Of a DNA stretch of 64,000 bases, positions 1 to 64,000 are shown one piece after another. The stretch lies in assembly GCA_022072025.1 (NCBI GenBank), contig JAJVIP010000020.1, forward strand, positions 1 through 64,000, read 5' to 3'. The translations under genes were made by a program, and so were the position numbers. The notes under the pieces were generated by a model, which saw only the letters and a list, made by a program, of their open reading frames with translations, did no database searches and had not been told where the DNA came from. The stretch comes from Elusimicrobiota bacterium. Its GTDB lineage: Bacteria; Elusimicrobiota; Elusimicrobia; F11. Position 1 is the stretch's first letter; every line of letters begins with the position of its first letter.

Positions 1-1
1 T

Positions 2-37
2 CACGACGATTTCATCGTGGTTGAAATCGATAAATAG
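2..37 (+). CDS. 3' end of an unidentified ORF (partial)
   Basis: Eleven in-frame codons reading HDDFIVVEIDK enter from the left edge and stop at TAG 35-37. The fragment is too short to assign to a family. It is followed directly by short repeats that could belong to a transposon end, so it may be the tail of a transposase, but nothing in the residues proves this. It could also be a chance open frame. Confidence 0.25.
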   Translation, partial: HDDFIVVEIDK

Positions 38-78
38 CCCCATTTCTCGTCGAAAACCGCATTTTTCCCGTCGAAAAC
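37..78. repeat. Two direct repeats, possible transposon-end binding sites
   Basis: The decamer CGTCGAAAAC occurs at 48-57 and 69-78, exactly 21 bp (two helical turns) apart, each copy preceded by a CATTT-type stretch. A third partial unit (GCCCCCATTTCG) lies near 105-117. Phased short repeats next to an ORF end resemble terminal transposase-binding sites of IS21-like elements. No element boundary or target duplication can be seen because the window starts here. Confidence 0.3.
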
Positions 79-134
79 ACTCCTGAGTGATCCTGCTCAA
101 AAAGTGCCCCCATTTCGCAACTGTCTCCAAATTT

Positions 135-186
135 CTTAATTCAAAATTAACCAAACCTTAATGAAATCTTAATCTCACTTGTGACA
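135..186 (+). promoter_or_regulatory. 11-bp phased TTAA array, Pho-box-like operator/promoter
   Basis: The tetranucleotide TTAA occurs at 136, 147, 158 and 169, exactly every 11 bp, and again in phase at 202. The octamers read CTTAATTC, ATTAACCA, CTTAATGA and CTTAATCT with 3-base spacers. Direct repeats of this type and spacing are typical of binding sites for PhoB/PhoP-family (OmpR-type) regulators. An AT-rich -10-like stretch (GACAAAAT) follows at 183-190. No gene starts downstream on the plus strand before the terminator at 235-275. The regulator is inferred, not shown. Confidence 0.45.
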
Positions 187-234
187 AAATAGACCCAGCA
201 ATTAAACAGATTTCAATTGTTAGATCGGTTTTTT

Positions 235-275
235 GGGGGTCGGATTTGGTTAGGGGTCCGACCCCCTATTTTTTT
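235..275 (+). terminator. Rho-independent terminator
   Basis: A perfect 10-bp stem (GGGGGTCGGA 235-244 with TCCGACCCCC 257-266) has a 12-base loop and is followed by TATTTTTTT. It terminates rightward transcription, either of the ORF at the left edge or of a short transcript started near 195. On the minus strand the stem is followed by A rather than T, so it is not a terminator for ndk. Confidence 0.85.
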
Positions 276-291
276 CCCCGAAGCATTTTGA

Positions 292-744
292 TTACTTAAC
301 GAATTCTTCTTTTTTGAACCACAACTTCACTTCTCGATCTGCTTCAAGAGGGTTCGCTGAAGCATGTATCACATTTTCAAAAACGCCGGCCGTGGTGATG
401 CGGCCAAACATGCCTCGAATGGTATCGGTTTTGGCTTTTTCTGGATTTGTTTCACCCGCCAATGCGCGGATTTTTTGAATGGCATCCTCTCCTCGGTACA
501 CAAGCGCCATCACCGGGACGTTTCCTCCATGGAGTTTTCCAGTGATGTATTCAATGAGTTGGGGGAAAAAAGGTTTTCCGACATGATCGACATAATGATC
601 GTTGGCCAATTTCTCGCTCACCAGCATCAAGCGTCCTGCCACCAATGAAAGTTTGGCTTCATCAAGTTTGGCCAGAACCTGGCCAGTCAGGTTGCGTTTA
701 ACGGCGTCGGGTTTAATAAGAACAAGTGTGTCTTGAACAGACAT
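292..744 (-). CDS. ndk: Nucleoside diphosphate kinase
   Basis: This cytoplasmic enzyme transfers the gamma phosphate from ATP to nucleoside diphosphates through a phosphohistidine and so balances NTP and dNTP pools. The 150-residue protein has the usual family length. It shows the N-terminal LVLIKPDAV strand, the TIRGMFG nucleotide-binding segment near residue 108 and the catalytic histidine H127 in NVIHAS. TIRG is preceded by DT rather than the usual PG, a mild deviation. The start is supported by GGAGGATATTC just upstream. It sits alone at the left of the signalling block with no terminator of its own visible. Confidence 0.97.
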   Translation of the reverse strand: MSVQDTLVLIKPDAVKRNLTGQVLAKLDEAKLSLVAGRLMLVSEKLANDHYVDHVGKPFFPQLIEYITGKLHGGNVPVMALVYRGEDAIQKIRALAGETNPEKAKTDTIRGMFGRITTAGVFENVIHASANPLEADREVKLWFKKEEFVK

Positions 745-783
745 GAATATCCTCCAGAATTTATTTCAACGAAGGGCGGGATA

Positions 784-2115
784 CTAGCAATTCGAGGAGG
801 ATTCTTTATCGAGGGGGTTGGGGGTGGGGCGATCAAACCGCGGGGCCGGAGAAATTTTTCCTTCAAAAGCGGTGGGGATCGGTCCCTGATAATACTTGTG
901 GAAGCGTTTTAAAATATCGAGTGCCTCATCATTGGGATTGCTGATCTCGCAGAATGTGACGAGTTGTTGCAGCGTATAGGGTTGGAGGACGACAAGATCA
1001 GCCGCTTCTAGTTTTTCCAAATGTTCGACCAGATGGATTTTTATGAAGTTGGTCAAACTCATTTTCATAAGGGCTTCTGCGCAGATGGGATCAAAATGAC
1101 CACCCGCTTCCCGTTTGATGATGGCAAGGGCATTTTGAATCGACATGGCATTTCGGTAATGGCGTTTGGATGTGATGGCATCAAGAACGTCTGCAACCGC
1201 CAGTATGCGCGCTCCCAATGGGATGGCGGTCCCTTTGAGTCCACGAGGATATCCATTTCCATCAAACCGTTCATGATGCCCTGAAGCGATGGCAGGCACA
1301 TCAATGAGGCCACTTCGAAATTTAAATTTAGACAACAGACTAAATGTTCCATTGGCGTGGGTTTGGATCTCATGATATTCGTCGGCGGTTAAAGAGCCTT
1401 CCTTTCTCAAAATATGTTCCTTAATTTCAATTTTCCCCAAATCATGCATGAGCCCAGCATAACGTAACTTTTCTAACTCTTCATTATGAAGCTTCAGGGC
1501 TTTTCCCACTTCAATGGCATATTCGGTGACGCGAAAGGAATGACTGGCAGTAAGAGGGTCCCTTTGGTCGATAGCAATTGAAAGGACCTCCAGTGTCGAT
1601 TCAAAATTCTTTTTAAGTTCCTCATAAAAACTTAAGGTGATTTGGTGCGCTTCCTCAAGTTGCGCGGTTCTCTCTTTAACTTTTCTCTCAAGATTGACGT
1701 TCCATTCCATCAAAGCCGCACCCATGGCCTTGTTTTCTTCGATAAGCCTCTGATGTTCGATGGCCTGATTTAATAGAGATTTGATTTGTTCAATATTGGC
1801 AGGCTTGAGCAAATAGGCGGTGGCGCCACAGTTCAGCGCGTCAATAGCAAAATCAGTTTCGGCGTAACCCGTCATCATGATGACGGTCAGCTCAGGCATT
1901 TTTCCTTTGATTGACTTAAGTACATCAATGCCCGTCATGTCTGGCATTTTAATGTCCAAAAGTGCGGCTGCAAAATCATTGGACTCCGCGGCGTTTAAGG
2001 CAGCCAGACCGCAGTCGGCAGAGACCACTTGGAATCCCGCTGTTTTTAAAATGCTTTCCAGGGTGACACGTTGCCCTTTGTTGTCGTCCACCAATAATAT
2101 TCGGTTATTTATCAT
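784..2115 (-). CDS. Response regulator with HD-GYP c-di-GMP phosphodiesterase output
   Basis: The N-terminal receiver domain (about residues 4-120) carries the acidic pair after ILLV, phospho-acceptor D54 in LLDIKMP, and K104 in LLKPAN. A coiled linker leads to an HD-GYP domain (about 185-345) with HDLGKIEI and an intact HHERFDGNGYP motif, so it should hydrolyse cyclic-di-GMP when phosphorylated. The ORF could start at ATG 2121, but GGAGG would then lie one base away; the ATG at 2115 has a 7-base spacing and is chosen. It follows the kinase gene directly, and together with the FIST gene forms one operon. A C-terminal extension of about 100 residues is not recognised. Confidence 0.93.
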   Translation of the reverse strand: MINNRILLVDDNKGQRVTLESILKTAGFQVVSADCGLAALNAAESNDFAAALLDIKMPDMTGIDVLKSIKGKMPELTVIMMTGYAETDFAIDALNCGATAYLLKPANIEQIKSLLNQAIEHQRLIEENKAMGAALMEWNVNLERKVKERTAQLEEAHQITLSFYEELKKNFESTLEVLSIAIDQRDPLTASHSFRVTEYAIEVGKALKLHNEELEKLRYAGLMHDLGKIEIKEHILRKEGSLTADEYHEIQTHANGTFSLLSKFKFRSGLIDVPAIASGHHERFDGNGYPRGLKGTAIPLGARILAVADVLDAITSKRHYRNAMSIQNALAIIKREAGGHFDPICAEALMKMSLTNFIKIHLVEHLEKLEAADLVVLQPYTLQQLVTFCEISNPNDEALDILKRFHKYYQGPIPTAFEGKISPAPRFDRPTPNPLDKESSSNC

Positions 2116-2117
2116 GA

Positions 2118-3776
2118 TCATTCCTCCATATTGGTTTCAATTTTTAGTGGTAACCTGATGGTGAAATTGGTTCCTTTTCCAACCTGGCTTGTTACAAGTA
2201 TTTGTCCGCCATGTTTTTCGACTATGTTTCGACTAATGGCCAGTCCCAATCCCGTTCCTGTGGTTTTGGTGGTGAAGAGAGGTTCAAAAATTTTAACCAA
2301 GTGGGACGGATCAATTCCGGCTCCGGTGTCTTCGAAACTTATGTCGATAAATTCTTGATTGGGCTTGTCCATTTGGGTGGTTTCAATGACAAAACCAGAT
2401 TTGATTGTGAGAGTCCCTCCTTTGGGCATGGCTTGAATGGCGTTGGAAGAGATGTTGCAAAAAACTTGATTGAGACGGTCCGGGTCCACCATGGCTGAGG
2501 GAAGCCTTACGTCCAAATCCCATATCAGGGAAATATTTTCAGGAATTTTTATGATGTTGGGTAAATTCTCAAGGACATCATTGAGATGGGTTTTCCTGGG
2601 AACCAATTGAACCACGTGAGAATAATCCAACAGCTCTCCAATGATCACCACCGATGAGTCCACTTCACTTTCAGCCAGTTTGATGATGGTTTTCAGATGG
2701 GGGTCTGTTTCTAAGAGAGGATTTCCTTTTAATGCATTTTGGATGTAGTAAATGGCGTTTCGGATGGCGCCGAGCGGATTTTTGAGTTCATGCGCGACTC
2801 CAGCAGCCAATCGGCCAATGCTCGATAAACGTTCGCTTCGCACCAATTGATGGTATAAATCTTTTTCTTTTTGATTGGACAGCTTCAGGTCTGTTATATC
2901 TCGCATGATCGATTGCACGACGATTTGTCCTCCATAGGTAAGGATTTTCCCGGAATGCGCCGTTGAACGGATCAATCCATTTTTTCTAAGAATGGACATT
3001 TCTCTTTCTGAAAGGGTGTTACCGTTCATGAGACTCTTGAAGTCATTCATCAGCTGGTTGTGTTCCTGGGGATGACACAAGTCAAAAAGGGTCATTTTTA
3101 ATAATTGGTCTTTGGAGTGCCCGGTGAGTTCAACCGCCGCTTGATTGACGTTAAAAATTATCCCGGAATTTGGATCGCTGATGAAAATTGGCAAATTCGA
3201 TTGTTCGAACAAGTTTTGATAGCGGTCTTTTGTTAAATGAAGTTGTTGATGGGTGTTAAGAAGTTCAAGTGCCATGTCATTTTCTTCGTACACACTTAAA
3301 TCTTTATGGCCATCTTTATTCCATTCCATCCTTGGTTGACCCATGAATCGGCAGGTGGTGTCTCCTTTTGTCAGGCAGTGTGTTTCTAAGAAATAAAGTG
3401 GAACCCCATTTTTCCAGCTGTTATATCCAGCGAGATATCCTGATATGAACCAACATTGACACCTTGATTTTCCAGCGTGGAAATACCTCAAATATTCGCT
3501 GGCCTCGATTGAATTTTTTAATTCAAAAATAAATTTTTCTGAATTTGGGTCCGATATTTCCACGAATTCTCCAAGATCCCTATGGGCGGATAGCGGTTCA
3601 GAATTTTTCATGGCTACAGATTGTCCACAAGACAGGCCCGCGCGTGTTAAAACTCCATTCGCCCGAGATTCTCCAATAGACCAAGCCAATTCTCGCCTTA
3701 AGCGACCCAGGAACTCGGGGAACAACGAGAAGGCAATCTGATTTTTTTGATCAAGAGCGGGAACTTCGATTTTCAT
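2118..3776 (-). CDS. Sensor histidine kinase with V4R/XylR-N-like and PAS sensory domains
   Basis: This is a soluble 552-residue kinase with no membrane segment. Residues about 20-150 resemble the XylR N-terminal/V4R ligand-binding module, seen in the GYLAGYNSWKNG stretch and the ETHCLTKGDTTCRF signature (C134, C142). A PAS domain follows at about 183-300. The HisKA helix carries the phospho-acceptor H329 in VAHELKNPLG, and the ATPase domain has NISSNAIQAM, DTGAGI and GTGLGLAI boxes. It lies between a FIST-domain gene (4-base ATGA overlap at 3773-3776) and the HD-GYP regulator, so these probably form one cascade. The ligand is unknown. Confidence 0.9.
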   Translation of the reverse strand: MKIEVPALDQKNQIAFSLFPEFLGRLRRELAWSIGESRANGVLTRAGLSCGQSVAMKNSEPLSAHRDLGEFVEISDPNSEKFIFELKNSIEASEYLRYFHAGKSRCQCWFISGYLAGYNSWKNGVPLYFLETHCLTKGDTTCRFMGQPRMEWNKDGHKDLSVYEENDMALELLNTHQQLHLTKDRYQNLFEQSNLPIFISDPNSGIIFNVNQAAVELTGHSKDQLLKMTLFDLCHPQEHNQLMNDFKSLMNGNTLSEREMSILRKNGLIRSTAHSGKILTYGGQIVVQSIMRDITDLKLSNQKEKDLYHQLVRSERLSSIGRLAAGVAHELKNPLGAIRNAIYYIQNALKGNPLLETDPHLKTIIKLAESEVDSSVVIIGELLDYSHVVQLVPRKTHLNDVLENLPNIIKIPENISLIWDLDVRLPSAMVDPDRLNQVFCNISSNAIQAMPKGGTLTIKSGFVIETTQMDKPNQEFIDISFEDTGAGIDPSHLVKIFEPLFTTKTTGTGLGLAISRNIVEKHGGQILVTSQVGKGTNFTIRLPLKIETNMEE

Positions 3777-4714
3777 GCAGGTACCAATAAGGCAATCACG
3801 GTGTCGTTGAGTTGGGGAACCGTTCTCTGGGTCCTTCTTATGAATAAATTTGTTGTTGAGAAGCCCAGGAGTGGAATGTTTGGAAGAAGATGACTGGCCG
3901 GAGCCAAATTATTTAGAGGGTTGGAAATGTTCGTCTGTTGATTGAAATCATATATCAAGAGGCCAAGACAAGGGGGAGCATCTTGCATATGGGCAGCGGC
4001 TTCCCGCAGCGCCGTCTTTGTGGCTTCTTGAAGGACCTCTTGATGTGATCCAAATGCGCCCACCGCCACTGATCCCAGCCCCCAAGGTGAATGAGAGAGA
4101 AATTCGATTCCCAACATACCGTGCTTAATTGTCCTATTGAGGCATATGAGGGGAGATTCACTTGGATTTGATGTGGATGTTCCTATCAGCCATGATTCAA
4201 GACCCAAATCAATTCCAAGGGTGTTGGCAACTTGAAGTTCAGCTTCTTGCAAGTTGTGGGTGAATACCAGGCATCCTCGATTGGAAAATTCTCGAAGCGC
4301 ATTCCCCCGATGATGTCGAAAAGATGAGATCAAGGAAGTGCTGCCTCGCCATATTGCTTTGGAATCCATCTCTAAAGAACCAATCGAAATTTGGGTATTG
4401 GAAGTTTGAAGACCAATCACATATCCCGTGTCAACGATATTTGTTTCATTGGAAAAGGTGTTCGTGACCGGTACCGCTACCAAGCAATCCTCTCCGATGA
4501 TCAGGCGAGCTCCTTCAACATAATCTTTAAAGTGCAGAGTGGACGGCGCAAAAACCAATACCAATTGAAGGGAACTCTCATGTAACTGCTGTTTCACTGA
4601 TTGGGCGGCCTCTCGGCCCCGTTGAAAATGATCCGGATGAGAAGAGTATCCGAAGCCAATTCGCATTGATTTGTCGGTCATTGTTTCCATGGCTAATAAT
4701 GAGGATGTTCCCAT
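3773..4714 (-). CDS. FIST-domain sensor protein
   Basis: The protein resembles FIST_N plus FIST_C proteins, intracellular small-ligand sensors usually linked to signal transduction. The N half has the LVLVFAPSTLHFKDYVEG strand-helix. The C half has the ALREAAAH helix, the CLGLLIYDF strand, the PLLGFSTTN turn and a closing DTVIALL strand. It is the first gene of the FIST-kinase-HD-GYP operon and overlaps the kinase start by 4 bases, which suggests translational coupling. The start is uncertain: GTG 4723, ATG 4714 (AAAGG 8-9 bases upstream) and ATG 4666 are all in frame, and the conserved part begins only at MRIGFGYSS (4666). Confidence 0.8.
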   Translation of the reverse strand: MGTSSLLAMETMTDKSMRIGFGYSSHPDHFQRGREAAQSVKQQLHESSLQLVLVFAPSTLHFKDYVEGARLIIGEDCLVAVPVTNTFSNETNIVDTGYVIGLQTSNTQISIGSLEMDSKAIWRGSTSLISSFRHHRGNALREFSNRGCLVFTHNLQEAELQVANTLGIDLGLESWLIGTSTSNPSESPLICLNRTIKHGMLGIEFLSHSPWGLGSVAVGAFGSHQEVLQEATKTALREAAAHMQDAPPCLGLLIYDFNQQTNISNPLNNLAPASHLLPNIPLLGFSTTNLFIRRTQRTVPQLNDTVIALLVPA

Positions 4715-4797
4715 CCCCGCCACCTTTCAAGTCTTTTAAAGAATTTGAATACGGCTTGAAATCAACTCAATTTGCCTCTAAATTGAGCATTGAATTT

Positions 4798-5997
4798 ATG
4801 TTTTCAAATACCCTTATCATCTTTCTGTTGTTTCTCATCATTGTAATGGCCTTTATTTTCTGGGCGGGGGCCAAAAATGCCCACCGACGTGAACAGGCCT
4901 ATAAATCAGCCTTGGAGATCAATCAGAAAAAATTGGACCTCCAAACTTCGCGTATTCATATCCTATCGCGCGCTCTTCCCAACCTTCAAAGCGCCATGGG
5001 AGAGATACATGAGAACAATTGGCAGACCATCGCTCTCGATGAATCTCGAGCTTTGCTTTGGGCGGATGGAGCCAGCTATTGGTGTTTGCATGAGTCCTCT
5101 CAAGAATTGGAATTAACGGTGGCGCGCGGGCTGGATACAAGTATCAAAGAAATCCGTGTTCGTTTGGATTTTAATGAAGCGGATGCTTTGGTTAAAGCGG
5201 CCAAAACCAGAGTCCCTGTTCTGTTGACAGACAATGAAATTGTATCCGAACCTCAAAGTACGTTGGCTGTTCCATTGGTGGTGTCGGCCCGGGTGATGGG
5301 TGTTTTTCGCTTTATTCGAAAAGGGGATTCTGCCTTGAACCCGCGAGAACTTGATCTTATCGCTATGTTTATAAGACAGTTGGCCTTGGTGGTGGAAAAT
5401 CATGAGATGGCCAGCAACAGAGAAAAATTTTATTTGGAATTGGTGCAAACCTTGGCGGAGATTTTAGATTCTCGCGACGCTTCAACGATAGGACAGACAA
5501 AAAAAGCGCGACACTTGGCCCGCCTTGTGGCCCAAGAACTCAATATGCCCGAGCAATTTATTTATTACTTGGAATTTGCGGCTCTTCTACACGATGTTGG
5601 AAAAATCGCTATTGATGACAGCGTCCTGAAGAAACCTGGGAAATTAACGCCCGAGGAATTCGAGGCCATCAAGAAGCATCCGGAGATTGGTTACAAGATT
5701 TTGGCGCCTGTGACCATGTTGGCGCCGGTGGCCCCGATGGTTCTGTACCATCAGGAGTGGTTCAATGGGAAAGGTTATCCAGAGGGACTCAGCGGTGAAG
5801 AGATTCCTTTGGGGGCTCGTATCGTGGCCATATTGGACGCTTGGGGGGCCATGACCTCGGTTCGACCCTGGCGGCCTCCTTTAAGCAATGAGGACGCCTT
5901 GAATGAAATTAGAAAAGGTTCCGGGACGCAATTTGACCCTCGGGTGGTGGAAGCTTTCGTTCTCGCTCTGGAGAAAACTCGTGACGTCACCGGTTAA
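4798..5997 (+). CDS. Membrane-anchored GAF/HD-GYP cyclic-di-GMP phosphodiesterase
   Basis: The chosen start gives a 399-residue protein with one N-terminal membrane helix (residues about 4-23), a basic stop-transfer and coiled stretch, a GAF domain (about 60-205) and an HD-GYP domain (about 210-385). HDVGKIAI is intact. The GYP motif reads YHQEWFNGKGYP, so the second His and the Asp of the canonical HHExxDGxGYP are replaced by Q and N. The ORF extends upstream to 4666, but that stretch lies opposite the FIST gene start and is not membrane- or domain-like. The gene is divergent from the FIST operon, and its stop codon shares TTAA with the stop of rnr. Confidence 0.85.
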   Translation: MFSNTLIIFLLFLIIVMAFIFWAGAKNAHRREQAYKSALEINQKKLDLQTSRIHILSRALPNLQSAMGEIHENNWQTIALDESRALLWADGASYWCLHESSQELELTVARGLDTSIKEIRVRLDFNEADALVKAAKTRVPVLLTDNEIVSEPQSTLAVPLVVSARVMGVFRFIRKGDSALNPRELDLIAMFIRQLALVVENHEMASNREKFYLELVQTLAEILDSRDASTIGQTKKARHLARLVAQELNMPEQFIYYLEFAALLHDVGKIAIDDSVLKKPGKLTPEEFEAIKKHPEIGYKILAPVTMLAPVAPMVLYHQEWFNGKGYPEGLSGEEIPLGARIVAILDAWGAMTSVRPWRPPLSNEDALNEIRKGSGTQFDPRVVEAFVLALEKTRDVTG

Positions 5998-7958
5998 GGG
6001 ATCAGTTCGAAATCCAATTGCCGTTTGAGGATGTTGGCTCCCGCAAGCAGGATTTTGACAGGTTGTCCCATCCGAAACATGCGGCCGGTGCGTTTTCCCC
6101 GTAAAGTAACACGGACTTCATCGAAGAAATAGTAGTCGTCTTTTAAGTTGGTCATATGGATCAGCCCTTCCACAAAAGGTTCTTTGAGGACCACAAACAA
6201 TCCAAACCGCGTGACCCCTGAAATCGATCCAGAAAATGTCTTCCCCAATTGTTTTTCCATGAGCCGGACGCGTTGTACGTCCAGGAACTCCCGTTCGGCT
6301 TCCACGGCGGTGCGTTCACGTTTGGAGGAATGATCGGCAATCACGGGGATCATCGTGTTCCATTGCTTTTGCCGGTCGGCATTGAACCGATGGTGCAACT
6401 TTTCCCGGACCAAGCGGTGAACAATGAGATCGGGATATCGCCGAATGGGGGATGTAAAGTGGGTATAACAAGCAGAGGCCAAGCCATAATGACCTTTGTT
6501 GTGTTCAGAATAAACAGCTTGTTTGAGGCTGCGTAGGATCATCATTTGCACCATCGGTTGGATGGGTTTCCCTTTGGAAAATTCAATAACCGATTGAAGG
6601 GCCATGGGATTTCCCTGGTCGAATTGCGGTGTGACGGGCACGCCCACGGATTGGAGGGTGGCGCGTAGAGTTTTGAGTTTCAGCTGATCCGGTTTTTCAT
6701 GGATGCGGTAGATGAAGGGCGATTTGCTCATGAAGGTGGCCACTGTTTCGTTGGCCAAAACCATGAAATCTTCAATCAATCTGTGGGCCTCGAGGCGTTC
6801 ACGTCGCCGGATATCAATGGGGCGGCCGTGCGGATCGGTGATGGTGTAGGGTTCTGGAAAATCAAAATCAAGGCTGCCGCGTGAAAAACGTTTTTTGCGA
6901 ATGCGACGAGCCAAAACCCCCATCTCCAATACATCCTTGATGATTTTGGGGTCCACGCCAGCTGGTTTATTTCCATTTAAAATTGTTTCAACTTCGTCGT
7001 AGGTAAAACGTTTGGCGCTTTTGATGGCGCTTTCAAATACTCGTCGATTAACAACATTTCCGCCTTGGTCGATGTCCATTTCACAAGAAAGTGTAAGGCG
7101 GATGACATCCGGCCGTAAACTACACAAGTTGTCCGAGAGCGCAAACGGCAACATGGGCAGAACGCTTCCACTTAAGTAGACGCTTGTCCCACGCTCATAG
7201 GCCTCTTGATCCAGTCTGGTTTTTTCGCGGACATAGCTGGACACGTCCGCGATGTGCACTCCCAATCGCCAACGATTTTGGGGGAGAGGTTCGATTGAAA
7301 CGGCATCGTCAAAATCTTTGGCATCGGCCCCGTCGATCGTGAAAACGGATTTGTTGAACAATAATTCGCGGCCTTTAAGCGCGGCAGATGGGACTTCATT
7401 CCCATAAGCCAGGGCTTCTTTTTCCACTTCAGGTGGGAAACGGTTCGGTAATTCGAATTTGTTGATGAGAATCTCAAGGTCAACGCCGGGTTGGTTTCGA
7501 GGCCCTATGATTTTGTCGAGCATTCCCGCTGCACCCTTGTGTTCCGTGGGCCATTGGGTGATGCGGGCCACCACCACATCGTCTTCTTTGGGGTTCAGTC
7601 CTTTGAGCTCCAAAATTTTTATGACACTGGCGCTCCCTTCCGGTTCAACAAAAGGAACGCCATGCATTCTTTTAAAGACGCCCACCACGGACGTGCGGGC
7701 ATGTTCGAGAACTTTGATGATTTCACCCACGCGTCTCCCATCATTCTGGGTTGACCGAATCCTCACTTGAACTCGGTCGTTGTTCATGGCCATGCGCAAA
7801 CTGGATCCTTGGATCAAGACGTCAGTCTGCCCCGGTTCTTCGGTGATGACGAAGCCAACGGTGCCTTTGATGTCAAGTCGACCTTCGATGAGTCGAGGAG
7901 CTTGCCCCGGTTTTTTTCTGTTAAAGACGTGTTTTTTGAGTGGTGGTTTCTGGCGCAT
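5994..7958 (-). CDS. rnr: Ribonuclease R, 3'-5' exoribonuclease
   Basis: RNase R degrades structured RNA processively from the 3' end. Order of domains in the 654 residues: cold-shock-like domains (about 20-190), an RNB catalytic domain with the acidic cluster TIDGADAKDFDD (residues 207-218) and GVHIADVSSYV, and a C-terminal S1 domain (about 575-650). It is shorter than the E. coli enzyme and lacks the long basic tail. The start has no Shine-Dalgarno, but TGG-TTTAAT ends 6 bases before the ATG, which fits a leaderless transcript. It is convergent with the HD-GYP gene, the two stop codons overlapping in TTAA. Confidence 0.95.
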   Translation of the reverse strand: MRQKPPLKKHVFNRKKPGQAPRLIEGRLDIKGTVGFVITEEPGQTDVLIQGSSLRMAMNNDRVQVRIRSTQNDGRRVGEIIKVLEHARTSVVGVFKRMHGVPFVEPEGSASVIKILELKGLNPKEDDVVVARITQWPTEHKGAAGMLDKIIGPRNQPGVDLEILINKFELPNRFPPEVEKEALAYGNEVPSAALKGRELLFNKSVFTIDGADAKDFDDAVSIEPLPQNRWRLGVHIADVSSYVREKTRLDQEAYERGTSVYLSGSVLPMLPFALSDNLCSLRPDVIRLTLSCEMDIDQGGNVVNRRVFESAIKSAKRFTYDEVETILNGNKPAGVDPKIIKDVLEMGVLARRIRKKRFSRGSLDFDFPEPYTITDPHGRPIDIRRRERLEAHRLIEDFMVLANETVATFMSKSPFIYRIHEKPDQLKLKTLRATLQSVGVPVTPQFDQGNPMALQSVIEFSKGKPIQPMVQMMILRSLKQAVYSEHNKGHYGLASACYTHFTSPIRRYPDLIVHRLVREKLHHRFNADRQKQWNTMIPVIADHSSKRERTAVEAEREFLDVQRVRLMEKQLGKTFSGSISGVTRFGLFVVLKEPFVEGLIHMTNLKDDYYFFDEVRVTLRGKRTGRMFRMGQPVKILLAGANILKRQLDFELIP

Positions 7959-7964
7959 AACCGC

Positions 7965-7970
7965 ATTAAA
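7965..7970 (-). promoter_or_regulatory. Putative -10 of rnr (leaderless)
   Basis: On the minus strand TTTAAT, preceded by TGG (extended -10 type), ends six bases before the rnr ATG. There is no Shine-Dalgarno, so transcription would begin at or beside the start codon. Confidence 0.45.
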
Positions 7971-7982
7971 CCATTAATAATG

Positions 7983-7988
7983 TATAAA
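7983..7988 (+). promoter_or_regulatory. Putative -10 of the methyltransferase gene (leaderless)
   Basis: TATAAA ends seven bases before ATG 7996, and no Shine-Dalgarno is present. It faces the rnr promoter, the two hexamers being 12 bases apart. Confidence 0.45.
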
Positions 7989-7995
7989 ACCCGCC

Positions 7996-8820
7996 ATGTC
8001 TGTGACCCAAATCCTATTTCCAAAATCAATTGAGCTTGAAAAAGAAATGACTTTTTTTTCCGGAACCTCTGATGGAGAAAAAATTTTCTCGCAATTTAAA
8101 ACGGCTGAAGATTTGGTTCGTTATGTTGAACAATCTTTTGAGTATCTGGATATCACCCGAATTCCTCTTATGTTTAAACCTGGACGGGTTTTGGATGTCG
8201 GGGTGGCCTATGGTTTAACATCGGCCTATTTGGCCTTAAAAGGATTTGACGTGACTTGCGTTGAGCCGGCGCTGAAACTTTGCCAAGACATGGACGCCAA
8301 CTTTTCCAGGTTGGGCATAAAAGCGCAGGTGGTCCAAGGGATCGGGGAAGTGATCGATCAAATCAAAGGCCCGTTTGAATTGGTGGTCTTTTATTCCAGC
8401 CTGCATCATTGTGATGACATGGACAAAACCCTTTCCGGCGCTCGTCGGGTTTTGGTTCCGGGTGGGAAAATTTTCTTGTTTGAACCCGTGCTTAAGTTTT
8501 ACCGGAGCAAAGCTTGGTTTTTTCGTCAGATGGAAGAGCATCCTGAAAAAGTGGGGCATTATGGTGGGAATGAACACATTTACCGAACAAGCGAATACAT
8601 CGATTATTTAGAACGGGTGGGGTTTAAAAATGTCACGGTTGTTCCTTCTCTAACCTATTCACGTGCTCCCAAAAAGGCCCCGTGGGACAATGCGCTTCGG
8701 TTTTTCTTGAAGAGAATCTATTTTTGGGGCGTTCGGACCTTGTTGTTGCGTTTGCCTGGTGTTCCGGCCCTGCTGAATAAGTTGTCGCTTCTCAATCCCG
8801 TGATTGTGGGGGAGAATTAA
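7996..8820 (+). CDS. Class I SAM-dependent methyltransferase
   Basis: The 274-residue protein has the SAM-binding motif I (GRVLDVGVAYGLTSAYLA, near residue 56) followed by the acidic end of strand beta-2 (TCVEPA), and post-motif strands LVVFYSSLHHC and GGKIFLFEP. It therefore belongs to the UbiE/Methyltransf_11-type fold. The C-terminal part is basic and hydrophobic. The substrate cannot be read from the sequence. ATG 7996 has a TATAAA seven bases upstream; ATG 8050 (before TFFSGTSDG) is the alternative start. It is divergent from rnr and its stop overlaps the convergent NYN gene by four bases. Confidence 0.82.
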   Translation: MSVTQILFPKSIELEKEMTFFSGTSDGEKIFSQFKTAEDLVRYVEQSFEYLDITRIPLMFKPGRVLDVGVAYGLTSAYLALKGFDVTCVEPALKLCQDMDANFSRLGIKAQVVQGIGEVIDQIKGPFELVVFYSSLHHCDDMDKTLSGARRVLVPGGKIFLFEPVLKFYRSKAWFFRQMEEHPEKVGHYGGNEHIYRTSEYIDYLERVGFKNVTVVPSLTYSRAPKKAPWDNALRFFLKRIYFWGVRTLLLRLPGVPALLNKLSLLNPVIVGEN

Positions 8821-9287
8821 TCCACCCGCCAGAGTTTTTTGAATTCCTCATTGATCCCCTGGGCGGTGTCTGAATCCAGCTTGGCGGGCGTGGCAGATCG
8901 TTTGGGTTTGTTGGTGGCGGTTCTTAAAAATTCTTTGCAGCCCATGACTTTTGCTTTGGAAGAACTCACCCATTTCTGAATATCGCGGTCATCGGTGATC
9001 ACCACGGCGTTGCGGGGGTTGCTCAATAAGTCGACACTGCGTTTGATAACGGCGTCCGCGGTTTCACCCTTAGAAAAAATCACGCGCACCGTGCCCCGCC
9101 AAGGGGGGCTGTCCACATCTTCTTTTCCATCGAATACCACAATTATTTTGTTGACGGCGCTTCCGGCTGGGTGAGTTCGTTCTAAAAATCGAAGGAGGCA
9201 TTCCCGTTGATCCTGTAGCTTCCCTCCTCCGAAATTTTCGGCCGACCAAATGAGATTGTACCCATCAATGAAATAATGGAGTGACAT
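8817..9287 (-). CDS. YacP-like NYN domain RNase
   Basis: The 156 residues match the NYN (PIN-like) fold of YacP/Rae1 proteins, which cut mRNA in association with ribosomes in Bacillus. Acidic positions expected for a metal-dependent nuclease are seen in FIDGYNLIW (D8), in ETADAVI and in VITDDRDIQ. The C-terminal 25 residues are charged and probably flexible. It lies downstream of pgeF with stop and start abutting at 9287, in an ettA-pgeF-NYN operon, so its job is probably linked to translation or RNA turnover. That link is inference from context. Confidence 0.85.
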   Translation of the reverse strand: MSLHYFIDGYNLIWSAENFGGGKLQDQRECLLRFLERTHPAGSAVNKIIVVFDGKEDVDSPPWRGTVRVIFSKGETADAVIKRSVDLLSNPRNAVVITDDRDIQKWVSSSKAKVMGCKEFLRTATNKPKRSATPAKLDSDTAQGINEEFKKLWRVD

Positions 9288-10027
9288 CAGCCGACAGAAG
9301 CAATGACACTGAGTTGTCGACCAAGTGTGGGATTATGTTTCCCCTCTTTCCTATGAGAAAAGAAAAATTGATTCTGATGCATGGTGCAATGGGATGAAAG
9401 ATAGATGTTGTTCGGCAGAAGGCCTGTATTCATGAGTTGTTGCGCATTGGCTTTGGACGTGTCCATAAACGCGGTTTTTTGAGAAGTTTCAGATATAAAA
9501 CTTTCTGCTTCTTCAAAAAATTCTTTTCGAAATTTGCCCACCACATCCGGGCCAATTTCGTAACAGCGGCCGCAGGCACTGGGGCCAATGGCCGCAATAC
9601 AGTTTTTTGGATGAACCCCCCAATGTTTTTTGAGGTCATGGATGGTTTTCTCCGCAATGCGTAGGTGGGTTCCACGCCAGCCGGCATGAATAGCCGCGAC
9701 AACTCGGGTTTTGATGTCGGCCACAAGCACAGGAACGCAATCGGCGGTCTTGACTCCGACAAATGATCGGGTCCGTTGGGTGATCAGCGCATCACCTTCA
9801 CCGGGAGGGATGTGGTCCACCATCAGGCGAATATCAGAATGAATTTGTTTCGCCAAACGCAAATAAGAGGGGGTGGTATTTAAAGCCGACAACAAATGAT
9901 TCGGGTGGCTGGCGGGACAAGTTCTCGTCCCAAACGCGTGAACAAATCCTGCTTTTTCCAAGGGCTCACAAATCAGAAAAGAAATTTCTTTTGATCCAAT
10001 AACCTTTTTCCTAATTGAAAAAGCCAT
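9287..10027 (-). CDS. pgeF: Multicopper polyphenol oxidase / purine nucleoside phosphorylase family (YfiH)
   Basis: Proteins of the YfiH/LACC1 family act on purine nucleosides (adenosine deaminase and phosphorylase activities) and have been linked to peptidoglycan editing. The 246 residues show the family zinc-site blocks TADCVPVL, AAIHAGWRGT, AAIGPSACGRCYEIG and the closing SSHCTMHQNQFFFSHRKEG with conserved His and Cys ligands. The start codon shares its A with the ettA stop codon (TAATG), so translation is probably coupled. It is the middle gene of the ettA-pgeF-NYN run. Confidence 0.9.
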   Translation of the reverse strand: MAFSIRKKVIGSKEISFLICEPLEKAGFVHAFGTRTCPASHPNHLLSALNTTPSYLRLAKQIHSDIRLMVDHIPPGEGDALITQRTRSFVGVKTADCVPVLVADIKTRVVAAIHAGWRGTHLRIAEKTIHDLKKHWGVHPKNCIAAIGPSACGRCYEIGPDVVGKFRKEFFEEAESFISETSQKTAFMDTSKANAQQLMNTGLLPNNIYLSSHCTMHQNQFFFSHRKEGKHNPTLGRQLSVIASVG

Positions 10028-11703
10028 TAATGAGTCAGTTTCTTGTACCGAATGCGATGAGGTTGAACAGCCGCCGCGCCCAACCGTTCAACTCGTTTGG
10101 CTTCATAATCTTGGAAATTACCCTCGCTCCACACCACTTTACTGTCGCCCTCAAAAGCCAAAATGTGTGTGGCGATTCGATCAAGGAACCATCGGTCGTG
10201 GCTGATGACGATGGTGCATCCGGCGAATTCAACAATGGCATCTTCCAAGGCGCGGAGTGTGTTTACATCCAAGTCATTGGAGGGTTCGTCTAAGAGAAGC
10301 AAGTTGCCTCCCGATTGTAATTGTTTGGCCAAATGCACTCGGTTTCGTTCTCCACCGGAGAGGCTGCCCACCCGTTTTTGTTGATCTTGGCCGGAGAAGT
10401 TGAAACGCGCGCAGTAGGCGCGAGAGTTGATTTCTTTTTTCCCCAACGTGATGACATCAAGGCCCCCTGATATTTCTTCCCACACCGTTTTTTCATCATT
10501 CAAGCTGTCGCGAGATTGGTCAACGTGGGAAATCTTTACGGTGTCTCCGAGTCTCAGCGACCCTTGTGTGGGCTTTAGTTTTCCCGTGATGAGCTTAAAA
10601 AGAGTGGTTTTCCCTGCTCCATTGGCTCCTATTATTCCCACCATCGCACCGGGAGGAACGGTGAAATTCACATTTTCAAAGAGGATGTCGTCTCCGAAGG
10701 CCATTCCCAAATCTTTGGCTTCCACCACCACATCACCCAGACGTGGTCCGGGCGGAATATAAATTTCTAAATTTTCAGCCACCTTAATCGGATCTTGCTC
10801 CAGGAGTTCTTGATATCGAGCCACCCGGGCCTTGCCTTTGGCTTGTCGACCTTTGGTTCCCATTCGAATCCATTCCAGTTCGCGTTCAAGAGTTTTTTGG
10901 CGTTGACTTTCTGTTTTTTCTTCCATGGCCAACCGTTTAGATTTTTGTTCCAGCCAGGAGGAATAGTTGCCCTTAAACGGAATACCTTCTCCTCGGTCGA
11001 GTTCTAAAATCCATTCGGCGATATTGTCTAGAAAGTATCGGTCGTGAGTCACAGCCACAATCGTCCCTTTATAATTCTTAAGAAAATTCTCCAGCCAGGC
11101 CACGCTTTCCGCGTCCAAATGGTTGGTGGGCTCGTCTAGGAGCAAAAGATCGGGGGATTGAAGAAGCAAGCGGCAGAGCGCAACCCGGCGTTTTTCACCA
11201 CCAGAAAGATGAGCAACTTGCGAGTCCCCAGGGGGAAGCCGCAACGCGTCCATGGCGATGTCCAGTGTGCGGTCCAATTCCCAGCCATTGACGGCTTCAA
11301 TTTGCTCCTGAAGCGCGGCTTGACGGTTGAGCAATTTGTCCATCGCGTCTGCGTCCATGTTCTCAGTGAATTTACCGCTGATATCTTCATATTGTTGGAT
11401 GAGATCGGTGATGTGTTTAAGGCCCTGCGCCACATTTTCTTTAACAGTGAGGTTCTCGTCCAGCTGGGGTTCTTGGGGAAGGTATCCCACCGATATTTTA
11501 TTCCCAGGAAAAGCTTCACCAATAAAATCTTTTTCCACTCCCGCCATAATTTTGAGCAGTGTGCTTTTGCCGGCGCCATTGAGTCCCAGAACGCCTATTT
11601 TTGCGCCATAGTAAAAAGAGAGGTTGATATCTTTGAGAACCTGTTTTTTGGGGGGATAAATTTTCCCCACCTTGACCATTGTGAATACGAAATCCTTCGA
11701 CAT
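10027..11703 (-). CDS. ettA: Energy-dependent translational throttle ABC-F protein EttA
   Basis: ABC-F proteins bind the ribosomal E site and gate elongation according to ATP/ADP ratio. The protein has two ATPase cassettes: Walker A GLNGAGKST near residues 40-48 with signature LSGGEKRR and LLLLDEPTNHLD, and a second set GANGAGKTT, LSGGERNR and LLLLDEPSNDLD. They are joined by the charged PtIM linker. A start at ATG 11703 gives 558 residues, close to the family norm, with AAAGGAGTTTTT upstream. The same frame stays open to 12453, but that part is antisense to icd and is rejected. First gene of a three-gene run. Confidence 0.95.
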   Translation of the reverse strand: MSKDFVFTMVKVGKIYPPKKQVLKDINLSFYYGAKIGVLGLNGAGKSTLLKIMAGVEKDFIGEAFPGNKISVGYLPQEPQLDENLTVKENVAQGLKHITDLIQQYEDISGKFTENMDADAMDKLLNRQAALQEQIEAVNGWELDRTLDIAMDALRLPPGDSQVAHLSGGEKRRVALCRLLLQSPDLLLLDEPTNHLDAESVAWLENFLKNYKGTIVAVTHDRYFLDNIAEWILELDRGEGIPFKGNYSSWLEQKSKRLAMEEKTESQRQKTLERELEWIRMGTKGRQAKGKARVARYQELLEQDPIKVAENLEIYIPPGPRLGDVVVEAKDLGMAFGDDILFENVNFTVPPGAMVGIIGANGAGKTTLFKLITGKLKPTQGSLRLGDTVKISHVDQSRDSLNDEKTVWEEISGGLDVITLGKKEINSRAYCARFNFSGQDQQKRVGSLSGGERNRVHLAKQLQSGGNLLLLDEPSNDLDVNTLRALEDAIVEFAGCTIVISHDRWFLDRIATHILAFEGDSKVVWSEGNFQDYEAKRVERLGAAAVQPHRIRYKKLTH

Positions 11704-11796
11704 AAAAACTCCTTTGGCAATTTGATAGCGCATTGTAACAGACTTGCCTTTCGCTTTGTTACAATCGGCCACCAATTTACTGAAGGAGTTCCATCC

Positions 11797-13263
11797 ATGA
11801 GTTTCAAAACCACGAAAGACGGAAAGAAGCGAGTCACACTCATACCTGGCGACGGTATCGGCCCTGAAGTTGTTGAGTCTGCCGTAAAAATTATCGCCGC
11901 AGCCGGCGTTAAAATTGAATGGGATCGTCATGATGCGGGAGAAAAGGTTTTTAAGCAGGGCCTCCCCTCCGGAGTTCCACAAGACACCATCGAATCTATT
12001 CGTGATACGCGTGTGGTTTTGAAGGGTCCTTTGGGCACACCGGTCGGGTATGGCGAAAAAAGTGCCAACGTTACCCTTCGCAAGTTGTTTGAAACCTATG
12101 GCAATCTTCGGCCTGTCAGAGAAATTCCTGGCGTTAAAACCCCTTACAGTGGACGAGGGATTGACCTGATCATGGTTCGCGAAAACGTGGAGGATCTCTA
12201 CGCGGGGATTGAACATATGCAAACGCCTGGCGTGGCGCAATGTCTGAAACTTATTTCCCGTAAGGGGTGTGAAAAAATTGTTCGATTGGGTTTTGAAGTG
12301 GCTCGCGCCGAAGGCCGCAAGAAGGTTCATTGCGCCACCAAGGCCAACATCATGAAGATGACGGAAGGCACCCTCAAGAGAACGTTTGAAGCGGTGGCCA
12401 AAGAATATCCTGAGATTGAGGCCAATCACATCATTGTGGACAATTGCGCTCATCAGCTGGCGATGCGGCCTGAAATGTTTGACGTGATTGTGACCACCAA
12501 TATGAATGGCGACATCCTCAGTGATTTAACCTCGGGCCAAATCGGCGGTCTTGGGTTCGCACCCTCCGCCAATATCGGGAGCGATGTGGCGATTTTTGAA
12601 GCTGTTCATGGATCGGCTCCTAAGTATGCTGGAAAGAATGTCATCAATCCCACGGCTCTCATTTTGACGTCGGTGATGTTACTGCGACATCTTCAGGAGT
12701 TTGAGGCGGCCGCGTGTATTGAAAACGCGGTCCTCTATACCATCGAACAGGGGAAAGTGATGACGCGAGACGTGGTCGGTGATGCCAGAGCTTCTTCCAC
12801 CACAGCTTATACAGACGAAATCATAAAGAACCTTGGTCAAAAGCCGTCTAAGATTCATGTGCGTGATTACAAACCCTTAAAGCTGCCGGTTGTGTCACCG
12901 GCGGCGGATTTTGTTAAGCCCTCCAAACGTCGCGATATCGGCGTGGATATTTTTATTGAAACCCATATCGTGGCCGATCAACTGGGGAAAACATTGGAAA
13001 AAATGGCGGAGGGAAGCGGCCTTAAACTCAAAGCCATATCCAATCGCGGCACCAAGGTCTATTTACCGACGGGAGCCATCACCGATTGCGTTGATCATTA
13101 TGTGTGCCGGTTTGTGATGACGTCGCCCGAAGCGGAAGTGACGGATCCTCAAATTGCGAGTTTGGTTCAAAAAATCGGCGCTCAATTCCGCTGGATGCAC
13201 ATCGAAAAACTAGCCGAATTCGACGGCGCCCCTGGCTTCACCAAGTCCCAAGGCGAAGACTGA
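11797..13263 (+). CDS. icd: NADP-dependent isocitrate dehydrogenase, Thermus/Rickettsia-type long form
   Basis: This TCA-cycle enzyme converts isocitrate to 2-oxoglutarate. The 488 residues begin with VTLIPGDGIGPEV and contain the substrate block around LMVRENVEDLYAG, the KANIMKMTEG lysine segment, the metal-binding aspartates in NMNGDILSDLTSGQIGG, and the nucleotide-binding VHGSAPKYAGK. A C-terminal extension of about 150 residues (from about 335) marks the long Thermus-like subfamily. The ATG at 11797 follows GAAGGAGTT and is chosen; the open frame reaching back to 11158 is antisense to ettA. Divergent from ettA, convergent with the DUF2914 gene. Confidence 0.95.
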   Translation: MSFKTTKDGKKRVTLIPGDGIGPEVVESAVKIIAAAGVKIEWDRHDAGEKVFKQGLPSGVPQDTIESIRDTRVVLKGPLGTPVGYGEKSANVTLRKLFETYGNLRPVREIPGVKTPYSGRGIDLIMVRENVEDLYAGIEHMQTPGVAQCLKLISRKGCEKIVRLGFEVARAEGRKKVHCATKANIMKMTEGTLKRTFEAVAKEYPEIEANHIIVDNCAHQLAMRPEMFDVIVTTNMNGDILSDLTSGQIGGLGFAPSANIGSDVAIFEAVHGSAPKYAGKNVINPTALILTSVMLLRHLQEFEAAACIENAVLYTIEQGKVMTRDVVGDARASSTTAYTDEIIKNLGQKPSKIHVRDYKPLKLPVVSPAADFVKPSKRRDIGVDIFIETHIVADQLGKTLEKMAEGSGLKLKAISNRGTKVYLPTGAITDCVDHYVCRFVMTSPEAEVTDPQIASLVQKIGAQFRWMHIEKLAEFDGAPGFTKSQGED

Positions 13264-13266
13264 TTA

Positions 13267-14355
13267 TTACATTCGTATCTCTTTCCATTGGCGGGGTTTG
13301 GCGCGGGTGTCGGTTTTCACTTCGAACTTGATGCCGCCCAGAGTGCGGCCATCTTCGGTTTGAACGTCCACACGCCACTCTCCCTCTTCATAGTTGGATT
13401 TTTTGGCGTAACCGCGGTATCCCTGATCGCGACCTCCAAAAACGAGCAAGGGAATCCGGTCTGAAACCTGCCATCGTCCAGTTGTCACATCCTTTTTAAA
13501 CCAACTGAGATATATTTGATGGGTGAAGCGTCGCGGCGCGAAAACTCTGGTGAAACAATAAATTTCATCTCCGGGCCGGGCTCTAAAATGCCGGTTGTCT
13601 TTGCGCCAGAAGGCGTAGAACGGAGGTTTTTCGTATGTTAATTTGAAATGGTTGTTTTCACGGGTGACGTTTTGGAAAATCCCGGCATATTGCATGGAAA
13701 GAGGAACCGGCGGAATCAATTTCACTGAATAGAGCAGGGCCACCAAAATGAGGATCAAAGCTGGAGGCCATCCCAAACGCCAGCGGTTTTTCTGGGGCTC
13801 TGGAGTAAATTTGGCGATAAGGTTTACCAGCGCAATGGTAAGGCTTGCTGACAAGAGCCAGGCCGCCCCAAATATCAGCCCACCCATTTGCCCGATAAGC
13901 ACCGGCAAAAAGTAGTTGAGGAAGGAAATCAGGCAGAAGGAGTAAAGGCCCAGTCGCATCGTGGCCCCCACCCGGCGAATTTGAGGCATTTCGTTTAGGA
14001 ACATGAGAATGACCACCAAAGCCAAAAAGAAGAAAGATCGAGAGAAAGTGGTGCTTTTAAAATAGAAAATCACATAGGCGCTCAAGAGCCCGCCATAGAA
14101 GAAATGAACCGCTTCTGATTCATATGTCCAGAGTTTTTGGAGCCACGCAGGCGGTTGCCATAACCGATTGTCGAACCGGGCTTTTAGTGTGATCAATACA
14201 ACCAAGAGGATCAGGTACGCCATCTGAATGGCCAAGTCCAGCGTGGAATCAATCCGAACCAGCGTGAGCGAATCGAACAGGAATCCTCCCACGAAAAATA
14301 CGATATTGCTGTGTTTAATGAGGAAGGTTTTGATACGAATAAATTTTTCTGCCAT
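13267..14355 (-). CDS. Polytopic membrane protein with C-terminal DUF2914 domain
   Basis: The first 230 residues hold about seven hydrophobic segments. The last 110 residues form a soluble DUF2914 module, recognisable from IYCFTRVFAP, the WQVSDRIPL turn, RGYAKKSNYEEGEWRVDV and the closing GGIKFEV strand. DUF2914 domains are extracytoplasmic beta-rich modules of unknown role. No function is assigned. The start ATG has no Shine-Dalgarno; TATATC ends six bases upstream. It is divergent from msrA and ends three bases from the stop of icd. Confidence 0.8.
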   Translation of the reverse strand: MAEKFIRIKTFLIKHSNIVFFVGGFLFDSLTLVRIDSTLDLAIQMAYLILLVVLITLKARFDNRLWQPPAWLQKLWTYESEAVHFFYGGLLSAYVIFYFKSTTFSRSFFFLALVVILMFLNEMPQIRRVGATMRLGLYSFCLISFLNYFLPVLIGQMGGLIFGAAWLLSASLTIALVNLIAKFTPEPQKNRWRLGWPPALILILVALLYSVKLIPPVPLSMQYAGIFQNVTRENNHFKLTYEKPPFYAFWRKDNRHFRARPGDEIYCFTRVFAPRRFTHQIYLSWFKKDVTTGRWQVSDRIPLLVFGGRDQGYRGYAKKSNYEEGEWRVDVQTEDGRTLGGIKFEVKTDTRAKPRQWKEIRM

Positions 14356-14361
14356 AAGAGG

Positions 14362-14367
14362 GATATA
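14362..14367 (-). promoter_or_regulatory. Putative -10 of the DUF2914 gene
   Basis: On the minus strand TATATC ends six bases before the ATG with no Shine-Dalgarno between. It is the weakest match of the leaderless set. Confidence 0.3.
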
Positions 14368-14396
14368 TTAACTTCTCGGCCTTTGATGCAAAGTGC

Positions 14397-14402
14397 TAAA
14401 AC
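14397..14402 (+). promoter_or_regulatory. Putative extended -10 of msrA (leaderless)
   Basis: TGC-TAAAAC, an extended -10-like element, ends six bases before the msrA ATG. No Shine-Dalgarno is present. Confidence 0.4.
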
Positions 14403-14408
14403 CGTGTT

Positions 14409-15035
14409 ATGAACAGATTTCTTTTAATTTTGTTAACCCTCATGATAGGACCGGTGAAATTTATGGACGCGAATTGCCAAACCCCAGAGGAGACCTCAAA
14501 ATCACAAAAAACAGAGGTCGCCACCTTTGCTGGGGGTTGTTTCTGGTGTATGGAACCTCCTTATGAAAAGAAAAAAGGGGTCATTGAAGCGCTCTCAGGG
14601 TACATCGGAGGCCACAAAGACAATCCCACCTATGAAGAGGTTTGTTCGGGAAAAACTGGTCACGCGGAGGCGGTGCAAGTGACCTATGATCCTGCTCAGA
14701 TTAGCTATGCGGAACTCCTCGATATTTTTTGGCGGAATATCGACCCCACTCAGGTGGATGGTCAATTTGTAGACCATGGAAATCAATACCGATCAGAAAT
14801 TTTTTTCCACAATGAAGAGCAACGGAAATTGGCTGAAGAGTCAAAAAAGAAACTTGCCGCTTCAGGACGCTTTAAGAAGCCGATTGTTACGAAAATTACT
14901 CCCGCTTCGAAATTTTATCCTGCGGAAGAATACCATCAGGATTTTTATTGCAAAAATCCACCTCGTTATCATGGGTACCGTCAGGGTTCCGGCCGAGACG
15001 CCTTTATTGAAAAGGTGTGGGGTTCCAACAAATAA
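14409..15035 (+). CDS. msrA: Peptide methionine-S-sulfoxide reductase, exported
   Basis: MsrA reduces methionine-S-sulfoxide in damaged proteins. The 208-residue protein has a hydrophobic N-terminal signal (residues about 3-20), so it probably acts outside the cytoplasm. The catalytic motif GGCFWC places the active-site cysteine at C44, followed by the family blocks SGYIGG, GHAEAVQVTYDP, GNQYRSEIF and EEYHQDFY. C47 in the motif may help recycling. No MsrB is fused or adjacent. The next gene, miaE, begins 14 bases after the stop, so they are probably cotranscribed. Confidence 0.95.
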   Translation: MNRFLLILLTLMIGPVKFMDANCQTPEETSKSQKTEVATFAGGCFWCMEPPYEKKKGVIEALSGYIGGHKDNPTYEEVCSGKTGHAEAVQVTYDPAQISYAELLDIFWRNIDPTQVDGQFVDHGNQYRSEIFFHNEEQRKLAEESKKKLAASGRFKKPIVTKITPASKFYPAEEYHQDFYCKNPPRYHGYRQGSGRDAFIEKVWGSNK

Positions 15036-15049
15036 CCAGGCCAAGTTTC

Positions 15050-15673
15050 ATGACCCCTTCGACAAAAACTCCATCCCTCCCTCTGCGCCTGCGCACTCCT
15101 GATTCATGGGCGGTTCTTCCATTGAGCCATTTGCCGGCCCTTTTAAGCGATCATGCGTATCTCGAACGAAAAGCGGCGTCCAATGCTCTGGAGCTTTTAA
15201 ACCGGTGGCCTTCCCCTTTTCAGCCAGACAATTGGACCCTGGCCATGGCAGGTGTGGCGCGAGATGAAGCCCTTCATTTACGACAAGTGATCCGTTTGAT
15301 TCGTAAGCGGGGATGGAAGCTTGAGAGGCTCCACCGAAGTCTCTATGCGGGAGGACTTCGAGAATTGGTACGGATGGGAAAGGGAATCCATGAGATTTTG
15401 GATCGTTTGCTTGTGTCCGCGATTATTGAGGTAAGGTCCTGTGAACGTTTTGGGATCTTGGGGCGTATGTGTCCTGACCAGGAACTCAGGGATTTTTACC
15501 GGGGACTGCATGTCGCTGAAATGGGGCATTATCGGGTTTTCACCCAAATGGCCGAAGAAATTTTGCCCTGCGATCAAGTGGCCGAACGATGGAATTGGAT
15601 ATTGGACGCGGAAGCCCGCGTGATGGCCAAGCAGGCGGTGGGTGTGGGACTCCACAGCTGGATTTCAGAATAG
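15050..15673 (+). CDS. miaE: tRNA 2-methylthio-N6-isopentenyl adenosine hydroxylase
   Basis: MiaE is an oxygen-dependent di-iron enzyme that hydroxylates the isopentenyl side chain of ms2i6A37 in tRNA. The 207 residues carry two Glu-plus-ExxH ligand sets: the first around LERKAASNALELL and DEALHLRQV, the second around EVRSCERFGIL and AEMGHYRVF. The fold is an all-helical ferritin-like bundle and the length matches the family. The frame extends back to 15017 inside msrA, but ATG 15050 gives the conserved N terminus. It is directly followed by a 270-bp repeat that leads into prfC. Confidence 0.9.
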   Translation: MTPSTKTPSLPLRLRTPDSWAVLPLSHLPALLSDHAYLERKAASNALELLNRWPSPFQPDNWTLAMAGVARDEALHLRQVIRLIRKRGWKLERLHRSLYAGGLRELVRMGKGIHEILDRLLVSAIIEVRSCERFGILGRMCPDQELRDFYRGLHVAEMGHYRVFTQMAEEILPCDQVAERWNWILDAEARVMAKQAVGVGLHSWISE

Positions 15674-15683
15674 TGGCGTATTT

Positions 15684-15952
15684 ATGAAATGGAATCGGGG
15701 GACCTTGTCTTTATACGAAGAAATGTTTGAAGGTCGCCGTCGCCCCGGCCTCGCATTTAAGGGGAGTGATTGTTGGCAAGTGGATAAGCCGGGGCCCAGT
15801 TGTTCCGGCAGAAGGTGTGAGGGACGCACCTCCCCCTCCGGAGAGGCTGGGTCCCGGCTTATGCTCTTCTCGACGCACACATCCTTTAAAAAATGGGCCG
15901 GGACGACGGCTATGCTTGATCCCTTGTTGGGTTTCGGCGGAGTCGCCCTATG
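15684..15952 (+). repeat. Dispersed repeat, family A copy 1 (about 270 bp)
   Basis: This segment is about 90 percent identical, without any gap, to the reverse complement of 56622-56890. It has nested inverted repeats: outer arms GCCGTCGCCCCGG / CCGGGACGACGGC and inner arms TAAGCCGGGGCCCAG / CTGGGTCCCGGCTTA. An 89-codon frame is open through both copies and ends in TGA overlapping the next start codon. Most differences between copies change residues, so selection as a protein is not evident. Its right end (CGGCGGAG-N7-ATG) provides the Shine-Dalgarno and start codon of prfC. Confidence 0.85.
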
Positions 15953-17548
15953 AAAAACGAAATTGCGAGGCGGCGGACTTTCGCCATTATCTCTCATCCC
16001 GATGCCGGAAAAACCACGCTTACGGAAAAATTCTTGCTTTATGGGGGCGCTGTGCAACTGGCGGGATCGGTGACAGCGCGCAAAAACCAACGAGAATCAA
16101 CATCCGACTGGATGGAACTCGAGCGCAAGCGCGGTATCTCGGTGAGTTCAACGGTGTTGCAGTTTGATTACAACGGGTTTCGAGTAAATTTATTGGATAC
16201 ACCGGGTCACCGCGATTTTTCAGAAGACACCTATCGGGTTTTAACGGCGGTGGATGCTGTGGTGATGGTGATTGATGCGGCGAAAGGCATCGAAGCGCAG
16301 ACACGTAAACTCTTTGAGGTTTGCCGTCAACGTCATGTGCCGATTTTTACCTTCATGAACAAATGCGATCGACCCATGAGAGAACCTTTGGCCTTGTTGG
16401 ACGAGTTGGAAAGTGTTTTAAAAATTCATGCTTTTCCCATGAGTTGGCCTCTTGGTGACGGACCCTATTTCCGTGGAGTATACGAACGGCAAAAAAAAGA
16501 AGTTCATTTGTTTGAGCGGGTGGTGGGGGGGATGTACCGCGCGCCCGTTCAAGTCCATGATTTGTCCGATGCCGCAGTACGCGAGAAGTTGGACGATTTG
16601 ACCTATGGCAAAGTTACTGAGGAACTGGAAATGTTGGAGGCCGCAGGAACGGTCTTTGACGGAGCTGCCGTTTTGCGAGGGGAAGTGACACCGGTTTTTT
16701 TTGGAAGTGCCTCCAATAATTTTGGCGTCCAAATGTTGCTGGATGGTTTTCTTGCGCTTTCCACGCCCCCCGTTGCGCGAAAATCCACATTGGGTGAAGT
16801 TCCATTGGACGGTCCCTTTTCTGGATTCATTTTCAAAATTCAAGGCAACATGGATCCCCGGCATCGAGACCGTATCGCGTTTATGCGGATATGTTCTGGA
16901 AAGTTCACTCGGGATATGTTGGTGTTCCATTCAAGGTCAGGAAAAAAAATGAAGTTGTCCAATTCACACAAGCTTTTTGGGCGCGATCGGGAAATCGTGG
17001 AGGAGGCCTATCCGGGCGATATTGTGGGTTTGGTTGGGTACGATGAGTTTGGCGTTGGGGACACCTTAACGGAAGATCCAACAATTGTTTACAATGAAAT
17101 TCCTCGATTTCCCTCCGAATGTTTTGCTTTTATACACAATCCCAGTCCCGCTAAGTTTAAACCGTTCCGGAAAGGATTGGACCAATTGTTGACGGAAGGA
17201 ATTGTCCAAATGCTTTATCTGAAGAACTCGCCGAAACAAGCACCGCTTTTGGCGGCTGTAGGACAACTTCAGTTTGAAGTGGTTCAATATCGATTGGAAA
17301 GTGAATATGGCGCTGAATCGAGGCTTGAACGGACAAACTATCAATTGTTTCGTTGGATCGATGCTAAAACGGATCCCAAGGTTCTTAGCGAGATGAGATT
17401 ACCGCCCGGCGCGGCTTTGGTTGAAGACATGGCAGGTCAAACGGGCATTCTTTTTGATGCTGAATGGGCGCTGAAATATTTCAGAGAAAACAACCCCGGT
17501 GTTGTCCTCCACGACACCGCTGATTTGACTCAATTAATAACGAAATAG
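15950..17548 (+). CDS. prfC: Peptide chain release factor 3
   Basis: RF3 is a GTPase that recycles RF1/RF2 from the ribosome after termination. The 532 residues start with the G domain: P-loop SHPDAGKTT, the switch regions with ERKRGISVSS and LLDTPGHRDFSEDT, and NKCD for guanine recognition. They are followed by EF-Tu-like domain 2 and an RF3 C-terminal domain, giving normal family length. The ATG and its GGAG (7-base spacing) lie inside the right end of the family A repeat. This is the best example of a gene whose translation start is supplied by the repeat. Confidence 0.96.
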   Translation: MKNEIARRRTFAIISHPDAGKTTLTEKFLLYGGAVQLAGSVTARKNQRESTSDWMELERKRGISVSSTVLQFDYNGFRVNLLDTPGHRDFSEDTYRVLTAVDAVVMVIDAAKGIEAQTRKLFEVCRQRHVPIFTFMNKCDRPMREPLALLDELESVLKIHAFPMSWPLGDGPYFRGVYERQKKEVHLFERVVGGMYRAPVQVHDLSDAAVREKLDDLTYGKVTEELEMLEAAGTVFDGAAVLRGEVTPVFFGSASNNFGVQMLLDGFLALSTPPVARKSTLGEVPLDGPFSGFIFKIQGNMDPRHRDRIAFMRICSGKFTRDMLVFHSRSGKKMKLSNSHKLFGRDREIVEEAYPGDIVGLVGYDEFGVGDTLTEDPTIVYNEIPRFPSECFAFIHNPSPAKFKPFRKGLDQLLTEGIVQMLYLKNSPKQAPLLAAVGQLQFEVVQYRLESEYGAESRLERTNYQLFRWIDAKTDPKVLSEMRLPPGAALVEDMAGQTGILFDAEWALKYFRENNPGVVLHDTADLTQLITK

Positions 17549-17647
17549 GACCTTTTGCATAAGCTCGATGAGACGCAGACGAAGCTGTCCTTCGTCAACA
17601 AATGTCTAGGCAACCACATTGTTGTCCGTTAGAATCATCTTTCATTT

Positions 17648-19921
17648 ATGAAAATTACCATTCGCCTGATTACCTCTATTGTTTTTGCGATCGTCCTGGT
17701 GGCTTTCACTTTCACTTTCTTCCAGGTTCGACGCGAAAAAAATATCTTAATTAATGAGCTCGACCGTCGCGCGCTGCTTCTTTCAGAGAGTCTTCAAGAA
17801 TCAATTGAACCTCTTGTTGCTGCTCAAAAGAGCACAGAATTGGATCGATTGGTGGAGCGGTTTGGAAACCGTGAGCGTTTGGTCGGCGTAGCTGTTTACG
17901 ACGCTGAAAGCCATATCACCGCAATGACGAAAAGTCTCATCGACTCGATGACAGATCCTCCACCTGAGGTTCGAAGGGTCATCGACCAAAGAGAGGCAAT
18001 GGGTGTTTACCATTCTTCTCCTCCTGGGCAAGAGAAACATGTTTTTGTGTTTCCGCTGGGTTCACCAGGTTCCGCATCCGGCGCTCTTGTTCTCATTCAT
18101 AAAGCCACGCATATCCGTGCTCGCGTCAACTCGATTTGGCAGGAAGGATTCTTTCGATTCTTTATCCAGGCTCTTCTTATCTCTCTGATCACTCTTTTGA
18201 TTATTCGTTGGAATGTTTTAAGCCCGATCTATCACGCGGCGGAATGGATCAAAGCACTTCGATTGGGTGAATATGATGCACAGGGCGTACCTTTACCCAA
18301 GGATTTATTTGGCCCCCTAGAAAAGGAAGTCACACATCTAGCCCAAAGTTTAACCACCGCACGAGCGGCGGCTGAAGAAGAAGCCAAGCTCCGTCAAACT
18401 CAGGAATCACTTTGGACAGCCGAACGGCTTAAAGAACATGTCCGAACCACCATGGGGAGTAATCCCCTTTTCGTTGTTTCCAATCGGGAACCGTATATGC
18501 ACATTAAAAAGGGAAAGGGTATTGATTGTATTGTTCCAGCGGGAGGGTTGATCACTGCGTTGGAGCCGGTATTGCGGGCCTGTGGCGGAACCTGGATTGC
18601 TCACGGATCGGGAGATGCGGATCCATTAACGGTGGATTCTCAAGACAGGTTGCGTGTTCCACCAGATGAACCGCAATACACACTTAAACGAGTCTGGTTA
18701 AGCAAAGAGCAAGAAGATGGATATTATTACGGGTTTTCAAACGAAGGGTTCTGGCCTTTGTGTCATATCGCGCACACGCGGCCATTGTTTCAACCTCAGG
18801 ATTGGGAGTTCTATCAAGAGGTCAATCAAAAATTCGCTGACGTGACATTGGAAGAAATCAAAGACATTAAGGAACCTTGGGTTTTGATTCAGGATTACCA
18901 CTTTGCGCTTCTTCCTCGATTGATCAAAGAAAAACGTCCTGATGCAAAGGTGGCCCTTTTTTGGCATATCCCCTGGCCCAATCCAGAATCATTTGGAATA
19001 TGTCCCTGGGCCCGCGAGATTCTTCATGGAATGTTGGGAGCGGATCTGATGGGATTTCACATTCAATATCACTGTAATAATTTTCTTGAAACCGTAGATC
19101 GATTCCTTGAGTCTCGAATTGACTGGGAACGGTTCGCAGTGAACCGGCAAGGACACACGACGTGGGTTAAACCGTTTCCCATCAGTATCGATTTCACACC
19201 TGGTTCTCATGGTCAGCATGAAGGGGCTTCTTTTCCCAACAAAGAACTGCTCTTTAAAGAGCTGGGAGTCAAAGCACAATTTCTTGGAGTGGGTGTGGAT
19301 CGAATCGACTACACCAAAGGAATTCTCGAGCGGTTTAGAGGCGTGGAACGATTCCTTGAAAAAAACAGCCAATACGTGGGTAAATTTACCTTTGTGGAGT
19401 TGGGGGCCCCCAGTCGAACCTTGATCAAACGTTATCATGATTTGATGGCGGAAATTGAAGAAGAGGTGGAGAGAATCAATTGGCGTTTCAAAACCAAGGA
19501 ATGGAAGCCGATTGTATTTTTGAAAAAACATCACAGTCACAAAGAAATTGAACCGTATTATCAAGCCGCTGATGTTTGCTTGGTAACTTCGCTACATGAT
19601 GGAATGAATTTGGTAGCCAAGGAGTTTATCGCGGCAAGGTCTGATGAAGATGGCGTTTTGATTCTCAGCCCCTTTGCTGGTGCCGAAAGAGAATTGCGCG
19701 ATGCGCTTATTGTGAACCCTTATGATATTGAGAAAACCGCGGAAGCCATTCGGGTCGCCTTGGAGATGTCTCCAGAGGAACGGTCCAGTCGGATGAAACG
19801 AATGAGATTGGTGGTTCGCGGCAATAACATTTACCGATGGGCAGCTAAATTAATGACGGAGCTTGATCATGTTCCTTTGTCGGCCCCGGTTGAAAAATCC
19901 ATTTCACAAAGTCTTATATGA
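17648..19921 (+). CDS. otsA: Trehalose-6-phosphate synthase fused to a two-helix membrane sensor-like N terminus
   Basis: The C-terminal two thirds (about residues 270-740) are a GT20 trehalose-6-phosphate synthase that joins UDP- or ADP-glucose to glucose-6-phosphate: [48 protein letters not shown] and [13 protein letters not shown] are all present. The first 270 residues hold a membrane helix (about 5-25), an extracytoplasmic domain (about 26-165), a second helix (about 168-190) and a HAMP-like plus coiled stretch. This layout copies a receptor and places the enzyme on the inner membrane face. A TAGAAT lies 12 bases before the ATG. Head of the trehalose operon, overlapping otsB by 4 bases. 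Confidence 0.92.
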
Positions 19922-20688
19922 GGGAGGTGTTTGCGCATTGGAAATTCATACATCAAGCCCTTCACCAAGCGAAGGAAACCCTTTTCTTGTTTGATTTTGA
20001 CGGGACTTTATCCAGAATCGTTCAACACCCGAGCGCGGCTAGAATGAGTAAAGAAGTCAAACCCTTGCTGAGAAAACTGTCGAAGAAAAAGGGGATAAAG
20101 GTGGGAGTGATTTCTGGTCGATCCTTATCCGATATTAAAAAAAAAGTAGGAATGAAAGACCTGATCTATGCGGGTAATCATGGTTTTGAGGCGGAAGGAA
20201 ATGATTTTCGATTTATTCACCCACACGCCTCATCTATGAAATCTGAACTTAATCAAATTGTTTCTGAGGCAACTTCACTTCTGAGAGGAATGAAAGGAAT
20301 TCATATAGAAAACAAGGAAATGACGGCGAGTATTCATTATCGAAATATTTCTCCCTTCTCTCTTCGTCGGTTCCTTTCATTTATGAACCGATTTCAATCC
20401 CGATGTGAAAGCAGAGGTTTTTTTCTGAGGGCCGGGAAAAAAGTCTTCGAGATTCTTCCCGAACTGAAATGGAACAAAGGAATGTTTGTTCGTTTGTTAG
20501 AAAAGAAATTTGGATATCCCCTGATTGTTTATATTGGTGATGACACAACGGACGAAGATGCCTTTCGTGCAATAAAAAAAAGGGGGATTTCTATCCGCAT
20601 AGGAGCAATAAAGGGATCGGCAGCTTCCTATTTCTTGCCATTACAATCGGACATAGCCCTTTTTTTAAGGAGAGTAATTGAGTCATGA
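19918..20688 (+). CDS. otsB: Trehalose-6-phosphate phosphatase
   Basis: OtsB removes the phosphate from trehalose-6-phosphate to release trehalose. The 256 residues are a HAD-superfamily phosphatase: the nucleophile motif FLFDFDGTLSR near residue 25, VISGRSLSDI (motif II), YAGNHGFE, the lysine-bearing LPELKWNKG, and the C-terminal acidic motif YIGDDTTDEDAF. It overlaps otsA by ATGA and the next gene by ATGA, so the operon looks translationally coupled from end to end. Confidence 0.95.
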   Translation: MREVFAHWKFIHQALHQAKETLFLFDFDGTLSRIVQHPSAARMSKEVKPLLRKLSKKKGIKVGVISGRSLSDIKKKVGMKDLIYAGNHGFEAEGNDFRFIHPHASSMKSELNQIVSEATSLLRGMKGIHIENKEMTASIHYRNISPFSLRRFLSFMNRFQSRCESRGFFLRAGKKVFEILPELKWNKGMFVRLLEKKFGYPLIVYIGDDTTDEDAFRAIKKRGISIRIGAIKGSAASYFLPLQSDIALFLRRVIES

Positions 20689-21374
20689 CTCAAAAACAAG
20701 CGTCAAACCCTTTCAAATTTTCGACGCAGGCCAACTTGGTTGAATTGACGGGTGTCAAAGCCCGTGATGTGCGAGAGCTTCATGCTTATCTGAAAATAGC
20801 TCCTGGCGCAGTGATCTACCATCATACGCATCATTTTCTCAGGCAACATCAATTCTTGTCTCCCGAACCGCCGAATGATTTTGCTTATTGGGTCACAAAT
20901 GTTCTCAATGAGGATAAATTAGGGGAGCAATTGGCGGCCATTGATATTGTTCGTTTCCCATCGATTCGGGCTCTCCAGGAAAAAATCGCTGAGGTGATGG
21001 AACAATTTTTAACTTCAACCAAACTTCACCGGTCAGCCCCGGATGGAGAAGAGTTCCACTTCATGAAATCGAAAAGTTTTATTTTACCCACCCCTTATGT
21101 AGCTTGGACGTTAGGAGAATTTTCTGAGTGCATCCGCAAGGTAAGCATTTATTCACTTTACCATCATATGTTCGAGGCACGCATGCGCCTTGGACGGGAA
21201 ACCAATGATTTCTCATTTTGGCTTGAAGGTGAACTGGGAGAAAAAACACTTGCTCAGAGGATTAGGCATTTGGACCCCTATACACACACCTTGGAAGGAT
21301 TAAGGCAGAGAATACTACTGCTCACGAACTGGCGACTTGAGAGTTTGAACCGGGAGGGGATGCATGCATCTTGA
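20685..21374 (+). CDS. DUF5752-like protein of the trehalose operon
   Basis: The 229 residues match proteins that I recall as DUF5752, often found next to trehalose synthase genes. Visible features are a repeated arrangement: an N-terminal half with IAPGAVIYHHTHHFLRQ and FAYWVTNVL, and a C-terminal half with ISIY-type SLYHHMFEARMR and FSFWLEGELGE. This suggests an internal duplication of a helix-rich unit with conserved His and acidic residues. No catalytic family is recognised. It overlaps both neighbours and may be an accessory or regulatory subunit for the trehalose enzymes; that is inference from context. Confidence 0.75.
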   Translation: MTQKQASNPFKFSTQANLVELTGVKARDVRELHAYLKIAPGAVIYHHTHHFLRQHQFLSPEPPNDFAYWVTNVLNEDKLGEQLAAIDIVRFPSIRALQEKIAEVMEQFLTSTKLHRSAPDGEEFHFMKSKSFILPTPYVAWTLGEFSECIRKVSIYSLYHHMFEARMRLGRETNDFSFWLEGELGEKTLAQRIRHLDPYTHTLEGLRQRILLLTNWRLESLNREGMHAS

Positions 21375-22587
21375 CGAGTACTCCCCCATTGTCGGGCAGT
21401 CCACTATCGATGACATAAAATTGATTGCGAAACCGTTACAAGATCGATTGGTTAGAAATATCAACTCGACCGCGGTGGGCGGCGGCGTTGCCGAGATCCT
21501 GAGCCGGATGGTTCCTTTGCTCAAGGAATTGGGCGTGAACGCTCAATGGGATGTGATTAAAGGCGGCGAACAGTTCTTTGCTGTAACCAAAAAAATTCAC
21601 AACGCCCTGCACGGAGCCCCTGTTGAATTTTCAGAAAATGACAAGCAAGTTTATTGGCAAGCCCAGGAGATAAACGGTCAGCAGATGGATTTAAACGCTG
21701 ACATCGTTTTTATTCATGATCCGCAACCGGCCGGTCTTATTCGGAAACGAGCAGAGCATGGTGCTCGGTGGATTTGGCGGTGTCACATTGATATCTCGGA
21801 ACGAAATCAGGATGTATGGGATTTCTTGGAGCCCCTCATTAACAACTTTGATTCCAGTGTGTTTTCCGCTCCCAGCTTTGCCCAAAAATTAAATATTCCA
21901 CAGGTCATGATTACCCCTTCAATTGATCCTCTAAGTGATAAAAATAAAGATTTACCACAGGAATTTATCGATTCAGTTTTGGAGAGATTTCAAATTGCAA
22001 AGGACAAGCCATTGGTCACTCAAGTTTCGCGATTTGATCGTTTGAAAGATCCTTTGGGTGTGGTGGAGGCCTACCGGAAGGTTAAACCTTATTTTGATTG
22101 TCAGCTCCTTTTGGTGGGGGGAGCCGCTTCCGATGACCCGGAAGGGGCGGCTGTTCTTGAGGAGGTTCGAAATCGCGCAGAGGGGGACTCCGACATACAC
22201 ATATTGGAGTTGCCCCCGACAAGCCATTTGGAGATCAACGCTCTTCAACGGGCCAGTGATGTCATCCTCCAAAAGTCTCTCAAGGAAGGATTCGGCTTAA
22301 CGGTCTCGGAAGCCTTGTGGAAAGGGAAACCAGTTATTGCAGGAGCTGTGGGAGGAATTCCGCTTCAAATTACTCATAAATACTCCGGCATATTAACGCA
22401 TTCCGTGGATGGTACGGCCTACTGGCTCAAGCAACTATTGCAGTCTCCCGATTTCTCTAGAAAATTGGGCGAAAACGGCAAAGAACATGTTCGAGATAAT
22501 TTCCTTTTGACACGGCATTTGAAAGATTATCTTCTTCTTTTTCTTTCGCTTGAGCATGCTGGAAAAGACGTCGTCTATCTGAATTGA
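21364..22587 (+). CDS. treT: Trehalose synthase TreT-type glycosyltransferase (GT4)
   Basis: TreT joins a nucleotide-diphosphate glucose directly to glucose, giving trehalose reversibly and without a phosphorylated intermediate. The 407 residues start with the TreT-type N terminus containing NINSTAVGGGVAEILSRMVP. They have the Rossmann donor-binding half with VTQVSRFDRLKDPLGVV and the GT4 E-x7-E motif in SLKEGFGLTVSEALWKGKPV. ATG 21364 overlaps the previous stop by 11 bases, with GGGAGGGG upstream. Having it in one operon with otsAB gives two routes to trehalose. It is convergent with the small gene at 22591. Confidence 0.88.
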   Translation: MHLDEYSPIVGQSTIDDIKLIAKPLQDRLVRNINSTAVGGGVAEILSRMVPLLKELGVNAQWDVIKGGEQFFAVTKKIHNALHGAPVEFSENDKQVYWQAQEINGQQMDLNADIVFIHDPQPAGLIRKRAEHGARWIWRCHIDISERNQDVWDFLEPLINNFDSSVFSAPSFAQKLNIPQVMITPSIDPLSDKNKDLPQEFIDSVLERFQIAKDKPLVTQVSRFDRLKDPLGVVEAYRKVKPYFDCQLLLVGGAASDDPEGAAVLEEVRNRAEGDSDIHILELPPTSHLEINALQRASDVILQKSLKEGFGLTVSEALWKGKPVIAGAVGGIPLQITHKYSGILTHSVDGTAYWLKQLLQSPDFSRKLGENGKEHVRDNFLLTRHLKDYLLLFLSLEHAGKDVVYLN

Positions 22588-22590
22588 CGA

Positions 22591-22929
22591 TTAGTTTTTC
22601 TTGGGAACCACCCGGCAAAATCTGACGGCTGATTGCTGGGGTCGCCCTGGGCCGGTTTTTTGGCGGGCCACCAGAGTGATTTCACCAGCTGTTTTGGGTT
22701 CCCAATCGAACCAGTAATATCCCAAAGCGGTTCGACAGCCCTGCCACTCTCCACTATTGATTGATATTTCAACTTGACTGTTGGGAGTTGCACTGAGGCG
22801 AATGGCATAATGACCTGGAATGATCAATTCTTCTTCGCGCGGATAATCAATAGCAATGCTTAACGCCTTATTTTCTTGAGATGGTGATTTTTTTTCCTTT
22901 ATTTTTGTCGAGATTGACTTGGTAACCAT
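22591..22929 (-). CDS. Small conserved protein, immunoglobulin-like beta domain
   Basis: The 112 residues have a basic, charged N terminus of about 25 residues and then a compact beta-rich stretch with QVEISINSGEWQGCR, YYWFDWEP and EITLVARQ. That pattern resembles the glucodextranase/Ig-like domains that decorate carbohydrate-acting proteins. No signal peptide is seen. The function is unknown; its place beside the trehalose operon (convergent, 3 bases apart) may be meaningful. The GGAGG of this gene lies inside a hairpin (22930-22969). Confidence 0.6.
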   Translation of the reverse strand: MVTKSISTKIKEKKSPSQENKALSIAIDYPREEELIIPGHYAIRLSATPNSQVEISINSGEWQGCRTALGYYWFDWEPKTAGEITLVARQKTGPGRPQQSAVRFCRVVPKKN

Positions 22930-22969
22930 AGAATTCCTCCATTCAGCAATTATAATGTGGATGAATTCT
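22930..22969 (-). promoter_or_regulatory. Inverted repeat covering a Shine-Dalgarno
   Basis: AGAATTCCTCCA (22930-22941) and TGGATGAATTCT (22958-22969) pair with one mismatch around a 16-base AT-rich loop. In the mRNA of the gene at 22591-22929, the GGAGG ribosome site would be in the stem directly before the start codon. It could act as a translational switch or be an operator. Confidence 0.45.
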
Positions 22970-23036
22970 AGCGATATTTGATCGTTTGGAAGTAGAAATA
23001 TTAACTTGAATTATTCAGATGAGGAGGGAAAACCCC

Positions 23037-23363
23037 ATGTCCAGTTATTATGTCAGTGAAGATTTGCCACGATTTGCGGAGGTGGCCAAGGCCTCTCCTC
23101 AATTATTTGAATCTTTTAACAAATGGTATGGCGAAACCATGGCACCAGGCGCGCTGGATGCCAAAACAAAAAAATTAATCGCTTTTGCGGTGGCCCACGC
23201 CATTCAATGCGCCTATTGTATTGACGCCTATGCATCAGCGGGAGCCAAAGAAGGTTTAACGCCAGAGCAAATGACGGAGGCGGTCCATGTGGCCTCGGCC
23301 ATTCGGGCGGGTTCGAGTTTGGTCCACAATGTTCAAGCCATCAACACATGGAGTCGCGATTAA
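23037..23363 (+). CDS. Carboxymuconolactone decarboxylase/AhpD-family peroxidase-like protein
   Basis: This 108-residue all-helical protein has the AhpD-type redox centre CAYCIDAY with a CxxC pair near residue 60, then the family helices MTEAVHVASAIRAGSS. It resembles most closely, from memory, the short peroxidase-like proteins linked to arsenosugar biosynthesis clusters. The first in-frame ATG (23019) is part of an ATGAGGAGGG stretch that itself forms the Shine-Dalgarno, so ATG 23037 is chosen. The flavoprotein gene begins 15 bases downstream and is probably cotranscribed. Confidence 0.82.
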   Translation: MSSYYVSEDLPRFAEVAKASPQLFESFNKWYGETMAPGALDAKTKKLIAFAVAHAIQCAYCIDAYASAGAKEGLTPEQMTEAVHVASAIRAGSSLVHNVQAINTWSRD

Positions 23364-23378
23364 AGTCGAATTCTGATC

Positions 23379-24557
23379 ATGCCCAAACGTTTGGCCGTTA
23401 TTGGCGCCGGTCCCATTGGGATCGAAGCGGCTCTGCGAGGTGTTGCAAAAGGTTGGCAGGTGACAGTTTATGAACAAGAAACCGTGGGGTCTCATTTATT
23501 GCGGTGGGGGCATGTCCGATTTTTTTCTCAGTTGAAAGACAATGTGTCACCTCTTCTTTTGTCTTGTTTGCCCTTCCCGATGGATCCCCACGCTTATCTC
23601 ACCGGTCGTGAATTCGTTGAACGAGTACTTCGACCTGTCGCTTCCTCTCCCTCATTGACAGGAAAAATTCGTGAAGGAACACGCGTCTGCGCCATTGGAA
23701 AACGGAGGATTCTCAAAACCGAATTGCCGGGTCATCCCCTTCGGGCTGATAGGCCTTTTGAAATTCTTCTTCATTCTCAACATAACGGAGAGCAGGTTGT
23801 GGAGGCGGATGTTGTGCTTGATGCGGGAGGGGTTTATGGAACGCCCAATTGGGCGGGAGAATCGGGAATTCCCTGCCCAGGCGAAAGAGGTAATTCTTCC
23901 TATTTTATTCGCCATTTACCTGATCTAAAGGGGCGAGATAAAAAGGATTGGACCGGAAAAGCGATAGTCGTTATAGGGGATGGCCATTCGGCCGCCACTG
24001 CGATCTATGGATTGGATCAACTCCGTCAAGAAGATGGGACCACGCATGTGACTTGGGTGGTAAGCCATGATCGGGCGCGCCCCTGTGTGGAGGTGGCCAA
24101 TGATCCATTACCAGAGAGAAAGGCAATCGTGGCTCGAGCGAACGATATCGCGGAGCATCCCCCCGAAGATTGGAAAGTTTTTCGAAAACAATCTCTTTTG
24201 TCCGTGAAAGCTCTCTCAACCGACTGGATTCAATGCACGGTGGGCCGAGGTGAGTGGAAAAATGAAATCAAAGCCCAGAAGGTCTTGTCCTTGACGGGGT
24301 ATCGGCCTGATCGGTCTTATTTAGAGGAACTTCAATTGAATGTGTCTCCGGTAACGTCTGGGGCGGGGGGATTGGCTCAATCTTTGTTATCTGTCACCGA
24401 TTGTTTGGCCAAGATTGATGTGCCACCACAGAAACTGGAATCGGGTGAAAAGAATTTTTATCTCGTCGGCCACAAAAGTTATGGTCGGTTGAACAATTTT
24501 TTGCTCAGGACCGGCCTCGAACAATTGGATTTAATTTTTCGAAACCTTGGTTCTTAA
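23379..24557 (+). CDS. FAD-dependent NAD(P)-binding oxidoreductase
   Basis: The 392 residues begin with the dinucleotide-binding motif AVIGAGPIGIEAALRG and an acidic end to the second strand (TVYEQE). A second Rossmann motif, IVVIGDGHSAATAI, occurs near residue 205, and LSLTGYRPD lies near the C terminus. This is the arrangement of two-dinucleotide flavoproteins such as flavin monooxygenases and thioredoxin-reductase-like enzymes. No redox CxxC is seen. Together with the AhpD-like gene it forms a two-gene unit. Its last 27 bases overlap the convergent cdaA gene. Substrate unknown. Confidence 0.78.
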   Translation: MPKRLAVIGAGPIGIEAALRGVAKGWQVTVYEQETVGSHLLRWGHVRFFSQLKDNVSPLLLSCLPFPMDPHAYLTGREFVERVLRPVASSPSLTGKIREGTRVCAIGKRRILKTELPGHPLRADRPFEILLHSQHNGEQVVEADVVLDAGGVYGTPNWAGESGIPCPGERGNSSYFIRHLPDLKGRDKKDWTGKAIVVIGDGHSAATAIYGLDQLRQEDGTTHVTWVVSHDRARPCVEVANDPLPERKAIVARANDIAEHPPEDWKVFRKQSLLSVKALSTDWIQCTVGRGEWKNEIKAQKVLSLTGYRPDRSYLEELQLNVSPVTSGAGGLAQSLLSVTDCLAKIDVPPQKLESGEKNFYLVGHKSYGRLNNFLLRTGLEQLDLIFRNLGS

Positions 24558-25709
24558 CACCAATTTGACCTTCGTGGGGGCGGTTCCTTCCACTGAGAGT
24601 TGAGGGGGGGTCGCAAGATTTGATTTTTGAATGGGTTTAATAATAAAGCCCTCTTCTTGATTGACCATGTTTAAAACCAACCGAATTCTTTTTTTGGACA
24701 TAAAAAAGAAATGGCGACGAGGGCCGGACAGTGTCACTTCGATTTCTGGGGGAATTATTTCAGACACCTCCAGATCGTTTGGTAAATTCGTGTATTCAAC
24801 GGGCACGCGATAAGCTTGATAGGTTAACCGGCCTTCATGCACATAAAAAAACCACAGGCCTATTGTTAAGAGAATGGCGACAACCTTTTCTTTTAGATTT
24901 TTTATGAGAAAATCCCACATCTTTTTTTCAGATCGAGCGGGGCTGGATTCGTCATAGAAACGTTCGAGAACGAGGTTTAACCGTTCGTGGTCATCAATGA
25001 CTTCTATTTCTCCTTTGTGAGCGATGGAGACTGTTCCCCTCTCCTCTGAAACAACAATACACAGCGCATCGGTCAGTTCAGCCAAGCCCAACGCGGCCGC
25101 GTGGCGAGTTCCTCTCGCCGGGATTTTGTCGAGATCTTTTGAGAGAGGCAAATGGCAACCAAAATGAAGAATTCTGTTCCCCTCGATGATCATGGCTCCG
25201 TCATGACCCATGGAATGAGGATCGAAAAGACTTTTTAATACCGGCTCACTGAGTTCCCCATTTAAATCCCAGCCTCCATTGATATGTCGAACGATGGGGT
25301 CTTGTCCACGAAGAACAATCAATGCGCCGATTTTCGCGTCCGCCAGGTCTTTGATGGCGCGGACCAGGATCTGAACTTCTTGACGAGAGAGATTTAAAAC
25401 TTGTTGTCGGGTTCGGCCGCGGTTGAGGCTCCAGAGGGCCACCCGTTCAAACATGTGTTTAATTTCTTCTTGGAAAATAACGATGATGGCGATGAGGATG
25501 ACTGTGAAGAAGCCTTGGAAAACAGTGGCCAATAATTGCATGTTAAATTCCCGAGCGGCATTGTAAACAACGCCTACGATAAAGAGACCGATCAACACAA
25601 AAACGGCTTTGGAACGTCTGAACCAAACGATCAACGAATAAACCAATACCGACATCACGACAATGTCGATCAGACCTGAAAGGCCTATGGATTTGATGAA
25701 GTGTTCCAT
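24531..25709 (-). CDS. cdaA: Diadenylate cyclase CdaA fused to a YbbR-like domain
   Basis: CdaA makes cyclic-di-AMP from two ATP at the membrane. The N terminus holds three membrane helices (about residues 10-80). The DAC domain follows with the catalytic DGA (170-172 in GHDGAMII) and RGTRH (199-203). Unlike ordinary CdaA (about 270-280 residues), this 392-residue protein continues with a fourth membrane helix (276-290) and one YbbR/CdaR-like beta domain (about 295-392). It therefore carries its own regulator-type extracytoplasmic domain. AAGGAGGC precedes the ATG. No separate glmM or cdaR is adjacent. Confidence 0.9.
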   Translation of the reverse strand: MEHFIKSIGLSGLIDIVVMSVLVYSLIVWFRRSKAVFVLIGLFIVGVVYNAAREFNMQLLATVFQGFFTVILIAIIVIFQEEIKHMFERVALWSLNRGRTRQQVLNLSRQEVQILVRAIKDLADAKIGALIVLRGQDPIVRHINGGWDLNGELSEPVLKSLFDPHSMGHDGAMIIEGNRILHFGCHLPLSKDLDKIPARGTRHAAALGLAELTDALCIVVSEERGTVSIAHKGEIEVIDDHERLNLVLERFYDESSPARSEKKMWDFLIKNLKEKVVAILLTIGLWFFYVHEGRLTYQAYRVPVEYTNLPNDLEVSEIIPPEIEVTLSGPRRHFFFMSKKRIRLVLNMVNQEEGFIIKPIQKSNLATPPQLSVEGTAPTKVKLVLRTKVSKN

Positions 25710-25800
25710 GCCTCCTTTCTAATACCTCCTGCGCCTCAAATCAAGCGTTTTCAATTTGATATACCGGACTCCAATTTCTTAAAAATGCATTGGGAGCTGA

Positions 25801-26002
25801 TATATATGGTGAATTCGCAATATCTTGTTAATTTGCAAAGAAAACAGGTGATCATCGTCGCCCCGGCATGTCGTTTGGCCGGGGCCCAGGTGTTGTATCT
25901 TCAGAATTTATTCCATTACGGTTTAAAAAAACAAAACCTGGGCCCCGGCCAAGAAGCGTGCCGGGGCGACGTTCAATTTGGTTGCGGAGAATCCACGTTA
26001 TG
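25801..26002 (+). repeat. Dispersed palindromic repeat, family A-related copy 2
   Basis: A 36-base inverted repeat (25856-25891 with 25936-25971, 31 of 36 positions paired) has outer arms CGTCGCCCCGGCA and inner arms TTGGCCGGGGCCCAGGT. The same two arm sequences occur nested in the 270-bp repeats at 15.7 and 56.7 kb. Its left end (TATATGGTGAATTCGCAAT) resembles the left ends of the 34- and 40-kb repeats. Its right end (GTTGCGGAGAATCCACGTTATG) holds the purE start. The 290 bases between cdaA and purE contain nothing else. Confidence 0.75.
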
Positions 26003-26485
26003 AAGAAAGCGCTGGTGGCAGTCATTATGGGAAGTACCTCTGATTGGGAAACGATGCAAAATACCTCTGAAGTTCTTAAAAAATTTGGAATTCCCCATGA
26101 AAAACAAGTGGTATCAGCCCATCGAACGCCGCATTGGCTGGCCGATTACGTATCGAAAGCGGAAGCTCGGGGAATTGAAGTGATTATTGCTGGCGCGGGT
26201 GGCGCGGCTCATTTGCCTGGGATGTCGGCGGCCTACACCTGCTTGCCGGTCTTGGGCGTTCCTGTTGAAAGTCGAGCTCTTAAGGGAATGGATTCGCTTC
26301 TCTCCATTGTCCAAATGCCGGCGGGAATTCCTGTGGGAACATTGGCCATTGGTTCAGCAGGGGCTGCCAATGCCGGTTATTTGGCCGTCAATATTTTGGC
26401 GATCAACCGCCCCGATCTAAAGCTCAAACTAAAACGTTTTCGCCGAGAGCAGACGGAAAAAGTTTTAAAAGCGAAACTCCCTTGA
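26000..26485 (+). CDS. purE: N5-carboxyaminoimidazole ribonucleotide mutase (PurE class I)
   Basis: PurE moves the carboxyl group of N5-CAIR to give CAIR in purine synthesis. The 161 residues show [10 protein letters not shown] at the N terminus, [22 protein letters not shown] and the [11 protein letters not shown] block typical of class I enzymes that work with PurK. The start ATG and a GGAG ten bases upstream lie in the right end of the palindromic repeat. The frame continues upstream to 25868 through the repeat, but that part is not PurE-like. The stop overlaps the purK TTG start. Confidence 0.95.
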
Positions 26486-27627
26486 CCCAGTCGCCCTCTT
26501 CTCGCCCTCTTCTTCCTGGGTCGACCATTGGGGTGTTGGGGAGTGGACAACTGGGGCGCATGTTCGCCATCGCCGCTCGTCAGATGGGATATCGAGTGCA
26601 CACCTTTTCTCCAGACACCGACACTCCTGCCGGTCAAGTATCGGATAAAGAATGGAAGGCATCGTACGACAACCACAAACTTCTTACCCAATTTTCAAAA
26701 AGTGTGGACGTGGTTACCTTTGAATTTGAAAATATTCCGGTGTCATCTGTTCAGGTGGTCGCTCAACATACACGGGTTCACCCAAAGGCGCAGGTTCTTT
26801 ATATCAGTCAAAATCGATGGCGGGAAAAAAACTATTTGGCGAGCCACGGGTTTCCAGTCGCCCCCTTTCAGAAAGTCGGGAGTCTTGGAGAACTCACGAA
26901 CGCCATAAAAAAGATCGGATTCCCTTGTGTTCTTAAAACGGCGGGGTTCGGTTATGATGGAAAAGGCCAGCGTAAAGTGGGGACTTGGGCAGAAGCCGAA
27001 ACTGCTTTCAAAAGTTTTAATGGAGCCGAAGCTATTTTGGAAGGCTTTGTTTCATTTGAAAAGGAACTGTCGATCATCGCGGTTCGGGGTTCAGATGGAG
27101 CAGTTGATGATTTTGGCGTGATGGAAAACATTCATCGACAGCACATCTTAGATATGACGCTTTCCCCGGCGCGTGTTTCTCCATCAGTTGAAAAACGAGC
27201 CTGCCGCATGGCTCAGAAAATTTTGAAATCGCTCGATGTGGTGGGTGTGATGTGTGTGGAAATGTTTCTGGAAAAATCCGGGAAACTCATTGTGAACGAA
27301 TTGGCTCCCCGGCCTCACAATTCGGGGCATCTCACCATTAACGCTTTTCAGACCAGTCAATTTGAGCAGCAACTGCGGGCCGTATGCGGTTTGCCTTTGG
27401 GCTCCACTGAGCGTTTGGCCCCAGCCGTTATGGTCAACTTGTTGGGAAATGAATGGTTAAAGAGAGAACCCCATTGGGAGAGAGCCTTGCGTGTACCTGG
27501 GGTGCATTTGCACCTTTATGGAAAAGATCAGGCTCGAGCTGGACGAAAAATGGGGCACATCACGGCCACCGGGCATTCTCTTCAAATGGCTCAAAGAGCC
27601 GCCTTGGCCGCTCGCCGCGCTCTTTAA
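26482..27627 (+). CDS. purK: N5-carboxyaminoimidazole ribonucleotide synthase
   Basis: PurK uses ATP and bicarbonate to carboxylate AIR, feeding PurE. It is an ATP-grasp enzyme of 381 residues: the N-terminal [22 protein letters not shown], the ATP-grasp core with [28 protein letters not shown], and the C-terminal [12 protein letters not shown]. The start is TTG 26482, overlapping the purE stop as TTGA; no ATG lies before the conserved N terminus, so the rare start and coupling to purE are well supported. Convergent with htpX. Confidence 0.95.
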
Positions 27628-27635
27628 AAACCGGG

Positions 27636-28502
27636 TTAATCCCTCGGTGTTGGACCTCGGTAGGCCAATTCTTCCAATCGTCTCACGCGTTCCGCTGTGG
27701 CGGGGTGTGTGCTAAACAAATGGGCCATTCCATGCCCGCTAAATGGGTTGATGATAAACATGTGGGCGGTGGCGGGGGTCGCAGTCGTCATGGGAATTTG
27801 TTTTTTCCATGCCTCAATTTTCTTCAGTGCGCTCGCCAAGGCAAGCGGGTTCCCTGAGAAGCCGGCGCCCGATTCATCCGCAAGAAATTCACGTGAACGA
27901 GAGATGGCCATTTGGATCAACAGGGCCGCCATGGGAGCAATGATGATTCCCAAGAGAGCAATAAGAGGATGTCCTCCGCGATCATCACGAGACCGTCCGC
28001 CCCCAAGCATCATGCCCCACATGGCCATATTGGTGAGGTGACTGAGCGCGCCTGCAATGGTGGCAGCCAAAGTTGAAATAAGAGTGTCTCTGTTTTTGAC
28101 ATGGGCCAATTCGTGGGCCAATACCCCTTCCAATTCATCTCGGTTTAGCATGGATAGAAGTCCCACAGTGGCAGCGACAGCGGCATTCTCAGGGTTTCTT
28201 CCCGTTGCGAAAGCATTGGGGGATTCTTGAGGAATCACATAGACCTTGGGCATGGGCATATTCACTTTGGCCGCCAAGTTCCGCACCACCGAATAAAGTT
28301 CGGGCGCGCTTGATTCATCAGCGGGCTGGGCGTTGTACATGCGAAGCACAATTTTGTCTGAAAACCAATAGGCGCCAAAATTCATGAGGGCCGCGAAGAC
28401 AAGCGCGAACACCATCCCTTGTTGGCCCCCCAACAGTTGTCCCACCCACATAAAAAGTGCGGTGAGGGCTGCCAATAGCATCAAAGTTTTAATACGGTTC
28501 AT
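27636..28502 (-). CDS. htpX: Membrane zinc metalloprotease HtpX
   Basis: HtpX degrades misfolded inner-membrane proteins. The 288 residues start with two membrane helices, followed by the zinc motif HELAH in VLAHELAHVKNRD, two further hydrophobic segments, and the third zinc-ligand region SREFLADESGA. The length and order match the family, and GGAGACCTGAACC precedes the ATG. It is encoded alone, convergent with purK and codirectional with the TerC gene. Confidence 0.95.
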   Translation of the reverse strand: MNRIKTLMLLAALTALFMWVGQLLGGQQGMVFALVFAALMNFGAYWFSDKIVLRMYNAQPADESSAPELYSVVRNLAAKVNMPMPKVYVIPQESPNAFATGRNPENAAVAATVGLLSMLNRDELEGVLAHELAHVKNRDTLISTLAATIAGALSHLTNMAMWGMMLGGGRSRDDRGGHPLIALLGIIIAPMAALLIQMAISRSREFLADESGAGFSGNPLALASALKKIEAWKKQIPMTTATPATAHMFIINPFSGHGMAHLFSTHPATAERVRRLEELAYRGPTPRD

Positions 28503-28575
28503 GGTTCAGGTCTCCTTCCATATATTCTGTGACGATAATACAAACGAAAAATTCGCTTTTGGGTTCCCAATTCGT

Positions 28576-29508
28576 TCAATACTTGGCGGGGTTGTGCGAA
28601 GCCTTTTTGGGGAAGGCCAATGAGGCAAGAATAGAAAGAAGCAAAACGCCCATGACCACACCCAGCGAGGTTCCAATTGAAAACTTGTGGTAGTGGGTGA
28701 TGATCATCTTCACGCCGACAAACGCCAAAATGATGGAGAGGCCTATTTTTAAATAACGGAACATTTTCATCACTCCTGCCAAAGCGAAATAAAGCGCTCT
28801 CAAACCCAAGATGGCGAACACATTGGAGGAGAAAACAATAAAAGAATCGGTGGAAATGGACAGGATGGCTGGGATCGAGTCGACGGCGAAAACCACATCG
28901 GTGGTCTCCACAATTAACAACACGATAAAAAGCGGTGTGACCATCCATTTGCCGTGATGTTTTACGAAGAAGCTCCCTTTGTCATGATAATCGGCCATGG
29001 GGAGAAATTTTTTGGCCACTTTAAGAACAAGCGTTTTACTTGGATCCATTTCGCTGTCCCCGGCGAAGGCCATCTTGAACCCCGTGTACACCAAAAAGAA
29101 ACCAAAGATATAGGTCATCCATTCAAATTTGTGGATGAGAGTCACACCTGCCAAGATAAAAACCGCTCTCATCACCAAAGCTCCCACAATCCCCCAAAAA
29201 AGAATTTTGTGTTGATAGGTGGCCTCGACCTTGTAATAGGAGAAAATCACAATAAAAACGAATAGGTTGTCCACACTCAGCGATTTTTCGATTAAATATC
29301 CCGCCAAAAACTCCATGGCTTTCACTTTTCCTTCGTAGAAATAAAGTCCCACATTGAAAAGCAATGCCACCGCGATCCAAAACACAGAAAGCAACAGGGC
29401 TTCCTTAAACTTTATTTCATGAGCTTTTCGATGAAAAACAAACAGGTCGAGAGCCAAGAGGATCAGGATCAGGGCAATAAATCCCACCCACATCAACGGT
29501 CCATTCAT
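28576..29508 (-). CDS. TerC/Alx-family integral membrane protein
   Basis: The 310 residues contain about eight hydrophobic helices and the two family signatures EKSLSVDNLFVFI and ETTDVVFAVDSIPA, whose acidic residues are thought to handle metal ions. The Alx/MeeF-type members are associated with manganese export; whether this one does so is inference. The gene start overlaps the AI-2E gene stop by four bases (29505-29508), so the two are cotranscribed. No structured leader of the alx riboswitch type can lie upstream, because the AI-2E gene occupies that space. Confidence 0.88.
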   Translation of the reverse strand: MNGPLMWVGFIALILILLALDLFVFHRKAHEIKFKEALLLSVFWIAVALLFNVGLYFYEGKVKAMEFLAGYLIEKSLSVDNLFVFIVIFSYYKVEATYQHKILFWGIVGALVMRAVFILAGVTLIHKFEWMTYIFGFFLVYTGFKMAFAGDSEMDPSKTLVLKVAKKFLPMADYHDKGSFFVKHHGKWMVTPLFIVLLIVETTDVVFAVDSIPAILSISTDSFIVFSSNVFAILGLRALYFALAGVMKMFRYLKIGLSIILAFVGVKMIITHYHKFSIGTSLGVVMGVLLLSILASLAFPKKASHNPAKY

Positions 29509-30572
29509 GTTCCGTAAGTCTCCTTATAAATGCGTATAAATGTGAGAACGCAGGCCACCAACATCGGACCCAAAAGTAGTCCCACGAGCCCGTAATACTT
29601 GATTCCACCCAATATGCTGAAAAATACGAGCACAAAGGGCATTCTCGCTCTGGAGCCGATGAGCAAGGGTTTAAGAAGATTGTCCAACCAGCCGACAAGA
29701 ACGGCGCCCCAAATCAAAAGAAAAATTCCTTTCGCCGTGCTCTCGAGCATCATAAAAAGAGCAACCGGAATACAAATAATAAAGGAAGCTCCCAGAAGGG
29801 AAACGGCTCCCACCCCCAAGCCCAAAAGGACTGCCATGCGCACGCCCGCGATAAGAAAACCAATCATCGCGACCGCCCCTTGAGCTGCCGCTGTGAGAAA
29901 AACGCCAATGGTCACAGCCCAGAAGGTCTCATAGGCGCTTTTGGCCACCGCTTGTTTGTGGCTTGATTCCATGGGGATCAGGTTCATCACCCACCTTAAG
30001 ATTTTTTCACCATCACGGAAGAGGAAAAATAACGTCAGAATCAAAATCAATAATTTAAAAAAGGTAATGATGGCGTTTCTCGCAATCAATGTTCCCACCG
30101 CGGAGATATGAGCGGTTAATTCTCTTGCATTCTCAAGGATAAGGTCTTTCAGGTCAACATTTATGCCAGACAAGAAATTGGTCACTCGCTCAACAGTGGG
30201 GTAGAGAAAACCGGGAATATTATCTTGGTAAATGGCCAAATTCCCCTCGTTGATTTGGGCCAACACCCCTTGAATCACAGGGATCAAGTTAGTGGATTCG
30301 TGAATGACCAACCAGATGAAAAATATAAGCGGGATAATGCCCGCAAGGACCACCGTCACAGTCATGATGAAGGCGGCCAGGCCGGGTTTGCGAACCGCGC
30401 GGCGAACGCGCTGATAGGCCGGATAAAACATCATGGCCAACACGCTTGCTAAAAGCACAGAAGGTATGAAGGGTTTCGCCAATTGGAAAGCTTGGGTGAG
30501 CAAAAAAGCGAAGGTCCCGAAGAAAAATATTCGAATCAAGAGCTCTCGATCAAAAGTGAATCTCGATGACAT
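29505..30572 (-). CDS. AI-2E/PerM-family transporter
   Basis: The 355 residues have the AI-2E family layout: an N-terminal pair of helices, an amphipathic region with NEGNLAIYQDNIPG, and a C-terminal helix set containing LGASFIICIPVALFMM and the conserved PLLIGSRARMPF and GLVGLLLGPM motifs. Substrates of the family range from autoinducer-2 to sodium/proton exchange, so none is assigned. TACAAT ends seven bases before the ATG with no Shine-Dalgarno, suggesting a leaderless mRNA. It is divergent from the CDF gene, 39 bases away. Confidence 0.88.
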   Translation of the reverse strand: MSSRFTFDRELLIRIFFFGTFAFLLTQAFQLAKPFIPSVLLASVLAMMFYPAYQRVRRAVRKPGLAAFIMTVTVVLAGIIPLIFFIWLVIHESTNLIPVIQGVLAQINEGNLAIYQDNIPGFLYPTVERVTNFLSGINVDLKDLILENARELTAHISAVGTLIARNAIITFFKLLILILTLFFLFRDGEKILRWVMNLIPMESSHKQAVAKSAYETFWAVTIGVFLTAAAQGAVAMIGFLIAGVRMAVLLGLGVGAVSLLGASFIICIPVALFMMLESTAKGIFLLIWGAVLVGWLDNLLKPLLIGSRARMPFVLVFFSILGGIKYYGLVGLLLGPMLVACVLTFIRIYKETYGT

Positions 30573-30579
30573 GGGTCGG

Positions 30580-30585
30580 ATTGTA
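30580..30585 (-). promoter_or_regulatory. Putative -10 of the AI-2E transporter gene (leaderless)
   Basis: On the minus strand TACAAT ends seven bases before the ATG. It lies back to back with the CDF promoter at 30600-30605. Confidence 0.5.
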
Positions 30586-30599
30586 GTTTTTTTGGGTGT

Positions 30600-30605
30600 T
30601 ATAAT
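30600..30605 (+). promoter_or_regulatory. Putative extended -10 of the CDF gene (leaderless)
   Basis: TGT-TATAAT, a perfect extended -10 element, ends six bases before ATG 30612. There is no room for a Shine-Dalgarno, so the transcript should start at the AUG. Confidence 0.6.
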
Positions 30606-30611
30606 CCCGTA

Positions 30612-31484
30612 ATGGATAATCGCTTGAGCTCTCCCACCAAAGAAAACCTGTTGGTTCGTTCTTTGTTGATATCGGTGGGCCTTATCGCTTTTAAGTTGGC
30701 GGTCTTTGTGGGGACCAATTCTATTGCGATTTTAACCAGCGCCGTTGATTCAGGGATGGATTTGCTGGTGTCAGCCGCCAATTACATTCTTATGAAGTCC
30801 TCCACCAAGCCGGCGGATCATAATCATCCTTATGGACATGGGAAAATCGAAAGTTTGGCTGGTTTGGCCCAAAGCCTCATTATTGGTGGAGTGGTGGTGG
30901 CCATTGCGGCTATGGCCGTTCGGAGATTCATGCTTCCGGAACCCATTCAGCAACCTTTGGTGGGAATAGGCGTGTCGGCGGTGGCACTGGTATTGACCCT
31001 GTGGCACACCCGGAATCTCCGCTCCGCTATGTTGTCCACCCATTCACAGGTGATGGCGACCGAATATCTCCACTACGCGTCGGATACCTTCATGTATCTG
31101 GGGGTCTTGATGTCTTTTGTTCTCTTCAAAATCACCGGGCAGACGTTTTGGGATCCGCTCCTGTCTTTGTTGATGGTTGTCTATTTGCTTAAAACCATCC
31201 TTGATATTTTTCGAGAAACTTTGACCGAACTTTTGGATGTCCAATTACCGGATTCCTTATTAAAGGAAATCGATGCCCTTATCCTTACCTTTGATTCCCG
31301 CATAGAGAGTTATCACGATCTTCGCACCCGCAAGGTGGGCCCCACCAAATTCATTGAATTTCATGTGGTGTTAAGGAATGTTGAGACGTTTCGTGATGCC
31401 CATCATTTAACAGTGGGCCTCATGGAAACATTTCAAAAAAGATTTCCTGGCGCCGTGGTCACTGTTCACGCCGACCCTGCTTAG
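30612..31484 (+). CDS. Cation diffusion facilitator family metal efflux transporter
   Basis: The 290-residue protein has six membrane helices and a C-terminal cytoplasmic domain. The metal site is formed by SAVDSGMD (DxxxD in helix 2) and HYASD (HxxxD in helix 5), the FieF-like arrangement, plus the DHNHPYGHGK segment after helix 2. It should exchange Zn, Fe or related divalent metals for protons; the metal cannot be decided. The start is fixed by the TATAAT six bases upstream. Confidence 0.92.
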   Translation: MDNRLSSPTKENLLVRSLLISVGLIAFKLAVFVGTNSIAILTSAVDSGMDLLVSAANYILMKSSTKPADHNHPYGHGKIESLAGLAQSLIIGGVVVAIAAMAVRRFMLPEPIQQPLVGIGVSAVALVLTLWHTRNLRSAMLSTHSQVMATEYLHYASDTFMYLGVLMSFVLFKITGQTFWDPLLSLLMVVYLLKTILDIFRETLTELLDVQLPDSLLKEIDALILTFDSRIESYHDLRTRKVGPTKFIEFHVVLRNVETFRDAHHLTVGLMETFQKRFPGAVVTVHADPA

Positions 31485-31509
31485 TACTTGAAGGGCCCCT
31501 CTCGACAGC

Positions 31510-32649
31510 TTAAATGGTTTTCAGGTAAGCAGCTGGGGAGCAAATGCGAACCGTCTGTTTTTTGAATATTTTATTGTATGGGTTTGCCACTTCCGGTGAG
31601 AGGATAAAATTAGATCCCTTCGGATAATAGGAACGAAAAGTAAGCAGCGCTTTTGGGTCAAAATCATTTGGGGACCATTTGCATTCAATAGTATCCACCG
31701 ATTCTCTGCTTCTTGGGACAACAAAATCAATTTCTCTCCCATCGATATCTCGCCAGTAAAAGATGGGATTGTCGGGGATATGGGCTTGTAAAAATTCCAA
31801 AACCAAATGTTCCCATAGTATCCCCAGGTCACTTGGACGTAGAGGGTCCCACCCTCGGGTATAACTCACAAACCCTGTGTCAAACCCGTAAACTTTGGGT
31901 TGTTTGATAATTTCTTTTTGTCCTCCCCCATGATATGGGCGAACAAAAGTGGCCGCGTGTGTGATTTCCAACGCCCGGAAGTGACTTTCAACTGTGGGAC
32001 GGCTTATTCCAAGATTTCTTGACGTTGCGGCGATCTCAACAATGCCCCCGCTTTGCTTTAAAATGAATTCAAGCAGGGTATTGAATCGATTGATGTCTCT
32101 AAAAGAGAAAAGCCGTTGAATATCTCGCGCAAAAAATGAGTCCAACCATTCTCTGAACTTTGATGAATCTTTGTGCGAATCCAAGAGCATTTGCGGTAAG
32201 CCGCCTTGAAATAATCTCTTTTGAAGTGAAGCAATGTGGAAGTTGGGAAGTTCATCAATTAATACGGGAACCAAATGAACAGTTTGTTTGCGGCCTGTTA
32301 GTGTATCTTTGAATTTTTCGCTTGCCGCAAGAGTGGAAGATCCTGTCGCCAAAAGTTTTTTGTTAGGAAATTCATCCGTGCCAATTTTTAGTAGGCGACT
32401 GGGGTCTTTTAATTGATGAATTTCATCGAAAACGACGATGGGTTTTTCAATGTTTTTGAAGAACAAGAAAGGGTCTTTCACCATGTCTTCCACAGAAGGG
32501 TTGTCGCAATTAATGATCTCCGTTCGATCTTTTCCCAGCGATTGTGCAAGTGTGGTTTTCCCGGTTCTTCGCACCCCTGAAAGCCATACCAATGGAGCCT
32601 TCTTCCAGGCTGTTTGAATCCTCGATAACCAAAAGGTTCTTTCAATCAT
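31510..32649 (-). CDS. AAA_14/DUF4143 ATPase
   Basis: The 379 residues show an N-terminal P-loop ATPase (Walker A GVRRTGKTTL, Walker B IVVFDEIHQL, sensor LLATGSSTLA) and a C-terminal DUF4143 region with a restriction-endonuclease-like core (the IDGREIDFV and DTIECKW strands). Such proteins are common accessory-genome ATPases of unsettled role. The gene looks more AT-rich than its neighbours, which suggests transfer. A 29-base dyad lies nine bases before the start, and no Shine-Dalgarno is seen. Convergent with the CDF gene. Confidence 0.88.
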   Translation of the reverse strand: MIERTFWLSRIQTAWKKAPLVWLSGVRRTGKTTLAQSLGKDRTEIINCDNPSVEDMVKDPFLFFKNIEKPIVVFDEIHQLKDPSRLLKIGTDEFPNKKLLATGSSTLAASEKFKDTLTGRKQTVHLVPVLIDELPNFHIASLQKRLFQGGLPQMLLDSHKDSSKFREWLDSFFARDIQRLFSFRDINRFNTLLEFILKQSGGIVEIAATSRNLGISRPTVESHFRALEITHAATFVRPYHGGGQKEIIKQPKVYGFDTGFVSYTRGWDPLRPSDLGILWEHLVLEFLQAHIPDNPIFYWRDIDGREIDFVVPRSRESVDTIECKWSPNDFDPKALLTFRSYYPKGSNFILSPEVANPYNKIFKKQTVRICSPAAYLKTI

Positions 32650-32657
32650 AAAACCAA

Positions 32658-32686
32658 CTTTACATTTAATCAGATTAAACGTAAAG
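32658..32686. promoter_or_regulatory. 29-bp palindrome before the DUF4143 ATPase gene
   Basis: CTTTACATTTAAT (32658-32670) and ATTAAACGTAAAG (32674-32686) form an inverted repeat with one mismatch around CAG. The arm nearest the gene ends nine bases before the ATG and overlaps a weak -10-like TAAAGT on the minus strand. It looks like an operator for a dimeric regulator, or an mRNA hairpin at the start site. Confidence 0.55.
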
Positions 32687-32699
32687 CATAAGTTATCCG

Positions 32700-33848
32700 C
32701 TAAACCACGTTTTTCTTTAAATCTTTAAGCGAATAAAACGTTCCGCGCCAGTCGATTCCGCCGCGGATCAAGGTGCGCAGTGTGGCCTTCCAAATGATGG
32801 CGCAGAAAGCAAGGCAGGCGAGAGGAAAGCCAAAACCATACATCCACTTGAGTCCTTGCGCGTGAGCCGAAATGGCACACACCAAAACCAGAATCACTGA
32901 AACTGTCAGATAAATGATTTGTGGAAGGCCTGTTGTAAGAAAGATCGCTAAAAAGGGCCACAGGCCAAATAACAGTTGGGCGGTGGTCCCGGCAATGGCC
33001 AAGGACAGTTTGTAGTCCAGTCCGGAAAAGGCGTTTTTCATCAACCCCTGAATCAACGCTTTCACTGAGTCGTACCATTCCACGAAGATAAGGTCGGTTC
33101 CCAAGAGAAAATCCTGGCGGAGTCCGTTCTTTTTAATGAGTTTTCCCATTTTGAGATCATCATCGGGCCGCATGGCAATGGCTTGGTGGGTGCCAATTTT
33201 CTGATAGGCTTCGGACCGAACCATATTGAACGCGCCAATGCCGATGTGGGCGGAGCTTTTTAAATTCTTGACACGCCAGGGGCGCGTGTACAAGTTAAAA
33301 AAAACTCCGAACCCAGCCATGAATATGTTCAAAAGGAGGCCCGGCATGAGAGCTTTGGGGCCAATGGCCAAATGGTCGAGTTTGTTCTTTTCAAAAAATG
33401 GAATCGCCCGCCTTAGCACGCTTTTATCCATCACAACATCGGCGTCGGAGAAAAGCAAAAGAGTTCCTGTGGCGGCCGAAGCGCCAGTCCAGAGCGCGTG
33501 ATTTTTTCCCAGCCATCCTGAGGGAAGATCTTTTAACGTCATGATCTTGAGTTCGGGATTGTTTGAGGCCATGTCCGCCAAAATGTCCTCCGTATGATCG
33601 GTGGAACGGTCGTTCACCACGATCACCTGTTTATTCGGATAGTCCAATTGAAGGAGGGAAGTGAGGCCCTCGCGAATATTCTTTTCTTCGTTCCGGGCCG
33701 CCACGATGATGGACACGGTGGGCAAGTTCACAGAAGGATTTTCGGGCTGGTCGCTCAGCCACTTTAAGGATTTCATTCCAAGCAACCCTTCCGCGGCCGC
33801 GGCAATAACCACAATCAAAGTTCCTAGCGATAAAATGACCAATAACAT
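32700..33848 (-). CDS. Membrane glycosyltransferase family 2
   Basis: The protein begins with a membrane helix (MLLVILSLGTLIVVIAAAAE), then a GT-A domain: SIIVAARNEEKNI, VVNDRSTDHTEDI, the metal-binding LLFSDADVV and the acidic RPDDDLKMG block. About four C-terminal membrane helices follow. This layout resembles HpnB/CrtQ-type transferases that glycosylate isoprenoid or lipid acceptors; the acceptor here is unknown. Three in-frame ATGs exist (33872, 33857, 33848). The last is chosen because TAGAAT ends seven bases upstream and the helix begins there. The two upstream ATGs fall at the edge of the repeat. Confidence 0.85.
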   Translation of the reverse strand: MLLVILSLGTLIVVIAAAAEGLLGMKSLKWLSDQPENPSVNLPTVSIIVAARNEEKNIREGLTSLLQLDYPNKQVIVVNDRSTDHTEDILADMASNNPELKIMTLKDLPSGWLGKNHALWTGASAATGTLLLFSDADVVMDKSVLRRAIPFFEKNKLDHLAIGPKALMPGLLLNIFMAGFGVFFNLYTRPWRVKNLKSSAHIGIGAFNMVRSEAYQKIGTHQAIAMRPDDDLKMGKLIKKNGLRQDFLLGTDLIFVEWYDSVKALIQGLMKNAFSGLDYKLSLAIAGTTAQLLFGLWPFLAIFLTTGLPQIIYLTVSVILVLVCAISAHAQGLKWMYGFGFPLACLAFCAIIWKATLRTLIRGGIDWRGTFYSLKDLKKNVV

Positions 33849-33855
33849 AGATTCC

Positions 33856-33861
33856 ATTCTA
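33856..33861 (-). promoter_or_regulatory. Putative -10 of the glycosyltransferase gene
   Basis: On the minus strand TAGAAT ends seven bases before ATG 33848. Its upstream edge touches the left end of the family B repeat, so the repeat may contribute to this promoter. Confidence 0.4.
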
Positions 33862-34032
33862 TATGATGACATCGCAATTTCTTTTTTTCTTACGTAGAAA
33901 ACTTCAGATTTTTGTCATCCCGAGGTCGCCGTGGCGACCGAGGGATCTCTACAGAATATTTAATAATCCCATAGAGATTCTTCACTTCGTTCAGAATGAC
34001 AAATTCTTTGGTTGCGGCGGAGTTGCGCTATG
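33860..34032 (+). repeat. Dispersed palindromic repeat, family B copy 1
   Basis: The 89-base core (33913-34001) starts TGTCATCCCGAGG and ends GAATGACA. It has an internal perfect hairpin GGTCGCC-GT-GGCGACC and outer arms GGGATCTCT / AGAGATTCTT. It matches the core at 40130-40218 in length and in most positions, in the same orientation. The left flank (ATATGATGACATCGCAATTT) and right tail (GTTGCGGCGGAGTTGCGCTATG) are also shared between repeats. The tail provides GGAG and the ATG of the next gene. Confidence 0.85.
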
Positions 34033-35238
34033 AAGAACGCATTCCGTTTGTGGCTGGGGTCTCGGTTTTTTTCCAGTTTGGCCAAACAAATTCAATCCAC
34101 TGTCGTGGCATGGCAGGTTTTTACATTGACCCATGATCCTCTGGCGGTGGGGTTGTTGGGGTTGGTTTGGGCCCTTCCTTTTTCGGGGATCGCGTTGTGG
34201 GCGGGGCACCTGGTGGATCAACATGAAAAACGCCAGTTCATGTTGCGAGCGGAGATTGGTTTTATGGTTTGCGCGGCGGCCCTATTGGCAAACGGCTTAA
34301 GATCCGCCCCTTCCCTTTATGTTGTTTATGGGATTGTGGCCTTCTCTGGTTTTTGCGCGAGTTTTGAGAACATTTCTTTCAGCGCTTATTCCCAGATATT
34401 AATTTCCAAAGAAAAATTTCCTCGCGCCATGGGTTGGAACTTGGGATTTTTTCAAGCGACGGTGGTGTGTGGGCCCTTATTGGCGGGTTGGCTGTTGCGT
34501 CACGTGCCTGCCACAGCCATCTACGCGTTGGTCGGTTCATTGTTTCTTGTTTCGTTTGTCATTGCGCTCAAATTACCTTTGATGCCCGCTTTGTCCGCTT
34601 TGCCAGGGGCCTCCCTTGAAGGGTCTTTAGAGCGAATCAAATCGGGACTAAAATTTATTTGCTCGCAGCCACTCATGCTGGCCGCCATGTCGCTGGACAT
34701 GGTGGCGGTCCTGTTTGGGGATGTGGTCGCCCTTTATCCTTTTTTTGCCGATCGGTTGGGGGCCGGTTCTCTTGGGTTTGGATTCCTCAAGGCGGCTCCT
34801 GGACTCGGGTCAGGTCTTATCTCGGCGGTGCAGGCCACCCGTCCTTTTGTGCGGCCATCGTGGTTGACCCTTCGAGTGGTGGTCACTCTATTTGGGGTGT
34901 GCATCATCCTTTTCGCCCTTTCTCCCAATATTTATCTCGCGGCTCTTTTTTTGGCTTTGGGCGGCGCATCAGACGGAATCAGCGTGATTGTTCGTCAGAG
35001 TATCTATCAGGCCCACACGCCCGATCATTTCCGGGGACGGGTCGCGGCGGTGAGCAGTATTTTTATCGCGACTTCAAATGAGATTGGCGAATTTGAGTCG
35101 GGATTGGCCGCTCGGTTGATGGGTGTGGTTCCTTCAGTTCTTTTGGGGGGGGCCATCTGTTTGTCGAGTGTGGGTATCATGAGTCGCATTTTTCGGGGAA
35201 GAATTAAAGAGGTACCATTGCCACAACCTAATAATTAA
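34030..35238 (+). CDS. Major facilitator superfamily transporter, EntS-like
   Basis: The 402-residue protein has twelve hydrophobic helices. It shows the MFS loop motif GHLVDQHEKRQFM (a degenerate GxLxDrxgRR) between helices 2 and 3, and the family fragment GLVWALPFSGIAL. It resembles EntS/MFS_3 exporters of siderophores or drugs; the substrate is unknown. The ATG and a GGAG seven bases upstream lie inside the right end of the family B repeat. A TTG start at 34012 would read through that tail and is rejected. The second MFS gene at 40225-41427 belongs to the same broad family. Confidence 0.88.
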   Translation: MKNAFRLWLGSRFFSSLAKQIQSTVVAWQVFTLTHDPLAVGLLGLVWALPFSGIALWAGHLVDQHEKRQFMLRAEIGFMVCAAALLANGLRSAPSLYVVYGIVAFSGFCASFENISFSAYSQILISKEKFPRAMGWNLGFFQATVVCGPLLAGWLLRHVPATAIYALVGSLFLVSFVIALKLPLMPALSALPGASLEGSLERIKSGLKFICSQPLMLAAMSLDMVAVLFGDVVALYPFFADRLGAGSLGFGFLKAAPGLGSGLISAVQATRPFVRPSWLTLRVVVTLFGVCIILFALSPNIYLAALFLALGGASDGISVIVRQSIYQAHTPDHFRGRVAAVSSIFIATSNEIGEFESGLAARLMGVVPSVLLGGAICLSSVGIMSRIFRGRIKEVPLPQPNN

Positions 35239-35255
35239 CAAGTGAGGTCCTTGCC

Positions 35256-37061
35256 GTGAGCTCAAACGCCGAATCTCCCATCATTCATTTATCATCAAGA
35301 AAATTCATTCTCTTTTGCCTTCTGGCTTCGGTCGGCCTGTTAATTCTGGGCCGGTTCATAAACATTCCTCCCTGGGTAATTGCTGTTGAGGTTTTTGTAA
35401 CTGTAATCACTCTTTTTATACTGGGATCTATTCGTTATCGGCTCGACAAAAACGCTCTTACCTATGGGGCGGCCTTGATTATAGTTGCAACCTTTTGGAA
35501 TCAATGGTGGGAAGGATCTCAATTGAGAGTGGATTACATCTTGAATGGCTGGCCGATAATTTTTGATTTTTTTCACCATCATTTTCTAACTCTTCATGGA
35601 TTGGACGCAATTTTTCATGCCGATACCATGCTCTTTATTCTTGGGCTCACATTCTTTGTCGGTGTTATCGCGCAAACCCGGATGCTTGAAACAGCCTCTT
35701 TTTCTGTGTTGGAAAAAACAAAAGGCGCCGTGGTTCCCACGATCGCCATTTTAGCGGCGCTTGTGGCCGTTTTGTCCGGTATTTTGGATGGGGTGTCCAT
35801 GATCGGGCTGATGATTCGGATATTGGTCATCATTCTTTTCCTCGCCAAGGCGAAAGATGACGCGGTGGTTTATGCGGTTATTGTTTCCACGGTGGTCACA
35901 ACTGTGTGCGGTATGTGGTTGGCCTACGGCGAACCGCCCAACTTGATCATGAAATCGAATTTGCACCCACACCTCGATAATGCGTTTTTCCTTCGTTTCT
36001 GTGCTCCCGTAGCCGTGGGAAGTTATTTCATTGTTTATTGGAATATTCGAAAAAGGCTCAAGGGTTCGCATATTAACACCAAAACTCTCGACGTGTTGGA
36101 CCGAAATACCGCCGATATTCGTTTCTTACAAGCATCTCGCCATGGAGAAGTGCTGACGCCCATTGAATTCGTGGAAGAGCATCAAGAACAATTGGGAGAT
36201 CATTTTGAACCTGTGATAAACCGTCTGCACCACGGAGAACCGTTGGGGCATGCTTTAGTCAAAGAAGATGTAGCGCCCGCAATTCGAAGAGCAATGATGG
36301 GGAAATTCGTATCCGAAAATTTATCAGAAGTTCTGGACAAACATTATGCGGGCCATTCAGAAGCGGCCGATCATAAAATTGCGCTGGCTTTGGATCATGT
36401 TCGCACCCAACGAATTCGCGCCCAAATTATTGGAGGTCTTTCCTTCATTCCCTTCATAGGGCTTTTGATCGCCCACGCCATCAATCATGACATCCCGCTT
36501 TTCTATGCCTCATTCGCGGGATTTGTGGTGGCTTTTTCGGGAATTTATTCGGTCCCCAAAGTAAAAAAGCTGGCCCTAAAAGAAGCGCGGCATGAATATT
36601 CAGAATATCTGTTTTTATTTCCTTTGTTTTTGTCCATCACACTCCTTCAAAAAACTGGTTTCTTTGGTTTATTAAGCGAGTTGCTTCACGCAGGTCTCGA
36701 CAAAATTGGGCCGGCGCACATGGCCTATTTGCAATTCACAGGATGCACATTTCTTTCCGCTATGTTAGACAACAATGTGGTGGCCGATTTTGCCGGACGT
36801 GCCATTCAGGGGCTTGAGGTGAGTGTCATCCATCTCTTTGCCATGTCTCAAATAGCCGGTTATGCAGTGGGAGGATGTTGGACCCACATTGGTTCGGCTC
36901 AATCGGTGGTGGCCTATTCTTTTATTCAAAAGGAAGTGAACAACCGCTTCACTCCTTATCAATGGATGAGAGCAATGACCCCAGTGATTTTGGAAATTTT
37001 TATTTTGATGACGCTCGTCATATATGGAGAATCTTGGCTTTTCCATATTGCCACGAAATAA
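35256..37061 (+). CDS. Ion transporter (CitMHS/NhaD-ArsB superfamily) with central cytoplasmic insert
   Basis: The 601 residues contain two sets of about six helices. Conserved transporter elements are LSGILDGVSMIGLM and GEPPNLIMKS in the first half, and FLSAMLDNNVVADF and GCWTHIGSAQSVVAY in the second, the inverted-repeat pattern of NhaD/ArsB/CitMHS carriers. Between the halves lies an unusual hydrophilic insert of about 130 residues with many His and Glu (around EHQEQLGDHFEPVINRLHHG). The start is GTG 35256 with AGTGAGG upstream, 17 bases after the MFS gene. Substrate unknown; sodium/proton exchange is one possibility. Confidence 0.82.
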   Translation: MSSNAESPIIHLSSRKFILFCLLASVGLLILGRFINIPPWVIAVEVFVTVITLFILGSIRYRLDKNALTYGAALIIVATFWNQWWEGSQLRVDYILNGWPIIFDFFHHHFLTLHGLDAIFHADTMLFILGLTFFVGVIAQTRMLETASFSVLEKTKGAVVPTIAILAALVAVLSGILDGVSMIGLMIRILVIILFLAKAKDDAVVYAVIVSTVVTTVCGMWLAYGEPPNLIMKSNLHPHLDNAFFLRFCAPVAVGSYFIVYWNIRKRLKGSHINTKTLDVLDRNTADIRFLQASRHGEVLTPIEFVEEHQEQLGDHFEPVINRLHHGEPLGHALVKEDVAPAIRRAMMGKFVSENLSEVLDKHYAGHSEAADHKIALALDHVRTQRIRAQIIGGLSFIPFIGLLIAHAINHDIPLFYASFAGFVVAFSGIYSVPKVKKLALKEARHEYSEYLFLFPLFLSITLLQKTGFFGLLSELLHAGLDKIGPAHMAYLQFTGCTFLSAMLDNNVVADFAGRAIQGLEVSVIHLFAMSQIAGYAVGGCWTHIGSAQSVVAYSFIQKEVNNRFTPYQWMRAMTPVILEIFILMTLVIYGESWLFHIATK

Positions 37062-39260
37062 ATGAAGAAAATCATCAAGATCGCAGGATTCGTAGCGCTT
37101 GCTCTGGCCGTTCTTTTGGCGGGTTTGGCTTTGGCGGTCCGGTTGTATTTCACGTCGGAGCGAGTGAAGGGAATTGTCGAAAAGCAAGTTGCCGAAAAAC
37201 TCCAACGTCAGGTCAAGTTGGGAGAGATATCGGTGGGTTTGTTTTCGGGGCTCACCATCACTGATTTTTCGCTTTCGGAATATCCTGATTTTTCCAATGG
37301 CACATTTATCGCCAGTCAACGTTTCCAATTGGTTCCCCAACTTCTTCCCTTGCTCCGAAAAAAGATCTTCATTGATGAATTGAGTTTGATTCATCCTCAG
37401 GTGAACATCATTCGTCACGCGGATGGGAAGACCTATAATTTTTCAAATCTCACCTCGCCACCTCCGACTTCAGCGGAGGGGAGCGCTGCCGAAGAAAAAT
37501 CGCCTTCTCCCCTGGCCTTCTTGGTGTCCAAGGTTTCAATCGAATCGGGTCGATTGTCTTTTGTCGATCAATCTCCAGCCGCCTCCTCGATTGATATCAA
37601 TGAGCTCAATCTCCATGTCCGCAACGTGAGTTTGGTGGCCCCTGTGGAGGCTCGGACTGATTTCAAAGTGAAATTTCGCGGGATCGATTTGGTCGTGGAT
37701 TTCGAGGGGACCGTTTGGGCGCTCAAACAATCCGCGAAAATTAAGGAACTCCATTTAAAAAGCGGGACGTCTTCTTTGAATGTCACAGGAGAAGTCACGG
37801 AAGCCATGGGGAAGAATCCCTTGTTTGACATCCAAGTCTTCCTTGAGCCGCTGGATTCATCGCTGCTCGAGGCGTTGGGGGCGCTTCCCTCTTCTGTTCA
37901 TTTGAAAGATCCCCTTTCCGGGACGTTTACTGTGAAAGGGTCCATGACGTCCGTTGATACCACCTTTAAATTGATGATGGGGTTGTTGAACTTGGAAGGT
38001 CAAGGGACCATCAACAGTCCATTGGATCCCAAACGGAAGATGGTTTTAAAACTTCAGACCAACGAATGCCCCGTTCAAACGCTATTGGCGTTCGTTCCCC
38101 CTGATTCGCTTCCCAAAGAAGTGAAATTGAACGGGAAAACCCAGCTGTCGCTCAAACTCAACGGAACGATGGAAACGGGCGAGATGGATGTCCACATGGA
38201 AGGGAAAAATATGGATGTGGCCTACAGCACCGACTTTAAAAAGCAAGCGGGTCTCCCCCTGTCGGTGGGCATACAAGGAAAATATGGTTTGCCTTTGGCT
38301 TTGAATATGCAGGCCATCTCTTTTAATTTGGCCTCGATGCAGATGACTGGAAGTGGAACCTATAAATCCGTGGGAGAGAAATCGAAATATGTGTTCGATT
38401 TGAAAACGAACATTTTTCCATTGGAAGATTTTGTTCCCTTGGTGACGGCCTTGCAGGGTTACGCTTTGACGGGTAAATCTTCGACCCAAATGAAAGTAAC
38501 GAGCGCCTCCACAGGACCCGACGTGAAAGGAACGGCCCAACTCAGGGATGTATTCTTGTCCACCAGTGGAGTCAAAGTGAACAATATCACCTCAACCATT
38601 GACTATACGATGGACGATGCCTCAGGAAAATTGGCCGCGGATAAAATCACGCATGAATACTTTACAGGGTCGAACTTGGATTTGAAATGGAATCTCACCG
38701 ATGTTCGCGATATGGCCAAAATGGCTGGATCGGCCCATATGAAACTGGGAAAGGGAGATTTTCAAAACATTCAAAAGTTAACGGCGGATTCCAAGATGGC
38801 TCGGATCTTGTTTATGCCCGTTACATTGCTACAGAGGTTTGACAAAGTGGCCGCGGCCATCAAACTGCCCAGCTTCAATCAAGTGGCTTACAAAGAAATG
38901 CGCGGAGATTACACTTTCAAATCGGGCGTGATGAACGTGAAAAAGTTTGATTTGGACGCCAATGATCTCACTGCGGACATGAACGGAACGATTGGGCTGG
39001 TGGGGAATCAACCTCTAAATTTGGATTCAGTGGTCAAAGTGGCCGCAGGTTTGATTGGGGGCACAGTCGGCGACCTCCTCAAGGATGACCAAGGCCGGGC
39101 CACCCTCAAAATGAAAATCACAGGAACTTTAATGGAACCCCAAGTCAAGGTCGATACAGGGGATATCCAGAAGAAAGGGATGGAAGTCATCCAAGAAAAA
39201 TACGGTGATGACATTAAACAGGGAGTCGATAAATTGTTGAAAGGATTGTTCAAGAAGTAA
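37062..39260 (+). CDS. AsmA-family envelope protein
   Basis: The 732 residues start with one membrane helix (about 7-28) and continue as a long beta-rich periplasmic region typical of AsmA/TamB-like proteins, which are thought to carry phospholipids between the membranes. The N-terminal segment VKLGEISVGLFSGLTITDFSL and the C-terminal AsmA_2-like block with LTADMNGTIGLVGNQPLNLD are recognisable. The ATG follows the previous TAA with no gap, so it is cotranscribed with the transporter. It ends with a short charged tail. Confidence 0.85.
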   Translation: MKKIIKIAGFVALALAVLLAGLALAVRLYFTSERVKGIVEKQVAEKLQRQVKLGEISVGLFSGLTITDFSLSEYPDFSNGTFIASQRFQLVPQLLPLLRKKIFIDELSLIHPQVNIIRHADGKTYNFSNLTSPPPTSAEGSAAEEKSPSPLAFLVSKVSIESGRLSFVDQSPAASSIDINELNLHVRNVSLVAPVEARTDFKVKFRGIDLVVDFEGTVWALKQSAKIKELHLKSGTSSLNVTGEVTEAMGKNPLFDIQVFLEPLDSSLLEALGALPSSVHLKDPLSGTFTVKGSMTSVDTTFKLMMGLLNLEGQGTINSPLDPKRKMVLKLQTNECPVQTLLAFVPPDSLPKEVKLNGKTQLSLKLNGTMETGEMDVHMEGKNMDVAYSTDFKKQAGLPLSVGIQGKYGLPLALNMQAISFNLASMQMTGSGTYKSVGEKSKYVFDLKTNIFPLEDFVPLVTALQGYALTGKSSTQMKVTSASTGPDVKGTAQLRDVFLSTSGVKVNNITSTIDYTMDDASGKLAADKITHEYFTGSNLDLKWNLTDVRDMAKMAGSAHMKLGKGDFQNIQKLTADSKMARILFMPVTLLQRFDKVAAAIKLPSFNQVAYKEMRGDYTFKSGVMNVKKFDLDANDLTADMNGTIGLVGNQPLNLDSVVKVAAGLIGGTVGDLLKDDQGRATLKMKITGTLMEPQVKVDTGDIQKKGMEVIQEKYGDDIKQGVDKLLKGLFKK

Positions 39261-39307
39261 GTCAAAAAAGGTAAATTCCGCGTCGATAAAAATAACAGGA
39301 GGATGTT

Positions 39308-39811
39308 ATGGCCCGTATCACATTCAAAGGAAACCCAATCAACACCAATGGCAACTTGCCCAAAGTTGGCGCCAAAGCGCCGGATTTTAAGCTCACCAAA
39401 ACAGATTTGTCTGATGTTTCACTTAAAGATCTTGCTGGAAAAAATGTGGTGTTAAATATTTTTCCCAGTATTGATACGCCGGTTTGTCAGGCGTCAACGC
39501 GCAAATTCAATGAAGAAGTCAGCAAATTGCCCAACACGGTTGTGTTATGTGTCTCGAAGGATCTGCCCTTCGCTTTGGGCCGTTTTTGTGGCGCCGAAGG
39601 TCTTAAAAATGTGGTCCCGGCTTCTGAACTTCGCTCCAACAGTTTTGGCGAAGGTTATGGCGTGCGTATTGCTGAAGGTGCATTGGCGGGCCTGTTCTCT
39701 CGCGCGGTGGTCGTGGTTGATGCTCAGGGCCAGGTGAAATACACCGAACAAGTTCCCGAGATCGCGCAAGAACCCAATTACCAGGCGGCGATCGCAGCTC
39801 TAAAAAATTAA
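39308..39811 (+). CDS. tpx: Thiol peroxidase (atypical 2-Cys peroxiredoxin)
   Basis: Tpx reduces alkyl hydroperoxides using thioredoxin. The 167 residues carry the peroxidatic C60 in DTPVCQAST and the resolving C94 in RFCGAEG, at the same positions as in E. coli Tpx. The LSRAVVVVD-type strand near residue 133 (here FSRAVVVVD) is conserved. An extra C81 is present. AGGAGG lies seven bases before the ATG. It is followed, convergently, by a small gene of unknown role. Confidence 0.97.
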
Positions 39812-39817
39812 GACGTT

Positions 39818-40069
39818 TTAAAGCAACGTCTGAATTTCTTTCCAATTCTCCACAATGAAGGCGACGTCCGTCTTGTTGAACCCTTTCGCTTTTCCCATAC
39901 GTTCCGCGCCGTCTTTGGTGGTATAAAGATTTCGTTTCTCTAGGAGCGCTCCGGTGTCTTTTCCTCCCACGATCCAACGGACAATGCGGAGTTGATTGCT
40001 GCCGAAGCCTCCCGCTTCCGTTGACATCAAAACTTTAACGACTTTGCATTCAATGTTTTTTTCTTCCAT
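39818..40069 (-). CDS. Small conserved hypothetical protein
   Basis: The 83 residues form one compact, charged, cytoplasmic-looking domain with no signal, membrane helix or Cys pair apart from one Cys near residue 8. A GGFGSNQLRIVRWIVGG strand-turn and a C-terminal helix are visible. A good AAGGAGAC Shine-Dalgarno supports translation. The family is not recognised. It is convergent with tpx, and the family B repeat begins just upstream of its start. Confidence 0.6.
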   Translation of the reverse strand: MEEKNIECKVVKVLMSTEAGGFGSNQLRIVRWIVGGKDTGALLEKRNLYTTKDGAERMGKAKGFNKTDVAFIVENWKEIQTLL

Positions 40070-40082
40070 GTTATGTCTCCTT

Positions 40083-40245
40083 TATATGACGACTTCGCAA
40101 TTTTTTTTGTTATAGAAAATCAAAATAAATGTCATCCCGAGGTCGCCGTGGCGACCGAGGGATCTCTACGGGATATTTAATAATTCTATAGAGATTCTTC
40201 ACTGCGTTCAGAATGACAAACTCTTCAGTTGCGGAGAATCTGCAC
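40083..40245 (+). repeat. Dispersed palindromic repeat, family B copy 2
   Basis: The core 40130-40218 is the same length (89 bases) as copy 1 and very similar to it, with the same GGTCGCC-GT-GGCGACC hairpin. The left flank TATATGACGACTTCGCAATTT and right tail GTTGCGGAGAATCTGCAC match the ends of the other repeats. Here the tail runs into the 3' end of the opposite-strand MFS gene and encodes its last codons (ILRN) and stop. Confidence 0.85.
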
Positions 40246-41427
40246 TAAGAATCTCCTTCCAAAAATAAGAGCGCCAAGCAAACATATGATTCCACCCAAC
40301 CGAACCGTGGCGGGCGCTGCCACATGAGACGCGACCACTCCGGCTAAAAAACCTCCCATGGGGTTGACCCCCATAAACATCATCACATAAAAACTCATCA
40401 CGCGGCCTCGTTTGTCGTCTTCAGAGACGATTTGAAGAAACGTGTTTGCGGCCCCCATCATCACCATAATACCGAACCCGCCGATAAAAAGAAGAAGAAA
40501 AGCGGATTCTAATGTTTTGGTGAACGAAAATAGAATCAAAGATAATCCAAAAAGCGCAGCGTGAAAGGCAATCAGTCGCTTTGAGCCATTGGGTCTTTTG
40601 CGAAGTGTCAAATAGATGGACCCTGCCAGTGCTCCGAATCCTGAAGCGGCCGATAAAAATCCCAAGGTGTCGGCGTTTCCGTGAAAAGTATCGCTGGCAA
40701 AAAGAGGCATTAACACCGAATAGGGCGTTCCCGCCAAGGCAATGATTCCCAAAAGGAAAAGAACTGGAGCGATTTCTTTCGACTTGAAGGCATAGTCGAA
40801 ACCCTCCTTCAAATTTTTCAGCAATTCACTTCGGACCAAAGGTTTTGAAACCGCCGCAGTTCTGAGAAACAAAAGCGCGATCAAAACCGCCATAAAGCTC
40901 GCCGCATTGAATAAAAAACACCAAGCTTCTCCAACCGCTACCACCATGAGCCCTCCGATGGCCGGGCCAATGAGCCGGGTGAGATTCACCACCGCCGCAT
41001 TAAGAGCAATGGCATTTCCCAACTCTTCCTTGGAAGGGATAAGTTCAATCACAAAGGATTGCCTTGTTGGGATATCAATGGCATTGATGAAACCGAAAAA
41101 CAGACCCAGAAGGACAATATTCCAAACCTTCACGGTGTTGGTGTAGGTCAGATAAAAAAGGGTTCCCGCTTGTAACATGAGAAGCGTTTGTGTTACCAAA
41201 ACCACTCGCCTTCGGTTCAATTTGTCCGCCAACACCCCCGCAAAGGGACTAAAAAACAACGTTGGAATTTGATTTGTAAAACTCACGAGCCCCAACAAAA
41301 ATGCGGAATGGGTCAACCGATAAACCAACCAACTCATGGCGATTTGCTGCATCCAGGTGCCTATAAGAGAAACTCCCTGTCCGATAAAATAAATTCGGAA
41401 GTTACGTGATTTAAGGGCGCGGAACAT
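40225..41427 (-). CDS. Major facilitator superfamily transporter, MFS_3/EntS-like
   Basis: The 400 residues have twelve hydrophobic helices. They show the N-terminal MQQIAMSWLVYRLT helix, the motif FAGVLADKLNRRRVVL between helices 2 and 3, and GFINAIDIPTRQSF, characteristic of the MFS_3/EntS group of exporters. The substrate is unknown. Its C-terminal codons and stop fall within the right tail of the family B repeat. Its start overlaps the GIY-YIG gene by 17 bases, so they are cotranscribed. Confidence 0.9.
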   Translation of the reverse strand: MFRALKSRNFRIYFIGQGVSLIGTWMQQIAMSWLVYRLTHSAFLLGLVSFTNQIPTLFFSPFAGVLADKLNRRRVVLVTQTLLMLQAGTLFYLTYTNTVKVWNIVLLGLFFGFINAIDIPTRQSFVIELIPSKEELGNAIALNAAVVNLTRLIGPAIGGLMVVAVGEAWCFLFNAASFMAVLIALLFLRTAAVSKPLVRSELLKNLKEGFDYAFKSKEIAPVLFLLGIIALAGTPYSVLMPLFASDTFHGNADTLGFLSAASGFGALAGSIYLTLRKRPNGSKRLIAFHAALFGLSLILFSFTKTLESAFLLLFIGGFGIMVMMGAANTFLQIVSEDDKRGRVMSFYVMMFMGVNPMGGFLAGVVASHVAAPATVRLGGIICLLGALIFGRRFLVQILRN

Positions 41428-41716
41428 TTCGTGTGAGCGTTTCTTTCTTCGATTTCGGCAGGCGTTTAAGGGCTGCTTCGCGGACCAATGCCTCTGAGCG
41501 TGTCAGACCCTTTTCTTGAAAAACTATTTTTTGGGGAGGATGGATGCGGGTATAGGCGGCGCCTTTTCCCATTTGATGTTGTTTAAAACGAATTTCCGCA
41601 TTTTTGGCGATGCCCGTGTAAAGAGTGCCGTCTTGGCAACGCAGAATGTAAACAGTCCACTCCTTGGGGCCTGACGATTTGATTTGACGGATCATGTGAA
41701 GGTATTTGGGTTTCAC
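41411..41716 (-). CDS. GIY-YIG endonuclease domain protein
   Basis: The 101-residue protein is a single GIY-YIG nuclease domain of the short UPF0213/YhbQ type: VYILRCQDGTLYTGIAKN at the start of the domain, the catalytic Arg in EIRFKQH, and the Glu in LTRSEALVREAALK. Such stand-alone domains occur as accessory DNA-repair or structure-specific nucleases. The likely start is GTG 41716 with AGGA close upstream; ATG 41695 is the alternative. Confidence 0.85.
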   Translation of the reverse strand: MKPKYLHMIRQIKSSGPKEWTVYILRCQDGTLYTGIAKNAEIRFKQHQMGKGAAYTRIHPPQKIVFQEKGLTRSEALVREAALKRLPKSKKETLTRNVPRP

Positions 41717-41780
41717 GGTTCCTAACTTCTATAAAATCCGTAACAAAGATAGGGTTCGGCTCCCAGGTCCTTCAATGAGT

Positions 41781-42725
41781 TCAGGTGGTTTTTGTTTTTG
41801 TGCGGAAGTGATGGTCGATGGCTTCAGTTAGATGGTCCAAGACATCTTTTGATTGGGCCAGGTCTCTGAGATTATAAAGCGGATAATAACGTTGAATTGC
41901 CACCATTTGTTGTTCAGTTAAGGACAACAACAAGTTGGAATGATCCACAAAGAGAGTTTTGATTTCGCTTTCAGAAAAGAACAACCGTTTGTGATAGGGT
42001 GATTCAATGGGGAGATCTCCAAAGAAGAGGCGAATGGCGGGATGATTTATTTTCTGTCCGATCCATTCTTCAAATCGCCCCGCATGAATCAAGGCCCAAT
42101 TGTCGGTAAGTTTAAAAACCATTTGAGCTTTTTCAAATTTGTCCATGGCCAGAAGTTTGTAGATCGGGTCGTGTTTGGATTTATAACTAACCACCAATGT
42201 GTTTACTTCGGTGTGCATTCTCAGATAATCAAGTACAGATCTTAACAGGTGGTAAATAACCAGCAACCGTGCTTGTCGGGTCATATATAAGACATTATCG
42301 GCCTCGACCGTATGATTCATGGCCAAGAGATTAAATTCCACCAGATGGCGCCCTCCCAAACGAAGTGAAATGAGCTGCTCATAATGTTTTGCATCCATGG
42401 GTAGACCCAAGGGAGAATCTTCGATCACAGTGACAGTCGCCATAATTTTATTGGTTTGACTGTGGTGGGCTACAAACGTTACGGTAGAAGGCAAAATCTG
42501 ATGGAGCAATATCTTGCGATGGTTGTGGTGCGGCAATATGAATTGTTGGCTTAAGAATTCCTGGTAAATGAGCTGTGAGGCTACATTGAATTCGTCTATG
42601 GTTCTAACCGGGCGGAAATCAAAACCAGGAAGATAACGATTAATGGACTCCTGGATCGGCCCTGGAGGGGGGCCTTGGATTAGAAATTCACGAAATATTT
42701 TTGAGGAAATGTTGTACTGATGCAT
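41781..42725 (-). CDS. FeeM-like N-acyl amino acid synthase (GNAT fold)
   Basis: The protein resembles N-acyl amino acid synthases such as FeeM, which move a fatty acyl chain from acyl-ACP to an amino acid and are structurally related to acyl-homoserine-lactone synthases. The family-like stretch is about residues 40-230: VASQLIYQEFL, the ILPSTVTFVA strand, ATVTVIEDSPLGLPMD, the GGRHLVEFNLLAM strand and a downstream LVVSYKSKHDPIYKLL segment. A C-terminal region of about 90 residues is not assigned. ATG 42725 is chosen; TTG 42740 is possible. It is divergent from pdxH. No acyl carrier protein is adjacent. Confidence 0.7.
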   Translation of the reverse strand: MHQYNISSKIFREFLIQGPPPGPIQESINRYLPGFDFRPVRTIDEFNVASQLIYQEFLSQQFILPHHNHRKILLHQILPSTVTFVAHHSQTNKIMATVTVIEDSPLGLPMDAKHYEQLISLRLGGRHLVEFNLLAMNHTVEADNVLYMTRQARLLVIYHLLRSVLDYLRMHTEVNTLVVSYKSKHDPIYKLLAMDKFEKAQMVFKLTDNWALIHAGRFEEWIGQKINHPAIRLFFGDLPIESPYHKRLFFSESEIKTLFVDHSNLLLSLTEQQMVAIQRYYPLYNLRDLAQSKDVLDHLTEAIDHHFRTKTKTT

Positions 42726-42767
42726 ATCTGTGAACAGCAATGCAACACTTTGACCTGGTGGATGAAG

Positions 42768-42773
42768 TAGAAT
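42768..42773 (+). promoter_or_regulatory. Putative -10 of pdxH (leaderless)
   Basis: TAGAAT ends seven bases before ATG 42781, and there is no Shine-Dalgarno between them. Confidence 0.5.
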
Positions 42774-42780
42774 CTGGCCT

Positions 42781-43365
42781 ATGGATTTATATCAAGAAGC
42801 TCTACAGAAATTCGCAGAAGTATTCGAACGGGCCAAATTAAGCGAAGCTTCCGATCCCAATGCCATGGTTGTAGCCACGGCCAGCGCGGATGGCCGGCCA
42901 TCGTCGAGAACTTTACTTCTCAAAGGATTTGATAGTCATGGGTTTGTGTTCTACACCAATCACGAGAGTCGAAAAGCCCAACATCTTATGGCCAACCCAC
43001 GCGTCTCACTGACTTTTTACTGGAAATCTTTGATGGAACAGGTTCATATTGAAGGTACGGTCACAGCCGTGACCCCTGAAGAAGCGGACGTCTATTGGAA
43101 AACCCGTCCCCGCGAAAGCCAAATTGGTGCCTGGGCCTCTTTGCAATCGCGGGTGCTCGACCATCGAAAAACGTTGGAAGATCGGGTGGAAGAATTCAAT
43201 AAAAAGTACACCCACCATGAAGTTCCTCGGCCTCCCTGGTGGTCCGGTTTCCGTGTTAAACCCAATCGCATTGAATTTTGGAAAGGAGAAGCGTTCCGGC
43301 TGCATTACCGAACCCTCTACGAAAGCCAAGGGGGCGCCTGGAAAAAACATTTGTTGTTCCCCTGA
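42781..43365 (+). CDS. pdxH: Pyridoxamine/pyridoxine 5'-phosphate oxidase
   Basis: PdxH uses FMN and oxygen to form pyridoxal 5'-phosphate. The 194 residues show the FMN-binding SSRTLLLKGFDSHGFVFYTN and ESRKAQHLMANPRVSLTFYW blocks and the C-terminal substrate motif IEFWKGEAFRLHYR. The usual RLHDR reads RLHYR here, a change near the substrate-binding Arg and His, which are both kept. The length is slightly below the E. coli enzyme (218). TAGAAT lies seven bases before the ATG. A DedA gene follows 54 bases downstream. Confidence 0.93.
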   Translation: MDLYQEALQKFAEVFERAKLSEASDPNAMVVATASADGRPSSRTLLLKGFDSHGFVFYTNHESRKAQHLMANPRVSLTFYWKSLMEQVHIEGTVTAVTPEEADVYWKTRPRESQIGAWASLQSRVLDHRKTLEDRVEEFNKKYTHHEVPRPPWWSGFRVKPNRIEFWKGEAFRLHYRTLYESQGGAWKKHLLFP

Positions 43366-43419
43366 GGACATTCTCACCCCAGACTCGCGTTCCCCTCATT
43401 TTTCTGATAAACACCGTCC

Positions 43420-44058
43420 ATGATTGGCCAAATTACATCTTGGATTATGAACCTCATGCAAACCCATGGGCCCACCACCGTTTTTATTGGTGTTATTATT
43501 GAATCCGTTATTGTTCCCATTCCTTCTCCTCTTATTATTATGGGAGCTGGAGCGGTGTTGATAGAGTCCGGGCTTTCAATGGGAGAGGCTTTTTTCCCCA
43601 TCCTTTTAAAAATTGTTCTTCCCGGGGCTTTTGCTTCCACTATAGGAGCCTTTTTTGCTTTTGGAATCGCTTTTTGGGGAGGAAAACCCGTTATCGATCG
43701 TTATTCAAAATTTCTGGGATTTGGTTGGGACAATGTGGTGGGCATGGAAAAACAGATTGAAGGACGGGTGGGGTTCATGATTTTTCTATTGCGGGCTCTT
43801 CCCGTTATGCCGCTTTCCCTTATTTCAGGAGCTGCTGGGGTTTTAAGGATTCCCATCTGGCAGTTTACATTTTGGACTTTTATTGGCTCCATTCCACGTT
43901 GCCTCATCTTGGGGTATCTCGGATATCTTACCCGCGGTTCCTATGAAGGTCTGGCGAACAATTTCAATAGTATCGAATCCATTATTTCAGCCCTCATCGT
44001 TGTGGGAGCCTTCGGTTTGATTATTTGGCTCCGGGCCCGCCTGAAGCAATCGACGTAA
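43420..44058 (+). CDS. DedA-family membrane protein
   Basis: DedA proteins are small inner-membrane proteins linked to lipid flipping and proton-dependent homeostasis. The 212 residues have four to five hydrophobic segments. They include the IIESVIVPIPSPLII re-entrant segment, the FFAFGIAFWGGKPVIDRY G-rich stretch, and the conserved RALPVMPLSLISGAAG motif with the functional Arg. There is no Shine-Dalgarno; TGA-TAAACA ends six bases before the ATG, a weak member of the leaderless pattern. typA follows 28 bases later. Confidence 0.9.
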   Translation: MIGQITSWIMNLMQTHGPTTVFIGVIIESVIVPIPSPLIIMGAGAVLIESGLSMGEAFFPILLKIVLPGAFASTIGAFFAFGIAFWGGKPVIDRYSKFLGFGWDNVVGMEKQIEGRVGFMIFLLRALPVMPLSLISGAAGVLRIPIWQFTFWTFIGSIPRCLILGYLGYLTRGSYEGLANNFNSIESIISALIVVGAFGLIIWLRARLKQST

Positions 44059-44086
44059 CGCACTCCTAAAACACGCAAAGGAACTT

Positions 44087-45907
44087 ATGACAGAATCTCG
44101 ACGACCCGATGTACGAAATATTGCCATTATCGCTCACGTTGACCATGGAAAAACCACATTGGTGGACGCGATGCTCAAACAGACCGGCGAATTCAAGGCC
44201 AAGGCGGATGAAGTTCAAGAATGTGTTATGGACTCCAATGACCTTGAGCGCGAACGGGGCATTACCATCCTTGCCAAAAATACTTCTGTTCCTTATTTAA
44301 GCAACACCATCAACATTGTTGATACCCCGGGTCACGCCGATTTCGGAAGTGAAGTGGAACGGACGTTGACCATGGTGGATGGTGTTTTGTTGCTGGTGGA
44401 TGCCTATGATGGTCCGATGCCCCAAACTCGGTTTGTTCTAAAAAAAGCATTGGAGTTGGGTTTAAACCCCATTGTTGTGATCAATAAGGTGGACCGGCCT
44501 GGCGCCAAACCCCACGAAGCGTTGGATAAAACTTTCGCTTTGTTTGTCGACTTGGGCGCCACCGATCCGCAGCTCGATTTCCCGATTGTTTATGCGTCTG
44601 GACGTGATGGGTGGGCGTCATTTGACGCGGAACATAAAACAACAGACTTAAAACCGCTTTTTGAAACCATTATAAAGCATGTTCCAGGCCCCACTGCCGA
44701 TCAAAACAAGCCGTTGCAAATGTTGGTGACCATTTTGGGTCATGATAATTTTGTGGGACGTATTGCCAGCGGTCGAATTTTTTCAGGGCGCATTCAGAAG
44801 AACATGCCGGTCACACTTATTCGGCGCAACGGCCAACAGGTGAAATATCGCATCACCAAAATCCTTCGCTATTTCGGCATGACACAAAAAGAAATGGAAT
44901 CAGCTGAAGCAGGAGATATTGTGGCGGTGGCGGGTGTGGAAGAAGCCAATGTGGGAGATACCATCGCTTCAGCCGATAACCCCGTCGCTCTCCAACCCAT
45001 GAACATCGATGAACCGACCTTGGTCATGGAATTTATGGTGAACGACAGTCCCTTTGCCGGACAAGACGGTGAATTCTTGACCACTCGACATTTGCGGGAT
45101 CGGTTGTTGCATGAGCAAGAAATCAACGTAGGACTTCGTGTGGAAGAAATTCCCAATTCGAGTAGTTTTCGGGTGTCAGGTCGCGGAGAACTTCATCTTT
45201 CGATTTTGATTGAGACTATGCGTCGTGAAGGTTTTGAATTGGCCGTGTCAAAACCTGAAGTAATCGATAAAGAGATCGATGGTAAGAAAATGGAGCCGGC
45301 TGAGTATTTGGTGTTGGATATTGAGGATACTTATCGAGGCGCAACTCTAGAAAGTCTGGGTGCCCGCGGAGCGGAACTTAAAAACATGAACCTTGAGGGA
45401 AATCGGTTGCGTTTGGAATATGTTATTTCAGCTCGGGCGCTGATTGGGTTTAAATCAGAGTTCTTAACATTCACTCGAGGTAATGGTCTTATGCATCATA
45501 GTTTTCACGGATATATCCCCAGGACCAAAGGCGAACGTCTCCGCTCCAAAGGAGTTCTGATTGCTCAAGAAGCAGGAACCACCACGGCGTATGCCTTGGA
45601 AAGCACTCAAGAACGCGGCATGCTATTCGTTGGGCCCGCCACGCCGGTTTATGGGGGCATGATTGTGGGTGAAAGTTCTCGAGACACCACCCTCACCGTC
45701 AATCCTTGCAAAAAGAAAGCCCTCACCAACATGCGCGCTTCGGGGTCGGATGATGCGGCCATTCTGACTCCTCATCGGCAACTCACGCTTGAGCAGGCCA
45801 TTGAGTTCATAGAAACCGATGAATTGGTTGAGGTCACGCCCAAGAATATTCGTCTACGGAAAAAGATTCTTGATCACACCTTAAGAAAACGTTTCGATTC
45901 TAAATAG
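44087..45907 (+). CDS. typA: Translational GTPase TypA/BipA
   Basis: BipA is a ribosome-binding GTPase that helps 50S assembly and stress adaptation. The 606 residues have the G domain ([42 protein letters not shown]), EF-Tu domain 2, two EF-G-like domains and the BipA-specific C-terminal domain with KGERLRSKG and the [14 protein letters not shown] stretch. AAAGGAACTT precedes the ATG. Transcription probably ends at the hairpin 45943-45968. Confidence 0.96.
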
Positions 45908-45942
45908 TTGTCAAACTTGCGTTTCATTTGTTAAGAAGCGCG

Positions 45943-45968
45943 CTCGCTGCAAAGATGCAGTGAGTTTT
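45943..45968 (+). terminator. Terminator-like hairpin after typA
   Basis: CTCGCTGCA (45943-45951) pairs with TGCAGTGAG (45956-45964) around a 4-base loop, with one weak pair, and is followed by TTTT. It lies 36 bases after the typA stop codon. Confidence 0.6.
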
Positions 45969-45988
45969 CATAATTAATTAGAGCAATG

Positions 45989-46034
45989 ACGCTCTCCGAA
46001 TCCTTCTTCTTGAAGAGGTTCGAGGGCGTTTTTT
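45989..46034 (+). promoter_or_regulatory. Terminator hairpin in the amtB leader (possible attenuator)
   Basis: A long interrupted stem (ACGC, CTC, GAA, CC paired with GG, TTC, GAG, GCGT; loop side TCTTC-TT-GAAGA) is followed by six T at 46029-46034, the form of an intrinsic terminator. It ends only 17 bases before the amtB ATG, so an amtB promoter downstream of it is impossible. A CATAAT -10-like site at 45969-45974 would start a leader of about 70 bases containing this hairpin. Confidence 0.6.
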
Positions 46035-46050
46035 GTTTTCGGGGGAAAAC

Positions 46051-47370
46051 ATGAAACGAAGAAATACTCTGTTGTGGGCGTTGCTTCTATGTCCTGTTCT
46101 TTTAAGGGCTGAAGGAACCACGCCGATTGATTCAGGCGCTGAAGCCTGGATGCTGACCTCTACGGCCTTGGTGTTGTTGATGGTGCCGGGGCTTGCCATG
46201 TTTTATGGCGGTCTGGTTCGAACCAAAAATGTCATTGGAACGATGATGCACAGTTTTGTTGCCATGGGCATTATTGGTGTGTTGTGGGTCGTTTGCGGAT
46301 ATGCCATGAGTTTTGGTCCCAATGTGTTGGGGGGCTTGATCGGCTGGAATCCCGATTTGGTTCTTCTCAAGGGACTTGATGACGCCATTATGTCGGTGGG
46401 AATTCCCGAATATGTGTTTGCCATGTTCCAAGGAAAGTTCGCCATCATTACTCCGGCTTTGATTGCGGGTGCTTTTGCCGAACGGGTTCGGTTCCGTGGC
46501 TATTGCGTTTTTATCGCACTCTGGAGTTTGGTTGTTTACAATCCGCTTTGCCATTGGGTGTGGGCCTCGGATGGATTTCTGTTCAACATGGGCGCCAAAG
46601 GGGCCATTGATTTTGCCGGTGGAACCGTGGTTCATATTTCAGCCGGTATCAGCGCGTTGGTGATTGCGCTCTACTTGGGAAAACGGCGGGGATATCCCCA
46701 AACGGCCATGAACCCCAATAATTTGGTGATGACACTCATGGGAGCGGGTCTCTTGTGGGTGGGTTGGTTTGGATTTAACGCCGGCAGTTCCGTATCAAGC
46801 AGCTTGGATACAGCGCGGGCCCTGACCGTGACTCAGGTGGCCGCCGCTTCTGGAGCCTTGGCTTGGATGTTGATTGAAGCCATGCTCCATCGTAAAGCCA
46901 CAAGCCTTGGAATATGTTCGGGTATTTTGGCCGGTCTTGTGGTCATTACACCAGCCGCCGGTGTGGTACAACCTTTCGGAGCCATTGTTTTGGGATTTAT
47001 CGCCTCTCTCATCTGCTATGGCGCCATCATGCTCAAGTCTAAGTTGGGATATGACGACAGTTTGGACGTGTTTGGTATCCATGGAACCGCTGGTATTGTG
47101 GGTGCGCTTATGTTGACTTTTTTCATTCGCCCCAGTTGGATGGCCGATGCAGCTGAAAAAGCGGGCGGGTCATGGACGGTTCTTCAACAACTGTGGGTTC
47201 AGGCGAATGCGGTGGGAATTACTGTTCTCTATTCGGTTGTTACCACCCTCCTGTTGGTTGTGTTGGTTGAAAAAACAGTGGGGTTTCGTTTGGATGCGGA
47301 AGATGAAATGGCTGGCATGGATCACAGTTTGCATGGTGAACATGGCTACGGCCTTATCAACCCGAATTAA
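46051..47370 (+). CDS. amtB: Ammonium transporter Amt
   Basis: The protein begins with a cleavable-looking signal segment (residues about 3-18) and then eleven membrane helices, as in AmtB. Family markers are MVPGLAMFYGGLVRTKN, the first pore His in LCHWVWASDG-region helix 5, DFAGGTVVHISAG, and the second pore His in DVFGIHGTAGIVG. It imports ammonium when nitrogen is scarce and is normally blocked by the PII protein encoded next. GGGGGAAAAC precedes the ATG. The terminator-like leader just upstream suggests transcription attenuation. Confidence 0.95.
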   Translation: MKRRNTLLWALLLCPVLLRAEGTTPIDSGAEAWMLTSTALVLLMVPGLAMFYGGLVRTKNVIGTMMHSFVAMGIIGVLWVVCGYAMSFGPNVLGGLIGWNPDLVLLKGLDDAIMSVGIPEYVFAMFQGKFAIITPALIAGAFAERVRFRGYCVFIALWSLVVYNPLCHWVWASDGFLFNMGAKGAIDFAGGTVVHISAGISALVIALYLGKRRGYPQTAMNPNNLVMTLMGAGLLWVGWFGFNAGSSVSSSLDTARALTVTQVAAASGALAWMLIEAMLHRKATSLGICSGILAGLVVITPAAGVVQPFGAIVLGFIASLICYGAIMLKSKLGYDDSLDVFGIHGTAGIVGALMLTFFIRPSWMADAAEKAGGSWTVLQQLWVQANAVGITVLYSVVTTLLLVVLVEKTVGFRLDAEDEMAGMDHSLHGEHGYGLINPN

Positions 47371-47384
47371 TCGGAGGAGATGTC

Positions 47385-47726
47385 ATGAAACTTATTACAG
47401 CTATTATTCAACCCGATCGTTTGGATTTGGTTCGGGAAGCTCTTATCGCAGCTGAAATTTCGAGAATTACCGTGAGCCGCGTGTCAGGCCATGGTCGGGG
47501 AGTGGATGAGGAACTGTATCGAGGGCAGGTGGTCGCCCCGAACCTGATTCCAAAAATCCGCCTTGAGATTGCCTGCAATGACGAATTCGTTGAAGTGGCC
47601 TGCAACGCCATTATCAAAGCAGCTCGTCATGGCGATGGGAAAATTGGGGATGGAAAAATATTCGTTACACCGCTGGAGCAATGTATTCGTATTCGAACTG
47701 GTGAACGCGGAGGAAGCGCTATTTAA
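47385..47726 (+). CDS. glnK: PII nitrogen regulatory protein with atypical T-loop
   Basis: PII proteins bind ATP/ADP and 2-oxoglutarate and gate AmtB. The 113 residues begin MKLITAIIQPDRLDLVREAL and end with the nucleotide-binding GDGKIFVTPLEQCIRIRTGERG. In the T-loop the sequence is SGHGRGVDEELYRGQVVAPN: Tyr45 (equivalent of Tyr46) is kept, but the position of the uridylylated Tyr51 is Val, and the 2-oxoglutarate-contact Gln39 equivalent is not visible. GGAGGAGATGTC precedes the ATG, 14 bases after amtB. It is therefore an AmtB partner that probably is not uridylylated. Confidence 0.93.
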   Translation: MKLITAIIQPDRLDLVREALIAAEISRITVSRVSGHGRGVDEELYRGQVVAPNLIPKIRLEIACNDEFVEVACNAIIKAARHGDGKIGDGKIFVTPLEQCIRIRTGERGGSAI

Positions 47727-47738
47727 CTCTCGCCTCTG

Positions 47739-47767
47739 CCCCTCTCCCTCGTTGCAAGGGGAGAGGG
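47739..47767. repeat. GC-rich hairpin after glnK
   Basis: CCCTCTCCC (47740-47748) pairs perfectly with GGGAGAGGG (47759-47767) around a 10-base loop. No T tract follows, so it is more like a REP-type hairpin or mRNA 3'-end stabiliser than an intrinsic terminator. Confidence 0.5.
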
Positions 47768-47818
47768 ATGGGGGATAATCGGGTGAAATTCCTCATTTAT
47801 AACGCGCCTGGGAAGGGT

Positions 47819-47824
47819 TATACT
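47819..47824 (+). promoter_or_regulatory. Putative -10 of the Cys-rich protein / cus operon (leaderless)
   Basis: TATACT ends six bases before ATG 47831, with no Shine-Dalgarno. It may drive the whole metal-efflux unit. Confidence 0.5.
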
Positions 47825-47830
47825 TCCACC

Positions 47831-48208
47831 ATGATAAATTTCAGAAGACTCCTGATGGGATTTGCGGTTCTGGTTCTAGGAACTGGATTCTTGGCGCCCA
47901 GTGTTTCTTGTGGGGCACTCCAAGAAACAAAATCCTGTTGTTGTCCAACCTCCGACTCGAAATCAAATTGTTGCTCCACTCAGGAATCAAACGATTGCCC
48001 CGTCATAAAAAATTCAGAGGCTTTTCCCTGGGCGCTGTTACCTTCTCGTTTTGAATTTTCTTCTCATTTTATTTTCGGCGAAATCGTCGAGCCTCTCTTG
48101 GTGAACCAGGAAACAACGTCGGTTTTTGAATTTGCGCATCACTCGTTTTCTGCCCCTCCGTTAGACGATAGTTCCACTTCTCCCCGCGCCCCACCTGCCC
48201 ACGCTTAA
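47831..48208 (+). CDS. Small exported Cys-rich protein upstream of cusCBA
   Basis: The 125 residues have a signal segment (about 5-24) and then a cysteine-rich stretch with C27, C36-C37-C38, C47-C48 and C56, suited to binding soft metals. The rest holds several His and acidic residues and a Pro/Ala/His-rich end (SPRAPPAHA). The family is not recognised. Its place 65 bases before the Cu/Ag efflux genes suggests a periplasmic metal chaperone or sensor; no cusF-like gene is present. The frame extends upstream to 47768, but the TATACT and signal sequence favour ATG 47831. Confidence 0.7.
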   Translation: MINFRRLLMGFAVLVLGTGFLAPSVSCGALQETKSCCCPTSDSKSNCCSTQESNDCPVIKNSEAFPWALLPSRFEFSSHFIFGEIVEPLLVNQETTSVFEFAHHSFSAPPLDDSSTSPRAPPAHA

Positions 48209-48273
48209 ACAGCTGTAAGTCACATCCCGAACAAACCCATTCGAACGTTGTCTCATTCAATTGTGGAGTTTTT

Positions 48274-49584
48274 ATGAGCTTATTTTTTTTTAGACATATC
48301 AAAAGAATTTGGATGCGAGGGATTGTTGGAGCAACGCTCCTCATTTCAATCGTGCGACCATTGAGTGCAGAGAATCCCATTTCACTCGAGCAATTACTTA
48401 TTGAAGCTTCTGAACGTAACCCTGAAATTCAAGCGGCCTATCGTTCTTGGAAGGTGGCGGATAAAGAGGCGGATACGGCGAGCATCTGGCCCAATCCCAT
48501 GCTCAAATATGTTCGGGAAAAAGATCCGATTGGCGAAGAAGGAATGGATCCGATGGAGCGCCGGCATTATTCAGTTGAACAGGAAATACCTTTTCCAGGA
48601 AAACTTTCCAATGAAGCTCGCATGATGCGGCATGAGGCCATGATCAAGGAGGCGGCTTACCACGAGAAACGCCTGGAAGTGTTAAAAAAAGCAAAACAAC
48701 TTTTTTATCGATTGGCTTGGGCCGATCGTTTGGCGGAATTGGCCAAACAAACCGCGGGGACTTTTAGACTGGTGTCGAAGTCTGCAGAGTCCATGCTTGC
48801 CGGCGAAAAAATCCCAGCCACCGATGTATTCATGATCCACGCAGAACTTGAAACGATGGAGAACATGGTCTTTGAGAAAAAGCAGGAGCGACGCCTTATT
48901 GAGATAGAACTCAACGCGCTGCTGGATCGCTCTTCTGAAACGATTTGGGGAACAGCCACCTCAAAACATTTGTCAGACATCCCTTACGATGTGGCCGAGT
49001 TGGAATCATTGGCCCAACAGCACAGTCCCGTTTACCTGGCGAGCCGTCATGAGATCAATCACAGTCAAGCGATGCGTTCACGCAACCGGTTGGAGTTTGC
49101 TCCGGATTTTGGATTGATGTACGAATATCAAACGGCGGGGGCCGGATCCGGTGTTGGGCCTTCGGGCCGAGCGGTTGGAGTTTCGTTGAGCGTTCCACTT
49201 TGGTTTAGGCGTCCGATTGCCAAGGCCATTGCGGGGAGTGAACATCTGTTAGAAGCTGAGGCCCAATCAGCGCGAATGGGCGCCATGGTTCGCCGTATGA
49301 TACAGATGGAACGGACCGAAACCATCACACATATGATTTTGGCGAAAAATATTGAAAAGAAAATCCTTCCCTCCGCTGTGGCTGCCAAAAATACCGCCCG
49401 TGATCGTTATGTTTCAGGCCGGGGAGATGTGATGCGGTTTATGGAAGCCACACGTCTATGGCTTAAAACCCATGAAACCCATGAAGACCAGCTTTATCAC
49501 TTTGCTGAACACTGGGCTGAATTGGAACAGTGGGTCGGAACAGATTTAATTGCCCCAGCACCGGAGGAAAGCCATGGAAAATAG
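48274..49584 (+). CDS. cusC: TolC-family outer-membrane channel of heavy-metal efflux (CusC/CzcC type)
   Basis: The 436 residues begin with a signal peptide (to about residue 30). They contain two outer-membrane-efflux-protein repeats: the first starts ISLEQLLIEASERNPEIQAAYR, with NPMLKYVREKDPIG after it, and the second carries APDFGLMYEYQTAG and VGVSLSVPLWFRR. Such proteins form the outer-membrane exit duct of a tripartite RND pump. TGTGGAG precedes the ATG at 48274. The 3' end overlaps the start of cusB by 11 bases, and the three pump genes are clearly one operon. Confidence 0.92.
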   Translation: MSLFFFRHIKRIWMRGIVGATLLISIVRPLSAENPISLEQLLIEASERNPEIQAAYRSWKVADKEADTASIWPNPMLKYVREKDPIGEEGMDPMERRHYSVEQEIPFPGKLSNEARMMRHEAMIKEAAYHEKRLEVLKKAKQLFYRLAWADRLAELAKQTAGTFRLVSKSAESMLAGEKIPATDVFMIHAELETMENMVFEKKQERRLIEIELNALLDRSSETIWGTATSKHLSDIPYDVAELESLAQQHSPVYLASRHEINHSQAMRSRNRLEFAPDFGLMYEYQTAGAGSGVGPSGRAVGVSLSVPLWFRRPIAKAIAGSEHLLEAEAQSARMGAMVRRMIQMERTETITHMILAKNIEKKILPSAVAAKNTARDRYVSGRGDVMRFMEATRLWLKTHETHEDQLYHFAEHWAELEQWVGTDLIAPAPEESHGK

Positions 49585-50797
49585 CATGCCGTTACAAACC
49601 CGACATCTCGCTTTTAAGTTCACCGATAAGGAAAATCTATTCCATTCCCCGTTTTTGAGGTTGTTGGTGTTGATCGGATATTTGGTTGTTGGGTTGGGTG
49701 TGGGACTGATGGGTACTTCCTGCAAGAAATCTTCAGATGGTGAATCCGCCACCCGCCAGGTTCAGAAATTTCACTGCCCCATGCACCCGGAGTATGTTGC
49801 TGATCAACCGGGAGATTGTCCCATCTGTCACATGCGTTTGGTTCCCATGGAGGAGTCGCCCCAGCTTCCCACAGAATCTTCGTCGCCCAAAGAGAAGAAA
49901 ATTCTTTATTACAGAAATCCGATGAATCCAAAAATGACCTCTGCCGTCCCAACCAAAGATGAGATGGGCATGGATTTTATTCCCGTCTATGAGGAAGAGG
50001 TTGACGCAGCGTTACCGGTTTCCGGACAGGCGACGGTTCGGATGAGCGACACCAAACGGCAATTGATTGGGGTTGAAACCATGGAAGTGAAGAAACAACC
50101 GCTCATGCGCGACTTGCGCGCGGCGGCTCAGGTGGCGTATGACCCAGAACTTTACAATGCCATTCGAGAATATCAGGAAATGAGAAAAAACAAAGGAGAG
50201 ATGGATTTTCGTTCCATGGAACGCGCCGCGGAGTTGAAATTGGAGCAAATGGGAATTTTTGGAAAACTTTTAGAGGAAGTGGCCCAACAAGATTTTGATG
50301 GTGGTTTCCTGCTCACCGCCGCCCCTGATAAAAGAGTATGGATTTACGTTGATATTTACGCCGATGAAGTGGCTTGGGTGAGGCCGGGCCAATTGGTGGA
50401 ATTAACTTCTCCCACGTTCCCAGGACGTCAATGGAAAGGTCGGGTGCTTTCCATTGATCGGGTCATCAACAAAGACACCCGAACTTTGCGCGCCCGGGTT
50501 GAAACAATGAATGTGGGAGGTCTGTTGCGTCCGGAATTGTTTATGAATGCCATCCTCAAGGCAGATTTGGGTTTGCGTGTGGCTGTTCCCACTTCGGCCT
50601 TGCTGCGCACCGGAAAGCGGACTCTGGCTTACGTCGAAACAAAACCGGGTGAGTTTGAGCCGCGAGAGGTACAGGCCGGGGCCGAGGGGGAAGATTACAC
50701 AGAGGTCTTGTCGGGTTTGACACCGGGAGAAAAGGTTGTGGTCTCCGCTAATTTTCTGATTGATTCTGAATCGAAAATCAAAGGAGCCATCAAATGA
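49574..50797 (+). CDS. cusB: Periplasmic adaptor (CusB type) with two heavy-metal-binding motifs
   Basis: The adaptor links the RND pump to the outer-membrane channel. After a membrane-anchor helix (about residues 28-48) come two heavy-metal-binding HMBD-like motifs: FHCPMHPEYVADQPGDCPIC near residues 67-90 and YYRNPMNPKMTSAVPTKDEM near 115-140. Then follow the CusB-type hairpin and barrel domains with WIYVDIYADEVAWVRPGQ, FPGRQWKGRVLSID and the ending EKVVVSANFLIDSESK. The Met/Cys/His-rich motifs fit Cu(I)/Ag(I). GGAGGAAAGCC precedes ATG 49574; the frame extends to 49550 within cusC. Confidence 0.93.
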   Translation: MENSMPLQTRHLAFKFTDKENLFHSPFLRLLVLIGYLVVGLGVGLMGTSCKKSSDGESATRQVQKFHCPMHPEYVADQPGDCPICHMRLVPMEESPQLPTESSSPKEKKILYYRNPMNPKMTSAVPTKDEMGMDFIPVYEEEVDAALPVSGQATVRMSDTKRQLIGVETMEVKKQPLMRDLRAAAQVAYDPELYNAIREYQEMRKNKGEMDFRSMERAAELKLEQMGIFGKLLEEVAQQDFDGGFLLTAAPDKRVWIYVDIYADEVAWVRPGQLVELTSPTFPGRQWKGRVLSIDRVINKDTRTLRARVETMNVGGLLRPELFMNAILKADLGLRVAVPTSALLRTGKRTLAYVETKPGEFEPREVQAGAEGEDYTEVLSGLTPGEKVVVSANFLIDSESKIKGAIK

Positions 50798-53700
50798 TTG
50801 AAAAAATCATCGCCTATTCGGCCCGTAACAAATATTTGGTGGTGTTGCTCACTTTGGTGTCGGTATTGGCCGCCGTTTATTGCATGAAGCATGTTCCTTT
50901 GGACGCCATTCCCGACCTGTCTGATACCCAGGTTATTGTTTATTCGCGTTGGGACCGAAGCCCTGACATCATTGAAGACCAAGTCACCTATCCCATTGTA
51001 ACCGCCCTTCTCGGAACCCCCCGAATTAAAACGATCCGTGGTTTTTCAGATTTTGGTTTTTCATATGTCTACGTGATTTTTCAGGACGGAACTGATTCCT
51101 ATTGGGCCCGAAGCCGCGTGTTGGAATATTTGTCCAAAATTCAATCCAAGCTGCCGGAGGGGGTCAAAACTGAATTGGGTCCCGATGCGACGGGAGTGGG
51201 ATGGGTCTATCAATATGCGTTGGTGGATAAAACCGGGCAACATGATTTGGCCAGTTTGCGGAGTTTTCAGGATTGGACGCTTCGTTATTGGCTCCAAGCC
51301 GTTCCCGGTGTCTCTGAAGTGGCGTCGATTGGAGGTTTTCAAAAACAATATCAAGTGAACGTGGATCCCAACGCTTTGGCTTCCTACAACATCTCACTGA
51401 CCAAAGTGGTGGAGGCCGTCCGGCAAGGAAACAACGACGTGGGAGGCCGTCTGGTCGAATTTTCTGGAGCCGAATATATGGTGCGGGGTCGTGGCTATGC
51501 CAAATCGGTCAGAGATATTGAAAATATTGTGGTGGGTAAATCCATGAACGGCACACCCGTGTTGGTCCGAAATATCGCGCAGGTGGCTTTGGGGCCCGAT
51601 ATCCGGCGAGGAGTCTCTGATTTGGACGGAGAGGGTGACACGGTGGGTGGGATCGTGATCATGCGTCACGGAGAAAATGCGTTGAATGTGATCCGTAGGA
51701 TCAAGGAAAAAATAAAAGAGATCACGCCTTCTCTGCCCAACGGAGTTGAAATTGTGACCACCTATGATCGGTCGGGTCTCATCGAACAGGCGATAGAAAC
51801 TTTAAAACATGAATTGATTGTGGAAATGATTATCGTTAGTTTGGTGATCCTTTTTTTTCTTTGGCACATTCCTTCCGCGACCATTCCCATCATCACCATT
51901 CCCGTTTCAGTGGTGTTGGCCTTTATCCCGATGTATTTTTTGGGGGTCACCACCAACATCATGTCTTTGGCGGGAATCGCCATTTCGATTGGGGTGTTGG
52001 TGGATGGGGCCATTGTCGAAGTTGAAAATGCCTATAAACGCTTGGAAGAGTGGAACGAAGCCGGCCGACCGGGCGATTTTCATGAAGTTCGGCTTAAGTC
52101 ATTGCAAGAGGTGGGACCTTCGGTTTTCTTTTCACTTTTGGTTATTGCCGTGGCCTTTATGCCTGTTTTCACCTTGGTGGATCAAGAAGGCCGTCTTTTT
52201 AAGCCTCTCGCCTACACCAAAAATTTGGCCATGGCGATTGCGGCGGTCCTGGCGGTGACGTTGGACCCGGCCATCCGAATGATGTTTGCTCGAATGGATC
52301 CCTATCTATTTAAACCAAAATGGCTGTCTTCAGTGGTGAACGCCATGGTGGTTGGAAAATATTACCCAGAAGAAAAACATCCTGTCAGTCGTGTTTTGTT
52401 CCGCATTTATGAACCCATTTGTCTATGGACTCTGCGACACAAAAAAAAAGTGGTGAGTGTTGGGGCGTTCTTCGGTTTGTGGGCCGTTTGGAACTTGATC
52501 GCTATTTTCGCCAATGTTCGTTTGCCCGGCACTTTGGTGCGGGGATATGAATTCATGCCCCCACTTTATGAGGGAAATTTACTCTATATGCCGACCACTT
52601 TGCCCGGGATTTCGGTGACAGAGGCCCAAAAGCTTATGCAAGCACAAGATCAGATTCTCATGAGTTTTCCTGAAGTTGAACGGGTGTTTGGTAAGGCGGG
52701 TCGGGCTGAAACGGCGACCGACCCCGCCCCCTTCTCTATGATGGAAACAACCGTACTCCTCAAACCCAAGGAAATGTGGCGAAAAGGAATGACCAAAGAC
52801 TTGTTGATCGATGAAATGGACAAGGCCTTGCGGTTTCCCGGTGTCACCAATGCTTGGACAATGCCAATCAAAAATCGCATTGATATGCTTTCCACTGGTA
52901 TTCGCACACCGGTGGGGATCAAGGTGATGGGCTCTGATTTAGAGCAACTCGAAAAAATTGGTCTACAACTCGAAGGAGTTCTTCGTGATGTGAAAGGAAC
53001 GCGCAGTGTGTTTGCCGAACGGGCCGCTGGCGGTTATTTCCTTGATTTCACTCTTCGCCGCGACGCGTTGGCCCGTCATGGGCTTTCCATTGATGACGTA
53101 AATATGATTCTCATGTCGGCGATTGGGGGCGAAACGGTCACCACCACTGTTGAAGGGAGAGAACGTTATACTGTGAGCGTTCGATACGCGCGTGAACTTA
53201 GAGACAACCTCTCGAAATTAAGAAGGGTGTTGGTCCCCACCATGTCGGGGGCCCATCTTCCGCTCAACGAATTGGCGGACATTGAGCTCAAAACCGGTCC
53301 ATCCATGATTCGCAACGAAAATGGGTTGTTGGCCAGTTACGTCTATATCGATGTGGTGGGTCGAGATATTGGGGGGTATGTCAATGAGGCCAAGGCGCTC
53401 GTCGCAAGACAACTTCAGATTCCTTCTGGAACTTCATTGGTTTGGAGTGGTCAGTATGAAAACATGTTGCGGGTGCGCGAGCGGTTGAACATTGTGTTAC
53501 CCATCACCCTCTTTTTAATTTGGATGTTGATCTACATGAACACCAAGTCGGGTTTTAAAACAGCGATGGTTCTTCTGGCTGTTCCTTTTTCCGCGATAGG
53601 GGCGGTGATTTTCTTGTATTTATTGAACTACAACATATCGATTGCGGTGTGGGTGGGCATTATCGCCTTGCTTGGATTGGATGCCGAGACAGGCGTCTTC

Positions 53701-54012
53701 ATGCTTTTGTTTTTAGATCTCTCCTACGATGAAGCCGTTCAGAAAGGCCGCATGAAAAACCAGGATGATTTGAGATCCGCGGTGATTCACGGCGCCGTCA
53801 AACGGATTCGACCCAAAATGATGACCGTGTGCGCCGCCATGATGGGGCTTGTTCCCATCATGTTCTCCATGGGGGCGGGATCGGACATGATGAAACGTGT
53901 GGTGGCTCCCATGATTGGGGGGTTGGTCACGAGTTTTATTTTGGAGCTTTTGATTTATCCACCGATTTACGCGATGTGGCGAGAGAAAGAATTAAAGATG
54001 CCGTCCTCTTGA
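50794..54012 (+). CDS. cusA: Heavy-metal RND efflux pump, Cu(I)/Ag(I) type
   Basis: The 1072-residue proton-driven pump has the RND layout of twelve helices and two large periplasmic loops. N-terminal PLDAIPDLSDTQV and DQVTYPIVTALLG, the helix-4-region GVLVDGAIVEVENAY, and LEFMPP-type EFMPPLYEGNLLYMPTTLPG are all HME-family markers. The segment KNRIDMLSTGIRTPVGIKV matches the region of CusA that bears a metal-relay methionine, so Cu/Ag is favoured over Zn/Co. The start overlaps cusB by four bases. The stop is followed immediately by the convergent phrB. Confidence 0.95.
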   Translation: MIEKIIAYSARNKYLVVLLTLVSVLAAVYCMKHVPLDAIPDLSDTQVIVYSRWDRSPDIIEDQVTYPIVTALLGTPRIKTIRGFSDFGFSYVYVIFQDGTDSYWARSRVLEYLSKIQSKLPEGVKTELGPDATGVGWVYQYALVDKTGQHDLASLRSFQDWTLRYWLQAVPGVSEVASIGGFQKQYQVNVDPNALASYNISLTKVVEAVRQGNNDVGGRLVEFSGAEYMVRGRGYAKSVRDIENIVVGKSMNGTPVLVRNIAQVALGPDIRRGVSDLDGEGDTVGGIVIMRHGENALNVIRRIKEKIKEITPSLPNGVEIVTTYDRSGLIEQAIETLKHELIVEMIIVSLVILFFLWHIPSATIPIITIPVSVVLAFIPMYFLGVTTNIMSLAGIAISIGVLVDGAIVEVENAYKRLEEWNEAGRPGDFHEVRLKSLQEVGPSVFFSLLVIAVAFMPVFTLVDQEGRLFKPLAYTKNLAMAIAAVLAVTLDPAIRMMFARMDPYLFKPKWLSSVVNAMVVGKYYPEEKHPVSRVLFRIYEPICLWTLRHKKKVVSVGAFFGLWAVWNLIAIFANVRLPGTLVRGYEFMPPLYEGNLLYMPTTLPGISVTEAQKLMQAQDQILMSFPEVERVFGKAGRAETATDPAPFSMMETTVLLKPKEMWRKGMTKDLLIDEMDKALRFPGVTNAWTMPIKNRIDMLSTGIRTPVGIKVMGSDLEQLEKIGLQLEGVLRDVKGTRSVFAERAAGGYFLDFTLRRDALARHGLSIDDVNMILMSAIGGETVTTTVEGRERYTVSVRYARELRDNLSKLRRVLVPTMSGAHLPLNELADIELKTGPSMIRNENGLLASYVYIDVVGRDIGGYVNEAKALVARQLQIPSGTSLVWSGQYENMLRVRERLNIVLPITLFLIWMLIYMNTKSGFKTAMVLLAVPFSAIGAVIFLYLLNYNISIAVWVGIIALLGLDAETGVFMLLFLDLSYDEAVQKGRMKNQDDLRSAVIHGAVKRIRPKMMTVCAAMMGLVPIMFSMGAGSDMMKRVVAPMIGGLVTSFILELLIYPPIYAMWREKELKMPSS

Positions 54013-55341
54013 TTAAGGAAGCGTCCTGAATATGCGCAGGGCTTCAACGCGGGATTGGGCATGATCCACGATGGGTTTGGGATAACGGGCAGTTCCATAT
54101 TCAGGGACCCATTGTTGAATGTAGGCATGATTGGGATCAAATTTTTTGGTTTGGCTCATGGGGTTGAAGATTCGAAAGTAAGGGGCGGCGTCGGCTCCGC
54201 AGCCAGCGCTCCATTGCCAGCCCAATGTGTTGTTGGCCAAATCCGCGTCGACAAGCGTGTCCCAAAACCAACGAGCTCCTTCGGTCCAAGAAATTCGTAA
54301 ATCCTTCACCAAAAAACTGGCCACAATCATGCGCACTCGATTGTGCATCCATCCGGTCTGCCACAACTCTCGCATTCCCGCATCAATCAAGGGAAATCCG
54401 GTGGTTCCGTATTGCCATGCTTTGAGAAGTTCTTTGTTTGACCGCCAAGGAAACTTTTCAAATTTTTTACGCAGCGGTTTGTTGGGCGTGTCTGGGAAGT
54501 GAAACATCAAATGGTGCGCAAATTCCCGCCACCCCAATTCTCTTAAAAAATCTGAGGTTTTGTTGATTTGGTTCCAAATCTGGTGGGGGCTGATTTCTCC
54601 AAAATGTAGATGCGGCGAGAGGCGCGAGGTCCCTAGCTGACTGGGGATGTTGCGCGCCACGGCGTAATTCTCGTTGATTCGTAAGAATTTCTTGAGTGTT
54701 TTTTGCGCGCCCTTTTCTCCGGGTTGCCACCTCTCCATCCATCCCTTGTCCCAATGAATTTTTGGAAGCAGGCCGAGATCGTCCAACGTGAGGGAGGCGG
54801 GCCATTTGTTGGGGGCTGATAAAGTTTTGGGAAACGGGAGGGGCGCTCGGGGAGGGGGCCTGCTGATACAGCTTCTCCAGAAGGGTGTGAACACTTGATA
54901 GGGACGGCCTTCCATTGTGCGTACCAGGGAGGGGTCAAAGAGAAGAGACCCGTTGAAGTTGTCTGTCTTTATTCCTTCCGCCTGAAGTTTTTTAATTATT
55001 TTTGTGTCTCTCGCAATTGCATAAGGTTCATAGCGAGTGTTCCAAAAAACTGATTTGGCCTGAGTTTCACGAATCAGTTTTTGAAGGCAAAGAAGGCTGG
55101 GACCTTGTCTGACAATCAAGCGTGATCCCAATGATTGTAAGGCTGCGCCTAGTTTGTTGAGAGAGTGATGGAGCCACCATTGGGAGGCTGCGCCTGGGGG
55201 CCAGTTTCCTTCCTCCTCAGGGGCCCAAATAAAAACGGGGACAATGGATGCCCCCGTTTTTATGGCCGCTGTTAGAGCCGGGTTATCGGAAAGTCTGAGA
55301 TCGTTCCGGAACCAAACAAGCGCGGTTCTTTTAGAATTCAA
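54013..55341 (-). CDS. phrB: Deoxyribodipyrimidine photolyase
   Basis: CPD photolyase uses light and FADH- to split pyrimidine dimers. The N-terminal antenna domain begins ALVWFRNDLRLSDNPAL. The FAD domain has LHFGEISPHQIW, WREFAHHLMFHFPD, the DAGMRELWQTGWMHNRVRM stretch, and the ending NNTLGWQWSAGCGADAAPYFRIFNP with conserved electron-transfer Trp residues. The frame is open to ATG 55404, but that start would overlap lemA by 74 bases; TTG 55341 gives the standard N terminus MNSKRTALVWF and an 11-base overlap, so it is preferred. Convergent with cusA. Confidence 0.93.
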   Translation of the reverse strand: MNSKRTALVWFRNDLRLSDNPALTAAIKTGASIVPVFIWAPEEEGNWPPGAASQWWLHHSLNKLGAALQSLGSRLIVRQGPSLLCLQKLIRETQAKSVFWNTRYEPYAIARDTKIIKKLQAEGIKTDNFNGSLLFDPSLVRTMEGRPYQVFTPFWRSCISRPPPRAPLPFPKTLSAPNKWPASLTLDDLGLLPKIHWDKGWMERWQPGEKGAQKTLKKFLRINENYAVARNIPSQLGTSRLSPHLHFGEISPHQIWNQINKTSDFLRELGWREFAHHLMFHFPDTPNKPLRKKFEKFPWRSNKELLKAWQYGTTGFPLIDAGMRELWQTGWMHNRVRMIVASFLVKDLRISWTEGARWFWDTLVDADLANNTLGWQWSAGCGADAAPYFRIFNPMSQTKKFDPNHAYIQQWVPEYGTARYPKPIVDHAQSRVEALRIFRTLP

Positions 55342-55900
55342 CTTTAGGGTTTTCTTTGGACGCTGGAGTGGCTTCGAAATATTCTTCTTTTGCGGAGAAT
55401 CCAAACACCCGTGCCGCGATATTGCTGGGGAAATGTCTCACCATGACGTTGTAGTTTCGAAGCGCTTCGTTATAACGCATGCGCTCGACCGCAATGCGGT
55501 TTTCAGTCCCGGCCAGTTCGTCTTGTAAGGCCATAAAGTTTTGATTGGATTTGAGATCTGGGTAACGTTCAATGACCACCAACAGTCGGGACAAAGCGCT
55601 GTCGAGTCCTTGGTTGGCGGAAATTTTGTCAGGGACAGATTGGGCGCCTGCCAATTTCGAGCGGGCTTCAGCAATTTGAACGAAAATTTCTTTTTCCTGT
55701 TTGGCATAACCCTTGACGGTATTCACCAAATTCGGAATCAGGTCCGATCGGCGTTGCATCACATTTTCAACTTGCGACCAGCTGGCCTTGATTTGTTCTT
55801 CTGCCGTCACAAAACGGTTTCTCGGCCCCACCAACAAACTCCAAGCGGCCACGACCAACACTCCGAAGAGCGCCAAAACGACAATGAGTCCTTTTTTCAT
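55331..55900 (-). CDS. lemA: LemA family protein
   Basis: LemA proteins are membrane-anchored helical proteins of uncertain role, often encoded next to TPM-domain or HtpX proteins. The 189 residues have one N-terminal membrane helix (about 4-22), the family stretch SWSQVENVMQRRSDLIPNLV, NTVKGYAKQEKEIF and the C-terminal RYNEALRNYNVMVRHFPSNI. The ATG at 55900 has GGAGGAATT upstream; the longer frame from 55927 is rejected. A nucleotidyltransferase gene and a family A repeat separate it from the TPM gene. Confidence 0.93.
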   Translation of the reverse strand: MKKGLIVVLALFGVLVVAAWSLLVGPRNRFVTAEEQIKASWSQVENVMQRRSDLIPNLVNTVKGYAKQEKEIFVQIAEARSKLAGAQSVPDKISANQGLDSALSRLLVVIERYPDLKSNQNFMALQDELAGTENRIAVERMRYNEALRNYNVMVRHFPSNIAARVFGFSAKEEYFEATPASKENPKVEF

Positions 55901-55910
55901 AATTCCTCCA

Positions 55911-56624
55911 TTATTTCTTAACTTCAAATTTGTCCACGTAGTCCACCACGCGGCCGATGAGATTTAAATATTTTTCAAATAGTTCATGCGTGTTAAATTG
56001 AGCAGGCAGCTTTTTCCCGTCGCGGAGCTGACTTATCAAATCAATCACCTCCAAATCGACAGACAAGTGGTCCGCCAAGGTGTTCCAGGCCGCGGCTTTT
56101 TTGAGCGGAGCGGGCAGGCCCATCAGTCGTAAGATGGTTTTAATGAGAACCGTGAAGCTTGAATAGGATTTCGCGATCAATTGTTGGAGCTCTTTGTCAT
56201 TTCCCGCGCATTCCAAGTAGCCTTTTTTGAGCAACAGCTGTTTTGACCTCAGTTCGGACTCGAGTTGATGGCGCAAAGCGGCGGGATCCGCTTGAAAGGT
56301 GGTAAAAAGGTCTGTTCCAAATAAAATCCGATGGGCGGCCTGAATGTCGGTAAATTCGATTGCGAACACGTCCTTCCCTTTTTCCCAGGTGGACATCGAA
56401 AGAAAGAGCGGCGCGGGGTTGCCTTGTTTGCACCAGCGTCCAACAAAAGGGGTGACGCTTCGAAGTGTGGCCATGTCCGCATTTTTAACAACCACGAGAA
56501 TATTGATATCCGAAAATTTCTTGGTTGTATCTTCAATGGCGCTGGATCCGAAAAGTACCACTGAGACCAAATTATCTCGCAGGCTCTCCGATAATTGTTT
56601 TGTCAAAAGTTCTGGTGCAATCAT
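55911..56624 (-). CDS. Nucleotidyltransferase-fold protein with altered active site
   Basis: The N-terminal 100 residues resemble MNT-type nucleotidyltransferases: VVLFGSSA (G26-S27) followed by SDINILVVV. The canonical second metal-binding Asp (SDID) is Asn41 here, so catalysis may be lost or changed. The C-terminal half is helical with a LLKKGYLECA helix, somewhat like HEPN or substrate-binding domains of this superfamily. ATG 56624 and its GGAG seven bases upstream lie in the right end of the family A repeat. The gene sits between two genes (TPM and lemA) that usually travel together, so it may be an insertion with the repeat. Confidence 0.72.
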   Translation of the reverse strand: MIAPELLTKQLSESLRDNLVSVVLFGSSAIEDTTKKFSDINILVVVKNADMATLRSVTPFVGRWCKQGNPAPLFLSMSTWEKGKDVFAIEFTDIQAAHRILFGTDLFTTFQADPAALRHQLESELRSKQLLLKKGYLECAGNDKELQQLIAKSYSSFTVLIKTILRLMGLPAPLKKAAAWNTLADHLSVDLEVIDLISQLRDGKKLPAQFNTHELFEKYLNLIGRVVDYVDKFEVKK

Positions 56625-56890
56625 AACGCAGCTCCGCCGCAACCCAACAAGGGATCAAGTATGGCCGTCGTCCCGGCCCATTTTTTAAAGGATGTGTGCG
56701 CCGAGAAGAGCATAAGCCGGGACCCAGCCTCTCCAGAGGGTGAGGTGATCCCATCACACCTTCTGCCGGAACGACTGGGCCCCGGCTTATTCACTTGCCA
56801 ACCATCACTCCACTTAAAAGCGAGGCCGGGGCGACAGCGTAATTCAAACATTTCTTCGTATAAAAACAAGATTCCACGATTCCATTTCAT
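56621..56890 (-). repeat. Dispersed repeat, family A copy 3 (about 270 bp)
   Basis: This is the reverse-complement copy of 15684-15953: same length, about 27 differences in 270 bases, no gaps. It includes the nested inverted repeats and an 89-codon open frame with TGA overlapping the ATG of the next gene. Differences include at least as many residue-changing as silent ones. The remaining 31 bases up to the TPM stop codon are AT-rich and show no other feature. Confidence 0.85.
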
Positions 56891-56921
56891 AGGTCTTCTC
56901 CGATTTTCAATTTTCGAGTTT

Positions 56922-57665
56922 TTACCAACCGCGGGAGGCTCCGCCGCCGCCGGAGAAGCCTCCTCCAAATCCGCCAAATCCTCCGCCCCCTCCTCCAAAA
57001 CCCCCGAACCCGCCCCCCCCGTATCCACCGAAACCACCAGGGCCCCGTCTGCCCCTTCTGGATTGGGTCATGATGAGGACAACAATAACAAACAAGATGA
57101 AATACAGTAGATCTCCATCTATAAAAGAGGTGGCAGAATTTTCGGTGGATTTGGTTTGCAATTCACCAATTTGTGAGATATCGAGATTGGATTTGGACGC
57201 GATGACACGACAAATTTCTTGTGTTCCCGAAAGAATGCCGGCGCTGCTGTCTCCGGCTCGGAAATGGGGAAGGACCTGTTCGTCCAAAATTCTTCCGGTA
57301 AGACCGTCTGGGAGAATTGCCTCAAGTCCATAGCCCACCTCAATACGGGTTTTTCTTTCGTTGGGGGCGATGAGAAACAACACGCCATTGTCTTTTCCTT
57401 TATGTCCGATGCCCCATTGTTTGAAGAGCCGATTGGCATATTCATTGATATCGGATCCGTCCAGAGAATAGACCGTGACCACCGCGATTTGTACAGAACT
57501 GAGTGTTTCAAAACGGTTCAGAAGCGATTCGAGTTGAGTTCGTTTATTGACATCGATGATATTGGCTTGGTCGGTAACGTAGCTCCGGGGACGTTCTGGA
57601 AGAGTCGCCTCCACGAACAGAGGTGTTATTGCGGCCAGGACAAAGAAGGCGAAGCTTTTATTCAA
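56922..57665 (-). CDS. TPM-domain (YgcG-like) membrane protein with Gly-rich tail
   Basis: The protein has a signal peptide (to about residue 20), an extracytoplasmic TPM domain (about 25-150) with VTDQANIIDVNKRTQLESLL, VVTVYSLDGSDINEYANRLF, DNGVLFLIAPNERKTRIEVG and LPDGLTGRILDE, then one membrane helix and a Gly/Phe-rich C-terminal tail. TPM proteins commonly pair with LemA and have been linked to membrane or photosystem repair. The open frame runs to 57962, but the part above 57665 overlaps the HEAT gene. TTG 57665 (TTGAATAA, overlapping the upstream stop) gives a signal peptide exactly at the N terminus and is preferred. Confidence 0.85.
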   Translation of the reverse strand: MNKSFAFFVLAAITPLFVEATLPERPRSYVTDQANIIDVNKRTQLESLLNRFETLSSVQIAVVTVYSLDGSDINEYANRLFKQWGIGHKGKDNGVLFLIAPNERKTRIEVGYGLEAILPDGLTGRILDEQVLPHFRAGDSSAGILSGTQEICRVIASKSNLDISQIGELQTKSTENSATSFIDGDLLYFILFVIVVLIMTQSRRGRRGPGGFGGYGGGGFGGFGGGGGGFGGFGGGFSGGGGASRGW

Positions 57666-59259
57666 GAGGCGCAAGGCGAAGGGCGGCCAGTACAATTTCA
57701 GCTTGAACAAACGGATTTGTTTCTGTTGGAAGTCGAGAAAGAACCACCGTGTAATCTTCCGGTGCGCCGTATTTTCCCAGCGTCCAGAACGCCATGGCCC
57801 GTGACGGCCAATCCGGATCACTGATGCTGTTGAGAAGTGATTGTCGTCCAGATGGATTATCAAACTTGCACAGGATGTTGAGCGCGTACACACGCAGGGC
57901 GGGCGATGGATCATTGGCAGCTGTTGCAAACAGACGGGGTGTGGCTTGGCGGAATCGTCCAACCTCCAGAGCTTCTAGGGCCCCCATGCGCGCGGTGGCA
58001 TTTTTGTCCGCCAGAGCTTCTTCAATTAAATAAAGGTCATCTACATTTCTGCTGTAAGCGAGTGCGATAAGCGCGCTGGCTCGAATGAGCGGGTTGGAAT
58101 CGTCGGCCGCCAAACGTTGGAGAGTCAATCGAAGAATCGAATCGTTGGTCCCGGCGAGCGCTTCGATCACCAGATAACTGAGCTCTGAATAGCGTGTTTT
58201 AAGAGCGAAACCGGTGGGTGTCACCATGGCGTTTAAATCTTGGAGAACCGGGTCTTGCGCCTGAAGCGGGTCCAATGGTTCTTTCAATCGTTCTGTGATG
58301 AGTCTCAGCAGTTTCGTGTTAATTTGAGCGGCCACTTGTAGAGAAGGTGGAATACGCAATTGAGGCGGCACAATGATCAAGGGTTCCAGCTCGATCACAT
58401 TGTCTTTCCCGATGGTATAGGTCACTTCAGAATTTTTTTTCCAGCCCGGGCTGGCCGGTGAGTAAGAAACCTTTTCCCCTTTTTTTGAAATGAGTTTCAA
58501 TGAAGCGATACAAAGTTCAGCAATGACGAAGTCGTTTTTTGTTTCACGTGTTAAATAAGAATTCATTTTGACGTACGCGTCCGCATCTGCATAATCGCCC
58601 AAATAGCGGGCTGCCATGGCGCGCACCACCCAGCTTTCATGGTCCATGTGTTTCCACAGGATCGCCAGTCCAGCGGTGTCTCCCAAGGATAAGAGAGCTT
58701 GAGCGGAATATATCTGCATGAGCGGAGAGAAGTCGCGGTCCCTGGCCATGGTGAGAAGAGGAATGGCTTCCGGTTGGCCCCACATTTGAAGTGCTTCAAC
58801 GGCGGCAAACCGGATACCCACGTTGCTGTCGAGAATGGCTTCTTTAAAATATTTTTTGTGCGTGGGATCGAGCAGGGCGGAGAGGGTGATAATGGCTTCG
58901 GCTCGGACTTTGGGGTCCCGCGTCCACTGCACCATTTCAATCATACGTCTCCTAAGCTCTGGATCTCGAGCCGTTTTAAGAGCATCCACCAAGGCCATCC
59001 CAAAGTCCAGATAACGGAGTTTGAGCCGGTATCCCATCGGTGTTCCAAAAGTAATGATTTGGCCAAGCGAAGTGGATTCATAATCATCAGCGGTGATTTT
59101 GGTTGTGTCTTGTTTGTTCAATAGATCGATGAGAGTTTGAACAACGCCTGTTAAATTGGCGGCCGCTTCTGTGGGCTGAATAGCGCTGGATCCTCCACAT
59201 CCAAACAACAAGACAATGGCGATAAAGGTGGAGAGTGTACGCAGACAGTTTTTCATCAT
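57658..59259 (-). CDS. HEAT-repeat lipoprotein
   Basis: A 16-residue hydrophobic stretch ends in the lipobox LFGC with C21, so the mature protein should be lipid-anchored. The remaining 510 residues consist of two blocks of alpha-helical HEAT/PBS-like repeats. Examples are VRAEAIITLSALLDP, GIRFAAVEALQMWG and WVVRAMAARYLGDYA in the first block, and PLIRASALIALAYS and PSRAMAFWTLGKYG in the second. Such repeats are protein-binding scaffolds. ATG 59259 follows AAGGGGTTCTTT; the frame to 59307 is rejected. It overlaps the TPM gene by eight bases, so they form one operon. Confidence 0.85.
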   Translation of the reverse strand: MMKNCLRTLSTFIAIVLLFGCGGSSAIQPTEAAANLTGVVQTLIDLLNKQDTTKITADDYESTSLGQIITFGTPMGYRLKLRYLDFGMALVDALKTARDPELRRRMIEMVQWTRDPKVRAEAIITLSALLDPTHKKYFKEAILDSNVGIRFAAVEALQMWGQPEAIPLLTMARDRDFSPLMQIYSAQALLSLGDTAGLAILWKHMDHESWVVRAMAARYLGDYADADAYVKMNSYLTRETKNDFVIAELCIASLKLISKKGEKVSYSPASPGWKKNSEVTYTIGKDNVIELEPLIIVPPQLRIPPSLQVAAQINTKLLRLITERLKEPLDPLQAQDPVLQDLNAMVTPTGFALKTRYSELSYLVIEALAGTNDSILRLTLQRLAADDSNPLIRASALIALAYSRNVDDLYLIEEALADKNATARMGALEALEVGRFRQATPRLFATAANDPSPALRVYALNILCKFDNPSGRQSLLNSISDPDWPSRAMAFWTLGKYGAPEDYTVVLSRLPTETNPFVQAEIVLAALRLAPLE

Positions 59260-59275
59260 AAAGAACCCCTTAAGT

Positions 59276-60103
59276 TTAAAACGGAATTTCTTCTCCCTGT
59301 TGAGCAATAATCAGCGGTTTATCAAATAACTCATCGGCTAGATTTTTCTGAAGTTGAGATTTGTTGAACCCAGGGAGGGAGGATTGCAAGATGATCGCAT
59401 GGTTGGGTTGAATAAGTCCGATTATTTGCGCGAGCAGGTTGGCTTCGAGATTTCGCTGGTGATAGAAAAATCCAGCATAAATTACTTTGCCTTCATCCCG
59501 CAGGTTATAAAGAAATTCTCTCAACCCATCGGGATGAGTGACCTCTCCGCTGATGAACAGATTCCGTCCATTGTCGAACTCCAACATATAACTGATGACC
59601 TCTGAATTTGAGTCAGGATTGATGTGAGCGGCCGCTGTTACAAAGAGGAAGTCATTTTCTTTTTTTAATATCAGCCTTTGCCCTGGGGTCAGAGATTTCA
59701 CTTCCTTAAAACCGGCGGCTTTTATTTTGGCTGATTCAGCCGGCGAAACGATGATTTTTAAATTTTTTCTCGCCGTGTTTTTCGCTTCATGGGAAAAATG
59801 GGTGTCTTGCGCATCGGTCAAAAGAACGTAGTCGGTTTGTGGGAAAATAGCCGCACATTCAGCGGCGGACAGGTGGGGATCAATCAGTAGAGTCATGGAC
59901 TTATATTGAAGGATCAGCGTGGCCTGCTGTCCCACCGTAAGGGTGCCAAACGTTTTTTCAAATTGGGGGGAGGGAGGCGCGGGCGGCAACGGAGTCACAA
60001 CAGGGGGGGGAACGCGTGGAGTGGAAACACATCCAGCGAATCCCATCAGGAGAAGAATTCCACCGGCGGCAATTTTTAAGTTCATGGGTTGACTGTGAAA
60101 CAT
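59276..60103 (-). CDS. Lipoprotein with degenerate metallo-beta-lactamase (UlaG-like) fold
   Basis: A signal ends in GFAGC with C25 as the lipid-modified Cys, followed by a Pro-rich linker (PPPVVTPLPPAPPSP). The rest resembles UlaG/L-type metallo-beta-lactamase-fold proteins: LTVGQQATLILQYKSMTLLID, DPHLSAAE, VTAAAHINPDS and LEFDNGRNLFISGEVTHPDG. The zinc motif THDHFDH-like position reads TDAQDTH, so most metal ligands are missing and hydrolase activity is unlikely. The ATG directly follows the TAG of the waaF-like gene. It may be a binding or structural envelope protein. Confidence 0.7.
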   Translation of the reverse strand: MFHSQPMNLKIAAGGILLLMGFAGCVSTPRVPPPVVTPLPPAPPSPQFEKTFGTLTVGQQATLILQYKSMTLLIDPHLSAAECAAIFPQTDYVLLTDAQDTHFSHEAKNTARKNLKIIVSPAESAKIKAAGFKEVKSLTPGQRLILKKENDFLFVTAAAHINPDSNSEVISYMLEFDNGRNLFISGEVTHPDGLREFLYNLRDEGKVIYAGFFYHQRNLEANLLAQIIGLIQPNHAIILQSSLPGFNKSQLQKNLADELFDKPLIIAQQGEEIPF

Positions 60104-61087
60104 CTAGGGGTTTCTGTCAATTCGCAACCGTTGCAGGACTTCATCAGCAGAAATGGCCTTGAGGCACGCGAGATGATCGTTGCCCAGCCGAACGCAATGA
60201 TTTCTTAAACAGGGTACGCATGAAATTTCTTTGTGTTGGATGGATTGGTTTTCTCCCCAGGGAGGAAGTGCGTTTTGCGGATTGCTGGCTCCAAAAAGAA
60301 TAACTTGCGGAACGTTCAACGCAGACGCCACATGCATGAGTCCTGAGTCGTTGGTCAAGAATTGGTCACATTGTTTAAGCACTCCCCCAAGTTCGGGTAG
60401 AGACAGTTCTCCGGCAGTGTTGATCACGTTTCCTGCGACAGACGTTTGAATCGTGTCGATAGCGGCCTGTTCTTTGGCGCTTCCAAAGAGGATGACCGTT
60501 CCCCCCTTTTGAGACAGCCACTGGCGCGCTATTTCCGAAAATCGTTCGGCCATCCATGTTCGAGCTGGGGCAATGGAAAGAGGAGCCATTCCAAGAATGG
60601 GTTTGGACAAGGTTTGCAATTTTTTATTGGAGGTTGTTTGGACGGGGAAATAGGGTGTCAGTGATTGAAGTGACAGGGTCTCTTCGTGAATCAAAGTCAA
60701 ATATCGGTGAGCGTAGAGCCGGTTCTCTTGGTAGGGGAACCGGGTTGTTAGCATCAGGTTTCGAAAATCACCTGAGAAGCCGATGCGTTGGGGAATTCCC
60801 GCCAAAAAAACTTCCAGCGCGGACCGAAATGAGCGAGGCAAAATATAAACCTCATCAAACCCATGCGATTTGAGAATTTTTCCAACGGCCATCACTCCCC
60901 CGTTCGGGTAGGGCAGGGGAATGACCGATTCGACATCTGGATGGGTTTCGAACAGGGTTACAAGAGAGGGAACACATAAAACGGAGAGGCGGGCCTCTGC
61001 TTCACGTTGTTTTAATCGATGGATAAAAACGGTGCTGACCACCGCATCGCCCAACCATTGGGGGGCTCGAATGAGGATCTTTTTCAC
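60104..61087 (-). CDS. waaF: Lipopolysaccharide heptosyltransferase II-like glycosyltransferase (GT9)
   Basis: WaaF adds heptose to the inner core of LPS at the cytoplasmic membrane. The GT9 hallmarks are the N-terminal KKILIRAPQWLGDAVVST, GFDEVYILPRSFRSAL, GIPQRIGFSG, and the donor-binding TNDSGLMHVASALNVPQVILFG. A Cys cluster near the end (SCVPCLRNHC) is common in this family. GTG 61087 matches the family N terminus and has a perfect TATAAT ending six bases upstream; TTG 61105 with AAGGAGG ten bases upstream is the alternative. Acceptor sugar not proven. Confidence 0.85.
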   Translation of the reverse strand: MKKILIRAPQWLGDAVVSTVFIHRLKQREAEARLSVLCVPSLVTLFETHPDVESVIPLPYPNGGVMAVGKILKSHGFDEVYILPRSFRSALEVFLAGIPQRIGFSGDFRNLMLTTRFPYQENRLYAHRYLTLIHEETLSLQSLTPYFPVQTTSNKKLQTLSKPILGMAPLSIAPARTWMAERFSEIARQWLSQKGGTVILFGSAKEQAAIDTIQTSVAGNVINTAGELSLPELGGVLKQCDQFLTNDSGLMHVASALNVPQVILFGASNPQNALPPWGENQSIQHKEISCVPCLRNHCVRLGNDHLACLKAISADEVLQRLRIDRNP

Positions 61088-61093
61088 GTTGAG

Positions 61094-61099
61094 ATTATA
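61094..61099 (-). promoter_or_regulatory. Putative -10 of the waaF-like gene (leaderless)
   Basis: On the minus strand a perfect TATAAT ends six bases before GTG 61087. If used, the mRNA would begin at the start codon. An AGGAGG further upstream would instead serve TTG 61105, so the two readings exclude each other. Confidence 0.45.
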
Positions 61100-61197
61100 A
61101 CGCAAATTGCTTCTTCCTCCTTATTAATACCCTTGCGCCCCTCCCTCTTCCCAACGTACCCTTCTCATGTGATTTATGACACGTTGATGAGTCGTCT

Positions 61198-62088
61198 ATG
61201 TTGAAATGGTTTTTGGGGCAATTCAGGGCCCTGCGTTTTGCTTTGGTGGGGGGTGAATTTTTACCTCGTCTTACCGAAGCGATTAGACGAGTCAGCCAAG
61301 GTCATCTGGATGTTGAATTGCCCATCCCCAAATCCAAGGAGTGGGCGGACTTGGCACGTTCTTTTAATCAAATGGTTGAAGGTCTCCAAGAACGGGACCG
61401 GATGCGTCATTCATTGGGACGGATCATGGACCCCAAAATTGCCGAGATATTGATCAAAGAAAGTCCCACCGTGGGGGGGCGTCAACGGCAAGCCACCATC
61501 CTCTTTTGTGATATTCGAAATTACACCACGCTGTGCGAACAGTTATCTGCCGATGAACTTCAAGAATTTCTCAATGAATACTGGAAGGAAACCGTGGAAA
61601 TCATCATGGAACAGGAAGGAACCATTGATAAATTTCATGGAGATGGGGTGTGTGTCGTCTTCGGCGCGCCGGTCCTTCATGTCGATGACGCGCTCCGGGC
61701 CGTGAGAACAGCCTGGCGATTGGTACAGAATGGGGAACTCCTCAACAAACGTCGAACCGAGCAGCGCAAAATTCCCATTCAGATCGGGGTGGGAATCCAC
61801 ACGGGCGAGGTGATCGCAGGGCATATCGGGTCTGAGCGCCGCATGGATTACACAGTGGTGGGGGACGCGGTCAATGTGGCGGCGCGTATTGAAGAATTAA
61901 ACAAGAAATTCGGAACCAAAATTTTAATCAGCGACAATGTCTATGAAAAAGTCGAAAACCATGTACGGGTGAAAACCCTAACGCTCGCCCATTTGCGCGG
62001 TCATAAAAGACCCATTCTGATTCATACCGTCAGAGAATTCTTCGAAGTGCCGGAAATCGAAATAAACCCCCACGAAAAAGCGGCTTAG
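61198..62088 (+). CDS. Class III adenylate cyclase with HAMP-like domain, no membrane helices
   Basis: The 296 residues have a HAMP-like segment (about 20-70, including RRVSQGHLDVELP and DLARSFNQMVEGLQ) followed by a cyclase catalytic domain (about 95-275). Metal-binding D105 in LFCDIRNYT and D149 in KFHGDG are present, K145 suits adenine recognition, and VVGDAVNVAARIE holds the transition-state Asn and Arg. HAMP normally follows a transmembrane helix, but only a weak N-terminal hydrophobic patch (WFLGQFRALRFALVGG) is seen. No clear Shine-Dalgarno or -10 is evident. Convergent with rho, the stop codons abutting. Confidence 0.88.
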   Translation: MLKWFLGQFRALRFALVGGEFLPRLTEAIRRVSQGHLDVELPIPKSKEWADLARSFNQMVEGLQERDRMRHSLGRIMDPKIAEILIKESPTVGGRQRQATILFCDIRNYTTLCEQLSADELQEFLNEYWKETVEIIMEQEGTIDKFHGDGVCVVFGAPVLHVDDALRAVRTAWRLVQNGELLNKRRTEQRKIPIQIGVGIHTGEVIAGHIGSERRMDYTVVGDAVNVAARIEELNKKFGTKILISDNVYEKVENHVRVKTLTLAHLRGHKRPILIHTVREFFEVPEIEINPHEKAA

Positions 62089-63171
62089 TTACTGGAGGGA
62101 GGCGACGATGGCTTCGTTGGTGGGGTACTTTCGGAGAAGTTCGGTGAGCGCTTGAGCGGATTCCACTTCGCTCATGCTGGCCAGAGCGGCGCGCAGAGTG
62201 CGGCTCGCTTTGAGTTCTTCAGGGGTAAAGAGTTTTTCTTCTTTGCGGGTGCCCGACTCGCGGATGTTGAGGGCCGGGAAAATACGGCGGTCGGACACTT
62301 CTCGCGATAAAACCAGCTCCATGTTTCCGGTGCCTTTAAATTCCTGAAAGATCACGTCGTCCATGCGACTGCCGGTTTGTACGAGAATGGTGGCCAAAAT
62401 ACCAATGGACCCTGAAAATTCAATGTTGCGGGCCGTGCCGAAAATTTTTCGCGGGATAATGAGCCCCTGGGCGTCGACGCCGCCTGAGAGAGTTCGGCCA
62501 TGACCCCGGACGGCGCTGTTATGAACCCGCGCCAAACGGGTCAGTGAGTCAATGAGGATCATGACATGTTTGCCTTCGGCGGCATGCTCAATGGCATCCT
62601 TCATTAACTGTTTGGCCACCGCGATGTGGTTCTCATAGGGTTGGTCCGAAGTGGACCAACGGACTTCAGCGGTTACGCTGCGGCGGAAATCGGTGACTTC
62701 TTCAGGGCGTTCGTCAATGAGCAAAACATAGACCTTCATTTCGGGTTCGGCCCCTGTGATGGCTTGGCAAATGTGTTTTAAAAACGTTGTTTTGCCTGAT
62801 TTGGGGGGAGACACAATCAAACCTCTTTGTCCTTTGCCAATGGGACAAAGCAGATCCATGGCGCGGATGGTGGGCTCGGAAAGTCCTTTGGTCAGGTGAA
62901 TTCTGGGGGCCGGATCAATTGATGTCCCAGAAAAAAACTTTACCTCCGCCGGTGATTCAACTTCTTTTTGAGGGGGCCGTTGGAACCGGGGGCGGTCAAA
63001 ACGCTGTTGTCCGCCATTGTTGTTATGATGGTGGCGGTGTCCGTTGTTGGGCCCTCGATTGGGCATGCCACGACCCGAAGGTCCTTGTCCAGGGCCTCGG
63101 TTGGGACGGTTGTGATGAGGGTTTGGCGCACCACGCCGTTGATCTTTGTTCTGCCAGGTTCGGTTTTGCAT
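62089..63171 (-). CDS. rho: Transcription termination factor Rho lacking the N-terminal OB fold
   Basis: Rho is a hexameric RNA translocase that ends transcription. The ATPase domain is complete (about residues 75-360): Walker A SPPKSGKTT (121-129), LLIDERPEEVTDFRR, Walker B VMILIDSLTRLAR, the Q-loop area GRTLSGGVDAQGL, and FKGTGNMEL plus SGTRKEE. The protein has only 360 residues against about 420 in E. coli, because the Rho_N helices and the cold-shock-like primary RNA-binding domain are absent. In their place is a disordered region of about 75 residues rich in Asn, Gly, Arg, Pro and His. The frame cannot extend far upstream because another gene ends at 63212. Confidence 0.93.
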   Translation of the reverse strand: MQNRTWQNKDQRRGAPNPHHNRPNRGPGQGPSGRGMPNRGPNNGHRHHHNNNGGQQRFDRPRFQRPPQKEVESPAEVKFFSGTSIDPAPRIHLTKGLSEPTIRAMDLLCPIGKGQRGLIVSPPKSGKTTFLKHICQAITGAEPEMKVYVLLIDERPEEVTDFRRSVTAEVRWSTSDQPYENHIAVAKQLMKDAIEHAAEGKHVMILIDSLTRLARVHNSAVRGHGRTLSGGVDAQGLIIPRKIFGTARNIEFSGSIGILATILVQTGSRMDDVIFQEFKGTGNMELVLSREVSDRRIFPALNIRESGTRKEEKLFTPEELKASRTLRAALASMSEVESAQALTELLRKYPTNEAIVASLQ

Positions 63172-63211
63172 GAATAAGGTAGGTCTAAAGTGGGCGGGAG
63201 CGTAGCATAAA

Positions 63212-63814
63212 TTATGGCTTTGTCACCAATTTCTTTGGCGCAAGGTGATCCAGGCGAAGCAAAATGACAATTCCCAGTCCCAAGAAAAATAAGAAGAAGC
63301 CCAACGTAACCACCAATGTTTGTTTGATATTACCGGCACTTTGAGGAATCAAAAGAATCTCCACAGAGGGGCCCTCTACTCCGCCAGAATAGACGCCACT
63401 GATGGTGTAGGCTCCCGCTCGAGCGATGGCGAAATTGAACAAGGGCATTCCTTGAAAGCCCATTCGGTTGAACGTTTGGCCCCCGCTGTTCATGAGCACA
63501 GGAATCTCTTCATAGTCCTCTTTCGATAGGACACGAACGTCCAACTGGGTCAGGGCTTTAATGGGGATTTCCTTGGTACTCCGATGGCGATAAACGCCGG
63601 CATAAAGACCGGGGGTTTCAAGCTGGACTTCTTGAAAGCCTGGCAGCTGAAGGGTTTTCATGCGGCCTCCGCCCGTCAGGCCTTCATATAAACCGACCCC
63701 CAACACCACAAAAGAAACCACTATCGCGGTGATTCCACAGGTCATAAGAAATCCACGTTGAAGGAAAAAAGGAGTGGAATTTTTGTTTTTGATTTTTATT
63801 TCAGTGTTCCACAT
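63212..63814 (-). CDS. Two-helix membrane protein with extracytoplasmic domain, unknown
   Basis: The 200 residues have a membrane helix near residues 25-46, a soluble extracytoplasmic domain of about 115 residues that looks beta-rich (GFQEVQLETPGLYAGVYRH, AGAYTISGVYSGG), and a second helix near 167-187 with a basic tail. The middle part resembles galectin-like or jelly-roll domains in pattern only. GGGAG seven bases before the ATG supports the start. It lies between the aldo/keto reductase and rho. No function is assigned. Confidence 0.75.
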   Translation of the reverse strand: MWNTEIKIKNKNSTPFFLQRGFLMTCGITAIVVSFVVLGVGLYEGLTGGGRMKTLQLPGFQEVQLETPGLYAGVYRHRSTKEIPIKALTQLDVRVLSKEDYEEIPVLMNSGGQTFNRMGFQGMPLFNFAIARAGAYTISGVYSGGVEGPSVEILLIPQSAGNIKQTLVVTLGFFLFFLGLGIVILLRLDHLAPKKLVTKP

Positions 63815-63833
63815 TGTGATTCTCCCGAATTAT

Positions 63834-64000
63834 TTAGTCTTCCCATTGGGTATAAAAATTTCGAGGCCAGGCGTGTTTTTTGAGTTCCTGAACTGTCTGG
63901 GCCGACAGAGGTGGAGCTTCACCCACGGCGACGTTGGAGTCCACATTTTTTGATTTGCGCATACCAGGGATCACGGTTGACACCGCCGGTTGGCTTAATA
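63834..64000 (-). CDS. Aldo/keto reductase, C-terminal part (partial)
   Basis: The window cuts this minus-strand gene; only the last 55 codons are present, ending at TAA 63834-63836. The readable end contains VSTVIPGMRKSKNVDSNVA, then APPLSAQTVQELKKHAWPRN, the usual C terminus of aldo/keto reductases of the YajO/Tas type, with the SxxIPG cofactor-loop motif. The substrate is unknown. The next gene on this strand starts 20 bases downstream. Confidence 0.75.
   Translation of the reverse strand, partial: LSQPAVSTVIPGMRKSKNVDSNVAVGEAPPLSAQTVQELKKHAWPRNFYTQWED

Follow-up and report, generated by a model that had tools for sequence, protein, structure and literature searches.

The gene rho2, at 62089..63171 on the minus strand of the window (the whole 64,000-nucleotide stretch of DNA that was analysed), encodes a paralogous second Rho that has an intact ATPase ring part and lacks the primary RNA-binding domain, and it belongs to an OB-less Rho subfamily maintained by selection, a reading to which we assign a probability of about 95%. 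The primary RNA-binding site is regarded as the part that loads and licenses Rho, and a conserved, intact motor that does without it, carried beside an ordinary Rho in three phyla, provides natural material on what the bare motor is able to do. It also raises the question of which jobs besides termination a Rho-like ATPase may have, a question made testable by the culturable carriers Marinobacter, Halomonas, Colwellia and Gilvimarinus. No description of an OB-less Rho paralog was found in the open-access literature, an earlier mention in subscription-journal surveys of Rho evolution being possible, and the family is apparently undescribed. Annotation is affected as well, as OB-less Rhos carry the ordinary name, plain "transcription termination factor Rho", in public databases (e.g., WP_163836858.1, from a Spartinivicinus plasmid).

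The protein is 360 aa long (ATG start; the stop codon is included in the coordinates above). Residues 74-360 (62092..62952, minus strand, as are all parts of the gene given below) form the Rho ATPase/translocase domain, which was delimited by profiles, alignment, AlphaFold2 pLDDT and fold matches. The Walker A motif PPKSGKT (residues 122-128, 62788..62808) contains K127, the equivalent of E. coli K184; the catalytic glutamate E154 and the Arg valve R155 (E. coli E211 and R212) are encoded at 62707..62712, the Walker B pair D208-S209 (D265-S266) at 62545..62550, and the Arg finger R309 (R366) at 62245..62247. The Q-loop region, which belongs to the secondary RNA-binding site, extends over residues 219-235 (62467..62517) with R226 at the position of E. 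coli K283, and the R-loop region over residues 265-271 (62359..62379) with R269 at that of K326. Most of this domain is modelled with pLDDT above 90, and the best 50 PDB fold matches of the model are all Rho. Profiles, alignment to solved structures and fold thus all agree with the sequence-only reading of this DNA, which had described the ATPase ring part as complete.

Residues 1-73 (62953..63171) constitute an N-terminal tail that stands in place of Rho_N and the OB (cold-shock-like) fold. About 75 disordered residues rich in N, G, R, P and H had been noticed here, and the figure is close to the 73 defined by composition and low pLDDT: 78% of the tail is N/G/R/P/H/Q, its net charge is +10, and only 10% is hydrophobic, a composition that lies beyond all 303 windows of the same length taken from neighbouring genes. 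AlphaFold2 pLDDT is about 40-45 for residues 1-60, and the tail is predicted to be disordered. The absence of both N-terminal domains from the gene, also stated earlier, was confirmed by a profile search, which detected neither a Pfam Rho_N nor an OB fold in the protein and in which the Pfam and NCBIfam matches are confined to the ATPase part (approximately residues 76-358). Furthermore, a tblastn search with the Rho_N/OB region of the genome's own Rho found its control and no homology, either across the 64-kb window or in the surroundings of related genes (20 neighbourhoods), so a split gene whose OB fold is encoded by an adjacent frame was rejected. The Rho proteins of Thermus, E. coli, M. 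tuberculosis and Thermotoga begin to align with the window protein at residue 78-94. The open frame upstream of the start continues for 17 further residues to a stop and contains no earlier ATG, GTG or TTG.

The inference that the Rho of this organism had lost its primary RNA-binding domain did not survive inspection of the whole genome. Because an ordinary full-length rho, with Rho_N and OB fold, is present on contig 2 (C2:386275 onward, beside coaE), the window gene is not the organism's sole Rho. The ordinary protein is 517 aa long with all domains present, is the one protein with a Rho OB-fold domain in the entire assembly (43 contigs, completeness 100), and shares 49% identity with the window protein over the ATPase domain. 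Inspection of close relatives revealed that the OB-less architecture recurs, with close homologues in about 50 of the 295 Elusimicrobiota genomes sampled, all of them in the class of the window genome. At a cut-off of 1e-95, picked to keep ordinary Rho out of the counts, OB-less Rhos were present in 34 of 145 sampled Omnitrophota genomes and in 13 of 116 genomes from the order of Marinobacter orientalis; when 229 genomes were drawn from its class, only the centre genome carried one. When a stretch specific to the clade was used to scan 84,980 species genomes, the same architecture was recovered in Omnitrophota and Gammaproteobacteria among the matches listed, the gammaproteobacterial carriers among them being Marinobacter, Gilvimarinus, Colwellia, Paraglaciecola, Halomonas, Marinomonas, Amphritea, Endozoicomonas and others. 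OB-less Rho therefore occurs in at least three phyla and about 100 genomes, and its range may be wider. Queried with the OB fold of ordinary Rho, phmmer picked up the ordinary and other OB-bearing proteins but no short Rho, and exactly one OB-bearing (ordinary) Rho was counted in 40 of 41 carrier genomes checked, the exception being an incomplete MAG.

In the maximum-likelihood tree of the ATPase domain, the short Rhos form one clade of 31 rows (ultrafast bootstrap 97, SH-aLRT 96) that includes the window protein and from which the ordinary Rhos of the hosts are separate (98/94). Forcing short and ordinary Rhos together lowers the log-likelihood by 202 units for the Elusimicrobiota (AU test, p 1e-73) and by 141 units for the Gammaproteobacteria (p 8e-67). 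Both a recent origin of the short form by domain loss in the rho of its host and a series of repeated recent losses in resident genes are thereby ruled out, and the clade is old. The gammaproteobacterial branch is nested within the diversity of Omnitrophota and Elusimicrobiota, which suggests that the short Rhos of the Gammaproteobacteria go back to horizontal transfer. A single clade of all Elusimicrobiota short Rhos was borderline rejected (p 0.045), a result open to either of two explanations, transfer with Omnitrophota or binning mix-ups. Among OB-bearing proteins, the one closest to the clade in the tree is the second Rho of a Calditrichota genome (L144), which has no Rho_N and has kept the OB fold; its placement, on a long branch, as sister of the OB-less clade is tentative but suggests a stepwise trimming of Rho.

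The subfamily is under purifying selection, with dN/dS between 0.01 and 0.14 in close pairs of Elusimicrobiota short Rhos, pairs with the window gene being saturated at synonymous sites. All 54 short Rhos compared carry the equivalents of E. coli K184, E211, R212, D265, S266, R269, K336, R353 and R366 without variation. The Q-loop retains its GG, the position of K283 is still basic, and the equivalent of K326 is K or R save in two gammaproteobacterial members, where it is Q. The clade is marked by R where E. coli Rho has K at position 298; the equivalent of the Walker A residue K181 is Gly in the short Rhos of Omnitrophota, Gammaproteobacteria and some Elusimicrobiota. Of 19 Elusimicrobiota members, 12 have a Q-loop shortened by one residue. 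Judged from this conservation, OB-less Rho is a maintained and probably active motor.

In the window, rho2 lies downstream of a gene for a 200-aa protein with no Pfam match (63212..63814, minus strand), which ends 40 bp before the rho2 start, and faces a convergent gene for a protein with HAMP and adenylate/guanylate cyclase domains (61198..62088, plus strand). The stop codons of the latter pair abut with zero intergenic space (62088 on the plus strand, 62089 on the minus strand), and thus their transcripts should overlap. None of the neighbours of rho2 in the window is an RNA gene. In G252, an independent MAG from the same family, the order of genes around rho2 is identical, with the 200-aa protein gene again next to it, which makes an assembly error that removed the 5' part of the gene, a possibility left open by the sequence-only reading, very unlikely.

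RNA metabolism is a neighbourhood theme in some lineages, with no single link that is general. In the Elusimicrobiota family f7, an RNase E/G gene is located 1.7-2.8 kb upstream of rho2 on the same strand at all nine loci examined, within the string pbp2-rodA-rng-ami-murI-rho2-ridA-like, and six or seven of the nine RNase E/G proteins (e.g., L040 5165-7132) have an N-terminal tail with arginine runs or RGG that is similar to that of the nearby Rho2. Outside f7, RNase E/G was found near rho2 at none of 11 loci, and the linkage therefore represents one evolutionary event. A convergent DEAD-box helicase gene adjoins rho2 in six gammaproteobacterial loci, and an ABC-F-like ATPase or a pseudouridine synthase gene does so in some Omnitrophota. 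A neighbourhood conserved across the whole family was not found, the contexts being lineage-specific and none common across phyla. Six Omnitrophota rho2 loci (L077 10458-10700, L074, L078, L079, L082 and L093) contain a gene for a conserved 81-aa protein with no Pfam match, in most of them directly downstream of rho2.

Copies of rho without the OB fold also exist on mobile and viral DNA. Spartinivicinus ruber carries an OB-less Rho of the short clade (L206 7001-7960; NZ_CP048880.1 54176-55135) on its 102-kb circular plasmid pB, where the gene is surrounded by phage genes (holins, terminase, capsid); pB is apparently a phage-plasmid, and the same stretch is found in the IMG/VR contig IMGVR_UViG_2909979649_000009. 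A 132-kb IMG/VR viral contig (L209 7539-8411) encodes a 290-aa OB-less Rho that groups with ordinary Rho, outside the short clade, and therefore looks like a separate, independent loss of the N-terminal domains in a virus. A phage or plasmid origin as a general rule is unsupported, as it has in its favour one copy on a phage-like plasmid and the matching viral contig only.

The N-terminal domain of ordinary Rho provides the primary RNA site and contacts with RNA polymerase (PMC8828861). OB-less Rho has no primary site and no domain with which to contact RNA polymerase or to sense C-rich rut sites, and therefore should not be a rut-dependent terminator of the classical kind. What it would be instead, at roughly even odds and judged from the motifs kept and lost, is a rut-independent RNA translocase that loads by way of its pore and of a tail or partner. 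To this end, the protein would assemble into a ring, most likely a homohexamer, and would bind single-stranded RNA solely through the central pore, by means of the Q- and R-loops, while the basic tail or a partner would keep it near RNA; ATP would then be used to move along the RNA or to remodel it. We infer that in the cell it would more likely act on RNA that is free or has been exposed beforehand, as in mRNA turnover, at RNA:DNA hybrids or in RNP remodelling, and not on elongation complexes in the classical manner. Features that speak against this reading are the Gly at the K181 equivalent and the shortened Q-loop of many members, the seeming near-absence of a tail in some, and the lineage-specific neighbourhoods, with no RNA gene beside rho2 in the window. 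E. coli Rho mutants in the primary site do not activate the motor and lose RNA-activated ATPase and helicase activity (PMC12203952). According to work cited in PMC5449661, the ring of E. coli Rho can close on pore-bound RNA by itself if that RNA is U-rich, and occupancy of the primary site aids ring closure on poor RNA.

The idea that RNA recognition relies on the tail or on partners holds as a possibility, but the tail is not required, since several members seem to have one of only about 10-16 residues. The apparent length is 16 aa in L008, 10 aa in L014 and about 15 aa in L116 and L121; these lengths are approximate, as start codons were chosen by a script and some are wrong, and strong Shine-Dalgarno sequences precede the short start in many OB-less Rho genes. 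Because some members seem almost tailless, the tail cannot be the general answer to RNA loading. Its sequence is not conserved between OB-less Rhos, being N/G/R/P/H-rich in the window protein, rich in RGG and arginine runs in family f7, and H/R/P/S-rich in Omnitrophota, and the common property is basic charge, with a positive net charge in most members (median +7 in Elusimicrobiota, +6 in Omnitrophota and +3 in Gammaproteobacteria). The gammaproteobacterial short Rhos (e.g., L080, L087 and L118) begin with a conserved MTRKTLSLKxKR followed by a variable linker. The Rho of M. tuberculosis has a comparable N-terminal stretch, rich in Arg, Asp, Asn and Gly, that binds RNA in the absence of the OB fold (PMC4167861), and by analogy a role of the basic tail as an RNA tether is plausible.

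The chief rival to a translocase is that the OB-less protein mixes into the rings of canonical Rho, which would then have fewer primary RNA sites, so that termination would be retuned or dampened in an antitermination-like manner. The cis and trans residues of the ATPase pocket are all kept, which makes mixed interfaces conceivable, and one copy is located among phage genes on the Spartinivicinus plasmid, phages being known to act on Rho in at least the case of Psu of phage P4, an inhibitor of Rho (PMC11718236). The co-occurrence with ordinary Rho in 40 of 41 carrier genomes points the same way, but is weak evidence because most bacteria have an ordinary Rho in any case. However, poisoning alone would not need the whole catalytic set that is conserved, identity to the host's Rho is about 49% with many clade-specific positions, and E. 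coli primary-site mutants were reported to be non-dominant (PMC12203952); hence subunit mixing appears possible but rather improbable. A specialised terminator, in which NusG or another partner would bring the ATPase domain to RNA polymerase, bypassing rut, for a particular set of transcripts, is likewise an unlikely reading. It draws on the kept pore and ATPase residues, on the presence of a Rho-NusG KOW complex (6duq) among the matched structures, and on the potentiation of Rho by NusG at suboptimal rut sites (PMC5449661), but the N-terminal domain with its contacts to RNA polymerase (PMC8828861) is absent.

The translocase reading has a broader form, in which ancient, horizontally spread Rho motors without a primary site would be general RNA translocases in RNA turnover, acting in family f7 together with the RNase E/G whose tail is similarly arginine-rich, perhaps with both in one RNA-rich condensate; in this full form it is doubtful. 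Rho belongs to the same superfamily as the F1 and FliI/SctN ATPases, which appear as weak matches of the window protein, and a non-RNA substrate, e.g., as part of a secretion-type or DNA-translocating ATPase, might be considered on this basis, but Rho is the best match by far (359 bits, while the top type III ATPase model reaches 81) and the RNA-pore motifs are kept, making such a role very improbable. Finally, a decaying pseudogene, frameshift or assembly artefact that cost an ordinary rho its 5' part, for which the missing domain is the sole argument, is refuted by the recurrence of the architecture, within one clade, in about 100 genomes from three phyla, the strong Shine-Dalgarno sequences before the short start of many members, the low dN/dS, the invariant catalytic residues and the same arrangement in MAG G252.

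Compared with ordinary Rho (TIGR00767; E. coli Rho, PDB 1pv4, 3ice and 5jji), the window protein shares the ATPase domain (46% identity in the structural alignment) including Walker A and B, catalytic Glu, Arg valve, Arg finger, Q-loop and R-loop, and differs in having neither Rho_N nor the OB fold (PF07497) and in being an extra copy beside an ordinary Rho. It scores 338.8 bits with TIGR00767, under the curated cut-off of 509, and 358.9 bits with the broader model NF006886, above the cut-off of 315. The short form described by NF041509, "paralog_Rho2", is also named by NCBI as a Rho paralog and has a total length similar to the 360 aa of the window protein. However, the NF041509 model spans the OB fold, aligning to residues 153-494 of the genome's ordinary Rho, whereas the window protein has no OB fold and reaches 301 bits against a cut-off of 628, over profile positions 78-358 only (the ATPase part), so that its assignment to paralog_Rho2 is ruled out.

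The second Rhos of Verrucomicrobiota, Rhodothermota/Bacteroidota and Calditrichota (L144 and others) are likewise extra copies without Rho_N, but unlike the window protein they retain the OB fold, and all eight genomes checked with such a second Rho have two OB-bearing Rhos. Several genomes of Verrucomicrobiota, Rhodothermota/Bacteroidota, Nitrospirota and Calditrichota have a pair of OB-bearing Rhos in which one partner is often short or divergent, and Rho paralogy seems to be common and little described.

The Rho proteins of M. tuberculosis and Bacteroides thetaiotaomicron resemble the window protein in their disordered, low-complexity N-terminal sequence, which in B. thetaiotaomicron drives condensates (PMC13269538). 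The window protein does not fall in this class of IDR-bearing, phase-separating Rho, as disorder is predicted and yet the OB fold is absent. The earlier remark that disordered inserts of other Rhos come in addition to the OB fold and do not replace it does not hold generally, since in the whole OB-less clade a tail, or almost nothing, takes its place. In M. tuberculosis and B. thetaiotaomicron the primary binding site is complete and the IDR comes on top of it, whereas in the window protein the tail stands in place of that site.
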